Virus record (IMG/VR): IMGVR_UViG_3300025127_000069
Coordinates: 1-46,844 of that record
DNA length: 46,844 nt
Direction: 5' to 3' (one strand)
Origin: a virus
Below the pieces are notes generated by a model, which made no database searches, was not told where the DNA came from, and was given only the letters and a program-made list of their open reading frames with translations. Below are positions 1 to 46,844 of the stretch, piece after piece. Numbering within the stretch: position 1 is the stretch's first letter; every line of letters starts with the position of its first letter. A program made the position numbers and the translations under genes.

Positions 1-127
1 GTGCACAATCTAGACAACAACAACAGCAAATAGGTTACAATGTACAAAGATCAGGTTTAGCAGGTTCAGGTATTGAAGCACAACAAAGGCTAACAGCTAG
101 TCAAGGAACACAAGAAGCATTAGCAGG
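1..127. repeat. 127-bp exact direct repeat, copy 1 (contig start)
   Basis: Every base is identical to 43606-43732. At the next position the copies differ (a at 128, t at 43733) and then continue as diverged homologues. The repeat lies inside the coding region of the A1/B1 protein gene. Because the first copy starts exactly at the contig end and its exact identity stops after 127 bases, it looks like an assembly-graph vertex with k=127 rather than a biological terminal repeat. Confidence 0.95.
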
Positions 128-1130
128 AGCTACAGAAAGAGCTGCTTCTGCACAAAATGTAGCTAATCAACAGCTAGGCAGAGAAGCTATGAAAGTTTCT
201 AGTCAAATAGAAATGGAAAGAGAAAGATCAGCACAAGCATATAACCAAGCAATGAGACAATATGATACAAATTTAAAAGGTGCATTCATAGGGGGTGTTG
301 CAAATGTAGCCACAATGGGCATACAAAATCAAGCAGCATTGAGCTCTGCGAGATCAATTTTAGGTAATGATCAAGTACAATCTTTTTTAGATCAAAATTA
401 TTCACCACAAGATATACAAAAAGTATCTCAATATCATTTAAATAAAAATGAAAAGTTTTATAGTAGCATGGATCAAGGTTTGGCAAAAACTGTAATAAAT
501 GATCCATATGCAGATATATTTTTGACAGGGATGGCACCTGGAGATAATGAATTAATTAAAACAAATTCTGCAGAAAATGTTGATTTTAATAATTTATCAA
601 ACTTAACATCAGAAGTAACAGATTTGAATGAAAATATACAAAATATAACAACACAAAACCCTTCCTCAACATCCTCAGAAGTCGCACAACAAGGTAGTGA
701 AGCAGTCTCGCCAACTGCTTCATTATCAATGGAAACAATAACTGAACAAAAAGAAGACAAATTAGATGAAAAAACACAAAATACACAATCATCTAAAAAA
801 GAATATGTAACAGGCTTTAAAACAGAGGGTTTTGATGAAGCTAAGGCTAAAGTAGAAAAATCTATAGATTTAAATCCAAAGGAAAGATTAGAATTTAAGA
901 AACAATGGCAAGGGTTATCTAAAGATGCAAGAAGTGTTTTTGAAAGTGTAGATTACAGTGAGACAAATACTGGAGTTGGTTTGACAGGAAAGCCTGAAGT
1001 TTGGGATGAGGTTTTAAAATCTTACATAAAAATAAAAGGTGACCCTACAGGAGATTTAAATAAAGTCAATGAATTTTCTGCATGGGCAAGAGAAAATTAT
1101 CAAATAATAAAAGAAGGTATGGGAGGATAA
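3..1130 (+). CDS. Ejection-module protein A1 (internal virion protein, gp14-like position), 5'-truncated
   Basis: The frame is open from base 3, well upstream of the first ATG at 189. Those first 62 codons match residues of the complete homologue at 43413-45299, so the true start is missing, not internal. The N-terminal part is Ala/Gln-rich and helical, of the type seen in podovirus internal virion proteins (QQQQQIGYN, GLAGSGIEAQQRL, SQIEMERERSAQAYNQAM). After about residue 110 of the fragment it is unrelated to the homologue, except for a short island around TSTSSEVAQQ and SEAVSPTAS. The C-terminal part is charged and helical. It lies 1 base before A2, with GGAGG just ahead of the A2 start. 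A role in DNA ejection is inferred from composition and from the giant transglycosylase-like protein two genes downstream. Confidence 0.75.
   Translation, partial: AQSRQQQQQIGYNVQRSGLAGSGIEAQQRLTASQGTQEALAGATERAASAQNVANQQLGREAMKVSSQIEMERERSAQAYNQAMRQYDTNLKGAFIGGVANVATMGIQNQAALSSARSILGNDQVQSFLDQNYSPQDIQKVSQYHLNKNEKFYSSMDQGLAKTVINDPYADIFLTGMAPGDNELIKTNSAENVDFNNLSNLTSEVTDLNENIQNITTQNPSSTSSEVAQQGSEAVSPTASLSMETITEQKEDKLDEKTQNTQSSKKEYVTGFKTEGFDEAKAKVEKSIDLNPKERLEFKKQWQGLSKDARSVFESVDYSETNTGVGLTGKPEVWDEVLKSYIKIKGDPTGDLNKVNEFSAWARENYQIIKEGMGG
698..722. repeat. Conserved 9-bp-stem hairpin inside A1 (copy 1)
   Basis: TGAAGCAGT, the loop CTCGCCA, then ACTGCTTCA form a perfect 9-bp inverted repeat. The same 25 bases occur unchanged at 44249-44273 in the B1 allele although flanking protein sequence has diverged. 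It is more G/C-rich than its surroundings. No U-tract follows, so it is not a standard terminator. Confidence 0.8.
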
Positions 1131-1131
1131 T

Positions 1132-2229
1132 ATGGCTACACCAGAAGAACAATTGCAACAAGGAATGAATGAAAATTTAGAAATTCCTAAAAATCAAAAT
1201 GATGTAAGCAATGTTACTAATCAGATTGCTCCCACACAAAAAGATTTAGAATTTTGGCAGGTAAGACACAGAATAGACCCTGTTAAGTTTCAAAATGAAA
1301 TGGCAAAAAGAAAACATCAAAGTGATATTTTTTTTGCTGTAGGTGGAGAAGAAGGTAAAAAATTATTAAATGATGATAGATTTAAAAAAATGTCTATGGC
1401 TCAACAAAAACAATATGTAGGACAATTATCTAGACCAGAATATAAAAATTTAATAGTATTTGCTAATAAAGAAAATATGACTAGTAAACAACTATTAGAT
1501 TACAGAGATGCAAATATGCAAACATGGGGAACTAAAGAATTAAATAAATGGCAAACTTTCTACGATAGATATCAAGATAAAGAGGATACAGAAATCACAG
1601 ACGAAATGAATTTAGGAAACATACCTCCAGATATAAAAAAATTTAATGTAGACAATAAAAACAATAGAAAGTATTGGAGAGCTGCAAATAGAAATTATGG
1701 AAATATATTAGATGATATTAAAACTATAGTAGGTGATGAAGATGAATTGGAAACATTAAAAAAAACAACAGGCGAAAATAGTTATAAAAATTTAGAAGAT
1801 AGTCTAAATGATGATTTAGTATATGATTTTGATACAGCAACTAATTCTGTAAGTTGGAAAAATATTGGCACTAAAGATATTGAAACTATTCGTGATAATT
1901 TATATAAATTTGTAATTAATAGTGGATTGCATAAAAAAATATTACAAGAAGGTGGGATGTGGACATCTGACGAAGATGGAAATAGATATTTTGATAAATT
2001 TCCAGGACTTATTTCTGGAACAAGTTTTGTAGAAGGTATGGAAGATAGTGGGGAACAACAATTAAAAATTCAAATATACAATAAACTATTTAAACATATT
2101 AACAAAGCAAAAGAAAACATAAATCAAATAAACACAGAATTGAGTATGCCTAATTCAAGTGTAAATACTAATCAATCAGGTGTAGTTAAAGACAGAGATT
2201 ATTTTAGAAATAAATATAAAAATAAATAA
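1132..2229 (+). CDS. Ejection-module protein A2, unknown function (365 aa)
   Basis: No family is recognised by name. It is the diverged counterpart of the protein at 45300-46319. Both carry the block VRHRIDPVKF / VRNKIDPVKA about 45 residues from the start, then a segment with LLNDDRFKKM / LYNNPKFKNL, and otherwise differ strongly. It is hydrophilic, helical and Lys/Asn/Asp-rich, with no signal peptide or membrane segment, which fits an internal capsid protein. The start is supported by GGAGG 6 bases upstream and by the tight spacing to A1. It is followed 2 bases later by the giant protein A3, so all three are probably made together and packaged as a DNA-ejection set. The role is inference from position. 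Confidence 0.7.
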   Translation: MATPEEQLQQGMNENLEIPKNQNDVSNVTNQIAPTQKDLEFWQVRHRIDPVKFQNEMAKRKHQSDIFFAVGGEEGKKLLNDDRFKKMSMAQQKQYVGQLSRPEYKNLIVFANKENMTSKQLLDYRDANMQTWGTKELNKWQTFYDRYQDKEDTEITDEMNLGNIPPDIKKFNVDNKNNRKYWRAANRNYGNILDDIKTIVGDEDELETLKKTTGENSYKNLEDSLNDDLVYDFDTATNSVSWKNIGTKDIETIRDNLYKFVINSGLHKKILQEGGMWTSDEDGNRYFDKFPGLISGTSFVEGMEDSGEQQLKIQIYNKLFKHINKAKENINQINTELSMPNSSVNTNQSGVVKDRDYFRNKYKNK

Positions 2230-2231
2230 TT

Positions 2232-5200
2232 ATGGCAAAAGATACAACTAATTTTTACATACCAGATCCTAATACAGGAGAGGAATTAGAAAAATTTTCT
2301 ATAGCAAATAGTGAAATAAAAGAATTTAAACAAGCATTTCCTGAAGCTTTAGAATATTTAAATTATGAAGTAGAGGGAGAAGGATCATTTCCTATTATAC
2401 AATCAGATAAAGATTTATTTTTAAGTCAATTTCCAAATGCAAGATTAAAAACATCAACACCAGATACTTTGTCTACTGACTATGGTTTAGCACAAGTAAA
2501 TGATAAAACTTGGAATGGTTTATCTCAAGAAATTTTGAATAAAGATGTAAAGGATGTAATAGATACTAAAGAACAAGTACAGTTAATGTCCTCTATTGCT
2601 AAAGGGGGAACAGATAAAAATTATAATCCTGAAGGATGGGAAACCTGGACAACTGTTAAAAAAAATATGCATACACAATTTATGGATATGATAAATGTTG
2701 ATGGTATAGATACAGTTGCAAAACAATATAACATTGGTGATGATACCCTTCAACATATTTTTGATAATTTTGAAGGTGAGGAACAACAAGCAATGGCACT
2801 AGCTGTAATACTTGCTGAGTCTAAAGGTGACAGCATGGCTGTTAATGTAAATTACTCAGATGGTGTTAATAGAGAAGATAAGCCTATGTTAGACTATAAA
2901 GATCAAAAATTAAATAAATTAAATAATGAATTAAAATATAGTTTGAAAAACAGGTCTTCTTTAGAAGATTTAATATCTGCATCTCAAGAAGGAGAATTGG
3001 CAGGTTTTGTAGAAAATACAGAATCTCCATCAACACTAAAAGTAGATTTTAAAAATCAAATGGATAGTATAGGTAGAGAGTATAGAAAAAGTTCTGTGCT
3101 TAAAGACCAACCTCCAAATGCCATTGAAGCTTTTTCTGAAAGTTGGAATATATACAATCAATCATTAAAAGAGACAATAGATAATACTTTAATGTTAAAA
3201 GGTGGCAATACATATACAAATAGTCAAGAAGCATTGCAACCTATTGTTGACTACTTTAGTCAGTATAGAGATCCTTCAATTGATTCATCAGATGAAATTT
3301 TAATTAACATAGCTGAAGGTTTAGCTAAATTGCCAACATACAGTGCTATTTTTGGCAAAGATCTAGTAGAAGCAGGATTAGGAGTGGGTACTTTAGGTGC
3401 ACTAGGTAATGCAGAGAAAGCATGGCATTTAATAGAGTATATGATAAAAGACAATACAATGATGGTTAATGATTTATTTACATCACAAGGATTAAATCAG
3501 TTTGAAAATGCTTTAATAGCTATGGGTGATAAAGATGCTATAAAAAGAAAAGAAATAGCTACAAAAAAAGTTAGAGACATGCCAGTAGAGTATATATTTG
3601 CACCTTTTTTAATGAAAAGCACTTTAAAAACAGGGAAAAAAGTAGTTATGAAAGCACCAAAAGCTGCTAAAACTACTGCAATAAATGCTAAAAATGCATT
3701 AATAAGAAATTTAAAATCAAATAATTTATATCCTAAATTAGAAAATATGTATTATAAATTAAAAGTTAAAGAAAGAGGATTGGCACCTTTAGATTCTATG
3801 ATTCCTGCTATAGTTGAAGCACATATAAAAGCAAATCCTAAAATGTCTACTGCACAATTATCTAGAAGCTTTCCATCATATTTTCAAGAGCAATTACAAT
3901 TAAGAATGAAACCAGAAGCTAAGGCAGGAACACCTTTAAGCAAAAGAGAAAGTGGATTGGTGTCAATTACAAATCTACCACAAGGTAGACAAGTTGTTCC
4001 ATACACAGCAAAACCACCAGTAAAAGCAAGTGAAACAGCATTGCCTGAATCTATTAAAAATGTACAAGATTTTTATGATCCTAAAAATCAAGATAAAATG
4101 GCAAATGATGCAGAAAAAAGATTTCAACAACAAAAAATAGATTTAAAAGATTCTTCGCCAGTGAACCAATCTTTGTTAAATAATATGAAAAAATATTTAA
4201 CAAAAGAATTTTATAGTAAAAAAATACAAACAGCAAGAACAAGGTGGTTTGACAGAACAGGAAATGTAAGAAAGCAGCTTTTAAAAACTGAACAAGGAAG
4301 AGAAGCTGTAATGCACATGGATTTAAGGGCAGGATCAGACTCTAGATCTAGGTTAATTATGAAGGATGTAGAAAAAACTATATTCCCTAAATTAGATTTT
4401 TTAAGAAAAAACATAGAATATGTATATAATAAAAATCATTTTAAAGAATGGCAAAATGCTAAAGACCCTAAAACAGGAAAATTAATTAACAAAAATAAGG
4501 GTAATGCATCATATGTTGTAGATTTATTAAATCAGTTAGTTCAAATAAGAAGAACACAAGCTATAGAATCTTATAGAGGAATTAAAAGTCCTGTTACTGG
4601 TGGTAAAGGACAAGCTTGGATAAATAAAAATATTCCTAAAAAATTATTAAAAGAATTAGAACCTATAGCAAAAAATGTTTTTGAAACTACAAAGAAACAA
4701 TTAGATAAATTATACAAAGAAGGTATTATAGATAAAAAGCAATATGAAAGTTTATCAAAAGTAGATTATATAAAAAGAGATTTTATCTCTAAAATAGATA
4801 AACAAAGTTCTTATGACATAGATGGTAAAAATTATAAAAAAACTTCAAGTGGTATAGAAGCATTAAAAGAAGGCTCTTTAGAATCTTTAAATAATGATGT
4901 TATGAGTCTTTTAAATGATACTGTATTAAGAACAGAAGGTATAATTAGTCAAAATAAAATGATGAAATCTTTTTATGATATTGCTAAATCTGATCCTAAT
5001 AATGGAATATTTACAATTAGGGGTACTAAAAGTATAGATTTGCCTGGTGGTGGTAAAATGCAAACTAAAGGAGCAAAACCAAAACCTGAGGGATATGTAG
5101 AGATGGAATTTAAATTGGATGGTAAAACTGAAAATTTATACATGAAAAAAGAATTTGCAAAAGAATTTTTAGATACACCGATGAGCAGGACTACTTTAGA

Positions 5201-6932
5201 TAAAGTAAGAACATACACAGGTGCAAATGTATTAAAAACATTTGCAACAGGTGTAAACCCAGAATTTGCTGTAAGTAATATAATAAGAGATTCAATATTT
5301 GATTTTTTAGTGGCTAAAGATTTATCAGGCAAACCTATATATTCTATACATGGACCAGTAGCTGCAGCACAAAAAGTTAGAAATCTTATTAAAGTAGCAC
5401 CTGATGCCTTTTTAAACAAAGGAAGATATAGAGATTATATTATGGAAGGTGGAGGAATGGAGTTCCAAGCACAATATGGAATAAAAGGCATAAAAACATC
5501 AAAAAATAAGACTTGGAATATGGCAGTAGAAGCACTTTCTTTTTTAAATGAAAAGTCAGAAATTTTAAATAGATTGGCTATAAGAGAGCAGGGTATTAGA
5601 AATGGTTTATCATCATTAGAATCAACATATGCAGCTAGAAATTATATGGACTTTAGCCAGGGTGGAACATGGGCAAAAAATGTTGATGCTGCTGTGCCTT
5701 ATTTTAATGTAGCAATGTTAGGTTTAAGGAATTTATCAAGAGCAGCAAAAGAATCTCCTGCAACATTTGTATATCAAATGGGTCAATTAACTGCAGGAAC
5801 AATAGCTTTAACAAATTACAATAGACTTATAAATCCAGATGCTTTTGATGAAATACCTGATTATCAAAAAAATAATAATTTTATTATAACAACAGGCTTG
5901 TCTTATAAAGATGAACAAGGTAATAGAAGACATTATTATATAGCAATACCTAAAGAAAAAACTTCTGCACCTTTAATTAATTTGTTTGAAGCAGCAAGTG
6001 AACGATATTTAACAGGTAAAAATCCAAAGAAAAGGTTAATAGATAACTTTCACACTGTATCAAGTCAATTTAACCCTATTCATCAATTAATAAATGTACC
6101 TGGAGTAAATGCTGCATTAACTTATATGATTGACTATGATTTTTGGAGAAAGAAAAGTGTTTGGACAGGTGATAAAATGATATCTGATGTTAAAAAACAT
6201 TATCCTGACATAGATCCTATATGGTTAGAATTATCAGACAATAAAACAGCAAGATTAGTTTCAGAATTTAGTGGAGATGGCACAGGATTAAAACCACAAG
6301 CACTAAAAATTGCTTCACAAAAATTATTAACATCAGGAAATATGTGGACCGAATTAGGTTTAACTGCAATAAAAAGACAAATGGTTGGAATGGAAGAAAA
6401 GGAAAAAGACGATTTAAGTAATAAATATATGGATGCTTTAGAGAAATCATTTTTTTCAAGAAAAATATTTAAAGAAACAAACCCATATGGTAAAGAATTA
6501 GATAAAGATTTTGAAAAAGATATAAGGATTGAAGTAACTGAAAAGTATGTGCAAAGAACTGATATAGAAACTGAAGCTAAAAAAATAATGAAAGAGTCAA
6601 TTTCAGGAAGAGAAAAAAATGTAAAATTTATAAATTACTTACAAGAAAAACTTCCAAATGATAAAGATAAAAAAGATAAAATTAAAAGATATGTAAAATA
6701 CTATGAAGATTTAACATTTTTAGGAGATTTGCCTGAAGGTACAAGACAATTCTTTTTTGAATTAAATAGATTTGACAGAGCACCTATAGCACAAGCAAAG
6801 TATGCTGCTGTTAAATATAAATCTTTAGACGAAAAACAAAAGTCTGAATTTTTATCAGCTTTAGATAGATTTAAACCTGCAGTAAAAAAATCAAAAAGTG
6901 ATTTTTGGATTGAATTTAACAAAAATAAATAA
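2232..6932 (+). CDS. Giant internal virion protein A3 with N-terminal transglycosylase-like domain (1566 aa)
   Basis: Residues about 20-75 contain two copies of a short motif built around FPEA and FPNA. Next comes a lysozyme/SLT-like stretch at about 80-140 (STDYGLAQVNDKTW, then IAKGGTDKNYNPEGW), the GLxQxN signature of phage muramidases. The acidic catalytic residue normally 20-25 residues before that signature is not obvious here. The middle contains a region resembling large polyvalent proteins (ARTRWFDRTGNV, RSRLIMKDVEKTIF). The C-terminal third is helical and basic. Length compares with T7 gp16-type ejection proteins (about 1300 aa). By analogy it would locally open peptidoglycan and form part of the ejection conduit. 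Its diverged partner starts at 46319 and is cut by the contig end. Last gene of the late block before the convergent junction. Confidence 0.8.
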   Translation: MAKDTTNFYIPDPNTGEELEKFSIANSEIKEFKQAFPEALEYLNYEVEGEGSFPIIQSDKDLFLSQFPNARLKTSTPDTLSTDYGLAQVNDKTWNGLSQEILNKDVKDVIDTKEQVQLMSSIAKGGTDKNYNPEGWETWTTVKKNMHTQFMDMINVDGIDTVAKQYNIGDDTLQHIFDNFEGEEQQAMALAVILAESKGDSMAVNVNYSDGVNREDKPMLDYKDQKLNKLNNELKYSLKNRSSLEDLISASQEGELAGFVENTESPSTLKVDFKNQMDSIGREYRKSSVLKDQPPNAIEAFSESWNIYNQSLKETIDNTLMLKGGNTYTNSQEALQPIVDYFSQYRDPSIDSSDEILINIAEGLAKLPTYSAIFGKDLVEAGLGVGTLGALGNAEKAWHLIEYMIKDNTMMVNDLFTSQGLNQFENALIAMGDKDAIKRKEIATKKVRDMPVEYIFAPFLMKSTLKTGKKVVMKAPKAAKTTAINAKNALIRNLKSNNLYPKLENMYYKLKVKERGLAPLDSMIPAIVEAHIKANPKMSTAQLSRSFPSYFQEQLQLRMKPEAKAGTPLSKRESGLVSITNLPQGRQVVPYTAKPPVKASETALPESIKNVQDFYDPKNQDKMANDAEKRFQQQKIDLKDSSPVNQSLLNNMKKYLTKEFYSKKIQTARTRWFDRTGNVRKQLLKTEQGREAVMHMDLRAGSDSRSRLIMKDVEKTIFPKLDFLRKNIEYVYNKNHFKEWQNAKDPKTGKLINKNKGNASYVVDLLNQLVQIRRTQAIESYRGIKSPVTGGKGQAWINKNIPKKLLKELEPIAKNVFETTKKQLDKLYKEGIIDKKQYESLSKVDYIKRDFISKIDKQSSYDIDGKNYKKTSSGIEALKEGSLESLNNDVMSLLNDTVLRTEGIISQNKMMKSFYDIAKSDPNNGIFTIRGTKSIDLPGGGKMQTKGAKPKPEGYVEMEFKLDGKTENLYMKKEFAKEFLDTPMSRTTLDKVRTYTGANVLKTFATGVNPEFAVSNIIRDSIFDFLVAKDLSGKPIYSIHGPVAAAQKVRNLIKVAPDAFLNKGRYRDYIMEGGGMEFQAQYGIKGIKTSKNKTWNMAVEALSFLNEKSEILNRLAIREQGIRNGLSSLESTYAARNYMDFSQGGTWAKNVDAAVPYFNVAMLGLRNLSRAAKESPATFVYQMGQLTAGTIALTNYNRLINPDAFDEIPDYQKNNNFIITTGLSYKDEQGNRRHYYIAIPKEKTSAPLINLFEAASERYLTGKNPKKRLIDNFHTVSSQFNPIHQLINVPGVNAALTYMIDYDFWRKKSVWTGDKMISDVKKHYPDIDPIWLELSDNKTARLVSEFSGDGTGLKPQALKIASQKLLTSGNMWTELGLTAIKRQMVGMEEKEKDDLSNKYMDALEKSFFSRKIFKETNPYGKELDKDFEKDIRIEVTEKYVQRTDIETEAKKIMKESISGREKNVKFINYLQEKLPNDKDKKDKIKRYVKYYEDLTFLGDLPEGTRQFFFELNRFDRAPIAQAKYAAVKYKSLDEKQKSEFLSALDRFKPAVKKSKSDFWIEFNKNK

Positions 6933-6965
6933 TGGTCTGCTTGGGTTAGATCATATGCGATCAGT

Positions 6966-6991
6966 GGGCAGGGTCAGTTTAGATCCTGCTC
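6966..6991. terminator. Hairpin between convergent late and early blocks
   Basis: GGGCAGGGTC, loop AGTTTA, GATCCTGCTC pair over 10 positions, two of them G-U. It lies 33 bases after the late-block stop and overlaps the stop codon of the last leftward gene, where a bidirectional terminator is expected. Neither strand shows a strong U-tract, so the function is inferred from position and stem only. Confidence 0.5.
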
Positions 6992-7141
6992 ATTGTCTCC
7001 AAAATAAGCTATAACCATTTGACAAGTACAATCATCATTAGGACAAGATAAGTTACTTACTATTCCTTCACCTTCATGACCATAGTCTTCATAATCATGG
7101 TCACCACCCCATATTAATTCAGTGCCACAAACACAAATCAT
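6974..7141 (-). CDS. Small cysteine-motif protein (55 aa)
   Basis: The protein starts MICVCGTELIWGG, has an acidic/His middle (DHDYEDYGHEGEG) and a cluster CPNDDCTC. The CxC plus CxxxxCxC arrangement resembles a small zinc-binding fold. Its ATG overlaps the stop of the upstream gene as ATGA, typical for this block. It is the last leftward gene before the convergent hairpin. A protein from 13710-13883 also starts with MIC and carries paired cysteines, so the two may belong to one class of small zinc proteins. Function unknown. Confidence 0.65.
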   Translation of the reverse strand: MICVCGTELIWGGDHDYEDYGHEGEGIVSNLSCPNDDCTCQMVIAYFGDNEQDLN

Positions 7142-7338
7142 AATTCTTTTATCTTTCTTATAAGTGAATTTCTATCTACACAAGTATCTATAAATGACAT
7201 GCCATGTTTCATTCCATACTTTTTTAAATCTACCCATCCCATAGATTCTAAATCAATTTTGTGTATTATTTTTTTGCCAAATATAATTGTGTTTACTTCT
7301 TTGACAATCTCTTTGAACTTTGTTAAATCGTCTCTCAT
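7138..7338 (-). CDS. Hypothetical small protein (66 aa)
   Basis: Not recognised. It is basic and helical, ending DTCVDRNSLIRKIKEL. A longer frame begins 24 bases upstream, but the start at MRDDLTKF is preferred because GAGAGGAA lies 5 bases before it and because the upstream micropeptide ends across this ATG (ATGA). The C-terminal half (LKKYGMKHGMSFIDT...RNSLIRKI) has the spacing of a small SAP/HeH-type helix-extension-helix element, which I cannot confirm. Confidence 0.6.
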   Translation of the reverse strand: MRDDLTKFKEIVKEVNTIIFGKKIIHKIDLESMGWVDLKKYGMKHGMSFIDTCVDRNSLIRKIKEL

Positions 7339-7451
7339 TTGATTCCTCTCTTTGACCACCAATCTAGTATTGCTATTTTAGTTATAAGATATAACAACCA
7401 TATTGGTATTGATATAAAAAAACCTTTTACTATAGCTATTAATAATTCCAC
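7335..7451 (-). CDS. Membrane micropeptide (38 aa), GTG start
   Basis: Reads as MELLIAIVKGFF followed by ISIPIWLLYLITKIAIL and a charged tail DWWSKRGIK. Nearly the whole peptide is one or two hydrophobic helices. It starts on GTG inside the end of the upstream gene with GGGAG upstream, and its stop overlaps the next ATG, so translation is probably coupled. One of several membrane micropeptides in the early block. Function unknown; a superinfection-exclusion or lysis-regulating role is conceivable but unsupported. Confidence 0.5.
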   Translation of the reverse strand: MELLIAIVKGFFISIPIWLLYLITKIAILDWWSKRGIK

Positions 7452-7681
7452 TCTCTTTTCTCCCAATACTCTTTACGAGCTTTTTCTTCAAAACAATTAT
7501 CTGTAGAGTCTACTTTATTAAGTATCCACTTGCCATCTTCTTTATAAAAATCTCTGTCTTCCCAGTTACAAAAAAATCCTTCACTGCTATAGCCTTCATC
7601 TACTCTAGGATATTTACAATTATAGTATTCGCCTACTCCCACTGTTAAAGTAACTACTGTCAACCAAGTTACAAACACCAT
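7439..7681 (-). CDS. Small secreted or membrane-anchored protein (80 aa)
   Basis: The first 18 residues (MVFVTWLTVVTLTVGVGE) form a hydrophobic signal-anchor or signal peptide. The remainder is hydrophilic with three cysteines (NCKYP, FCNWED, DNCFEEKA), compatible with a disulfide-bonded periplasmic domain. Start and preceding stop overlap by one base (TAATG). It sits directly after a two-helix membrane protein. That arrangement recalls holin/spanin-type pairs, but no family is recognised and the Cys pattern is not a standard spanin. Confidence 0.6.
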   Translation of the reverse strand: MVFVTWLTVVTLTVGVGEYYNCKYPRVDEGYSSEGFFCNWEDRDFYKEDGKWILNKVDSTDNCFEEKARKEYWEKREWNY

Positions 7682-8121
7682 TATTTTTTACCTTTCTTTA
7701 GTGGTTTGTCATCTCCCCATACAGGGTCTTCAGGAGTTTGAGATTCCATCTTCACACCATTGCCACCAATTTTAATTTTGTTTCTATCCATAGATACTTC
7801 CATATCTTTATTAGCTTGATCTTGTAAATGATGCACTAAATCTTTAGCCACTACAGCTAATGGATCTTCTGGTGCAGGTGGTATGACCATTCCATTAAGA
7901 ACATTAATTAAACCTATGGTTATGGTCGAAATAAGACCAGTTACAACAGCTAATTGTGATTCACCAAGATAATAAGCTGCAGCAATCAACATACATGCCA
8001 TAATTAAGATTGTAGGCACACTAAATACACCAACCCAAAACCTTAATTTATCTATCATTAATCGTTTTGCTGCTGCTCTTTCTTTTTTCTTTGCTGCTAT
8101 TTCTTCTTTACTTAGTGACAT
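7681..8121 (-). CDS. Two-helix membrane protein, holin-like candidate (146 aa)
   Basis: A basic N-terminus (KKKERAAAKR) is followed by a first hydrophobic helix at about residues 27-50 (FWVGVFSVPTILIMACMLIA) and a second at about 57-78 (AVVTGLISTITIGLINVLNG). A polar C-terminal tail of about 65 residues ends in KKGKK. Two helices with a charged tail fit a class II holin, and membrane proteins lie next to it. The position at the end of an early replication block rather than beside the lysozyme-like gene at 33068 is unusual for a holin, so a different inner-membrane role is equally possible. Confidence 0.65.
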   Translation of the reverse strand: MSLSKEEIAAKKKERAAAKRLMIDKLRFWVGVFSVPTILIMACMLIAAAYYLGESQLAVVTGLISTITIGLINVLNGMVIPPAPEDPLAVVAKDLVHHLQDQANKDMEVSMDRNKIKIGGNGVKMESQTPEDPVWGDDKPLKKGKK

Positions 8122-8122
8122 G

Positions 8123-8749
8123 TTAACCTTTTATAATTGTTCGTTTTTTCTCCCTAAAAGATACATCATTAAACTTACAAATAACAAAGATTTCTTGTAT
8201 CCTATCATAAACTCTTGATCCATACATATCTACTATCTGTTGTCCAGTTAAGTTTGTAGTTATAATAGTGACAGAGTTTAGTCTGTTTCCTGGATAATAG
8301 TTTTTAACATGCTCATATCTTTTTTCTATCAATCCACCAATGTAATCATGAGCTGCATCTGTGTTAGGTTTTTCATCACCCAAATCATCTATTAGTAAAA
8401 CTTCTTTTTTAGTAACATCACTCAACTCTGATATTGCATCATATTTATCACTGTACTCAGATCCCATCAATCGCAAGTACTCTTCATACATACTTCTACA
8501 GCTTGTCATTTTAGTATCTGATGAATTACCAAATCTTCTACATGAATAAAACAAAAGTTTAGCCAATGTAGTTTTACCACATCCTACAACACCTTGAAAA
8601 AGATAGTGAGCACTTACTCTCATAGCATCATGTTGAACACCATCAATCATATTGTTACCATATAATTGCATGTCTTTTTCAATTCTCTCTATTATGTTTT
8701 TATTATTTTTTTTGTATTTTTTTGGATATACTATTTCAAATTTACTCAT
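8123..8749 (-). CDS. DnaC-like AAA+ helicase loader (208 aa)
   Basis: Walker A is GVVGCGKTT at residues 53-61 and Walker B is VLLIDDLGDEK at 117-127. Sensor 1 is ITTN at 163-166, and a GSRVYDRI arginine-finger region lies at 177-184. This matches the DnaC/IstB/DnaA-type clade of AAA+ ATPases. In phages such proteins place the host replicative helicase on the phage origin. The start codon overlaps the stop of the upstream nuclease gene (ATGA). Together with the initiator at 19000 and the internal repeats there, it completes an initiator-plus-loader system that would recruit host DnaB. No phage helicase or DNA polymerase is visible. Confidence 0.9.
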   Translation of the reverse strand: MSKFEIVYPKKYKKNNKNIIERIEKDMQLYGNNMIDGVQHDAMRVSAHYLFQGVVGCGKTTLAKLLFYSCRRFGNSSDTKMTSCRSMYEEYLRLMGSEYSDKYDAISELSDVTKKEVLLIDDLGDEKPNTDAAHDYIGGLIEKRYEHVKNYYPGNRLNSVTIITTNLTGQQIVDMYGSRVYDRIQEIFVICKFNDVSFREKKRTIIKG

Positions 8750-9219
8750 TTCATCCTCTCTATATAGTTCCAGGGTATTTTGTAATACTCCTTGTTATTG
8801 TCATGGTATCTATCTCTATCACAATCTATTGTAATTATTTTTAATGCTTGATACCTTATTTTTTTTAACTCTCTTGCCATAGAAGAGTATGTAAATATAA
8901 TTAATGGTGCTATCCTATTCCATTTATCATATGATTCCATATCCTCTAATTTTAATCGAAGAATGTCCCTACATCCTTTAACTTCTATAAAATAAAAGTG
9001 ATTGCCTTTTACTACACAAGCATCAGGCATGTTTCTTAAAAATGCAGGGAACTTCATCCAGTATTTAGATAAGACTTTATTATCTAATTCATCAAAACCA
9101 ATCCTCATGTAGAACAAGTCGTTTCTATCTGCGAAATATTCGTCTGTCTTGGTCTGTGCTAAGTCTCTGTGATTACTACTCTGTCTCTCTTGAAAAGTTT
9201 TTTCGTAATCTCTTTTCAA
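8746..9219 (-). CDS. PD-(D/E)XK nuclease family protein (157 aa), TTG start
   Basis: The core motif is PDACVVKGNHFYFIEVKGC (about residues 65-83), that is PD, then a strand, then ExK, as in Holliday-junction resolvase/VRR-like endonucleases. An N-terminal helix (TDEYFADRNDLFYMRIGFDE) is consistent with the fold. The start is TTG, and an internal ATG would remove that helix. It sits between the SSB-like and helicase-loader genes. It probably cuts or trims recombination or replication intermediates; the substrate is unknown. Confidence 0.75.
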   Translation of the reverse strand: MKRDYEKTFQERQSSNHRDLAQTKTDEYFADRNDLFYMRIGFDELDNKVLSKYWMKFPAFLRNMPDACVVKGNHFYFIEVKGCRDILRLKLEDMESYDKWNRIAPLIIFTYSSMARELKKIRYQALKIITIDCDRDRYHDNNKEYYKIPWNYIERMK

Positions 9220-9222
9220 AGA

Positions 9223-9489
9223 TTAAAAAGGGATATCGTCTTTAAATGTTTCAGGATTCTCTACTAAATCAGGTTTACTTGTGGTATCCTTTTTAAAACT
9301 TTCAGCTTCTTCCTTTGTTGTTACCTTTATACTTTTATACTCTTTACCAGCCTTGCTCACATTATTCCATGCAGACAATCTGTACTCTTCATTTTTTATA
9401 ACTATAGTTCCTGTAAAATCAGGCTGTGTTTCTTTTGTTTTTTCATTTTCAAACAAAACACCTTTCATATTATTGTCATACTCAGACAT
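9223..9489 (-). CDS. Small SSB-like protein with acidic DDIPF tail (88 aa)
   Basis: A short beta-rich core (DFTGTIVIKNEEYRLSAW, then KEYKSIKVTT) is followed by a polar linker and the C-terminus KDDIPF. Many single-strand binding proteins end in an acidic D-D-I-P-F tip that recruits repair and replication proteins. The core also resembles the DUF736-type small phage proteins. Its end overlaps the SSB-like position expected beside RecT, RusA and the helicase loader. Single-strand DNA binding is inferred from the tail and the neighbours; a complete OB fold is not proven at this length. Confidence 0.6.
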   Translation of the reverse strand: MSEYDNNMKGVLFENEKTKETQPDFTGTIVIKNEEYRLSAWNNVSKAGKEYKSIKVTTKEEAESFKKDTTSKPDLVENPETFKDDIPF

Positions 9490-9901
9490 CTATCATCTCC
9501 TTTATTATTATTATGGTTTGTGGGTCTGTTGAATATATTTTAGTAGCTTCAACATGTACTACTTGTGAATCATCTTTGTACATAATACCATTTAGACAAT
9601 CCATTACAAATTTTATATAATTATCTATATCAGGTCTAGACTTACAATAGTATGGCACACCTTCTTTTAATTGATCGCTGTATTTGCCTGTTCTAAAGTG
9701 GTTTTTAGGTCTAGGTATATAAAAGTATAGCTGTAGATGTATATTGAAATTAAAAGGCAATTTAGGCTTCTTTTCTATTTTGCTTATAAAATCATCTTTC
9801 TCTGGTTTGGATGGGTCATAGGTAAAACCTTTTTTAGTATGTCTATGTCTCTTTTGAGCTATAGGCTTACCTGGAATAATTAATGATAGAGAGTCCACCA
9901 A
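9482..9901 (-). CDS. rusA-like: RusA-family Holliday junction resolvase (139 aa), TTG start
   Basis: The RusA signature is clear: RPDIDNYIKFVMDCLNG at residues 89-105 followed by YKDDSQV. Asp91, Asp93 and Asp110/111 correspond to the metal-binding aspartates. The N-terminus LSLIIPGKPIAQKRHRH is the usual first strand and basic loop. Length is close to the family norm (about 120-140 aa). The first codon is TTG with GTG next, and no strong Shine-Dalgarno was seen. It overlaps the following gene by 8 bases. It resolves four-way junctions formed by the RecT/YqaJ pathway encoded just upstream. Confidence 0.93.
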   Translation of the reverse strand: MVDSLSLIIPGKPIAQKRHRHTKKGFTYDPSKPEKDDFISKIEKKPKLPFNFNIHLQLYFYIPRPKNHFRTGKYSDQLKEGVPYYCKSRPDIDNYIKFVMDCLNGIMYKDDSQVVHVEATKIYSTDPQTIIIIKEMIDV

Positions 9902-9921
9902 TGACCCATTTTTACTTACAC

Positions 9922-10857
9922 TTATAATAGGTTGTTCAACCTTTCAAGTACTTCTTTTTTTGTAGGCTCAGAAAAATCATTAGATATAGTTTTTTTACCT
10001 GTTATTTTTAGTAGCATATCTTCTGCTTGTTGACCATTGCCATTCATTTTTATTTCTGACATCAAGCCATCAGCTGTGTCTTTAAATGAATAATCTATGT
10101 CCTGGTCCAGCACTACAGGATGTATTATCTCTTCAACTTCTTGATCTATTATTTTATCTGAATTTCCAACTGCACTAGACAATATTAAACTTTCTTTAGT
10201 TGTAGACTTAGGTAACTGTTTGTCTATTAATTGTCTTAACACAGTTTTTTTAGCCATTGCATCAAAGTTACTCTTCCATGGACTTGAGCTACTATTATAT
10301 CCTTTAGCAAACTTTTTCATATGATCTACAATTTCTTGTTTTGACATCAAGCACAATGTGTCACCACCATTGTTAAGTTTAGCATATGCATAGTATGCTA
10401 TAGGCTCTCCTCTTTCCCCTGTGACTAATGGTTTATGATAAAAGTTTGGATTGTATCCTTTAACATACTCATAATCATCATGTTCACATATTACATCTGC
10501 ATCAATCATTTTTATCATACCACTATTCCAAGCTAATTTAAGCATACCCCTATACTCAATTAAAAATTGCACATCTTTACCATATGGCACAAGAGCAGCT
10601 TCCATCAATGGACTGTTTGGTTCTAACCCAAACCTTGCAGATTCCATCATAGCTTTAATTAGTGACTTAGGATTGCATTGTTGTAACTTGTTATTACTTT
10701 GTACTGCTATTAAACAAGCATTAACAAACTGTTGTGTATTGCTGTTCATTGGTAACACAGATTGAAAAGCATCAGACCTTGACTTAATCATACCATAAAT
10801 ATCATTGGTTTTTTGTGTCAAAGCTTTTGTTTTCTTTTTTGACTCTTTTATATCCAT
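9922..10857 (-). CDS. recT: RecT-family single-strand annealing protein (311 aa)
   Basis: The RecT core is recognisable at about residues 45-220: QQFVNACLIAVQ, then CNPKSLIKAMMESARFGLEPN, then YGKDVQFLIEYRGMLKLAW, the hallmark pattern of the family. A variable acidic C-terminus follows. RecT anneals complementary single strands and works with a 5'-3' exonuclease, which is encoded by the overlapping upstream YqaJ gene. The two form the classic exonuclease-annealase pair for recombination-dependent replication and end repair. Confidence 0.95.
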   Translation of the reverse strand: MDIKESKKKTKALTQKTNDIYGMIKSRSDAFQSVLPMNSNTQQFVNACLIAVQSNNKLQQCNPKSLIKAMMESARFGLEPNSPLMEAALVPYGKDVQFLIEYRGMLKLAWNSGMIKMIDADVICEHDDYEYVKGYNPNFYHKPLVTGERGEPIAYYAYAKLNNGGDTLCLMSKQEIVDHMKKFAKGYNSSSSPWKSNFDAMAKKTVLRQLIDKQLPKSTTKESLILSSAVGNSDKIIDQEVEEIIHPVVLDQDIDYSFKDTADGLMSEIKMNGNGQQAEDMLLKITGKKTISNDFSEPTKKEVLERLNNLL

Positions 10858-11777
10858 TATCTTTCCTTTATTTTGATTATAAATCTTCTTTGACCATCTA
10901 CCTCTTGCATATATTCCTGGTGCAATTCAGGATGATCTTTTCTAAATTGTTTCATGTTAAACTTTTTACTTGGTTTTGTTTTTTTCCATGTAGCTAAGTC
11001 TAAACCATTGCTCGATAACAACTCACTGGTCTCCATTTTTTTCATTAATTTTAATTGTGTTTTTTCTATATCATCTTGCAATCTTTTTTTTGTTTTACTT
11101 AATTGGTTTAGACTATTTATATCTTCTAATTCATCATTAGATGCTTCACATATTTTATCAGGATCTACCTGGTTAAATACTTTTCTTGCATCTCTTGTGG
11201 ACCTGGGAATTGGTGGTACTTTTTTGCTTACATTGTTTAACCAAAAATCTACTAACTCTTGTCTCATGTTAGTTATAAACTCTTCATCTCTATAATATTT
11301 TTCTACAAAAAATTCTTTAGTATGACCTAAAACTAATCCACAAAAATATATGTATGGTGTCTGTGTAACCATCATTTGACCTTGTATCTGACAATAATAA
11401 TAATCAGGTATTTCACCATCCCAAAAAGTCATTGTTTTGTATTCTACAGGCACTTTTTCCTTAGTTACAAACCCATCTAAATTTGCTGTAATAAAACTAT
11501 ATCTATAATCAAACCTAATTTTATTATCATTAAACACCTTTAATCCAGTTTCCTCTTCAAACAATTTCTTTATGATAGGCTCTAAATCTCTGCCTAATCT
11601 CATATTTAAATTGTCATCTGTAGGTTTTACACCATTTACCTTTTCAAAGTATAAATCTACATTAGACTTATATGGATTGTGACCCAGCACTGCACTGACA
11701 TCACTCATACCAATTGAATATTGTCTTTCTTTTAGCCAAACTTCATAAGGCATCTCTTTTGTATTTATATATTTCAT
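10857..11777 (-). CDS. YqaJ-type 5'-3' exonuclease (lambda Exo-like, about 306 aa)
   Basis: Motifs are GMSDVSAVLGHNPY at 25-38, a RLGRDLEP helix with Glu near 68, ITANLDGFV (Asp near 103), PVEYKT (Glu near 114 and Lys near 116) and YYCQIQGQMMV. These are the ordered active-site elements of YqaJ/lambda exonuclease. The frame can start at a GTG at 11783, but the ATG two codons later has AAGGGG at ideal distance and is preferred. It degrades the 5' strand of duplex ends to give RecT its single-strand substrate. Its stop overlaps the recT start. Confidence 0.93.
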   Translation of the reverse strand: MKYINTKEMPYEVWLKERQYSIGMSDVSAVLGHNPYKSNVDLYFEKVNGVKPTDDNLNMRLGRDLEPIIKKLFEEETGLKVFNDNKIRFDYRYSFITANLDGFVTKEKVPVEYKTMTFWDGEIPDYYYCQIQGQMMVTQTPYIYFCGLVLGHTKEFFVEKYYRDEEFITNMRQELVDFWLNNVSKKVPPIPRSTRDARKVFNQVDPDKICEASNDELEDINSLNQLSKTKKRLQDDIEKTQLKLMKKMETSELLSSNGLDLATWKKTKPSKKFNMKQFRKDHPELHQEYMQEVDGQRRFIIKIKER

Positions 11778-11779
11778 CT

Positions 11780-12247
11780 TCACCCCTTTGTCTCTCTATA
11801 TATTTTTAAACATTGCTCTAAATTAAACTCTTCATCGCCATTTAGATTAAAATACTTTTTATCTACTACACAACTAAATGGTATGTATACAACTTTTTTT
11901 AATGGTATAAATACTAATGCTAAAATATCTACATCATATGTGTTGTAATGTTTTTCTTTATACACAGTTTTTTCACAACTTTTCATTTTTCTTGTGCTTC
12001 TGCATATTCTAAATTGATATGAATTTTTATTTCTTTTTTTACTTGTAGATTTTACTTGCACTTTAATAACATCACCATTATTTACTAATCCCAAATCAAA
12101 ACTCATATTACCATTAATTTCAAAACATTCATAGCCTTGCAATGCAATATCATACATAGCAAGGTACTCACCAGTCTTGCCTAATGATCTACTTATTTTC
12201 CCCAAGTTTTTCCTTGCATTTAGGACATTGCTTTTGCTCCATACCAT
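11780..12247 (-). CDS. PD-(D/E)XK-fold endonuclease-like protein (155 aa)
   Basis: The segment GKTGEYLAMYDIALQGYECF is the helix-strand opening of the restriction-endonuclease fold. MSFDLGLVNNGDVIKVQVKST supplies the Asp...QxK core found in the PDDEXK_11/group-I-homing-like family, where Gln replaces Glu. The C-terminal half has aromatic strands. The longest start at 12247 overlaps the upstream gene by 59 bases. An internal TTG near 12205 has AAGGA just before it and would still keep the fold, so the true start is uncertain. The neighbouring YqaJ gene suggests a DNA-processing role. Confidence 0.7.
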   Translation of the reverse strand: MVWSKSNVLNARKNLGKISRSLGKTGEYLAMYDIALQGYECFEINGNMSFDLGLVNNGDVIKVQVKSTSKKRNKNSYQFRICRSTRKMKSCEKTVYKEKHYNTYDVDILALVFIPLKKVVYIPFSCVVDKKYFNLNGDEEFNLEQCLKIYRETKG

Positions 12248-12437
12248 AAGTAGGCAATGTGCCTTTTTTATAATAATGATATGGGTTTTTAATATCAGCA
12301 GATTTTACTTCCCAACATTCCTCACAATCAGGACATAATTTTGGGAATTTATAATAGTTTATTACATCATCTGCTCTTTTTAATCTATTGTCATTTGGAT
12401 TGCGACTACAAAAAGCTTCATACCACCATCCATTCAT
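12189..12437 (-). CDS. Zinc-ribbon small protein (82 aa)
   Basis: Two CxxC pairs are visible: LCPDCEEC in the middle and QCPKCKEK near the end, a zinc-ribbon arrangement. The frame can begin at 12455, but the ATG at 12437 (MNGWWYEAF) follows AAGGAT at normal spacing and lies after the upstream stop, so it is preferred. The segment ending in PTYGMEQKQ separates the cysteine pairs. It may bind nucleic acid or a partner nuclease; no family recognised. Confidence 0.7.
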   Translation of the reverse strand: MNGWWYEAFCSRNPNDNRLKRADDVINYYKFPKLCPDCEECWEVKSADIKNPYHYYKKGTLPTYGMEQKQCPKCKEKLGENK

Positions 12438-12441
12438 AAGT

Positions 12442-13023
12442 TTATCCTTCTTCATCAGGCACCACCATTGCTACTTGATGTTTATGTGCTACATTTGATG
12501 TGCTTTGACCTGTAAACAATCTTACTTTGTTCATCATCAAATTCATCAATGTTATAAAATTCTTCATCTCACTAGGCTTATCTATCATCTTGACATAATC
12601 TGCCTGATTTAATGCTTGTAACATCCTGATAAGTTCAGTCATCAATGCACTTGATACATATTTCATACCCTCTGAAACTAATGCTGATTGTTGTGCCTGT
12701 AACTCATCTTTAATATCCCACCAGTTTTTTAATGTGTTATGATGTATACCTAACATCCTGGATATAGTTCTATATCTTGGTATTAAATCACCCTCAGCAT
12801 TTTCTTTTTGCATAGTTTCCATAAACATTAATGCAAAATGTTTTTCATCGATCCTGTAGTGACCTTTTTTATGTTCAAACAATGGTTCAAAATCCAGTGC
12901 ATTTTCATCAGGAAGTTTAACACCTAAAGATTTAGCTTGTATCTCTGCCTGTTCCTTATCCTGTGTAACACCATTTAATTTCTGTATTTGCTTATCTAAT
13001 AGTGCTTTTTGGTCTTTATTCAT
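12442..13023 (-). CDS. Helix-turn-helix protein (193 aa)
   Basis: A helix-turn-helix is visible at about residues 82-107 (RYRTISRMLGIHHNTLKNWW). A charged helical N-terminus and a helical C-terminal part (ALMTELIRMLQALNQADYV) flank it. The layout resembles phage small-terminase-like or regulator proteins that use a transposase-type HTH. It lies directly after the integrase gene with an ATGA overlap, far from TerL. It could regulate the early block or integration; a small-terminase role cannot be excluded. Confidence 0.6.
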   Translation of the reverse strand: MNKDQKALLDKQIQKLNGVTQDKEQAEIQAKSLGVKLPDENALDFEPLFEHKKGHYRIDEKHFALMFMETMQKENAEGDLIPRYRTISRMLGIHHNTLKNWWDIKDELQAQQSALVSEGMKYVSSALMTELIRMLQALNQADYVKMIDKPSEMKNFITLMNLMMNKVRLFTGQSTSNVAHKHQVAMVVPDEEG

Positions 13024-13583
13024 AAAGAATAATCCTCATATGCTGTGTCAATCATATCCTGATCAATACCAATGTATCTCAATGTCACAGCTGGGTTTTG
13101 ATGGTTTAACATTTTCATAACCAATGATAAGTTTTTAGTAGATTGGTATATATAGTATGCTAAAGTTTTTCTCATGGAATGTGTGCCAAAGTTTTGTATA
13201 CCTACATTATCTGCACTTCTCTTTAAAACTCTCCATGCATTAGTTCTATCTAAATGTTTATCTTTATTTTTTAAACTATGAAATAAATAATCATCACCTG
13301 ATATGTTATTCTTGTTAACATACTTAATTATTTCTTGCTTGATTAATTTGTTTAATTTAATTTTCTTTGACTTTTTAGTTTTTTGTTCATGTAATTGCAA
13401 ATAGTTTTTTATCTTACCATTGCTATCAAATAAATCTGAATATTTTAATGTTATGATGTCTGATATGCGAAGTATAGTATTAATTCCCATCCTGAACAAC
13501 AATGCATCTCGATCATTTCTTTTTTCTAAATTCTTGACCATTTTACTAATCAATGTTTTACTCTTTATAGGTTCAACAACCAT
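13020..13583 (-). CDS. int-like: Catalytic-core-only tyrosine recombinase (187 aa)
   Basis: All catalytic residues are present in order: Arg39 (LRISD), Lys68 (EQKTKKSKK), His135 and Arg138 (THSMRKT), His161 (LNHQNPAVTLRYIG) and nucleophile Tyr170. At 187 aa it is about half the size of a lambda-type integrase and lacks both the N-terminal arm-binding domain and the core-binding SAM-like domain. The start is well supported by AGGAGTTAAAATG. Such core-only recombinases are known in some phages and plasmids. It could act in integration or in dimer resolution. No recognisable repressor accompanies it. Confidence 0.9.
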   Translation of the reverse strand: MVVEPIKSKTLISKMVKNLEKRNDRDALLFRMGINTILRISDIITLKYSDLFDSNGKIKNYLQLHEQKTKKSKKIKLNKLIKQEIIKYVNKNNISGDDYLFHSLKNKDKHLDRTNAWRVLKRSADNVGIQNFGTHSMRKTLAYYIYQSTKNLSLVMKMLNHQNPAVTLRYIGIDQDMIDTAYEDYSL

Positions 13584-13600
13584 TTTAACTCCTAATAATA

Positions 13601-13663
13601 AGTGGGGCAGGAAAAAGAATGAATAAGGAATGAGCCTGGTTAGGACTCAAAACCTACCCCACT
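13601..13663. repeat. Inverted repeat upstream of integrase, candidate attachment site
   Basis: AGTGGGG and CCCCACT pair perfectly at the ends, followed inward by AGG/CCT after one mismatch. The outer stem encloses 49 bases. Inside it, TAGG-ACTCAAAA-CCTA abuts the 3' arm and resembles a degenerate T-arm. The element is 18 bases upstream of the integrase start in non-coding DNA and much more G/C-rich than its surroundings. A phage attachment site next to int, or an int leader structure, are the likeliest roles. Confidence 0.45.
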
Positions 13664-13665
13664 AT

Positions 13666-13674
13666 GTTTACAAA
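13666..13674 (-). promoter_or_regulatory. GTTTACAAA motif copy upstream of integrase
   Basis: On the minus strand it reads TTTGTAAAC and lies about 85 bases before the integrase start. It is a partial copy of the longer element found before two other leftward transcription units (14899-14918 and 17716-17735). It lacks the palindromic half. Confidence 0.3.
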
Positions 13675-13709
13675 ACTTACATATAATTTACATGATATCC
13701 AAAATATTT

Positions 13710-13883
13710 TTACTCATAATCACATGGATCATCCCAGTGTATAGTTTCAGACTCTAAACAAGTCCAAGAACCAATAGAATTACAATCTTTACATTCATAA
13801 TCAACTTCAGTAAATCCATGACTATCAAATCTTGCTATCTCTTTAAAGTTATCATGCTTACAATTATCATGTTTACAAATCAT
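13710..13883 (-). CDS. Small Cys/His-rich protein (57 aa)
   Basis: Begins MICKHDNCKHDNF and contains YECKDCNSIGSWTC, giving two or more possible zinc ligand pairs (CxxHxxxC and CxxC). The C-terminus is acidic (HWDDPCDYE). AAGGAT precedes the ATG. It resembles the 55-aa cysteine protein at the far end of the block in its first residues and size. Function unknown; a small zinc finger is the best description. Confidence 0.65.
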   Translation of the reverse strand: MICKHDNCKHDNFKEIARFDSHGFTEVDYECKDCNSIGSWTCLESETIHWDDPCDYE

Positions 13884-13918
13884 ATTATATCCTTAACTAA
13901 GAATTTATAAATTTAATC

Positions 13919-14128
13919 TCAGGTCTGTCTGTATTCAGATGGTGTTTCAACTTGTCTTTTAGCTTGTTCATTAAACTCTTTGACCAATCTGTTCATCTTA
14001 ACAGGATCTATTGAATTAATTTTAAAAACAAATCCATCTTCAGAAGGTATTCTAATAACAGGATCATCTGTATAATATAATCCTAAATTAAAATGTTCTA
14101 AAAATTTATGTAATATTGATAATAACAT
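13919..14128 (-). CDS. Hypothetical protein (69 aa)
   Basis: Not recognised. It has a hydrophobic-aromatic N-terminus (MLLSILHKFLEHFNLGLYY) and a polar helical second half ending SEYRQT. TAGGAGAATAAATAATG gives a good ribosome binding site, and the gene sits in series with its neighbours at 11-base spacing, so it is probably real. Confidence 0.6.
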   Translation of the reverse strand: MLLSILHKFLEHFNLGLYYTDDPVIRIPSEDGFVFKINSIDPVKMNRLVKEFNEQAKRQVETPSEYRQT

Positions 14129-14139
14129 TATTTATTCTC

Positions 14140-14277
14140 CTATTTATAAAACATTTGTCCATCATCTAAAATATAACATATCCACCAACAAACCAAACCT
14201 ATAATTGGTCCAACTATTGGCTCTGAACATACTAGTACAAAACCAACTATAAATAATATTGATTTAATAGTTTCCAT
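14140..14277 (-). CDS. Membrane micropeptide (45 aa)
   Basis: METIKSILFIVGFVLVCSEP is a first hydrophobic helix, IVGPIIGLVCWWICYIL a second, and DDGQMFYK a polar tail. The ATG overlaps the upstream stop by one base (TAATG), indicating coupled translation. Two short helices separated by a Glu-Pro turn suggest a hairpin in the inner membrane. No family recognised. Confidence 0.6.
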   Translation of the reverse strand: METIKSILFIVGFVLVCSEPIVGPIIGLVCWWICYILDDGQMFYK

Positions 14278-14840
14278 TATATACATCCTTCCTCAACTTC
14301 ATCAGCATATTTACATGCATTGTTGTATAGTTTATGATCCCATGTTTGGATTGCATCTACAAAAGAATTAAACCAATCTAAAACTTGTTTAAGGTTTTCT
14401 ATTTTCTTTTCATGAGTATGTATAATAGTTTCCAGAGCATCTTCTTTTGTAAGTGATTTATTATTAATTGATTTTATATAATCACTAAAATCATTTTCTG
14501 TGTTATCATCAGTTTTAGATAATTTCTTACTATAATCATGATATTGCTGAATAAAACTTACAATATCACTTGTTTCATGCAATGTAAATTGCTTTTTAAG
14601 TACATTCTCTAATTGTTGATCTTGTGGATCTAACATACTTTCCATAACTAATTTATTTACACCATCACAAATATTTTTTGGTGCATTGCTATATATGTTA
14701 CTGGAGTTATGAGAATGTCTTAAATCAGATTTATAGCCTAACTTTATTAACATATCATGATAAAGTTCTACATCATAATCTAATTTATGATTAACATTTA
14801 ATACTAATTTCATCTTAACAACTTTTGGATTTTTTTTCAT
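14277..14840 (-). CDS. Hypothetical early protein (187 aa)
   Basis: Not recognised. It is hydrophilic and helical, with His/Asp/Lys-rich stretches such as IVSFIQQYHDYSKK and ETIIHTHEKKIENLKQ. The frame is open further upstream, but the start at MKKNPKVVKMK is preferred because AAAGGA lies 7 bases before it. A conserved palindromic element ends about 60 bases upstream, so this gene is probably the first of a transcription unit. The spacing of His and Asp residues is not a recognised HD motif. Confidence 0.65.
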   Translation of the reverse strand: MKKNPKVVKMKLVLNVNHKLDYDVELYHDMLIKLGYKSDLRHSHNSSNIYSNAPKNICDGVNKLVMESMLDPQDQQLENVLKKQFTLHETSDIVSFIQQYHDYSKKLSKTDDNTENDFSDYIKSINNKSLTKEDALETIIHTHEKKIENLKQVLDWFNSFVDAIQTWDHKLYNNACKYADEVEEGCI

Positions 14841-14898
14841 TCTTTTTTCCTTTATTTTATTATAATTAAATAACCAATTCAACTATTTTAGTTAACAT

Positions 14899-14918
14899 AA
14901 CTTACGAAAGTTTACAAA
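14899..14918 (-). promoter_or_regulatory. Palindromic early-block regulatory element, copy 2
   Basis: AACTT-ACGA-AAGTT is followed by TACAAA. It is nearly the same as 17716-17735 and sits at about the same distance (roughly 60 bases) upstream of a start codon. Read on the minus strand it begins TTTGTAAACTT. On that strand a TTGACT lies just upstream and TAAGTT follows after 18 bases, a weak sigma-70-like pair. Confidence 0.5.
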
Positions 14919-14934
14919 CATAAGTCAAGCTTTT

Positions 14935-15012
14935 TTATTTCTCGTCTATAAAACAAGCTATGAATATTGTTAACAATAATATAATTAATCCTATAAATAA
15001 TAAATCAATCAT
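14935..15012 (-). CDS. Single-helix membrane micropeptide (25 aa)
   Basis: MIDLLFIGLIILLLTIFIACF followed by IDEK: essentially one transmembrane helix with a charged end. It starts inside the last codons of the upstream gene (overlap of 8 bases), with GGGAG before the ATG. The very short length makes the call tentative, but composition, ribosome site and placement agree. Confidence 0.45.
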   Translation of the reverse strand: MIDLLFIGLIILLLTIFIACFIDEK

Positions 15013-15472
15013 TATTTTCTCCCTTAATTTTAAAACAATGTTCCATAGTCTCCCAACCTGATTCTATAGCCATATCATGCATATCATCTGTAATATCATC
15101 CAATTGTTCATAAATTTCTTCATCTGTCATATGTTCTACATCTAAACGATGCCTAACATCATCTACACACCATTGTATTTTGAACTCAACTACTTTTTCT
15201 TTTTTTAATTGTTCTTTTTTAGCAATTAATTTATTTCTTGCTATTGCTGCAAGATCAGGATTAACTATCTTCAAATAGTCTTTTTTTCTCATGTATCCAC
15301 CATTTTTATAGATATATCCTAAATCCTCAGCTAACCAAGCAATTGAAGTATAAATATCATCTCTATCTATATCATCTTTATTACCATTTATTAATTGAAA
15401 TACTACTTTCTCTATGTATTCCAAGTTTTCAATAGCACTGGAATTATATGTTGTTGGTTTTGGTTTATTCAT
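15005..15472 (-). CDS. Hypothetical protein (155 aa)
   Basis: Not recognised. It is strongly acidic toward the C-terminus (DDVRHRLDVEHMTDEEIYEQLDD region) and has a Lys-rich helix in the middle (NKLIAKKEQLKKEKVV). A short N-terminal polar segment precedes an aromatic helix (SIAWLAEDLGYIYKNGGY). AGAGAGGATAAAATAAG precedes the start. Soluble, probably helical. Confidence 0.65.
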   Translation of the reverse strand: MNKPKPTTYNSSAIENLEYIEKVVFQLINGNKDDIDRDDIYTSIAWLAEDLGYIYKNGGYMRKKDYLKIVNPDLAAIARNKLIAKKEQLKKEKVVEFKIQWCVDDVRHRLDVEHMTDEEIYEQLDDITDDMHDMAIESGWETMEHCFKIKGENND

Positions 15473-15492
15473 TCTTATTTTATCCTCTCTTT

Positions 15493-16410
15493 TTAGTGTA
15501 TAGGTATTACAATATCAATATTATTAAACTTATCTAGACCACATGCATGACCTACTTTTGTACAATCTGAACATACACCACCACATACAAAGTATTTTTT
15601 GTTGCCTAGCTTCTCTTTTAACAATATTCTTTGATCTTTTGTTCTGTCAAATCCTGATTGATTTTTGCCTATATCAATAGCTAAAAATCGACCTCGAACA
15701 ATATCAAGGTTATTTATAGCCCATTTGAACATAGTATCAAATTGACCACCATTTGACAAGTTTAATTTATAGTTAGATGGATATTTAAATTTATTATCAT
15801 GTAAATATTTAAATAATGGTAAACTCTTTGAATATCCATAACATTTTAATATATTATGTTTTTTAAGTAAATTCATCCAGTTTTTAAGTTCTTCAATTGT
15901 GTTAAAATCACCATCTACATACAACCTGAAATCAATTCTTTTGTGTTTCTTGAATTGTTTTGAGTTTATTAAATCATTCATAAAATCATTAATAATACTA
16001 AAATGATTTTGAGTCAATATTGTGTTTCTTGCTTGTTTATAAAATGCTTGAGGATACCTCCAAGCTTTTAAGCTATAGCAAAAATCTTTACATGATCCAG
16101 CACCTATACAATTGACAATAGGTAAATTTGAAAATGATAAGAATTTTAATTTGCTATTACCTGATGTATTAAATACAATACTGGGATTTAATAATTGTTT
16201 TATCTGACTAGGATCATTTGTTTTAACTACATTCAAAAAATTAATAAATTTGTGTGTTTCTTGTTCCCATGTACCACTTTTAAAAATTTTCATGTAATTA
16301 AGATTTATTTGATTTTCTAATAACTTAATTATTTTATCATATTCATTAAACTTTATTAATTGTGCTATTCTTATTAGAAATGATCTATTAAAATTAGATT
16401 GTTTTTTCAT
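15493..16410 (-). CDS. Gp88-family cysteine-cluster protein (305 aa)
   Basis: The pattern matches the phage Gp88 family (PF17338-type). A first cluster CIGAGSCKDFCY holds Cys101, Cys107 and Cys111 and is followed by RYPQAFYKQARN. The family's central motif appears as RLYVDGDFNTIEELKNW at about 162-178, then CYGYSKSLPLF. A second cluster CGGVCSDCTKVGHAC holds Cys276, 280, 283 and 290. The two clusters suggest iron-sulfur or zinc binding. The biochemical role is unknown to me. The start at MKKQSNF is preferred over an ATG five codons upstream because GGAG lies at proper distance. Confidence 0.8.
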   Translation of the reverse strand: MKKQSNFNRSFLIRIAQLIKFNEYDKIIKLLENQINLNYMKIFKSGTWEQETHKFINFLNVVKTNDPSQIKQLLNPSIVFNTSGNSKLKFLSFSNLPIVNCIGAGSCKDFCYSLKAWRYPQAFYKQARNTILTQNHFSIINDFMNDLINSKQFKKHKRIDFRLYVDGDFNTIEELKNWMNLLKKHNILKCYGYSKSLPLFKYLHDNKFKYPSNYKLNLSNGGQFDTMFKWAINNLDIVRGRFLAIDIGKNQSGFDRTKDQRILLKEKLGNKKYFVCGGVCSDCTKVGHACGLDKFNNIDIVIPIH

Positions 16411-16508
16411 TCTTTTTTTCTCCATTCTTTTTTATTATAGTAACCAACTATTGATTAAATATATTAATAACTCTTATTTATATGCAAATTATTTATTATA
16501 TTTTTTTG

Positions 16509-16554
16509 TAGTGTGTCAGGGTTCGAACCTGAAAAAAACCTAAATTTCACACTA
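16509..16554 (-). ncRNA. tRNA-like minihelix (acceptor stem plus T-arm, no D or anticodon arm)
   Basis: Minus strand, 46 nt: TAGTGTG, a 15-nt connector (AAATTTAGGTTTTTT), TCAGG-TTCGAAC-CCTGA, then CACACTA. The outer 7-bp stem is perfect. The inner 5-bp stem with the 7-nt loop TTCGAAC is a canonical tRNA T-arm, joined to the 3' acceptor strand with no gap exactly as in tRNA. The D-arm, anticodon arm and variable loop are absent. It lies in a 153-base non-coding gap between leftward genes. It could be a tRNA remnant serving as attP, an RNA processing signal or an RNA in its own right. Confidence 0.55.
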
Positions 16555-16563
16555 TTTTGAGCT

Positions 16564-16803
16564 TTATTTATTAAAAGTTTTAATATATAATTTCTCTATA
16601 ACTTTTAAATGTTTTTGTAATGCTTTTTTACTATTAAAAGTAGTTTTTTTTGGTTTTTCTCCAAAACTAATTCCTATTGTATCAATTACTAAATATTCAT
16701 AAATATTATTATTCTTATCAATATTTAATTTAAATATTATATTTGTGTTTGTAATATCATTACAATAATTTAAATATTTTATTATTTTATTTATTAATTT
16801 CAT
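16564..16803 (-). CDS. Hypothetical small protein (79 aa)
   Basis: Not recognised. It is Asn/Lys/Ile-rich, with IIFKLNIDKNNNIYEYLVID suggesting beta strands and a C-terminal helix ALQKHLKVIEKLYIKTFNK. GAGGAA precedes the ATG at good spacing, and the gene follows a membrane micropeptide by 2 bases. Low-complexity A/T-rich codon use is like its neighbours. Confidence 0.6.
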   Translation of the reverse strand: MKLINKIIKYLNYCNDITNTNIIFKLNIDKNNNIYEYLVIDTIGISFGEKPKKTTFNSKKALQKHLKVIEKLYIKTFNK

Positions 16804-16805
16804 CT

Positions 16806-16925
16806 TTATTTATTCCTCATTTTATTTTGTTTTATAGTTTTATAAATCATACTTACAAAATGTATTATTTGAATTGTATAAACTATTAGAAAAAAACTTA
16901 TTAAAATTTGATAAATTAATTGCAT
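16806..16925 (-). CDS. Membrane micropeptide (39 aa)
   Basis: MQLIYQILISFFLIVYTIQI is one hydrophobic helix, followed by a basic tail YKTIKQNKMRNK, the usual positive-inside topology. The ATG overlaps the upstream stop by one base (TAATG). Function unknown. Confidence 0.5.
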   Translation of the reverse strand: MQLIYQILISFFLIVYTIQIIHFVSMIYKTIKQNKMRNK

Positions 16926-17665
16926 TATCTGACCTCCCTTACATGTTTATAATTATATACATTTTGAAAATTATTAATATTAGATTGAAGTTGATTTCTA
17001 GTTTTTAATAATGATTCTATTTTTTCATCATGCTTTTTTAATTGCTTCATAACTTTTTTAACATATCCAAAAGTATTTATTGGCATATTTTGATAGTCAT
17101 TACTATTATAAAATTCTAATGATTTGGAACCATCACCAAATCGATCATGGTTTACATGAAAAACCATTTTTTCAGTGTCATAATAATTATTTGATCTTCC
17201 ATCATACCAAGAAATACGAAACACTAAATATTTTGTATTATGTGAGTCTTTAAAATATGATTGAATATTATATCTTTTATAACTATCATTATTTTTTAAG
17301 TCATTAATATAATTATTAATTCTATCAACTAATTTTTTATTTAATGAATTATCTTTTTTAATGTGTTTTAGTTCTATATATTGAGAACAAAAATTCATAA
17401 TTTGAGGTGTAATCTCATTTATAAAACTATGTAAAATATTTATATTTTTAACTCTTAATTTTAAATATAAATCTTCCCTAGTCTTTACAAGATTAACTCT
17501 TTTTTTATCTGCTTCTTTTATTTGTGATAAAAAATGATCTTTTATTATTGTTTTATTATTTCTTTTTTTGTTTAGTTTTATTGAATTATAACATATAGTT
17601 ATATGATCATTTATTTTATCTAATTCATTTTGTGTTTTATTGATTTGATTTATTATTGTATTCAT
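16925..17665 (-). CDS. Hypothetical coiled-coil protein, first gene of the early block (246 aa)
   Basis: Not recognised. Residues about 1-80 (INQINKTQNELDKINDHI and KEADKKRVNLVKTREDLY) and 215-240 (KQLKKHDEKIESLLKTRNQL) look like coiled coils. A central part with WYDGRSNNYYDTEKMVFHV looks beta-rich. AAGGATAATAAAAGAATG supports the start. As the promoter-proximal gene of the leftward block, about 50 bases after a palindromic element, it is expected to be expressed first, as host-takeover genes often are. That role is only positional inference. Confidence 0.65.
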   Translation of the reverse strand: MNTIINQINKTQNELDKINDHITICYNSIKLNKKRNNKTIIKDHFLSQIKEADKKRVNLVKTREDLYLKLRVKNINILHSFINEITPQIMNFCSQYIELKHIKKDNSLNKKLVDRINNYINDLKNNDSYKRYNIQSYFKDSHNTKYLVFRISWYDGRSNNYYDTEKMVFHVNHDRFGDGSKSLEFYNSNDYQNMPINTFGYVKKVMKQLKKHDEKIESLLKTRNQLQSNINNFQNVYNYKHVREVR

Positions 17666-17715
17666 TCTTTTATTATCCTTATTTTATTTTATTAATATTT
17701 CAATTACCACAATTG

Positions 17716-17735
17716 AAACTTTATAAGTTTACATA
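17716..17735 (-). promoter_or_regulatory. Palindromic early-block regulatory element, copy 3
   Basis: AAACTT-TAT-AAGTTT is a perfect 6-3-6 palindrome followed by ACATA. The minus strand contains TATAAA within the palindrome, a possible -10 for the gene starting at 17665. The element recurs before the gene starting at 14840. Confidence 0.5.
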
Positions 17736-17911
17736 GTTAACACAATACCAAGCAACAAAAAAATAATAATAATTAATATAAATATATAATTTTTTATATA
17801 GTTCATGAGGATAAAACAAGATAAAAGATTTTTTATTTTTTTTTAAATAAATATGTGATTATAAATATATGTTGTGATCTATAATAATATATATTTGATT
17901 TTGTGCATTTG

Positions 17912-17937
17912 TGCAACATTATTTATATTATGTTGCA
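17912..17937. promoter_or_regulatory. Operator-like palindrome in the divergent region
   Basis: TGCAACAT, 10 bases, ATGTTGCA: perfect 8-bp arms about one helical turn plus arm length apart, as expected for a dimeric repressor. TTGTGCA also occurs twice in a row just before (17901-17916). No repressor gene is recognised to pair with it. Confidence 0.5.
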
Positions 17938-17944
17938 TTGTTTC

Positions 17945-18020
17945 CCCTCGTACACACAAGAAATTAAGGATTTGCGACACATACCCACCCACAAGTTGGG
18001 AGCCGACCCTCGTATATACA
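17945..18020. repeat. G/C-rich island with 14-base direct repeat
   Basis: CCCTCGTACACACA (17945-17958) and CCCTCGTATATACA (18007-18020) agree at 12 of 14 positions and are 62 bases apart, about six helical turns. Between them the sequence is unusually G/C-rich for this genome and includes CCCACAAGTTGGG. Spaced direct repeats just upstream of a Nu1-like gene recall the R sites of a lambda cosB, but no cohesive-end sequence can be shown. Confidence 0.5.
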
Positions 18021-18058
18021 TTTATGTAGCTCTTACACAAAACAGTAAAAATAATTGG

Positions 18059-18087
18059 TTGACATAATTAACTAAATAAGCTTAATT
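18059..18087 (+). promoter_or_regulatory. Sigma-70-like promoter for the rightward block
   Basis: A consensus TTGACA is followed after 17 bases by TTAATT, a weak -10. It lies about 30 bases before the leader reading frame and the first rightward genes. Confidence 0.4.
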
Positions 18088-18115
18088 TACAAATATCAAA
18101 AGAGAGGATATTTAT

Positions 18116-18151
18116 ATGATTTATGAGAGTGGAGACAAGGAGAGCATATGA
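18116..18151 (+). CDS. 11-codon leader peptide
   Basis: MIYESGDKESI, with AGAGAGG before its ATG and its TGA overlapping the ATG of the next gene. This suggests translational coupling of the HTH protein to a leader. It is very short, so it may be chance. Confidence 0.3.
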   Translation: MIYESGDKESI

Positions 18152-18324
18152 AAGGACTAGTAACAACAAAGCAGTTATGTGAGTTATTGTCTGTAAGTAG
18201 ACAAGCTATATATAAGTGGAGAAAGAGTGGGTTACCAGTAGCTATAGATAATTCTGGTAGAGGTGGTAAACTAATAAGATATGATTGGAGAGAAGTCATT
18301 GAGTGGTTACAAGAAAGAAAGTAA
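18148..18324 (+). CDS. Small winged-HTH protein, Nu1-like or excisionase-like (58 aa)
   Basis: Reads VTTKQLCELLSVSRQAIYKW then RKSGLPVAIDNSGRGGK and YDWREVIEWLQERK. The order KQL...S...I..W...G.PV...YD...VI.W..ER closely follows the N-terminal DNA-binding domain of lambda gpNu1. AlpA/Xis-type excisionases share the same fold. AAGGAGAGCATATG gives a strong ribosome site. It opens the block that contains TerL, which favours a small-terminase DNA-binding role. The integrase elsewhere makes excisionase a real alternative. No TerL-binding domain is present at this length. Confidence 0.75.
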   Translation: MKGLVTTKQLCELLSVSRQAIYKWRKSGLPVAIDNSGRGGKLIRYDWREVIEWLQERK

Positions 18325-18463
18325 GAGAGATCCTAAATGGTTTGTTAAGAAAAGGACTAAGTCAGGTATATATATAACTATAGCTGAAGGTAACACCAGG
18401 AAGGATATAATAGATAAGTTAAAAGCAGATAGTGAAACATACTATCAAAAGAGAGAGGAATAG
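18281..18463 (+). CDS. Small basic protein (60 aa)
   Basis: Not recognised. Its C-terminal 45 residues (DPKWFVKKRTKSGIYITIAE, then TRKDIIDKLKADSE) look like a beta hairpin and a helix. The ATG overlaps the HTH gene by 44 bases. A TTG at 18299 has GGAGAG at suitable distance and may be the true start. It is located between two DNA-binding genes and could itself bind DNA. Confidence 0.55.
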   Translation: MIGEKSLSGYKKESKRDPKWFVKKRTKSGIYITIAEGNTRKDIIDKLKADSETYYQKREE

Positions 18464-18466
18464 TAC

Positions 18467-18997
18467 ATGAATGTGTTTGAAAAAAAGGTAAAAAAATACT
18501 TAGAGTGTTTGGGGTATGAAGTTTTAAGAAATGGTTATCCTGATTTTATGATTCGTAGAATAGGCAGATATGATGGTTTAGCTTGTGTCGAAGTAAAGAA
18601 TAGAAAAGACAAATTAAGACCAGAACAAGTTAAAATGATTGATGCATTAAAAAAAGTAGGTTTACCTACATATATATTAAGACCACAGGATTTTGAAAAT
18701 AGTGAAAATAGTCATGCATTAACACCTACTGGTAAGCCAAAAAAAATTGGTAGATGTAAGAAAGTAATCAGTGGCAAAGATTATTCATTAATTTACAACA
18801 AGATAAATGAAATAAAAAATAGTCTTGAGAATAGGCAAGAGTGGTGGTTTAATGAAATATTAAGCACTATAGATAGAGAATTGAGTTTAATATTTAAAGC
18901 TTTAGATTCAATTAAAGAAGCAGAAGAATTTCTTAAATGCCAAGGCATAGTTATAGAGGTAGATAAACCAGAAGATATATTAAAAGAGGAGAAATAA
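18467..18997 (+). CDS. VRR-NUC-type nuclease (176 aa)
   Basis: The nuclease core is at residues about 20-70: LRNGYPDFMIRR, then LACVEVKNRKDKLRPEQVKM, then LKKVGLPTYILRPQDF. This is the PD...ExK...Q order of the VRR-NUC branch of the PD-(D/E)XK superfamily. After about residue 85 a helical extension (IYNKINEIKNSLENRQEWW) is not part of that domain. It lies between the HTH genes and the replication initiator, and could act on replication forks or packaging substrates. Confidence 0.8.
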   Translation: MNVFEKKVKKYLECLGYEVLRNGYPDFMIRRIGRYDGLACVEVKNRKDKLRPEQVKMIDALKKVGLPTYILRPQDFENSENSHALTPTGKPKKIGRCKKVISGKDYSLIYNKINEIKNSLENRQEWWFNEILSTIDRELSLIFKALDSIKEAEEFLKCQGIVIEVDKPEDILKEEK

Positions 18998-18999
18998 CT

Positions 19000-19737
19000 A
19001 TGGCAAAGAGATACACTGATACTGATATATATAATAGAGAATGGTATCATGAGTTAGATGTAAAGTATAAAGCATTCTGGGATTATATATGTAGAACATG
19101 TAATCATGTAGGCATATGGAATGTGAATATGAGATTAGCATCATTTTTAATTAATTGTACTTATACTAAAGATGAAGTATTGAATATATTTGGTAATAGA
19201 ATTATAATACTTGAAGATGATAAATGGTTTTTACCTAAATTTATTAAATTTCAATATGGAGAAAACTTAAATCCTAATAATAATGTACATAAATCTGTAA
19301 TTGCTATGATAGAAAAGTATGAACTAGATGATATCTTAAACAACCCAGACCCTGATCAGACCCTAGGCAGACCCTTAGCAGATCCTAAGCAGGACCTAGC
19401 CAGACCCAAAGCAGATGCTAAAGATATATATAAAGATAAAGATATAGATAAAGATAAGGATAAAGTAAAAGAAAAAGTAATAAAAAGAAAAAAACCTTTT
19501 AAGATACCTAATATGGAAGAAGTAATAACATACTTTAAAGAAAAGTCTTATGTAGAACCAGAGTTGCAAGGGCAGAAGTTTTGGAACTTTTATGAAAGCA
19601 AGGATTGGATGGTAGGTAGAAACAAGATGAAGGATTGGCATAAGTCTGCTGCTAATTGGAATTTATCTAATAAGCCAACAAGTAACAGAAAAGCATTTGT
19701 ACAAGACAGTCATAAAGTAGGAGTATCTGAATGGTAA
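19000..19737 (+). CDS. Replication initiator (lambda O / DnaD-like organisation, 245 aa)
   Basis: The N-terminus (YNREWYHELDVKYKAFWDYI, then HVGIWNVNMRLASFLINC) matches the winged-helix domain of phage replisome organisers. A hydrophilic linker (PDPDQTLGRPLADPKQDLAR and a KDKD-rich run) is encoded by tandem 11-bp repeats. The C-terminal domain (IPNMEEVITYFKEKSY, then GQKFWNFYESKDWMVG, then MKDWHKSAANW) is the common partner domain that contacts the helicase loader. It overlaps TerL by 7 bases. It probably binds the repeats within its own gene and, with the DnaC-like protein, loads host helicase. Confidence 0.85.
   Translation: MAKRYTDTDIYNREWYHELDVKYKAFWDYICRTCNHVGIWNVNMRLASFLINCTYTKDEVLNIFGNRIIILEDDKWFLPKFIKFQYGENLNPNNNVHKSVIAMIEKYELDDILNNPDPDQTLGRPLADPKQDLARPKADAKDIYKDKDIDKDKDKVKEKVIKRKKPFKIPNMEEVITYFKEKSYVEPELQGQKFWNFYESKDWMVGRNKMKDWHKSAANWNLSNKPTSNRKAFVQDSHKVGVSEW
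19346..19422. repeat. Seven tandem 11-bp repeats (iteron-like) inside the initiator gene
   Basis: Seven consecutive 11-bp units start with CAG; the consensus is about CAGACCCTAAG. Units 1-3 share CAGACCCT, and units 4-7 are more diverged. Eleven is not a multiple of three, so the repeat is kept at DNA level and read in rotating frames. One unit per DNA turn places all sites on the same face. Together with the adjacent A/T-rich tract this is the layout of the lambda origin inside gene O. Confidence 0.75.
19423..19497. other. A/T-rich purine-biased tract next to iterons, putative DNA unwinding element
   Basis: The tract is built of GATAAA/GATATA-like hexamers and then A-rich sequence, with almost no G/C. 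It directly follows the seven 11-bp repeats and encodes the KDKD linker. Strand opening here would complete a minimal origin. Confidence 0.55.
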
Positions 19738-21275
19738 GCTTTATACCACATGCTGGTAAACAAACTGAATTTTTAAAAGACACTGCAGACTGGGTATTCT
19801 ATGGTGGAGCAAGAGGTGGTGGTAAATCACTAATGTTATCCTGGAAAGCAGCACTAACACCTAGGAGATGGCATTATGAGCATAATCGTAAAATACTTAA
19901 TAAAGAAGAAATCAAAGAGCTCAGGAAACAAGGTAAGAAGCCAGAGCTTGTTATTGAACGAATATCAATTGACTACCCTGACTTTATCGCCTTACTTATC
20001 AGAAGGACATACCCACAGCTCGAAAGAAACCTCAAGCCTGAGTGTGATAAGCTATACAAGTTGTATGATGCCAGTTGGCAAGAAAGAAATAAGTGCTACC
20101 AGTTTCCCTCAGGTGCCAAGGTTTACTTAGTACATTGTCAGGATAGAAGAGCTTTAGATAACTATATTGGTGGTAACTATAACTTTATTGGCATAGATGA
20201 AGCGAATCAGTTTCCTGAGAGTTGGGTAGATGAGCTATCTACATCTGTAAGAACTGACAACAAAGACCTTAAACCACAGATTTGTTTAACATCAAATCCA
20301 GGAAATGTAGGACATATATGGCTAAAGAAAAAATTTGTAGATAGATGCCCACCAGTTGAAGATGGGTTTGTTCATTCTACAGATTTTGATGTAGATTATG
20401 CCAGGTTAACTTCAGGTGAAAAGTACTATGATGATGAAGGAATCACATGGAAATTTATTCCAGCCACAGTATTTGACAATCCCACCTTGTTGAAAAATGA
20501 CCCAGCCTATGTCAAGAAGCTAAAGAAACTAAATCCAATATTAAGGGCAATGTGGCTAGAGGGTCGGTGGGATGTCTTTGCAGGAACCTACTTTGACAAT
20601 TGGAATCCTATGCACCATATACTTTCGAAGTCTGAATTTAAAGTAGATAAGGATCTAAAGCAAAAATACACTTTGTTTAGATTCTACGATTATGGAACAA
20701 AGGCTCCATTTGTATGCTTATTTGCTGCAGTGGATCGTAATGGGGATATGATAATCTTTGATGAAATTGTCGAAACAGGTTTATCTGCTTCTAAACAAGC
20801 ACAAATGGTTAATGAGTACACCTGGAAGAAATATAAACTCAAGCCTACAGATTTTGATGATGATATTGCTGATCCTGCATACTGGACCAAACACTCTGAA
20901 AAAGAAGGTGCACTTTATAGTCCTGCTGATTTCTATGGAGATGAAAGTATATTTTTATCGAGGGGTAACAATGATAGAAAAGCTAAGGCAAAAATAGTGT
21001 ATGAAGGGTTGGAAGTTCCAGACGAAGGTAATGCAAAAATAAGATTTACAGAAAATTGTAGTTATTGTTGTGAAACTATTCCTAACTTACCTGCAGCAGA
21101 ATTGAACCCAGAAGATGTTGATACTAAGTCTGAGGATCATGCTTTTGATGCACTTGCCTATGGTGCACTTAAAGTATTACCTACAAAAACTGGTAGAGAA
21201 AAACAAGAAAAGGGTTGGAGATATAAGTTATTGAATAAAATATCAGGTGGAAGTTTAAATTGGAAAACATCATAA
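19731..21275 (+). CDS. terL: Terminase large subunit (514 aa)
   Basis: The ATPase has Walker A GGARGGGKS at 25-33, Walker B FIGIDEANQF with Asp156-Glu157, and the coupling motif TSNPGN. The nuclease domain shows FYDYGTKAPFV (first Asp), an internal ADPAYW and the C-terminal DHAFDALAYG, the three acidic positions of the RNase H-like fold. Length is normal. It pumps DNA into the procapsid through the portal encoded immediately downstream and cuts the concatemer. The start overlaps the initiator gene. Base composition is slightly less A/T-rich in the first half than its neighbours. Confidence 0.97.
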   Translation: MVSFIPHAGKQTEFLKDTADWVFYGGARGGGKSLMLSWKAALTPRRWHYEHNRKILNKEEIKELRKQGKKPELVIERISIDYPDFIALLIRRTYPQLERNLKPECDKLYKLYDASWQERNKCYQFPSGAKVYLVHCQDRRALDNYIGGNYNFIGIDEANQFPESWVDELSTSVRTDNKDLKPQICLTSNPGNVGHIWLKKKFVDRCPPVEDGFVHSTDFDVDYARLTSGEKYYDDEGITWKFIPATVFDNPTLLKNDPAYVKKLKKLNPILRAMWLEGRWDVFAGTYFDNWNPMHHILSKSEFKVDKDLKQKYTLFRFYDYGTKAPFVCLFAAVDRNGDMIIFDEIVETGLSASKQAQMVNEYTWKKYKLKPTDFDDDIADPAYWTKHSEKEGALYSPADFYGDESIFLSRGNNDRKAKAKIVYEGLEVPDEGNAKIRFTENCSYCCETIPNLPAAELNPEDVDTKSEDHAFDALAYGALKVLPTKTGREKQEKGWRYKLLNKISGGSLNWKTS

Positions 21276-23210
21276 ATGTCTAAATCTTATTCAGGAACAA
21301 TAAGTAAACCTGCCGACAAAGTTCTAAAAGCATTTGACTATGCTCGTGATTCATTTCAAGAAGCAAGAACAGAATCAGAAAGAGCAGTCAGGTATTTAAA
21401 TAATGATACTTGGACAACAGATGAAAAAACAAATGCTAAGAAATACAAAAAACCTACATTAAAATACAATATAATTACACCTATTGTATCTACACTTGTA
21501 GGTAATGAACAACTGAATCGTAGACAAGCTAGATTTAAACCTACTACTATATCTGGTGTTAATGTATCTGATATAGTACAAGGAAGATGGAATGCAATAG
21601 CAGATGAGCAGGACATGGAAGATAAATTGCAAATTGCTTTTATTGATGCATTGACTACAAAGCTAGGTGGATGGATAGAAAGATCCTATGAGGTAAACGA
21701 AGAAGGTTATTTAGAATTTAAATATGATGTAGTAAATAATTTTAGAGTACATATAGATCCAGAAACAAGAGCAAATGATTATAGGCTTAAACATTGTAGG
21801 TGGATAATAAAAGAAGGTTGGGAACCATTAGATATTATAGCAGAAAAATATGGTGTTGACCCACAAGATGAAAAAAATGAAAGAGATTTGTGGTGGTGGA
21901 ACCAGCTATCTGATACAATACGAAGAATGACTGATAGGGTTTACAGTAACAACTTAGAGCATTATGATAAAGAAAATGGTAGATATCGTGTATTGGAAAT
22001 GCAAGAAAGACAAGTTGTTAAATGTGTAACTGCATATGATGGCAAAGAATACTATGTTATGAAAAAAGCAGACTTTGCAAAAGAAAAAAAAGAAAACCCA
22101 GATTTAATAATTATAAAAGAATTTGATAAAGAAAAAATACATATAACAACTGTTATACCATATTTTAAAAACTTAGTTGTGTTGGATGAAGAAGCAAAGG
22201 GTAACACAGCTAACTTTGATTGTTTTCCTGTGTGGAGTTATAATTACAATGTGCAAGTAAATGAACAAACTTCACTAGTAGATTTATTATTAGATATACA
22301 AGATGATGTAAACAAATCTAAATCGCAAGTTAGAGATTATGTGACACAGATATTATCTGGTGGTGTATTTATCGATAAACGAGAGAAAGAAACGATTAAA
22401 GCTCTAAAAGAAAAAGGTAATCAACCGAACATGGTATATGAGCTAAACAATCCAGCTATGACTCCTCAAAGACTGGGTCCAGGCTCAGTGCCACCAGATA
22501 TTCTTACTAATGCAGAAAACTCAGTGCAATATGCACAACGAGTTTCTTTGGTGTCAGAAGCTATGAAAGGTGAGACAGCTAGGTCTGGTGAGTCAGGTGT
22601 GTTATTTGAGCAAAAAGTACAACGAGCTGCTGCAGCTATAAATCCATATTTTAAAAATTTATCTCGTATAAGAAAAGTTATAGCTGAAGATTTTATGGAT
22701 AATTTTTCTTTTGTATATGCAGAACAAGACAGAGTTGTCAGATTAAAACAAGACAATATATTCCAAGAGGTTATAATCAATCTAAATTATGCTGGTACAA
22801 TATTGAATAATGTTGATAACCCATCTGTATATGTAGAGCTTGACGAAGGAGAAGACAACATAACAAATGTTGAAGATAACTTTAACAGAATGATAGCTTT
22901 GACAAATGTTATAGGTCAAATAAACCCAGCATTCGTAGATGTGAGAACATTAGTAGAATCAGCACCTATTAAAGGTTCAGATCAGATGGTTGCATATATA
23001 GATCAAGTAATGCAATCACAACAAGAACAAGCAGGTCAACAAGCAGAATTTGCTCAACAGCAACAAGAATTAGCTAGTACAAAACAAGTATTAGATAATA
23101 TGAAGGCACAGCGAGGAATGATGAATGATGAGGAAAAGTTAAGATTAGAGTCAAAGAAAATTGAAATAGGCAAACAAAAAAAGGTAAGGCAAGTTGGCAA
23201 ACAAGAGTAA
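21276..23210 (+). CDS. Portal protein, P22-like (644 aa)
   Basis: The N-terminal half carries the typical P22-portal order: helical FDYARDSFQEARTESERAVR, KYNIITPIVSTLVGNEQLNR, the conserved EGYLEFKYDVVNNFRVHIDP and ISGG-like loop. The central part has LVDLLLDIQDDVNKSKSQVR (stem helix) and SVQYAQRVSLVSEAMKG. The last 70 residues are Gln-rich helices (QQEQAGQQAEFAQQQQELAS), like the P22 barrel. It forms the dodecameric ring at one capsid vertex and docks TerL. The start directly follows the TerL stop. Confidence 0.93.
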   Translation: MSKSYSGTISKPADKVLKAFDYARDSFQEARTESERAVRYLNNDTWTTDEKTNAKKYKKPTLKYNIITPIVSTLVGNEQLNRRQARFKPTTISGVNVSDIVQGRWNAIADEQDMEDKLQIAFIDALTTKLGGWIERSYEVNEEGYLEFKYDVVNNFRVHIDPETRANDYRLKHCRWIIKEGWEPLDIIAEKYGVDPQDEKNERDLWWWNQLSDTIRRMTDRVYSNNLEHYDKENGRYRVLEMQERQVVKCVTAYDGKEYYVMKKADFAKEKKENPDLIIIKEFDKEKIHITTVIPYFKNLVVLDEEAKGNTANFDCFPVWSYNYNVQVNEQTSLVDLLLDIQDDVNKSKSQVRDYVTQILSGGVFIDKREKETIKALKEKGNQPNMVYELNNPAMTPQRLGPGSVPPDILTNAENSVQYAQRVSLVSEAMKGETARSGESGVLFEQKVQRAAAAINPYFKNLSRIRKVIAEDFMDNFSFVYAEQDRVVRLKQDNIFQEVIINLNYAGTILNNVDNPSVYVELDEGEDNITNVEDNFNRMIALTNVIGQINPAFVDVRTLVESAPIKGSDQMVAYIDQVMQSQQEQAGQQAEFAQQQQELASTKQVLDNMKAQRGMMNDEEKLRLESKKIEIGKQKKVRQVGKQE

Positions 23211-23475
23211 AACATATAAAAATTTATTGAAAAGAATAGGTGTATCTGGTTTTAATAAACCAAAGAGAACACCAGGACATCCTACTAAATCACATGTTGT
23301 AGTAGCTAAAGTGGGAAATATTGTAAAAACAATAAGATATGGACAACAAGGTGTGACTGGAGATAAAACTAATACACCAAGAGCACAGAGTTTTAGAGCT
23401 AGACATGAAAAAAATATAGAAAAAGGTAAAATGTCAGCAGCCTGGTGGGCAAATGACACAAAATGGAGAGCATAA
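23194..23475 (+). CDS. Small basic phage protein (93 aa), TTG start
   Basis: The C-terminus SFRARHEKNIEKGKMSAAWW, then ANDTKWRA, is a pattern I recognise from many phages that infect aquatic bacteria. Its function is not established. The start is TTG, overlapping the portal stop by 17 bases, with AAGG upstream. Highly basic; located between portal and scaffold, so probably a virion or assembly protein. Confidence 0.75.
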   Translation: MANKSKTYKNLLKRIGVSGFNKPKRTPGHPTKSHVVVAKVGNIVKTIRYGQQGVTGDKTNTPRAQSFRARHEKNIEKGKMSAAWWANDTKWRA

Positions 23476-23655
23476 ATGCATTCTTTATATCATAATATAA
23501 ACAAAAGAAAAAAATCAGGAACAAGTAGACCTAAATCTAAATCTACTATAACAACAAAAGCATATAATAATATGAAAGCTGGTTTCCCTAATTCCAAAAA
23601 AAATAAAAGCAAAAAATCAAAAACATACAAAAAGATAATGAAAAAAAAGTATTGA
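23476..23655 (+). CDS. Small very basic protein (59 aa)
   Basis: MHSLYHNINKRKKSGTSRPK, then a Lys/Ser/Thr-rich remainder ending KKIMKKKY. About a third of the residues are Lys or Arg. It starts at the base after the upstream stop. It may bind DNA in the capsid. Not recognised as a named family. Confidence 0.65.
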   Translation: MHSLYHNINKRKKSGTSRPKSKSTITTKAYNNMKAGFPNSKKNKSKKSKTYKKIMKKKY

Positions 23656-23801
23656 TGATAGATACATTAAGAACAGCAGCAGTAGGAATAACAGGTAGTG
23701 CATTGCATTGGACAGAATATGTGCCACCTATAATGAGTGCATTAGCAGCATTAGCTACATTAGTGTATATGTTAATTAAAATAAATAAAGAGTTAAAATG
23801 A
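23655..23801 (+). CDS. Small membrane protein, holin-like candidate (48 aa)
   Basis: MIDTLRTAAVGITGSALHWT, then EYVPPIMSALAALATLVYML with a basic end IKINKELK. A C-terminal transmembrane helix and an amphipathic N-terminal segment resemble small class II or III holins placed near the head genes of T7-like phages. It overlaps both neighbours (TGATG and ATGA). Of the two holin candidates in the window, this late-expressed one has the better timing. Confidence 0.55.
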   Translation: MIDTLRTAAVGITGSALHWTEYVPPIMSALAALATLVYMLIKINKELK

Positions 23802-23941
23802 AAATATTGCCACCTATAGTATTTGATAGAAAAATAAAACAAGAACCAGTGCAAAAAACACCTTTGCAAACTAGGGGTGGTGCATTAAGAAATATATTAA
23901 AAGTAAAAACAGATCGCATAATTAAAAAGAGGAAAAAATAA
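23798..23941 (+). CDS. Small basic protein (47 aa)
   Basis: MKILPPIVFDRKIKQEPVQK continues into a GG-containing turn and a Lys/Arg-rich tail IIKKRKK. Start and stop overlap the neighbouring genes (ATGA and TAATG). In size and position it could accompany the preceding membrane protein; no family recognised. Confidence 0.55.
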   Translation: MKILPPIVFDRKIKQEPVQKTPLQTRGGALRNILKVKTDRIIKKRKK

Positions 23942-24909
23942 TGGAAGAGAATATAAATCAAGAGGGAGCTGACCCAAAATACGAAGCAGAACTAACAGAA
24001 CTTGAAAAAGGCACTAGTAGTGAAACACCAGTAGAATCTACTGAGTCTGATTCACAGCTAGTAGAAAAGGATGGTGAGTTTTACTTGTCAGATGAGTCGA
24101 GTGATGTGGAGTCTGGAACAGAACCTGCTGAGGGAGAAACTGTTGCAGATGAAATTGATCAAGATGTAGCCACCACCCAAGTAGATGAAAACGACATCTA
24201 TGCTAATAAAACTCGTGAAGAGATTATCGAGATGCATCAAAATGCCCAGAAAAAAATGGGAGAACAGGGAGATGAACTTGGTCAGTTGCGAGAAGTAGCA
24301 AGAAATACAGATGACCTTACAGATGAAGAAGTGTTTGAAAGACTAACTGCTGATGATATAGCAGAAGGTTTGAAAGCTGAAAAGCAAAAGCTAGACAATA
24401 TGGATCCTTATGATATACAAGCTCGTGAAGAACAACAAGAGTTAATACGAGAAATCGAAAATGATCTAATTACTAAAAGGACTCAGGAAAATATAGCAAG
24501 TAGAATGAATAGCAGAGATAATCAGCAATTCATGGATCAGCAAAAGAACATTTTAAAAAATCAAGGCATTGATATTTCAGATGAAGATTTCAATTATGTT
24601 GCTGAGAATGCAAATCAATACAAAGAAGATGGATTATTAACAGAAAAGTCTTTTCACAAATCGCTAGTAGATCGTTTTGGTTTAGAGCATGTTGTGAAAA
24701 ATCTTACTATGTCAGGTGAAAGAAAAGCTAGAGCTGATATACAAAAGGCAGCAGCCAAAACTACTGAAAAAGTAGATGTAAAAGGTTCTGGTAAAGCATC
24801 TAAGCTTATCAAAATCTCTGACCTTGGTAGAGGGGAAATGCAAAAAACACTAGATAATTTATCTGTAGATGATTTGAAAAAACTCAGAAAGAAATATTTA
24901 AATAAATAA
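23941..24909 (+). CDS. Scaffolding protein (322 aa)
   Basis: An acidic, disordered N-terminal region (about 1-95, rich in Glu/Asp/Ser/Thr) is followed by coiled-coil helices (EEIIEMHQNAQKKMGEQGDE) and a basic helical C-terminus (SVDDLKKLRKKYLNK). This composition and its place between portal and capsid are typical of internal scaffolds, whose basic C-terminal helix binds the coat protein. Sequence identity to a named family is not claimed. RBS overlap with the preceding gene is tight. Confidence 0.8.
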   Translation: MEENINQEGADPKYEAELTELEKGTSSETPVESTESDSQLVEKDGEFYLSDESSDVESGTEPAEGETVADEIDQDVATTQVDENDIYANKTREEIIEMHQNAQKKMGEQGDELGQLREVARNTDDLTDEEVFERLTADDIAEGLKAEKQKLDNMDPYDIQAREEQQELIREIENDLITKRTQENIASRMNSRDNQQFMDQQKNILKNQGIDISDEDFNYVAENANQYKEDGLLTEKSFHKSLVDRFGLEHVVKNLTMSGERKARADIQKAAAKTTEKVDVKGSGKASKLIKISDLGRGEMQKTLDNLSVDDLKKLRKKYLNK

Positions 24910-24925
24910 TTAACTGGAGAATTAA

Positions 24926-26218
24926 ATGGAAACGAATCAAAGTTTTATAGCTAATGTAGAGATTCTAAATTCTTTATTGAAAAAAGAATCTTGGTATAAT
25001 ACTTTCTTCGCTAAGTTTTCTGGAAATGTTGACATTTCTGTAGAAGAAAATGGAAACACAGTATATACTCCCTCAGGAAAACCAATTGAAATTATGAGTG
25101 CATTTATACAAGAAGGTCGTGACAATATGTTGATACCTTTCTTAAATGACTTATCTGGTTCACCTGTATATGGAGATACTGTTCTAAAAGGAACTGGTGA
25201 AGATCAATCAATGAGATGGTTAAGAGCATATGTTAACCAATATAGAAAAGCTGTTATGAAAAAGTCAGGCTCTATGTCAGAACAAAGAGCTAAAGTGTAT
25301 AAACTTTATGACGAAGCTAGACCAGCTTTAGCTAAATGGTTTACTAAGTGGGAAAACCAATCAATCTTTCAAACATTTTATGAAGGTGTGTCACCTAACT
25401 TATCAGTAGGTACAGCTTCAGATGGTTTAGGGTTAGCAAGAAGATATCACCCAAATTGGTATGGTAACGATGGTGGTGTTTTAACAGCTATTGGTGCAGA
25501 AAAAACATTTAAAACTAATGCTCAATTAGATGCAGCTATAGGTATGACTGACACTGGTGCTGGTACTGTTGAAACTGCATTGACAAGTAGCTTGTTGAGA
25601 TCATTGAGAGTTAAATGTATGGAGCTTAAAATACCACAAATGGAAACTATCAATGGTAATAAATATTGGGTTCTATTAGTGCATCCTAACCAAATGAAAT
25701 CATTGCAAGGTGATAGTGACTATGTTGCTGCACAAAGAAATGCATTCATGGGTTCTGGTTCTATGCCTGAAATAGAAGGTATGGCAGGACACTATGCTGG
25801 ATTCTGTATTTACGAAGATATAGTAGGTGTTAGAGAATGGGATGAAGCTGGATATTTCTTTGGCTCATCTACATCATCTAGACTTGAACCATCTTCTGTA
25901 ACACTACATAGTGATGCAGGTGGTAAAAGAATCTACAATGCAATTGTATTTGGTAATTCTTGTATGGGTAAAGGTATTGCAAAAGACCTTCACTTTACAA
26001 GCGAGGTCGATGACCATGAAAACACAATTGAAATTGGTGGTGCAGCTATTAATGGTTATAATCGTAATGAGTATGTATTAGAAGCAGCTGCTGGTAAAGC
26101 ATCAGGAGCAGGTTCAACTAATGCTTATTCTACTGGCAATGCATCTGAAACAGATGCTGCAGCGATTGCAACAATAAATACAAGTTCGCTAGTATTAGCT
26201 ACTTGTGAAACAGTATAA
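24926..26218 (+). CDS. Major capsid protein, N4-gp56-like family (430 aa)
   Basis: Position after the scaffold and the block VYGDTVLKGTGEDQSMRWLR with IPFLNDLSGS upstream are the signature of the N4-gp56/DUF4043 coat proteins (HK97 fold). The mid part has RAKVYKLYDEARPALAKWFT (spine helix). A P-domain region contains YWVLLVHPNQMKSLQGDS. The C-terminal tail is small-residue-rich. TGGAG precedes the ATG. Translation should be very high, and the strong hairpin 560 bases downstream may limit read-through to tail genes. Confidence 0.9.
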   Translation: METNQSFIANVEILNSLLKKESWYNTFFAKFSGNVDISVEENGNTVYTPSGKPIEIMSAFIQEGRDNMLIPFLNDLSGSPVYGDTVLKGTGEDQSMRWLRAYVNQYRKAVMKKSGSMSEQRAKVYKLYDEARPALAKWFTKWENQSIFQTFYEGVSPNLSVGTASDGLGLARRYHPNWYGNDGGVLTAIGAEKTFKTNAQLDAAIGMTDTGAGTVETALTSSLLRSLRVKCMELKIPQMETINGNKYWVLLVHPNQMKSLQGDSDYVAAQRNAFMGSGSMPEIEGMAGHYAGFCIYEDIVGVREWDEAGYFFGSSTSSRLEPSSVTLHSDAGGKRIYNAIVFGNSCMGKGIAKDLHFTSEVDDHENTIEIGGAAINGYNRNEYVLEAAAGKASGAGSTNAYSTGNASETDAAAIATINTSSLVLATCETV

Positions 26219-26231
26219 GGGGGGTGAATAG

Positions 26232-26762
26232 ATGAAAAGTTCAACAATGTATAAAAATGCATATTCAGATGAAACTGTCTATATTACTGATACTACTACT
26301 GTAGATTTTTCTGATACTACTAAGTACATCTGGAATGGTGGTACTAAAACAGTATTAGTAAATGGTGCAATAGCAAATACTAACTATATACAGTTGCCAG
26401 AAGCAACAACATCTAATGCAGGACTAATTGTAAAAATAGTCTTTGGTCTAGCACCAGCTGCATTAATGCATGTTGGTTTTGTAACAACTAAAATAGTTGG
26501 TGGTGCAATAGGTATTTCAGATGCAACTGAAGGTCAAGCTACTGCGAATGCAGCACTAGCTTCAAGTGCAGTTGGAACATCTAATCTTAGATTAGATATA
26601 GATGTTGATACTGACACTAAAGCAGGTGGACATCCAGGAACTACATTAGAGTTCTATTACACAGGTGTTGAAAATGTTGTCATTTTCAAAGGTGTAATGA
26701 TAGGTGATGTTGATACAGCTACTTTAGGTGCTTTGTTTAGCACAACAGCAGTAAATGCATAA
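26232..26762 (+). CDS. Capsid-associated or decoration protein (176 aa)
   Basis: Not recognised. It is Thr/Ala/Gly-rich and beta-strand-rich (TKYIWNGGTKTVLVNGAIAN), with a hydrophobic central part and no membrane-like length. AAGGGGGGTGAATAG gives a strong ribosome site. Placement between the major capsid gene and the terminator suggests a co-expressed head decoration protein. Confidence 0.65.
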   Translation: MKSSTMYKNAYSDETVYITDTTTVDFSDTTKYIWNGGTKTVLVNGAIANTNYIQLPEATTSNAGLIVKIVFGLAPAALMHVGFVTTKIVGGAIGISDATEGQATANAALASSAVGTSNLRLDIDVDTDTKAGGHPGTTLEFYYTGVENVVIFKGVMIGDVDTATLGALFSTTAVNA

Positions 26763-26779
26763 ATAATATGCCTTAGGAA

Positions 26780-26822
26780 AATACAAAGGGGGATATTGCA
26801 TCCCCCAATGTATTATTTTTTT
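26780..26822 (+). terminator. Strong intrinsic terminator after capsid cluster
   Basis: Outer stem AATACA/TGTATT, an AA/AA internal loop, inner stem GGGGGA/TCCCCC around loop TATTGCA, then A and a run of seven T. It lies in the 102-base gap after the decoration gene. It probably ends most capsid transcripts and lets a fraction continue to the tail genes. Confidence 0.85.
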
Positions 26823-26864
26823 AAACAGTTCATTCATGCCGACCAGGCTTAGAAAGGAAGATAA

Positions 26865-27182
26865 ATGGGAACAGGTAAACAACAAAATTCAGTTCAAGAA
26901 GCAAATAACATTTCTTTAGGACAACATGGCTCAGGACATTTAGATGCAGGTGAGTCAGCTACAGGTATTCCTAGTGGTGCAGTTATAGTAGCTATAACAA
27001 TGTGTGAAGATTCAACATTAACTACATTAACACAAGCAGATGCAAGATTTATAGGAACTGGCACATCTACTTATGGAAATTCATTATCTAACACAGACAC
27101 TATACAAGGTGGAATAACTATATTTGGCAGATGGTCAGCAGTTACAGTTGAAACTGGATCTTGCATATTTTACTTAGGCTAA
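26865..27182 (+). CDS. Small virion protein (105 aa)
   Basis: Begins MGTGKQQNSVQEANNISLGQ and has the block AVIVAITMCEDSTLTTLTQA, resembling small head or decoration proteins common in marine phages. Beta-rich, ending SCIFYLG. It has its own ribosome site (GAAAGGAAG) after the terminator. Function is inferred from position. Confidence 0.65.
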   Translation: MGTGKQQNSVQEANNISLGQHGSGHLDAGESATGIPSGAVIVAITMCEDSTLTTLTQADARFIGTGTSTYGNSLSNTDTIQGGITIFGRWSAVTVETGSCIFYLG

Positions 27183-27183
27183 T

Positions 27184-28644
27184 ATGTTAGGATTATCTTC
27201 ATCGTTAAGTAAAGTTTCAGTAACATTTATTTCATTTTTAAAAGATAACCTCAAACTATTCTTTGACTTTAAAAATACAGACCTTGAACATGTTGGTACA
27301 GGTAGTGCTAATTTTGTAGCAAGTAGTAGTCAAAGTCTTGTCATTCCTACAGCAGTATTAGATAATGCAGCTGCATTTACAATAATGGCATGGGCAAAAA
27401 AAGGTTCTTTAGGAGATGCTGATGGATTAGTAATTTGTGGAAATTCTAGTTCAGGATTTTATTATAGAGGTGTAAATGCCACAAGTATAACTGCATCAGT
27501 AACTTTGGATGGTTCTAATTCAGTTGTTACAACTAGTAGCTTTACTGATACAACAGATTGGATGCATTTTGCATTAACATATGATGGTTCTAAAATTAAC
27601 TCATATGTCAATGGTAAATCACAAGCAACAAGTACATCAGGAAGTGGTATAGTTACTAGTGGCTCTACTATAGATAGAATAGGAGAGTATGGTTCTGTTT
27701 ATCATAATGGAAAGTTAAAAAACTTTGCAGTATGGCACAGAGCTTTAAATGCATCTGAAGTGCAAAATGTTATGTTTAAAACATATTCGGAATTGCAAGG
27801 TAGTGAATTAACACATTTGCAATCTTGGTATGCATTAGAGTCTTCTACATTAAGTGGTAGTGATGCTACAGGTAATAATGATATAACTATTAATAATAAT
27901 AGTGTAACATTTACAGATAGTATATATGGTGGTAATACCCCAACAAAACCAAGAGGTGCAGATAATTCATCAGCAGCATTAGCAGATTCTATAGGTAGTG
28001 GTAGTGCAAGTTTTGATGGTACTGATGATTATATAGATTGTGGACTTATAGATTTTAATACTGATGATGTTTCAATAGTAGCTTGGTACAAAGCAGACAC
28101 TCTAGGTGCTTATGAAGGAATAGTAAACAATAGAGATAGTTCAGGGGATAAGCCTGGTATTCAAATTAGAATTGATGATGGTGGAGATGATATTGAATTA
28201 TTTACAGATTGTGGCAGTACTACTTTTTCAACAAAAACTGATTCATTTGTTCCTGTTGTAGGAGTATGGACACATGTTGCATCTACAATAGATAGAAGTG
28301 CATTGCAAAGTTTATATATTGATGGAGTATTACAAGCTACTACTGATATTTCAGGACAATCATCTGCAGATTTAACTAATACTGATAATTTAAGGATTGG
28401 AAGAAGTGAGGCTTCTGCTTATTTTGATGGCAATATAGCACAAGTAGGTATATGGGTAGGTAGGGTATTAACTCAAGAAGAAATACAAACAATAAGTCAA
28501 AAACAATATTCAGAATTAACAACATCAGAAAAAACTAACCTTGTATCTTGGTGGGGACTAGATGAAGAAACAGCCACAGATGGAACAGCAGGAACAGGTG
28601 GAGTTAAAGATAGTCAAGGCACAAATCATGGGACATTAGCATAA
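27184..28644 (+). CDS. LamG-domain tail or head fibre (486 aa)
   Basis: After a short N-terminal anchor (MLGLSSSLSKVS) there are two concanavalin A-like LamG_3 domains. The first is at about residues 35-205 (FTIMAWAKKGSLG, WMHFALTYDGSK, FAVWHRALNASEV). The second is at about 270-455 (GSASFDGTDDYIDCG, VSIVAWYKADTLG, WTHVASTIDRSAL, VGIWVGRVLTQEE). Each domain ends with the W-x-R-x-L-x-x-x-E pattern of the family. Such domains bind glycans on the host surface. Its last base overlaps the first of the next gene. Confidence 0.85.
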   Translation: MLGLSSSLSKVSVTFISFLKDNLKLFFDFKNTDLEHVGTGSANFVASSSQSLVIPTAVLDNAAAFTIMAWAKKGSLGDADGLVICGNSSSGFYYRGVNATSITASVTLDGSNSVVTTSSFTDTTDWMHFALTYDGSKINSYVNGKSQATSTSGSGIVTSGSTIDRIGEYGSVYHNGKLKNFAVWHRALNASEVQNVMFKTYSELQGSELTHLQSWYALESSTLSGSDATGNNDITINNNSVTFTDSIYGGNTPTKPRGADNSSAALADSIGSGSASFDGTDDYIDCGLIDFNTDDVSIVAWYKADTLGAYEGIVNNRDSSGDKPGIQIRIDDGGDDIELFTDCGSTTFSTKTDSFVPVVGVWTHVASTIDRSALQSLYIDGVLQATTDISGQSSADLTNTDNLRIGRSEASAYFDGNIAQVGIWVGRVLTQEEIQTISQKQYSELTTSEKTNLVSWWGLDEETATDGTAGTGGVKDSQGTNHGTLA

Positions 28645-31600
28645 TGGCAACATCAATAGTATCAAATAGTACAGCAGCAACATTTGGAAACTCTCCACAA
28701 AAAACAGGAGAGCCTGTAGATAGATTAAGTATATATTCAGGCAAAGCATTAGAGTTTGATGGTGTAAGTGATTCAATTTCATCTAATCCTGACTTTCTTG
28801 TTGCCTATACTAACTCTACAGCTTTTACTATAGCTTGTTGGGTTTATATAGATAATATTAGTAGTGCATATGTTATAACTGTATTAGATAAATTAGGAAA
28901 TTCAAAGTATTTAGGGATACATGGTAGTAAATTGCATTTTGGTGGATATTTAGGTTCTAGTAGTAGTGACTATTCAAATATTAAAGGAACAAAATCAGAT
29001 GATGATGCTCCTACAGGTAGATTTATTAGACTAGTTGGGACATATGATGGAAGTCAAGCTAGTTCAGGCTTTAAACTATATGTTGATGGAGAGTTGATTT
29101 CACAATCTGCTGCTGAATCAAGTATATTTTCTGCAAATGTAAATAGTGATATATGTATAGGTAAAATAAATAGGTCTAGTAGCACTAGAGACTTTCCAGG
29201 CAAAATATCTGATTGGCAATTATGGGATACTGTATGGAGCCTTGCTGATGTAACATATGATTATTTAAATCCTGAAAAATTAATAACATCCCAAACTATA
29301 ACTGATGATTTAGTATCTAATCTTAAAGTTTGGTATCCTATGAATGATACAGGAGTAACCAATCCACAAACAGTTGTATTTGATGCTGCTAATACAGGTG
29401 GATTAGAAACTAATTTAGTTACAGGTGTTGGAACTTCAGGCAATTGGAATAATTTAACAACTGCAGATTTAACTAGAGGAAGTGCAACAGGATTTACATT
29501 AACATCTAATGCAGATGGTTCTAGTAATGCATATTTAAGTGGAAACTCAGGAATATTATCTTCAAATCTTATAGTAGGTAATTATAAAATATCTTTAGAT
29601 GTAACACAAACTACACCTTTTGGAGATGAGCAAAGTATAAGATGGTATAAAACAGGAAGTAGTGTAGAATCACTAACATTGTCTGCAGGTTCAAATGTAT
29701 TTTATAGGTCTATAGATGTAGCTAATAATAATAGTCAATTCTTTTTTAATTCTAATGGTGCAGGTAATGATATAACAGTAAGTAATTTTTCAATACAAAA
29801 AGTCAAGCAAGGTTATCATGGTACTACTACTTTTTTAGGTGATGAATTATTAAATGCAAATAAAAGAGATTTTACAAATTCAGGTGGAGAGTTAAGGACT
29901 ACAGGTAGTATAATAAATAGTGGAGCTGCAAAACATCACTCTTATTATGAAATAGTAACTCAAACCGATATAGATTTTACAACATATGGTGCCCCTGATA
30001 ATTATCCTGGTACTGTATTTTGTATGAACCATGCTGATGGAAGTACTGTTCCAACATTTGATGCTAATAATACTGTATATGCTATAGATTTAGGAATTGC
30101 AACAGATTATTCAGGTGGAGATTCTTCTAGTAAATTTGGTATAGCACCCAATGGTGATAATAAAATATATAATATGGGTCCAGAATTATTTGATGCAGCA
30201 GCTGCAGATGGTTCAGATGCAAGTTATTGGACATCAGGTGGTAATAGTGGTGTAGCAGTTGATAGTGGTGCAATTAAAATAACTAATGATAGTAATTCTT
30301 TAATTAGACTTAGAGATAGTGGTGCTTTAAGTGCAGATTTAGAAGTAGGAAAGGTATATAGATTAACAGCTGATTTAAAAGTAAGTTCAGGTGCAAGTGT
30401 AAATTGGTATATATCAGGACCTAATGTATTTTTAGTAGATGGATTAACTGACAATACTTTTACTAGGCATACTGTTTTTTTTACAGCTACTAGTACTACA
30501 ACTGATTTTTTAAAAGTGACAGCTATGTCAAGTGGTGAAGAAGCATTTATTGATAATTTAAGCCTTAAAGAAACAGATATATTATCTATTGAATATGTAG
30601 ACCAAGCAGATGGGTCTACTATGTATTTAGATGGTAGTAAAAGCGAATTAATGTCTGAATCATTAGTATCAGGTAGGCAATATATTTTAAGTGCTAATTA
30701 TAAAGTTAATACAGGTAGTACTACAATGTTACATTATGATGGTTCTGCAAATACTAGTGTTACTCTTAATAGCACAAGTTATGCAGATGCATCTATAACC
30801 TTTACAACTAATAGTGCTACTACTGATTTTGTTAGATTTGGAGCAAGTGCAGGTACTTCAGAAATAACAACATTTAATTCTATTTCTCTTAAAGAGGTAG
30901 GCATAGCAACAGGATATACTGATGCAAACCAACAACAATATATACCACAAACAGCATTTATGGATGGATGTATTAAAAGTATTTTTAATGGTTCTGATAC
31001 TGAAATAGAAATAGCTGATGCACAACTAATGACAACAGCAGGAACTGTTTCTGCTTGGGTTTTTGTAAAATCAGGAACAGCAGACCAAGCTATAGTAAAT
31101 AAATATAATGCAGGTACAGGCAATAGAGAGTTTAGATTGACAATAGAAAGTAATGAAAAACCTAAATGGAATGTTCAAAGTGCAATAGATTCATTTGATG
31201 CTAATACAGTTATTGAATCAGGCACAGCTTTATCTACAAACACTTGGAACCATATAGTAGGTACTTTTTCAGCTAATAATCCACCTAAATTATATGTTAA
31301 TGGTATTTTGGTTGTAACTGCTTCATCAAATATAGATGCAGATGGATTGGGCAATGGAAATTCTCCTATTTATCTAGGCAGAGGTATTAATAGTTCAAGT
31401 GTAACAGATAGAGTAAATGCAGGGACTATAATAGATGAAGTATCTATTTTTAATACAGAACTTGATATTAATGAAATTGTAGAATTATATAATGATGGAT
31501 TGCCATTAAATAGCACAAAGCACTCAGAGTCTAATAATTTAACAGGTTATTGGAAAAATAATAATTTAGAATCAAGTGGTAGTTGGGAAGATTTATCATC

Positions 31601-32294
31601 TAATAATAATCATGGAACTATAAATGGAACTTTTAATTATATATTTTTTCAACAAGGAGTAACAGCCAATCTATGCACACAAGGCTATTCTAATAATATA
31701 GTTCATCCTAGTAAAGGGTCATTACATTTAAATGGAAGCACATGGGTAGGAGCATATGAAGGTGACTATGCAGATATACCATATGATAAAGATATAGAGG
31801 GTGATTTTTCTATAGAAATGTGGAGAAAATTAACTAGAGAATTTCAAAGTGATGATGATGGATTTATTTTAGGTGCAAATAATACAGATTTTATATCTAT
31901 TCCTAATGGAGTATTGTCAAGTGGGAAGCTTAATACAGTTTATATTAGACAACAAAGTGGAGATAACAAAACAATAACAATGGATAGTACTACAGATGTA
32001 GGTGGTGCTTTTGCAGTAGATAGTAGACCTTCTGTTTATGAATGGTTTCATTGTGTCTTAGTTAGAGAAAGTGGAACTTATAAAGTTTATGTAAATGGAC
32101 TTGATTTAAATACAGGTGATAGAGAAGTAGGTGATTCTGCAAATGATTTTACATTTAAAGCAATAGCAAAAATGACAGGGTCAGGAAATGCAGCTACAGG
32201 CTTTATAGATGATTTAAGAATATATGACAAAGCATTATCTATAAAAGAAGTTAAGAAAAATTATAACAACACTAAAAGTCAACACAAGAATTAG
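28644..32294 (+). CDS. Multidomain LamG/carbohydrate-binding adhesin (1216 aa)
   Basis: Three LamG-like domains are visible at about 25-215, 775-960 and 1025-1210. Each has the FDG...FTIACW...VGTYDGS / WNHIVGTFS / FHCVLVRES type pattern and ends in a D-x-x-x-I/F-x-x-x-L/A-x-x-x-E motif. Between about 250 and 760 are beta-sandwich units like family 4/9 carbohydrate-binding modules (LEVGKVYRLTADLKVSSGAS, FIDNLSLKE, then VSGRQYILSANYKVNTGSTT, FNSISLKEV). It probably forms a long host-recognition fibre and works with the preceding LamG protein. Thr/Ser/Asn-rich. No signal peptide. Confidence 0.85.
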   Translation: MATSIVSNSTAATFGNSPQKTGEPVDRLSIYSGKALEFDGVSDSISSNPDFLVAYTNSTAFTIACWVYIDNISSAYVITVLDKLGNSKYLGIHGSKLHFGGYLGSSSSDYSNIKGTKSDDDAPTGRFIRLVGTYDGSQASSGFKLYVDGELISQSAAESSIFSANVNSDICIGKINRSSSTRDFPGKISDWQLWDTVWSLADVTYDYLNPEKLITSQTITDDLVSNLKVWYPMNDTGVTNPQTVVFDAANTGGLETNLVTGVGTSGNWNNLTTADLTRGSATGFTLTSNADGSSNAYLSGNSGILSSNLIVGNYKISLDVTQTTPFGDEQSIRWYKTGSSVESLTLSAGSNVFYRSIDVANNNSQFFFNSNGAGNDITVSNFSIQKVKQGYHGTTTFLGDELLNANKRDFTNSGGELRTTGSIINSGAAKHHSYYEIVTQTDIDFTTYGAPDNYPGTVFCMNHADGSTVPTFDANNTVYAIDLGIATDYSGGDSSSKFGIAPNGDNKIYNMGPELFDAAAADGSDASYWTSGGNSGVAVDSGAIKITNDSNSLIRLRDSGALSADLEVGKVYRLTADLKVSSGASVNWYISGPNVFLVDGLTDNTFTRHTVFFTATSTTTDFLKVTAMSSGEEAFIDNLSLKETDILSIEYVDQADGSTMYLDGSKSELMSESLVSGRQYILSANYKVNTGSTTMLHYDGSANTSVTLNSTSYADASITFTTNSATTDFVRFGASAGTSEITTFNSISLKEVGIATGYTDANQQQYIPQTAFMDGCIKSIFNGSDTEIEIADAQLMTTAGTVSAWVFVKSGTADQAIVNKYNAGTGNREFRLTIESNEKPKWNVQSAIDSFDANTVIESGTALSTNTWNHIVGTFSANNPPKLYVNGILVVTASSNIDADGLGNGNSPIYLGRGINSSSVTDRVNAGTIIDEVSIFNTELDINEIVELYNDGLPLNSTKHSESNNLTGYWKNNNLESSGSWEDLSSNNNHGTINGTFNYIFFQQGVTANLCTQGYSNNIVHPSKGSLHLNGSTWVGAYEGDYADIPYDKDIEGDFSIEMWRKLTREFQSDDDGFILGANNTDFISIPNGVLSSGKLNTVYIRQQSGDNKTITMDSTTDVGGAFAVDSRPSVYEWFHCVLVRESGTYKVYVNGLDLNTGDREVGDSANDFTFKAIAKMTGSGNAATGFIDDLRIYDKALSIKEVKKNYNNTKSQHKN

Positions 32295-32302
32295 GAGTAT
32301 AA

Positions 32303-32662
32303 ATGGCACATTATGAAATGTATATATGTTTAAACAAAGCAACTTATGAAAGTGCAATACCAAGTGTATTACAACCTAAATTAGGTTGGAATAATTACAC
32401 ATACACAGATGATGGTGAGATAGATATAACTACAGCTTATACTCCAACTTGGAAAGAAGCTACATTTGCAGGTAAGCTTGGTGCACCTAGAGAGTCTCAT
32501 GATGGAGCATATATCATTGTTAAAGGAGAGTTTTCTATGTTGACAGGTGAACTATCAGCTATAACAAGTTTAGGTGCTAGCTTAGCATATCCTAATAACT
32601 CAGTACTAACTAAAACAGAAGCACAAACATTAGCAGCTTCATCAACATTTACAGGAGAATAA
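32303..32662 (+). CDS. Small beta-rich virion-associated protein (119 aa)
   Basis: Not recognised. MAHYEMYICLNKATYESAIP and GAYIIVKGEFSMLTGELSAI suggest alternate strands and a helix. Ends ASSTFTGE. TTAGGAG lies before the start. Possibly a fibre chaperone, given that it immediately follows two adhesin genes; inference only. Confidence 0.6.
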   Translation: MAHYEMYICLNKATYESAIPSVLQPKLGWNNYTYTDDGEIDITTAYTPTWKEATFAGKLGAPRESHDGAYIIVKGEFSMLTGELSAITSLGASLAYPNNSVLTKTEAQTLAASSTFTGE

Positions 32663-32896
32663 ATGGCAAATAAAGAAGAGAGTGTAAAACCTACAGTAAC
32701 ATTTACTGACAAAGATGGAAAAGAGATTAAGAAAAATGTGGAAGATTTAAGTGATAATAGTAAATTGGCATTGGTAAGAATCGATGAAATAAGTAAAGAT
32801 AAATTGCAAATGCAAAAAAACTTAGTTGAATTAGATGTCTTGCATAAATATTACTCAAATGTTTTAGAAACCGAAGTTAAAGGAGAAGGTGAATGA
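32663..32896 (+). CDS. Small coiled-coil protein, DUF6447-like (77 aa)
   Basis: VTFTDKDGKEIKKNVEDLSD resembles a short strand-turn motif followed by a helix (LALVRIDEISKDKLQMQKNL), as in small cyanophage proteins annotated DUF6447. Function unknown. It ends with an ATGA overlap to the next gene. Confidence 0.65.
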   Translation: MANKEESVKPTVTFTDKDGKEIKKNVEDLSDNSKLALVRIDEISKDKLQMQKNLVELDVLHKYYSNVLETEVKGEGE

Positions 32897-33066
32897 ACTT
32901 ACAAGAAATGATGGTATCACATTTTTTTAGTGAAGAAAACAAAAAAAAGATAATAGAAAAAATTAATGACAATGTTAATATTCCTATTATAAATGAAAAA
33001 ACAGAGGAAAAAATATTTACTGCTATTTTTGAAATAATTGAAGATGTTTTAGTAAATAAAAAATAA
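32893..33066 (+). CDS. Hypothetical small helical protein (57 aa)
   Basis: MNLQEMMVSHFFSEENKKKI then two further helices ending DVLVNKK. AAGGAGAAGG precedes the ATG, which overlaps the upstream stop (ATGA); the gene ends one base before the next start. Not recognised; likely real by context. Confidence 0.6.
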   Translation: MNLQEMMVSHFFSEENKKKIIEKINDNVNIPIINEKTEEKIFTAIFEIIEDVLVNKK

Positions 33067-33067
33067 T

Positions 33068-33550
33068 ATGAATCATACACAAATTCGAAAACTTATTGAT
33101 GTAAAGTTAAAAGAAGTCGGAATGTGGAGCACTGAAGCAGTTGAGCTAGTATTTCTTACTGGCTTGACTGAGTCAGGTTATGACTATATTGAACAACTTG
33201 GTTCAGGTCCAGCTAAATCATTCTTTCAAATAGAACCTGCTACAGCACATGATATATGTGACAATTATTTAAAATTTAGACCTGGCAAAGTAAAAAGTAT
33301 GAGTGAAGCTACTGGGATAGCAGAGTCTGTAATAGGCAGCTCAAAGCCTGAATATTGGAAAGATATACTTACTTACAATATAGCAGCAGGTATTATTTTA
33401 TGCAGATACAAATATTGGAGAGTACCCAAAAGTATACCAAAAGAAATAGAAAGTATGGGAAATTACTGGAAAAAGTATTATAATACAGCAGGTGGAAAAG
33501 GGTCAAAAGAACACTTTTTGGCTAAAGCAGCTACAAGAAAGGATGTGTAA
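33068..33550 (+). CDS. Lysozyme/transglycosylase-like protein (160 aa), likely endolysin or tail muramidase
   Basis: LTGLTESGYDYIEQLGSGPA, then SFFQIEPATAHDI, has the muramidase layout. A glutamate (Glu35) is followed by an S-GxxxS-FQI strand-turn, equivalent to ES...GxGQI in SLT-like enzymes. No signal peptide or membrane helix, and a basic C-terminus. It cleaves peptidoglycan glycan strands, either for lysis with a holin or during entry. No other endolysin is visible, so the lysis role is preferred. Confidence 0.75.
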   Translation: MNHTQIRKLIDVKLKEVGMWSTEAVELVFLTGLTESGYDYIEQLGSGPAKSFFQIEPATAHDICDNYLKFRPGKVKSMSEATGIAESVIGSSKPEYWKDILTYNIAAGIILCRYKYWRVPKSIPKEIESMGNYWKKYYNTAGGKGSKEHFLAKAATRKDV

Positions 33551-33913
33551 ATGGTAGGAATATTAGACAAAGAAGCATCTCATGGATGCCCAACATCCAA
33601 ATTTTTAACAAGAAAAGAAATAAATGCATTTGATCCAGCATGGAATAGATGGAGAATGAATTTTATATTTAAATATGAAATACCATTATATGTGACTGAT
33701 GAAGTAGCTAAATTATTAACAGAAAAATATAAATCAGTACAATATAAAGATGGCGATGAAGAAATGCAAGTAAGTGTTGAAGAGTTTTATGATGACTATA
33801 CATACCCAGAATTAAAAAAACTAGCAGTAAAAAATGGTATACCTTATAAAGAAACAATGGTAAAAAGGGAAGTGTTGGTAGAAATGTTAAAAGAGAAGAA
33901 TGGCACTATATAA
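33551..33913 (+). CDS. Small protein with C-terminal HeH/SAP-like segment (120 aa)
   Basis: The last 40 residues (YPELKKLAVKNGIPYKETMV then REVLVEMLKEK) match the helix-extension-helix pattern of Rho-N/HeH/SAP modules, often appended to head-tail proteins in phages. The N-terminal part (FDPAWNRWRMNFIFKYEIPL) is unrecognised. Overlaps the next gene by 14 bases. Probably virion-associated. Confidence 0.6.
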   Translation: MVGILDKEASHGCPTSKFLTRKEINAFDPAWNRWRMNFIFKYEIPLYVTDEVAKLLTEKYKSVQYKDGDEEMQVSVEEFYDDYTYPELKKLAVKNGIPYKETMVKREVLVEMLKEKNGTI

Positions 33914-34523
33914 ATACACATTTGATGAAGTTATACAAGAAATTTGCAGTCGAGTTAATGACCCTGACAGAGATACTTATAATGATAGAGCAGTAGAGTT
34001 GTTTTATGAGTCTGCTGTAACATTAGTTAAAGATGGTAATTTTAATGCTGATGATGTACCAGGAATGATTACATTTAAAAAAGTAAATGTAAATGAATTA
34101 AATCCAAAATTTGAATGGTTAATAGAAAGTTCACAAGTAGAATCTGATGGTGAAACACCTAGCACAGTTTTAAAAGCAGTATGTATAAGATTGCTTTCTA
34201 TAGTAGATGATTATGAAAATAACGAAGATTCAGAAATAAATCAACATAAATATATACCTATATCTGTTAATGACTATGCTAGTTTAATAGACCCAGAAAA
34301 CAGACCATATGATGATGAAATTTATTATTGGAGAATGGGGTCTAAAGTAAGATTTTATCCTAAAGAAAGTATGACTAATCAAAATGTTATTGTCCAATTT
34401 GTAAAACATCCTAAAGATTTTGCAGGTGGCGATGAATTGCAAGGAGCTTTTTCTTTAGATTTTATTTATAAAATAATAAATTATTCAGTTGCAAAACTTA
34501 AACAGGAGATGGCTGGAGAATGA
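33900..34523 (+). CDS. Neck / head-tail adaptor protein candidate (207 aa)
   Basis: Helical N-terminus (FDEVIQEICSRVNDPDRDTY and YNDRAVELFYESAVTLVKDG) of the type found in podovirus adaptor proteins, then a beta-rich half (YWRMGSKVRFYPKESMTNQN) and a terminal helix. It is followed by two further proteins with similar openings, which together probably form the short tail tube or neck ring. No named family is claimed. Confidence 0.6.
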   Translation: MALYKYTFDEVIQEICSRVNDPDRDTYNDRAVELFYESAVTLVKDGNFNADDVPGMITFKKVNVNELNPKFEWLIESSQVESDGETPSTVLKAVCIRLLSIVDDYENNEDSEINQHKYIPISVNDYASLIDPENRPYDDEIYYWRMGSKVRFYPKESMTNQNVIVQFVKHPKDFAGGDELQGAFSLDFIYKIINYSVAKLKQEMAGE

Positions 34524-35092
34524 CATATACACAAATAAAAAGAGAAATAGCAAAAAGATTAGGAGACGATGATTCTAAAAAATATAGAGGTGTAATAGCT
34601 AATTCTTTTTTACAAGCTATATGTGAAGAGCTTTTGTCTGGTGAATGCGATCCTATAGAATATCCTGAATTGTATGTTGAAGAAGCAATAGATGTAGGTC
34701 AAATTACAGGTAGAAATTTGTATGATTATCCATCTAAAATGTTAAAATTAATTGATGTTAGGTCAAGAGCAGACATATTTACAAAAGAAATAACAAAAGA
34801 AGAATATGAAAGAATGCAAGTAGAAGAAGCATTTAGACCAGCATTAAATGAAGTATTTTGGTATCAAGATAATAAATTTTTATGGTTGATAGTAGACTTT
34901 GATACTGGTTTAATTCCACAATTAGTATTTACAGTATATTTAAAAAATCCAGATAGCTCTAATTGGAATTTTAATGTTGACTTAATTGAAGATTTAAAAT
35001 ATGGTAGAAATTTTATTTATAAATGTATTGACAAGGCAGTAGCTAATATAGCAGCAATGCCAATGTTAAGACCAGTGGCACAAGGTAAATAA
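34520..35092 (+). CDS. Neck / tail tubular protein candidate (190 aa)
   Basis: Opens with MTYTQIKREIAKRLGDDDSK and helical segments (ANSFLQAICEELLSGECDPI), then a beta-rich core (NEVFWYQDNKFLWLIVDFDT) and an ending helix. The pattern of N-terminal adaptor helices plus a sandwich core fits a tail tubular A-like or connector protein. ATGA overlap with the preceding gene. Confidence 0.6.
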   Translation: MTYTQIKREIAKRLGDDDSKKYRGVIANSFLQAICEELLSGECDPIEYPELYVEEAIDVGQITGRNLYDYPSKMLKLIDVRSRADIFTKEITKEEYERMQVEEAFRPALNEVFWYQDNKFLWLIVDFDTGLIPQLVFTVYLKNPDSSNWNFNVDLIEDLKYGRNFIYKCIDKAVANIAAMPMLRPVAQGK

Positions 35093-35093
35093 T

Positions 35094-35837
35094 ATGATTA
35101 ATTATAACTTAAATACAGTACAATTACATCCTATGAAATTTATGGATATTTATAAAGATATTTCAGTAGAGATGCCTAAACAGCCTGGTATAAATATAGT
35201 AAGATTAGAAATCAATAAAATTATAAGAAGAATAAATGATGAAATAGGTTTGTTTAAAGATTTAATTAAAGTAACTCCAGGGTCTATCACATCTCCAGTA
35301 AATGAATTAACTACAACTAATGTAGAAAATATGACTACTACTAATGTTGAAGATCAAGGTAGATTTAAATGGAATTGGGATTGGAATACAACTGAAAATA
35401 GATTGCGATTATCTGATGATATTATGGAAGTTTTAGAAGTATTTATAGATAATGAAGAATGGCAACAAGTTACATATCCAGAAGTAAAAGATACAAACAA
35501 TGTATCAGAAAATTATTTTGCACAAATAGGTAGATGGTTATATTTTCCTACTAATTTAGCAACAGAAACAAAAATATTAAGAATAAGAGTAAAAAGACAA
35601 TATTCATTTGTAAAAAATATAATAAGTGAAGATCAAATTATAGATGTGCCAGAAACATATAGACAACTTTTAATATCAGGAGTTTTAACTAGTTTAACAT
35701 CTAGACCAAAATACAAAGACCCAGACTTATTAGCATATAATAAAGAAATATTTGAAAGAGAATATCGAAGTTTAATAATTCAATATGATAACTTGGAGCC
35801 AAGTTATGAGTCAAGAAGCATGACATATAAATACTAG
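35094..35837 (+). CDS. Phage adaptor / tail tubular-like protein (247 aa)
   Basis: Helical N-terminal region (IVRLEINKIIRRINDEIGLF) followed by a beta core (LRLSDDIMEVLEVFIDNEEW, GRWLYFPTNLATETKILRIR) and a C-terminal helix with YRQLLISGVLTSLTSRPKYK. The last pattern (a helix reading Y-x-x-x-L-x-x-G, then K-Y-x-D) is common in podovirus neck adaptors. Third of three similar small structural genes in series. Confidence 0.65.
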   Translation: MINYNLNTVQLHPMKFMDIYKDISVEMPKQPGINIVRLEINKIIRRINDEIGLFKDLIKVTPGSITSPVNELTTTNVENMTTTNVEDQGRFKWNWDWNTTENRLRLSDDIMEVLEVFIDNEEWQQVTYPEVKDTNNVSENYFAQIGRWLYFPTNLATETKILRIRVKRQYSFVKNIISEDQIIDVPETYRQLLISGVLTSLTSRPKYKDPDLLAYNKEIFEREYRSLIIQYDNLEPSYESRSMTYKY

Positions 35838-35845
35838 GAGAAAAA

Positions 35846-38800
35846 ATGAGCAACTATATTAAAGGAAATACTTGGTCAACAGTTTATACACAAATTTTGG
35901 GTGTAGGTGCAACAGGATCACATGGTGGTTTAGATGCATCGTTAGACGATGTTTGGACAGATGATGGAGCAGGTAGTAAAAATTTAGCACCATTTCAATT
36001 ATCTACATCTGCATTACAAATGACAACAACAAGTAAATTGCAATTCCATGATTCTGCTATATATATACATGCATCTGGTGATGGAGTTTTAAATTTAGTA
36101 GCAGATGGTGAAATAGATTTAGCGACAGCAGCATTAGATATAAATGCAACATCTACTTGTGAAATTGACAATACAAATACAACTAATGGTGTAAAATTAG
36201 GAACTAATACAAGTGGGGGAAAAGTATTTATAGGTCATACTACTTCTGAAACAACTGTAAATGATAATTTAACTGTTACAGGTACAACAGCATTAACTGG
36301 CACAGTCACAGTTGCTAATGGACAGCAATTAAGATTTGCAGATGCTGGTGAAAATATAAGTAGTGATGGGACTGATTTAACATTAAATTCTGGTGCAGAT
36401 ATTAATTTAACAGCAACAGCAGATATAAATATACCATCTAGTGTAGGATTAACATTTGGTGATGATGGTGAAAAGATAGAAGGTGATGGAACAAACTTAG
36501 TAGTTACTAGTAGTGGTGCATTAAATTTTACAGGTGCAGCTGCATCAACTTGGAAAACTACAGCAGGAACAATATTAATAGATGCAGAAGCAGCAGCATT
36601 AGACCTTAATGGTCATTCTGGTGTAAATATAATAGGTAATGCAGGAGAAGTAGATATAACAACTACTGGTGCCTTAGATTTAAATTGTGCCAACTATACT
36701 TTAGATGCATCAGGAACACTTTCTATAGATGTTGCAGGGGGTGTTTCTAATATAACATCTACAACAGATGCTGGGGCAGAAGATTTTACAATAGAAGTAG
36801 CAGGTGCAACAGATAGTAGTTTAATTTTAAAATCATCAGGAACAGGTGCAGATGCTCTGCAATTATTATCAACTGCAGGTGGTATTGATATATTGTCTAC
36901 TGGAGGAACTTCAGACATAGACATTTATAATACAGGTGGATCAGTAAATATAACAGCAACTGAAGATCATACAGCTGCTTTGACATTAACAACAACTGCA
37001 GGTGGTATTGACATATTAGCTACAGGTGTAGCAGGAGATGATTTAGATTTAATAGCTGCAGGAACATCAGTAAATGTTACAGCTACAGAAGATCATGCAG
37101 AATCAATATATATAAAATCAGATGGTAGTACAGCAGCAGGTATCAAAATACATGCAGATACAGGAAATATAGACAAATCAATATATTTACTTTCAGATGT
37201 AGGAAGTGTAACTATAGATGCAGGTAATACATCTACAGATAAAGGTGTATTAATAAATACAAACACAAGTGGTGGTAAGGTTTATATAGGACATACAACA
37301 TCAGAAACTACAGTTCAAGACAACTTGACTGTGACTGGAGATTTATCAGTTACTGGCTCTGCAGCATATGGTTCATTAGGAGTATCACATGCAACAGCTG
37401 CTGTATTTACATTAGACAACCAAGAGCATAGCAATTCAGATGGAGCTAGAGATATAACATTTAAATTTACTGGTGAAAAAAGTGATGGTACTAGTGTAGA
37501 TGATATGGCACAAATATTAGTTGCACATGATGGGTCTGGTGATGATCAAAAAGGTTTTATAGATTTTAAAACTAATGGAGGTGCTGAAGGCACATCACCT
37601 AGCTCAGCTTTAAAACTATCAGCAGACAATACAGCAACATTTAGTGGTGCTATAGCTGCAGGTACACAAGCTATTACATGTGGACAATTAAATGCTGATA
37701 ATTTAAGATTAGATGGCAATGTTTTATCTTCTCAAGATTCAAATGGAAATATAACATTAACACCAAATGGATCAGGAGCTGTGGTAATTGATGGATGCTC
37801 TATATTAGTAGATTCAGATACAGTGGTAGATGCATCAGTAGGCACAGGAACAGGCAATACAATATTTGGTAAAAATGCTGGTGATGCAATAGAATCAAAT
37901 GCAAGTAATAATTCATTGTTTGGACAAGATGCAGGTGGAGCAATTACTACAGGTGACTATAATATATTAATAGGAAATAATGCAGGAGATGCTATAACAA
38001 CACAAGCTTATAATGTTGGGATAGGTTCTGGAGCTTTGGGTGCTGCTGCTGTAGGCTCTTTAACTGCAGTAGGTGCCAATGCATTGTTAGCAAATAACTC
38101 TGGAACAGAAAATACAGGCATAGGTTTTCATGCAGGATTACAAACTACATCAGGAGATCAAAACACATTTTTAGGAAACATAGCTGGATATAGTAATACT
38201 ACAGCTAGTTTTAATACTGCTATAGGATACAAAGCATTGTATGACTCAAATAGAACAGCAGATGTAAATGCACATAATACAGCAGTAGGATGTACATCTG
38301 GAGAGAATGTTTCAACAGGTCATTCTAATACATTAATAGGATCAGCAGCTGGAGATGTAATAAGTACAGGATACGAAAATACTGTTTTAGGTTATAATTG
38401 CGATACTTTTTCTAATGATGAACATAATAATGTAATTATTGGTAATAATTTAACAGGAACAGAAAAAAACAATGCAATATTTATAGGTAATGATAGTAGC
38501 CATATAGAAAATGATTTTAATGCAGATGCCACTTGGAATCATTCATCTGATAAAAGACAAAAAACTAATATTAAAGATGATTTAGTTGGATTAGACTTTA
38601 TTAAAGATATTAGACCTGTTACATATGTGCATAAGTCTCCTAGTGAATTTCCAGAAGAGTGGGATGCATATAACCCAGATGACAAAGAACCAATGGGTGG
38701 AGACAAAGTAATTCATGGTTTTATAGCTCAAGAAGTTAAAGATGCATTAGATAAAGCTGGTTTAACTACATTGCAAGTTTGGAGTGAAGGGCATGATGGA

Positions 38801-38953
38801 AGACAAAGAGTTGGTACTGGTGCATTTGTTATGCCACTTATTAATGCTGTTAAAGAATTAAGTGCAGAAAATGATAAATTAAAACAAGAAAATAAAGCTT
38901 TTGAAAGTAGATTAGCAGTTATAGAAGCTAAATTAAACGATGCAGGAAAATAA
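35846..38953 (+). CDS. Tail fibre/spike with C-terminal S74 chaperone domain (1035 aa)
   Basis: The N-terminal two thirds are short beta-helix-like repeats (GGIDILSTGGTSDIDIYNTG; the motif TSGGKV-IGHTTSETTV occurs twice, near 120 and 477). Residues about 665-890 are a different repeat built on N-T-x-x-G-x-x-A-G and N-T-x-I-G. The C-terminus is a peptidase_S74 intramolecular chaperone: SSDKRQKTNIKDDLVGLDFI, then RPVTYV and GFIAQEVKDAL, ending in a coiled coil. This domain trimerises the fibre and cleaves itself at the Ser of SSDKR. The gene starts with AGGAG. Confidence 0.92.
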   Translation: MSNYIKGNTWSTVYTQILGVGATGSHGGLDASLDDVWTDDGAGSKNLAPFQLSTSALQMTTTSKLQFHDSAIYIHASGDGVLNLVADGEIDLATAALDINATSTCEIDNTNTTNGVKLGTNTSGGKVFIGHTTSETTVNDNLTVTGTTALTGTVTVANGQQLRFADAGENISSDGTDLTLNSGADINLTATADINIPSSVGLTFGDDGEKIEGDGTNLVVTSSGALNFTGAAASTWKTTAGTILIDAEAAALDLNGHSGVNIIGNAGEVDITTTGALDLNCANYTLDASGTLSIDVAGGVSNITSTTDAGAEDFTIEVAGATDSSLILKSSGTGADALQLLSTAGGIDILSTGGTSDIDIYNTGGSVNITATEDHTAALTLTTTAGGIDILATGVAGDDLDLIAAGTSVNVTATEDHAESIYIKSDGSTAAGIKIHADTGNIDKSIYLLSDVGSVTIDAGNTSTDKGVLINTNTSGGKVYIGHTTSETTVQDNLTVTGDLSVTGSAAYGSLGVSHATAAVFTLDNQEHSNSDGARDITFKFTGEKSDGTSVDDMAQILVAHDGSGDDQKGFIDFKTNGGAEGTSPSSALKLSADNTATFSGAIAAGTQAITCGQLNADNLRLDGNVLSSQDSNGNITLTPNGSGAVVIDGCSILVDSDTVVDASVGTGTGNTIFGKNAGDAIESNASNNSLFGQDAGGAITTGDYNILIGNNAGDAITTQAYNVGIGSGALGAAAVGSLTAVGANALLANNSGTENTGIGFHAGLQTTSGDQNTFLGNIAGYSNTTASFNTAIGYKALYDSNRTADVNAHNTAVGCTSGENVSTGHSNTLIGSAAGDVISTGYENTVLGYNCDTFSNDEHNNVIIGNNLTGTEKNNAIFIGNDSSHIENDFNADATWNHSSDKRQKTNIKDDLVGLDFIKDIRPVTYVHKSPSEFPEEWDAYNPDDKEPMGGDKVIHGFIAQEVKDALDKAGLTTLQVWSEGHDGRQRVGTGAFVMPLINAVKELSAENDKLKQENKAFESRLAVIEAKLNDAGK

Positions 38954-41900
38954 TGAGCAAAAATGCATTAGTATTACTTACAGGTGGACTGAATGAGGTT
39001 ACTCGATCTGATATAATAGATAATACAGAACTTCAAGTATGTGATAATTATGAAGTAACAGGCGATGGTGTATTGTCAAAAAGAGGTGGTGTAGAAGAAT
39101 TTGATAATGATTTAAATAGTTTTTTAAATACTATATTTAGTTCTATAATAAGCATATCTCAACCTTTTTATTCATCTAATATTGTTAAGCCATTAGAACA
39201 AGCTTATTTAGAGGTAGGCGATCAAGTAAATGAATTTGTATTGTTGATTTATGGTAAAGATATAAATTCTAATTATATTTTGCATATGATATATAAAGTT
39301 GAAAGTGGTTGGACAAATGAATATCAAGGCAAAACATTAAACACTATTTTAACTGAAGAAAATATACTATATACTGAAAATTCTGTATTAGAATTTACAT
39401 TAGGTGAAGATAAAATAATAATTACAGACAATGTAAATAGAGCACATTTTTTTTCTGTTAACTCAGAGGGTTCTATAATAGCTAGAAAATTAGGTATACC
39501 AGCACCAAGACAAAAACCATCTTTAGAAAAATCTAAAGTAGAAGATGTTTTTAGTATGAATTTTTTTACAGAAGATTTATCTGATCAAAGATTAGGATCT
39601 CCTGGATATATACAAGTTGCTTATACAGTTGTTTCTAAGACTGGTGAAGAAAGTAATCCATCTCCTTTGTCTGAAACTTTAGATTTAGCTATTCATCAAT
39701 ATGATGCAGATTTTAATAGAACTTTATTTTTAAAAAAAGTTATAGTTAGTAATTTAGTATTGCCAGATATTTCACAAAATTTAGCAGAAGAATTAGAATC
39801 TTTTAATATTTATATTAAAATTATTCCATTTAAATCTGGACTTTCAGTTAGTTCTATGGAATTTTCTCAAAATTTTAGAATAAACCAAAAATATGATGAT
39901 AATAATAATATACTAACAACTGGAGAAACAGGTAATACATATGAATTGACTATAGAAACAGTTGGTAAAAATATAAATTATGAAAATGATTTAGCTCCAA
40001 TAGCAAAAACATCTGCATATATTGGTGGTGTTACTATGTTGGGCAATTTATCTACTCCAATATCTTTTCCATATGATTTTAAATATTTTCACAACATAAC
40101 TATAAGTAATTTAAATTCTTCTAATTATATAGATAGTGTAGTTCTTATTGAAATAAAAGAAACAGATATAGGCAATAGTGGTGAATTTAAATTGTCAGAT
40201 TATTTTAGAATAGATAATAATACTACACAAGCTTATATACAAAATTATGCTTTGAGATGTTTAAGATTTTATGATGAAGATTTGTCAACACCTTTAAATG
40301 CATATTTTGCAGGTACTATAAATAGAGGATTTCCTAAAGGAAATGTTATAACTAATAATTTAGATAGCAATAGTCCATCTGATAATAATTGGTTTAGAAT
40401 ATTTGTAAAAATACCATCTATAATTGCAGGTCAATCTAAAAATATATATTTTTGTTGGAGTCCAATAGACAATGAATTATTAGGTGTGCCTGAATTATTG
40501 AACACACAAAAAACAGGAAGGTTTGAACAGCCTTATGATGTAGAATTAATGTTTGGAAATGAAAGTAAATATTGGAAAGATAATAAAGTTTGGAATATGG
40601 AAAGTTATATGGGTGTAGATGAAAATTCTATAGCTACATTAAATTTTGAAAATACTGATCAAGAAATGCCTTCATTGTTTAATAAAGCTAATAGAGCCAT
40701 ACCAGGGTTGGCATCATCAGACAATGCATCTATTTTATCGTCTAGAACCTTACACCAAGAAACACAAGAATTTAGACCCTCATCACCTCATACACACACT
40801 TTTTTAAGTTCTTTTTTAGAAGGTGATGATTATTGTATAGGAAATTCTTATTTAGAAGATTCTTCAGATAGCACATTGTTTTATAATTCAGATACACATG
40901 CATCAATAGAAAAATTTTATTGCACTTTTGTTATGAGGTTAAAAAATTCAGATACAATGGGTGAATTAACTAATCAACGATATTGGACATTATTGTCAGT
41001 AACTGATTCAGGTGACAATGGATTTTATTTGCAATATGATCCTACACAAGCAAGAACTGTTAGATGTTGTTTTAAAAGAGAAAGTAGTAGCCAAGATGAT
41101 CTTTGGACTTGGACTCAAAGATTAAGGTCAGTTATAAATGAAGAAGATGTGGATGGAACAACTGATTTTTATTTTTGTATATCTGTTGATGGTGGATATC
41201 GTAATACAACTCCAAAATGTAGTTTATTTTATTCTCCATTAGATAAAGAAAATTCAAAATTTGGAGAAATAATAGCATTTACACAAGATTTAACAGAAGA
41301 AAATGAATCATCTTTAGATGTTGATATTAAAAATGATTTATTTAGTCCACCAAGTATGTCTGGAATTAAAAAAATTGGTTTTACACATGAAAGTTATTCT
41401 GATGGTCCAGAAAATCCTATAATAGATTCTTTTGATTTTGTAAAAAATAATTTTTTAGATGCAAATAGTTCGACAGATAAACAAAAAGTTTGGAATATTT
41501 TTAATTCTCAACAGGCATTAGAAAATTCTATAGGAATGTATTATGATTTTATAAATGATATAAGAAAATTTAATAAAAATATATTTTTTAATCAAACTAA
41601 AGATATACAAACAGAAAAATTTAGAAATATGGTTAGATGGAGCGATGTTGGTTCTGATGCTATACCAGATTTGTTTTTTAAAAAAATACAAGAACCTGTA
41701 ATAAAAATTATAGATGCTCCATCTTTTTTACAATATCAATACCAAAATACATTTCTTATATATAGTCGAAATAGTATACACAGATTTGTGTTACAAGCAA
41801 GTGCATCTGGTTGGACTGGAGATGCATCTTCATTAATAAAAGAAAAAACACAATATGGATTGTTAGCACCTAATACTTTAGTTAGGGTGGCAGAAGGTCT

Positions 41901-42513
41901 ATTTTGGCTATCAGAAACTGGTGTTGTAAGATGGGATAATGAAGGTTTTAAATTAATATCTAAAAACAGAGTCAATGCACCAATAGATGAAAATTCTATT
42001 GCATTTTATAGTAGTTTAAAAAACCAATACATTATATTGCATAATAATGAAGCATATGTATATCACATAGATAGAGATATGTGGACAAAGTTTATAGGGA
42101 ATGAAATGACAGGCATATTAGATAGCTCTATATTAACAGGTGGGTCACAATTAGATAATATTAATTTATTATTGCAAGACAATAAAATTATGAAATTTCC
42201 ATCAGGAACAAGCGATGATGAAAGTTTTATAAAAACTAAAGATATGTTTTTTGAAAAAGGTGTGTTAAAAAGAGTGCAACTAAATTATCAATCTGATACT
42301 GAAGTTACATTTAAATCTAATGTAACAAAAAATAAAGCTGATGGAACTGAAGTTGTAAAGACTAATACAATAGAAAATATAGAAAATGGTAAATATAGAG
42401 GTGTATCTAATGCTAATAGCAGAGGTAAGTCAGTTAATTTTGAAGTAGAAAATGCAGATGAAATAGAGTCTATTATATATGATATATTATTACAAGGACA
42501 AGTCAAACAATAA
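38953..42513 (+). CDS. Tail hub/stabilisation protein with inserted lectin-like domains (1186 aa)
   Basis: The N-terminus (TGGLNEVTRSDIIDNTELQV, then KRGGVEEF) and the C-terminal part (LQYQYQNTFLIYSRNSIHRF, then GLLAPNTLVRVAEGLFWLSE) are the two halves of a podovirus tail stabilisation/hub protein. Between about residues 360 and 850 an insertion carries a DUF2341-like unit (ALRCLRFYDEDLSTPLNAYF, then FVKIPSIIAGQSKNIYFCW) and a lectin-like sandwich (KFYCTFVMRLKNSDTMGELT, GFYLQYDPTQARTVRCCFKR). The insertion probably supplies host binding on the tail itself. Confidence 0.75.
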   Translation: MSKNALVLLTGGLNEVTRSDIIDNTELQVCDNYEVTGDGVLSKRGGVEEFDNDLNSFLNTIFSSIISISQPFYSSNIVKPLEQAYLEVGDQVNEFVLLIYGKDINSNYILHMIYKVESGWTNEYQGKTLNTILTEENILYTENSVLEFTLGEDKIIITDNVNRAHFFSVNSEGSIIARKLGIPAPRQKPSLEKSKVEDVFSMNFFTEDLSDQRLGSPGYIQVAYTVVSKTGEESNPSPLSETLDLAIHQYDADFNRTLFLKKVIVSNLVLPDISQNLAEELESFNIYIKIIPFKSGLSVSSMEFSQNFRINQKYDDNNNILTTGETGNTYELTIETVGKNINYENDLAPIAKTSAYIGGVTMLGNLSTPISFPYDFKYFHNITISNLNSSNYIDSVVLIEIKETDIGNSGEFKLSDYFRIDNNTTQAYIQNYALRCLRFYDEDLSTPLNAYFAGTINRGFPKGNVITNNLDSNSPSDNNWFRIFVKIPSIIAGQSKNIYFCWSPIDNELLGVPELLNTQKTGRFEQPYDVELMFGNESKYWKDNKVWNMESYMGVDENSIATLNFENTDQEMPSLFNKANRAIPGLASSDNASILSSRTLHQETQEFRPSSPHTHTFLSSFLEGDDYCIGNSYLEDSSDSTLFYNSDTHASIEKFYCTFVMRLKNSDTMGELTNQRYWTLLSVTDSGDNGFYLQYDPTQARTVRCCFKRESSSQDDLWTWTQRLRSVINEEDVDGTTDFYFCISVDGGYRNTTPKCSLFYSPLDKENSKFGEIIAFTQDLTEENESSLDVDIKNDLFSPPSMSGIKKIGFTHESYSDGPENPIIDSFDFVKNNFLDANSSTDKQKVWNIFNSQQALENSIGMYYDFINDIRKFNKNIFFNQTKDIQTEKFRNMVRWSDVGSDAIPDLFFKKIQEPVIKIIDAPSFLQYQYQNTFLIYSRNSIHRFVLQASASGWTGDASSLIKEKTQYGLLAPNTLVRVAEGLFWLSETGVVRWDNEGFKLISKNRVNAPIDENSIAFYSSLKNQYIILHNNEAYVYHIDRDMWTKFIGNEMTGILDSSILTGGSQLDNINLLLQDNKIMKFPSGTSDDESFIKTKDMFFEKGVLKRVQLNYQSDTEVTFKSNVTKNKADGTEVVKTNTIENIENGKYRGVSNANSRGKSVNFEVENADEIESIIYDILLQGQVKQ

Positions 42514-43403
42514 TGTCTAATATATTTTTTAAAGAAACTATAAATACTGAATTTAGATTAGTAGCTAAATTTTTTAATAGATTAAAAAACATATTTGTCA
42601 TACAACCTACTAATATGTTATTTAATTTTGCTACACAATTTAATGATACAGTAAAATTTAAAAAAGCTGTAACTAATGAAAGCACATTAGAAGTAACAGG
42701 AGAAACTACTACATCTACATTAACAGCTAGTGGCAATATATCTACAACAGGTGTATTAAGTTCTAATAGTGTGCAAACAAGTAGTATGCTTATAGGTTCT
42801 GGCATATCTGCCACTAGTAGTGCTGCTGATTTAGCAATACTAGGAGATGTTTATACATTAAATAATTTAACAGTAGATGGTAATTCTACTATAGGTGGGA
42901 ATGAATCTATAGCAGGTACATTAACTACTACTGGAAATTTGACATGCAATGGTACTTTTATATCTGAAGTGCAAAAATATGCATGGGATATAAGAGTATC
43001 TAATTTTTATGCAACTACAACTGCAAATTATGTTCCACTTCCAGGGTATGTAATAGAAAGAACAGGTACAGCAGGTAATAATGAATTTATAGGTATGGTA
43101 GCACCATATGATGGTATTTTAGTCAGAGCATCTTTCAGAAGTGAAGAAGCACAAAATGGAATTATAATATATAATTTATATAAATCTACAGATGGGACTG
43201 AAACTCCTGGAACAGATTCAATGACTAAAAACCAATCAGTGAAATTATCTGACGATACTACTGTGCATACAGATTTTAGCACTTTAGATAGTGGGTCAAA
43301 CTCTATAACTAAAGGTGAAATAATAGCAGTAAAAATAACTACACCATCAGCACCTAATGATAGTAACTTAACATTGGTGTTTAGATGGGATTTGACAACT
43401 TAG
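42513..43403 (+). CDS. Short tail fibre-like protein (296 aa)
   Basis: A helical N-terminal anchor (NTEFRLVAKFFNRLKNIF) is followed by beta-helix-like repeats with VTGETTTSTLTASGNISTTG and GNESIAGTLTTTGNLTCNGT, similar to the fibre stalk at 35846. The C-terminal domain (about 155-296) is compact and contains GMVAPYDGILVRASFRSEEA, a head or decoration-like tip. No chaperone is visible. Ends just before the ejection module. Confidence 0.75.
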   Translation: MSNIFFKETINTEFRLVAKFFNRLKNIFVIQPTNMLFNFATQFNDTVKFKKAVTNESTLEVTGETTTSTLTASGNISTTGVLSSNSVQTSSMLIGSGISATSSAADLAILGDVYTLNNLTVDGNSTIGGNESIAGTLTTTGNLTCNGTFISEVQKYAWDIRVSNFYATTTANYVPLPGYVIERTGTAGNNEFIGMVAPYDGILVRASFRSEEAQNGIIIYNLYKSTDGTETPGTDSMTKNQSVKLSDDTTVHTDFSTLDSGSNSITKGEIIAVKITTPSAPNDSNLTLVFRWDLTT

Positions 43404-43412
43404 GAGAATAAT

Positions 43413-45299
43413 ATGGCTTGGCAACTATTAGCAGCAGCAATACCATCAGTAGCAAAGATAGCTACTACTGCAATAAATAAACCAAAACAATCAGATTATA
43501 AACCACAAACTAAATACATGGAAAAGTATTTAGCAAATCTTAGAGGTCAACAATCTAGCAATGCAGTATTTGAACAAGCTATGAGACCTGCACTTAGAAC
43601 TATAGGTGCACAATCTAGACAACAACAACAGCAAATAGGTTACAATGTACAAAGATCAGGTTTAGCAGGTTCAGGTATTGAAGCACAACAAAGGCTAACA
43701 GCTAGTCAAGGAACACAAGAAGCATTAGCAGGTGCTACAGAAAGAGCTGCTTCTGCACAAAATGTAGCTAATCAACAAATTGGCAGAGAAGCTATGAAAG
43801 TTTCTAGTCAAATAGAAATGGAAAGAGAAAGATCAGCACAAGCATATAACCAAGCAATGAGACAATATGATGCAAATTTAAAAGGTGCATTTATAGAGGG
43901 TGTTGCAAATGTAGCAACAGCAGGTGCAGGTATGGCAATGACTAATGCAGCTAATGAAAGAAAGCTTGAAGCTGCACGAAGTGTAATAGGTGATCAGGCA
44001 GATACATATTTGGAAGCTGGATTTGAAATAGAAGATATATATAATGCTTCTGTAAAAGATATGAGAAAAAATGAAATAATGTTTGGTGATAAAGATAACC
44101 AATTTATATTAGAACAATACATAAATGAAATAGGTGGAGTAGGAGACCTTGGATATAATAATATAGAAAATATACCTGATGTAGATCCTATACTAGAAGA
44201 TTTATCAAATCAACCTACCTCAACATCCTCCGAAATCGCACAAGGTAATGAAGCAGTCTCGCCAACTGCTTCAGATGCCTACAGGTTTGATCCAATGACA
44301 GGGCAAAGAGTAAGTAAAGAGTATTATGACAATATAATAATGGGGCAAGATAGACCTGATCCTTTTGTTAAATATGGAGTAAGACCAGATAGACCAGGAA
44401 TAGAATTTGCAGAAGATGATACACCACCTAATGCAATGGATAATCCTTTGTATGTTGAAGATTTAGAAATGCCACAAGCTATACCAGAGTTTGACAATAC
44501 AGGTCCTGAGTTGCCACCTACAGCTGAAGAAAGAGCATCAGAAGCACAATTGATTCAAAGAGATGCAGGTTTAGGAGATACAGAAGTTGTAAAAAATACA
44601 GCACCAAAAAGACCTAAAACTGAATTGGCATCCGATGATGAATTTGAAGATAAAAAGATTACTGTTACAGATACAGGTTTTATATCAGCTCCTTCTGATG
44701 CAGAGTTTATAGTTTCTGGAATGTCATTTCCAAAATCTCTATATGGTGATGTATTTAAAAATATACCAAAAAGAGATGATCTTACAGGTAAATCTATGGA
44801 AGGTACAAAGCCAGATCCACAAAATATTGTAACTAATCAAAAGCCACCTGTAAAAGGGACTGCTGGTACAGGCACATCTTTAAATAAAAAGAAACCAATG
44901 GAAACTGTTGCACAATTTATAAAAAGACATGAAAAACAAGAATTGCAAGTATTGGCTAAAACATTAAAAAGTAAATCAGCTGCAGCTAAAGCTTTAAATA
45001 ATGCAAATAAAAAATCTAAAACATTATTTGAATCTGAAGTTTCTAGTGCATTAAAACAAAAAGCTATGGATCAAATAGAAATGACTGATGCTAATGTTAG
45101 AGCATTTTTTAGAGGTACACCTAAGCAGATAGCAGATAGAATGAAAAGAAGTGACATGTTTAGAAAAGGTGTTGAAAGATTATATGGTATATCTATAGAC
45201 CCTAATACAGGCAAATTAATAGAATTAGACAAATTAGAATCTAGAAAAGGTAAACCAGGGTTTTTAGATACAGTAACAGAAGGAATGGGGGAATATTAA
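43413..45299 (+). CDS. Ejection-module protein B1 (628 aa), complete homologue of A1
   Basis: MAWQLLAAAIPSVAKIATTA is a hydrophobic N-terminus followed by Gln-rich helices (LRGQQSSNAVFEQAM, QSRQQQQQIGYNVQRS). Residues about 65-165 are nearly identical to the start of A1, then the sequences diverge. They come together again only at TSTSSEIAQGNEAVSPTAS. The remaining 350 residues are acidic and disordered, then basic helical (MDQIEMTDANVRAFFRGTPK), and differ from A1 in both length and content. Internal virion protein of the gp14-like place. GGAG precedes the ATG. Confidence 0.75.
   Translation: MAWQLLAAAIPSVAKIATTAINKPKQSDYKPQTKYMEKYLANLRGQQSSNAVFEQAMRPALRTIGAQSRQQQQQIGYNVQRSGLAGSGIEAQQRLTASQGTQEALAGATERAASAQNVANQQIGREAMKVSSQIEMERERSAQAYNQAMRQYDANLKGAFIEGVANVATAGAGMAMTNAANERKLEAARSVIGDQADTYLEAGFEIEDIYNASVKDMRKNEIMFGDKDNQFILEQYINEIGGVGDLGYNNIENIPDVDPILEDLSNQPTSTSSEIAQGNEAVSPTASDAYRFDPMTGQRVSKEYYDNIIMGQDRPDPFVKYGVRPDRPGIEFAEDDTPPNAMDNPLYVEDLEMPQAIPEFDNTGPELPPTAEERASEAQLIQRDAGLGDTEVVKNTAPKRPKTELASDDEFEDKKITVTDTGFISAPSDAEFIVSGMSFPKSLYGDVFKNIPKRDDLTGKSMEGTKPDPQNIVTNQKPPVKGTAGTGTSLNKKKPMETVAQFIKRHEKQELQVLAKTLKSKSAAAKALNNANKKSKTLFESEVSSALKQKAMDQIEMTDANVRAFFRGTPKQIADRMKRSDMFRKGVERLYGISIDPNTGKLIELDKLESRKGKPGFLDTVTEGMGEY
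43606..43732. repeat. 127-bp exact direct repeat, copy 2 (internal)
   Basis: Identical to bases 1-127; see copy 1. The exact match ends at 43732, after which the downstream sequence becomes the alternative B allele. No similarity is asserted upstream, because copy 1 begins at the contig end. Confidence 0.95.
44249..44273. repeat. Conserved 9-bp-stem hairpin inside B1 (copy 2)
   Basis: The same 25 bases as at 698-722 (arms TGAAGCAGT and ACTGCTTCA, loop CTCGCCA). The bases just upstream (CCTCAACATCCTC) are also shared between alleles, while sequences further out differ. Confidence 0.8.
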
Positions 45300-46319
45300 A
45301 TGTCAACTAAATATGATCCGATGACAGGACAGCCAATACAATCTACTGAGCAACCTGTAGACAACCAGCCTAAACCACGATTAAAATTACATCAAGTAAG
45401 AAACAAGATAGATCCTGTAAAAGCTAGAAGATACATAGATGATGTAAAGACACAAAGAAATATTATCAATGTAGTAGGTATAGAAAGAGCACAAAAACTT
45501 TACAATAATCCTAAATTTAAAAATTTACCAAATGCACAAAAAAGAGAAAGAGTAAAAAAATCAGCATCAGAAGCTTATTATAATATTAATAATATGGGTA
45601 TGAATATGGATGTATCATCAAGTGATTATTTAAAAATGAAAGCACAAACTGATACAACATGGGAACCAAAAGACTTTACAGCTTTTAAACAATTTTATAA
45701 TGCTAAAATTAAAAGAGAAGCACAACAAGCAAAAGCACAAACTAATATAACTAATGAAGCAGGTAGAGAAAAAAGTGTTAATTATACTAATTACATGAAT
45801 TATGCACAGGCTAATTTAGAGTTTGATAATATGCAAGGTTTTCTTAATCAATTTTTTCCAAGACCAACAGGAACAAAATTAGGTTTTGTAGATGAGCAAA
45901 CAGGGTTTGGAACTACAGATAGTGATATTTTATCATTAAATAATTTATTATCAGAAATTATGGATGAAAAAAACAATCCAACAGAAACTAATAACTATAA
46001 CAATTTAATTAACACTACAAAAAAAATAGATCAAGTAGATGATTTATTATGGTCAATAGTAAGAAAAGATGAAGTATGGAAAAAATATGTAGGACAAAAA
46101 GGTGCATTAATGAATGATGGAACATTTATAAGTTTTGGAATGTCTGGTGAAATATCCGATGGTACTATACAAAGAGTATTGCACAATTATTTAAAAGGTA
46201 ATGTAAAAAGAGCTTTAGAACAATTATCTCAAATTAAACCATATGTTAAAAAAGAATTTAGCATAAATGATGGTGGATTTGATATTAATAATTTAGATTC
46301 TTGGGAGGATGCTGATTAA
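45300..46319 (+). CDS. Ejection-module protein B2 (339 aa), homologue of A2
   Basis: Starts MSTKYDPMTGQPIQSTEQPV and shares with A2 the block HQVRNKIDPVKA and LYNNPKFKNLPNAQKRERV, but most of the protein is different. Interestingly its first residues (DPMTGQ) repeat a phrase of B1 (FDPMTGQRV). Soluble, helical, Asn/Lys-rich. Its stop overlaps the next start (TAATG). An internal capsid protein by analogy. Confidence 0.7.
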   Translation: MSTKYDPMTGQPIQSTEQPVDNQPKPRLKLHQVRNKIDPVKARRYIDDVKTQRNIINVVGIERAQKLYNNPKFKNLPNAQKRERVKKSASEAYYNINNMGMNMDVSSSDYLKMKAQTDTTWEPKDFTAFKQFYNAKIKREAQQAKAQTNITNEAGREKSVNYTNYMNYAQANLEFDNMQGFLNQFFPRPTGTKLGFVDEQTGFGTTDSDILSLNNLLSEIMDEKNNPTETNNYNNLINTTKKIDQVDDLLWSIVRKDEVWKKYVGQKGALMNDGTFISFGMSGEISDGTIQRVLHNYLKGNVKRALEQLSQIKPYVKKEFSINDGGFDINNLDSWEDAD

Positions 46320-46844
46320 TGGCTGTAGTTAGAATAAATGGTAAAAATAAAAAAATACCAGATAATCAGGTAGATGCAGTAATGCAAAGATATCCAAAAG
46401 CAATATTAGATCCTGTTGTTATTGAAATAGATAAAAATAAAAAATTTATACCTGGGAAAATGAAAGACAGTGTTCTTGCAAAATATCCTACTGCTAGAAT
46501 ATTAGGTTCAAAAGAAATTTCTAATCAAGATAGTATGTCTACTGATTGGGGATTAGGTCAAATCAATGACAAAACATGGGATGGTTTATCAAATGAAGTA
46601 TTTGGTAAAAGTGTAAAGGATGTAACTGAAATTGAAAATCAAGTAAAATTAATATCTACTATAGCAAAAGGTGGCACTAAAGATAATTTTAATCCTGAAG
46701 GATGGAATACTTGGACAACTGTTAAACAGGGTAAAGATAAAGAATTTGTTGACATGATACAGGCAGAAGGTTTTGACACTGTAGCACAAAAATATAATAT
46801 AGGTAGTGATACTATCAATGCGATTAATAGTGAGTTTGAAAACG
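46319..46844 (+). CDS. Ejection-module protein B3, N-terminal part of a transglycosylase-like giant protein (3'-truncated)
   Basis: The frame is open to the contig end (175 codons). STDWGLGQINDKTWDGLSNE, then IAKGGTKDNFNPEGWNTWTT, is the direct counterpart of A3 residues 80-140. The two preceding motifs are around YPKA and YPTA. Upstream of the GLGQIN signature a glutamate (LGSKEISNQDS) is present at a possible catalytic position, unlike in A3. The full gene presumably encodes a protein of A3 size. It is the last gene on the B tail of the contig. Confidence 0.8.
   Translation, partial: MAVVRINGKNKKIPDNQVDAVMQRYPKAILDPVVIEIDKNKKFIPGKMKDSVLAKYPTARILGSKEISNQDSMSTDWGLGQINDKTWDGLSNEVFGKSVKDVTEIENQVKLISTIAKGGTKDNFNPEGWNTWTTVKQGKDKEFVDMIQAEGFDTVAQKYNIGSDTINAINSEFEN

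Follow-up and report, generated by a model that had tools for sequence, protein, structure and literature searches.

A tRNA-like minihelix in a marine phage and a probably related intergenic RNA family with features of RNase P substrates

The window analysed here (the whole stretch of 46,844 bases) is the IMG/VR virus record IMGVR_UViG_3300025127_000069 from a marine phage, and its gene content includes a P22-like portal, RecT, YqaJ, and a tyrosine recombinase. At positions 16509..16554 of the minus strand lies a tRNA-like minihelix, composed of an acceptor stem, a 15-nt insert, and a T-arm, which is located 9 nt past the stop codon of a 79-aa ORF of unknown function (16564..16803, minus strand) and 83 nt ahead of the start of a gene that the annotation assigns to the GP88 family (PF17338; 15493..16425, minus strand). 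Both flanking ORFs are on the minus strand, in agreement with the first-pass annotation, which had placed the element between genes and on their coding strand. The tyrosine recombinase gene (phrog_216; 13020..13583, minus strand), which served as a synteny anchor, lies 2.9 kb downstream in the same orientation; the terminase gene starts 3.2 kb from the element on the opposite strand. The window holds a single copy of the element.

Two further features of the window are recorded as separate observations. A second intergenic structure (13601-13663, minus strand) is located directly upstream of the recombinase gene and pairs AGTGGGGTAGG with CCTGCCCCACT over 11 bp around approximately 40 nt that include TAGGTTTTGAGTCCTA; it is possibly regulatory, and the order of its parts is unlike that of the minihelix family described below. 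Moreover, the ORFs at 189-1130 and 43413-45299 (plus strand) contain a near-identical stretch (MKVSSQIEMERERSAQAYNQAMRQYD...), which amounts to a partial duplication near both contig ends.

Read along the minus strand from 16554 to 16509, the element is TAGTGTG-AAATTTAGGTTTTTT-TCAGG-TTCGAAC-CCTGA-CACACTA. Specifically, the 5' strand of the acceptor stem (TAGTGTG, 16548..16554) is followed by the insert (16533..16547), by the T-arm (16516..16532, with the 5' stem strand at 16532-16528, the loop at 16527-16521, and the 3' stem strand at 16520-16516), by the 3' strand of the acceptor stem (CACACTA, 16509..16515), and by a 3' tail, CAAA (16505..16508), all on the minus strand. The 7 + 5 pairs of the stack are all Watson-Crick, the T-loop is canonical and closed by G53-C61, and RNA folding returns exactly the expected structure, the acceptor stem stacked on the T-arm, at -11.1 kcal/mol. 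Sequence and fold thus uphold the initial description of a 7-bp outer stem stacked without a gap on a T-arm with a TTCGAAC loop, as well as the replacement of the D and anticodon arms by 15 nt, an insert that is too short to fold into both arms. The insert has no G residues other than the GG at 16540-16539, which is comparable to that of the family inserts, and no clear mini D-stem is visible in its sequence or fold. An alternative reading gives the stack 11 bp and an additional T:A pair, with a tail A-C-A-A that starts at A(16509): in this reading the base at +1 is A, C74 is present, and the tail fits the N-C-(T/A/G)-A of the family, whereas in the 12-bp reading the base at +1 is U and the tail is C-A-A-A.

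The folding energy of the element is unremarkable, with a z-score of -1.29 and 25 of 200 shuffled sequences folding equally well. Its architecture is rare: a T-loop on a 12-bp stack, in which G-U pairs were allowed, with an insert of 20 nt or less, occurred four times in 400 dinucleotide-shuffled windows, that is 0.01 per window against the one observed. ARAGORN called no tRNA gene anywhere in the window, and Rfam, searched with gathering and relaxed thresholds, gave no relevant match at the element. Likewise, a search for intrinsic terminators (a G+C-rich stem followed by a T run on the coding strand) returned no site between 16300 and 16950, the tail after the element reading CAAAAAAA.

A terminase search collected 77 loci from relatives of the window phage, and a scan located T-loop elements in the intergenic gaps of many of them. 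The element-bearing relatives, which share the terminase, the integrase, and the RecT/YqaJ genes with the window phage, carry from one to seven intergenic structures with the architecture of the window element, located upstream of the integrase and on its strand. In the relatives anchored on the integrase, all 17 matches to the family model are on the integrase strand, and the window copy falls in the same zone, upstream of the integrase, and on the same strand. The phage G009 has six minihelices without any insert, all with a 12-bp stack, the loop TTCGATT, and the tail (A/G)CTA; all the cells of their alignment are paired (100%, against 61.6% in shuffles), and 11 of the 12 pairs are changed on both sides among the copies. 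A seventh element of this phage has a 30-nt insert in which D- and anticodon-like arms can be drawn by eye. In other relatives the insert measures 10-12 nt, TATGGTAC and CATGGTGC being examples, and in the phage G010 a layout identical to that of the window copy (7 bp, 15-nt insert, 5 bp, T-loop) is found beside canonical copies.

The same loci hold some features of separate interest. ARAGORN, run on the window and on 60 loci, made a single call, a tRNA-Asp of 85 nt in the locus L009 (1529-1613, plus strand) that ends in G-C-T-A instead of CCA and is possibly a full-length relative of the tRNA mimics. In L064, a peptide deformylase gene (605-1051, minus strand) is found among the element-bearing genes, not far from a gene for an ArdC-like anti-restriction protein; in L029, L044, and L049, relatives of the latter gene are likewise neighbours of elements.

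The elements of the relatives were condensed into a DNA pattern (ATGGTNC, 1-3 nt, GGGNNNGTTCGANTC); viral contigs contained 91 stretches that fit it, and bacterial and archaeal genomes a further 83. A covariance model, R1, was built from 34 elements. In the R1 alignment, 97.9% of the cells are paired and 13 of the 14 pairs show double changes, including those of a mini D-stem, with the caveat that gathering the elements by pattern and pairing rules inflates the pairing counts of both the outer helix and the inner one. The scan did not demand the mini D-stem, and its outer pair, free in the DNA pattern, is CG in 13 elements, UA in 12, and AU in 7. When the partners are slid out of register, pairing falls to 43-58%. 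Moreover, none of 522 control loops with the letters of the T-loop reversed obeys the pairing rule, against well over 100 of 516 true loops. R1 returned 96 matches at E < 0.01 in viral loci, together with strong matches in genome contigs, namely in MAGs named Aliivibrio, Bacteroidales, and Lachnospiraceae and in the genome of Azospirillum lipoferum; pairing is 96.8% in an alignment of 112 matches, which is fitted to the model. The elements of the relatives and those of many unrelated phages make up one RNA family. No Rfam family matched the family loci at the thresholds used, no description of such a family was found in an open-access library of papers, and the minihelix family is apparently undescribed.

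The hallmarks of the family are a stack of 12-13 bp, a T-loop UUCRANN closed by a G-C pair, and an insert that is usually a mini D-arm with GG in its loop. The stack length, when not forced, is 12-13 bp in 88 of 109 elements, and a 14th pair is formed in only 5% of them. GG is present in all 63 inserts of 8-16 nt, a count partly built in by the search pattern; 86 of 101 elements have a purine at +1; and the tail is usually N-C-(not C), with C74 in 69 of 75 elements and C75 in none of the 75. By a crude ORF caller, 73 of 101 elements lie outside ORFs, and several of those scored inside an ORF are probably, by inspection, cases in which an ATG or GTG within the element extends the next ORF. Of the 73 outside, 67 share their strand with the gene upstream, and the median distances for the 73 are 5.5 nt past the upstream stop and 38 nt ahead of the next start. 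A further hairpin directly follows the element in 46% of cases, against 4% of shuffled tails, and a genome may hold up to 12 copies. In the Lachnospiraceae MAG contig L230, 11 T-loop elements were observed within 7 kb; most of them share the T-arm GCAAGG-TTCGATT-CCTTGC on differing outer stems, and their tails are without C74.

The family extends to cultured phages: besides marine contigs whose portal is P22-like, its carriers include a Gordonia phage grown in culture and a crAss-like phage. In the Gordonia phage Cafasso, a search of the whole record (MZ322021.1) gave ten elements with E-values of about 4e-4 or lower, none of which is annotated. Ten elements were likewise obtained from a 16-kb stretch of this phage once weaker matches were counted, and they are found in annotated gaps; most start -1 to 11 nt past the annotated stop and end 33-49 nt ahead of the next annotated start, with the exceptions of one that starts 37 nt past the stop and one that ends 116 nt ahead of the next start. 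The copies at 10366 and 10659 have one long gap in common. In the crAss-like phage cr53_1 (NC_055889.1), one element lies directly upstream of the DNA primase gene (E = 4e-7). Other candidates were set aside: the matches in Cellulophaga phi40:1 and in a Rhizobium phage are weak and partial, those of phi40:1 being mostly in or near annotated tRNA genes, and the match in Enterococcus EH-TP1 comprises the T-arm only.

A function for the family is suggested by the requirements of RNase P. Bacterial RNase P RNA cuts hairpins made of an acceptor stem, a T-stem, and a T-loop, the distance from the T-loop to the 5' end being a conserved 12 bp in its substrates; further contacts are made with the +1/72 pair and with residues of the 3' end (the RCCA interaction), and the natural substrates of the enzyme include phage RNAs (PMC11143913). 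Because the family keeps most of these features, namely the 12-bp ruler, the purine at +1, and C74, we propose that the minihelices are transcribed and cut by host RNase P, and perhaps by RNase Z too, dividing the polycistronic phage mRNA, a proposal that we regard as evenly poised. According to this model, the element would be transcribed as an intercistronic tRNA mimic, an acceptor stem and T-arm minihelix without an anticodon arm, placed straight after a stop codon and ahead of the ribosome-binding site of the next gene. Host RNase P would read the T-loop and the stack of approximately 12 bp and cut at the 5' end; in the window copy, the predicted cut separates 16555 from 16554, and an 11-bp stack would shift it inward by one base. 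The cut would give the upstream gene a 3' end, and the downstream mRNA would begin with a structure formed by the minihelix and often by a second hairpin. RNase Z may cut past the discriminator base; a CC discourages this enzyme, and the absence of C75 would, more speculatively, avoid it. The benefit to the phage would be separate or stabilised mRNAs in its operons. The first-pass annotation had suggested that the transcript might be cut at a minimal RNase P substrate: at the level of the family, covariation, the 12-13 bp, the purine at +1, C74, and the placement all strongly favour a transcribed minihelix that is a substrate of the RNase P type, from which we infer cleavage. The compensating changes it had called for are likewise seen in the family, in 13 of 14 pairs, while no ortholog of the window copy itself was found.

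The same placement, between a stop codon and the next ribosome-binding site, and the frequent second hairpin would also suit elements that are real but never cut, and that would either protect the mRNA by giving it a structured 5' or 3' end or, as mimics of the tRNA elbow, control translation or decay by binding a host protein such as a tRNA-modifying enzyme. This reading gains from C75 never being C in 75 elements, so that no mature CCA end is encoded, but the 12-13 bp, the purine at +1, and C74 are closer to the contacts of RNase P (PMC11143913) than a general hairpin needs, and we consider it possible yet doubtful. Turning to the window copy, its E-values are not significant with either of the models R1 (0.42) and R2 (0.096, the best match in the window), and it differs from the family in its longer, AT-rich insert, in the U at +1 of the 12-bp reading, and in a C74 that appears only at 11 bp. 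These scores, together with the fold z-score of -1.29, would suit the decayed remnant of a tRNA, or a fold arisen by chance, with no relationship to the family of the neighbouring phages, as would its occurrence as a single copy that is absent from the relatives L002, L005, and L007. Indeed, no ortholog was found among the relatives: there is no element upstream of GP88 in L002 (GP88 92% identical) and in L005 (terminase 99%, GP88 68%), and no element at all in L007/G001 (terminase 98%), while blastn of the element or of its region against phage records returned no relatives of the window copy. Against a remnant or chance fold, only 0.01 such structures are expected per shuffled window, the copy lies in the zone and on the strand of the elements of the relatives, and all 12 pairs are Watson-Crick, whereas a non-functional remnant would decay; we therefore hold this origin to be unlikely. 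Rather, the window copy is probably a divergent member of the family, an assignment made on architecture, position, and rarity and not on a significant model score: its T-loop fits UUCRANN, has the G-C closing pair, and caps a stack of about 12 bp, and it is intergenic, on the coding strand, 9 nt past a stop.

The first-pass annotation had also raised the possibility of a reduced attP copy of the 3' end of a host tRNA. The 3' ends of tRNA genes commonly serve as integration sites, and the window encodes a potential user, the tyrosine recombinase (13020-13583), at a distance of 2.9 kb. However, a search for a host tRNA 3' end retrieved no exact 22-nt match from bacterial and archaeal genome contigs, among which the host may be absent, or from viral contigs; a single relative may have as many as seven copies, whose stems differ; the recombinase is present whether or not a relative has elements; and the matching 5' strand of the acceptor would be superfluous for an attP core. 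Moreover, the homologs of the recombinase in the phage records listed are mid-genome and annotated as site-specific recombinases or integrases. An attP origin is thus poorly supported and, in our judgement, very improbable.

Under the preferred reading, a divergent member of a family of RNase P-type minihelices, the broader implication is that many phages punctuate their operons with anticodon-less tRNA mimics cut by host tRNA-processing enzymes, a generalisation in which our confidence is middling. If it is correct, it would reveal a widespread RNA family missed by standard annotation, with Rfam and ARAGORN silent and the Gordonia phage record blank, and it would offer a testable explanation for the cutting of long operon transcripts by some phages, Cafasso being a cultured phage at hand for experiments. 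The family would also represent a natural variation on the needs of RNase P and RNase Z, in stack length, in the GG of the elbow, in the base at +1, in C74, and in the avoided C75.

Some of these traits recur in known systems. T4-type promoter stem-loops and the start-associated sequences of mycobacteriophages are repeats that likewise occupy the gaps between small early genes; neither is known to have a T-loop or tRNA geometry. The tRNA-like domain of tmRNA, like the family, has an acceptor stem and a T-arm with a D-loop mimic and lacks the anticodon arm, but the family elements are short and present in many copies, with no tag reading frame and no CCA end. M3 RNA, C4 antisense RNA, and T4 gene 32 mRNA are phage transcripts recognised by host RNase P (PMC11143913), but they are single RNAs, whereas the minihelix family is multi-copy. 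The model substrates of RNase P share with the family a stack of approximately 12 bp that ends in a T-loop (PMC11143913), a design matched exactly by the six G009 copies, but they are synthetic, whereas the family is natural, repeated, intergenic, and mostly equipped with a mini D-arm insert; if cut, it would be a natural use, with up to 12 copies per genome, of the minimal substrate known from test-tube work.

Lastly, mitochondrial tRNA punctuation likewise relies on tRNA-like units located between genes on the coding strand, and in both cases these units would divide the transcript. The difference is that the phage family, whose members lack an anticodon arm and, in all 75 elements tested, C75, yields no tRNA; if the proposed cutting takes place, it would be a viral counterpart of mitochondrial punctuation in which no tRNA is produced.
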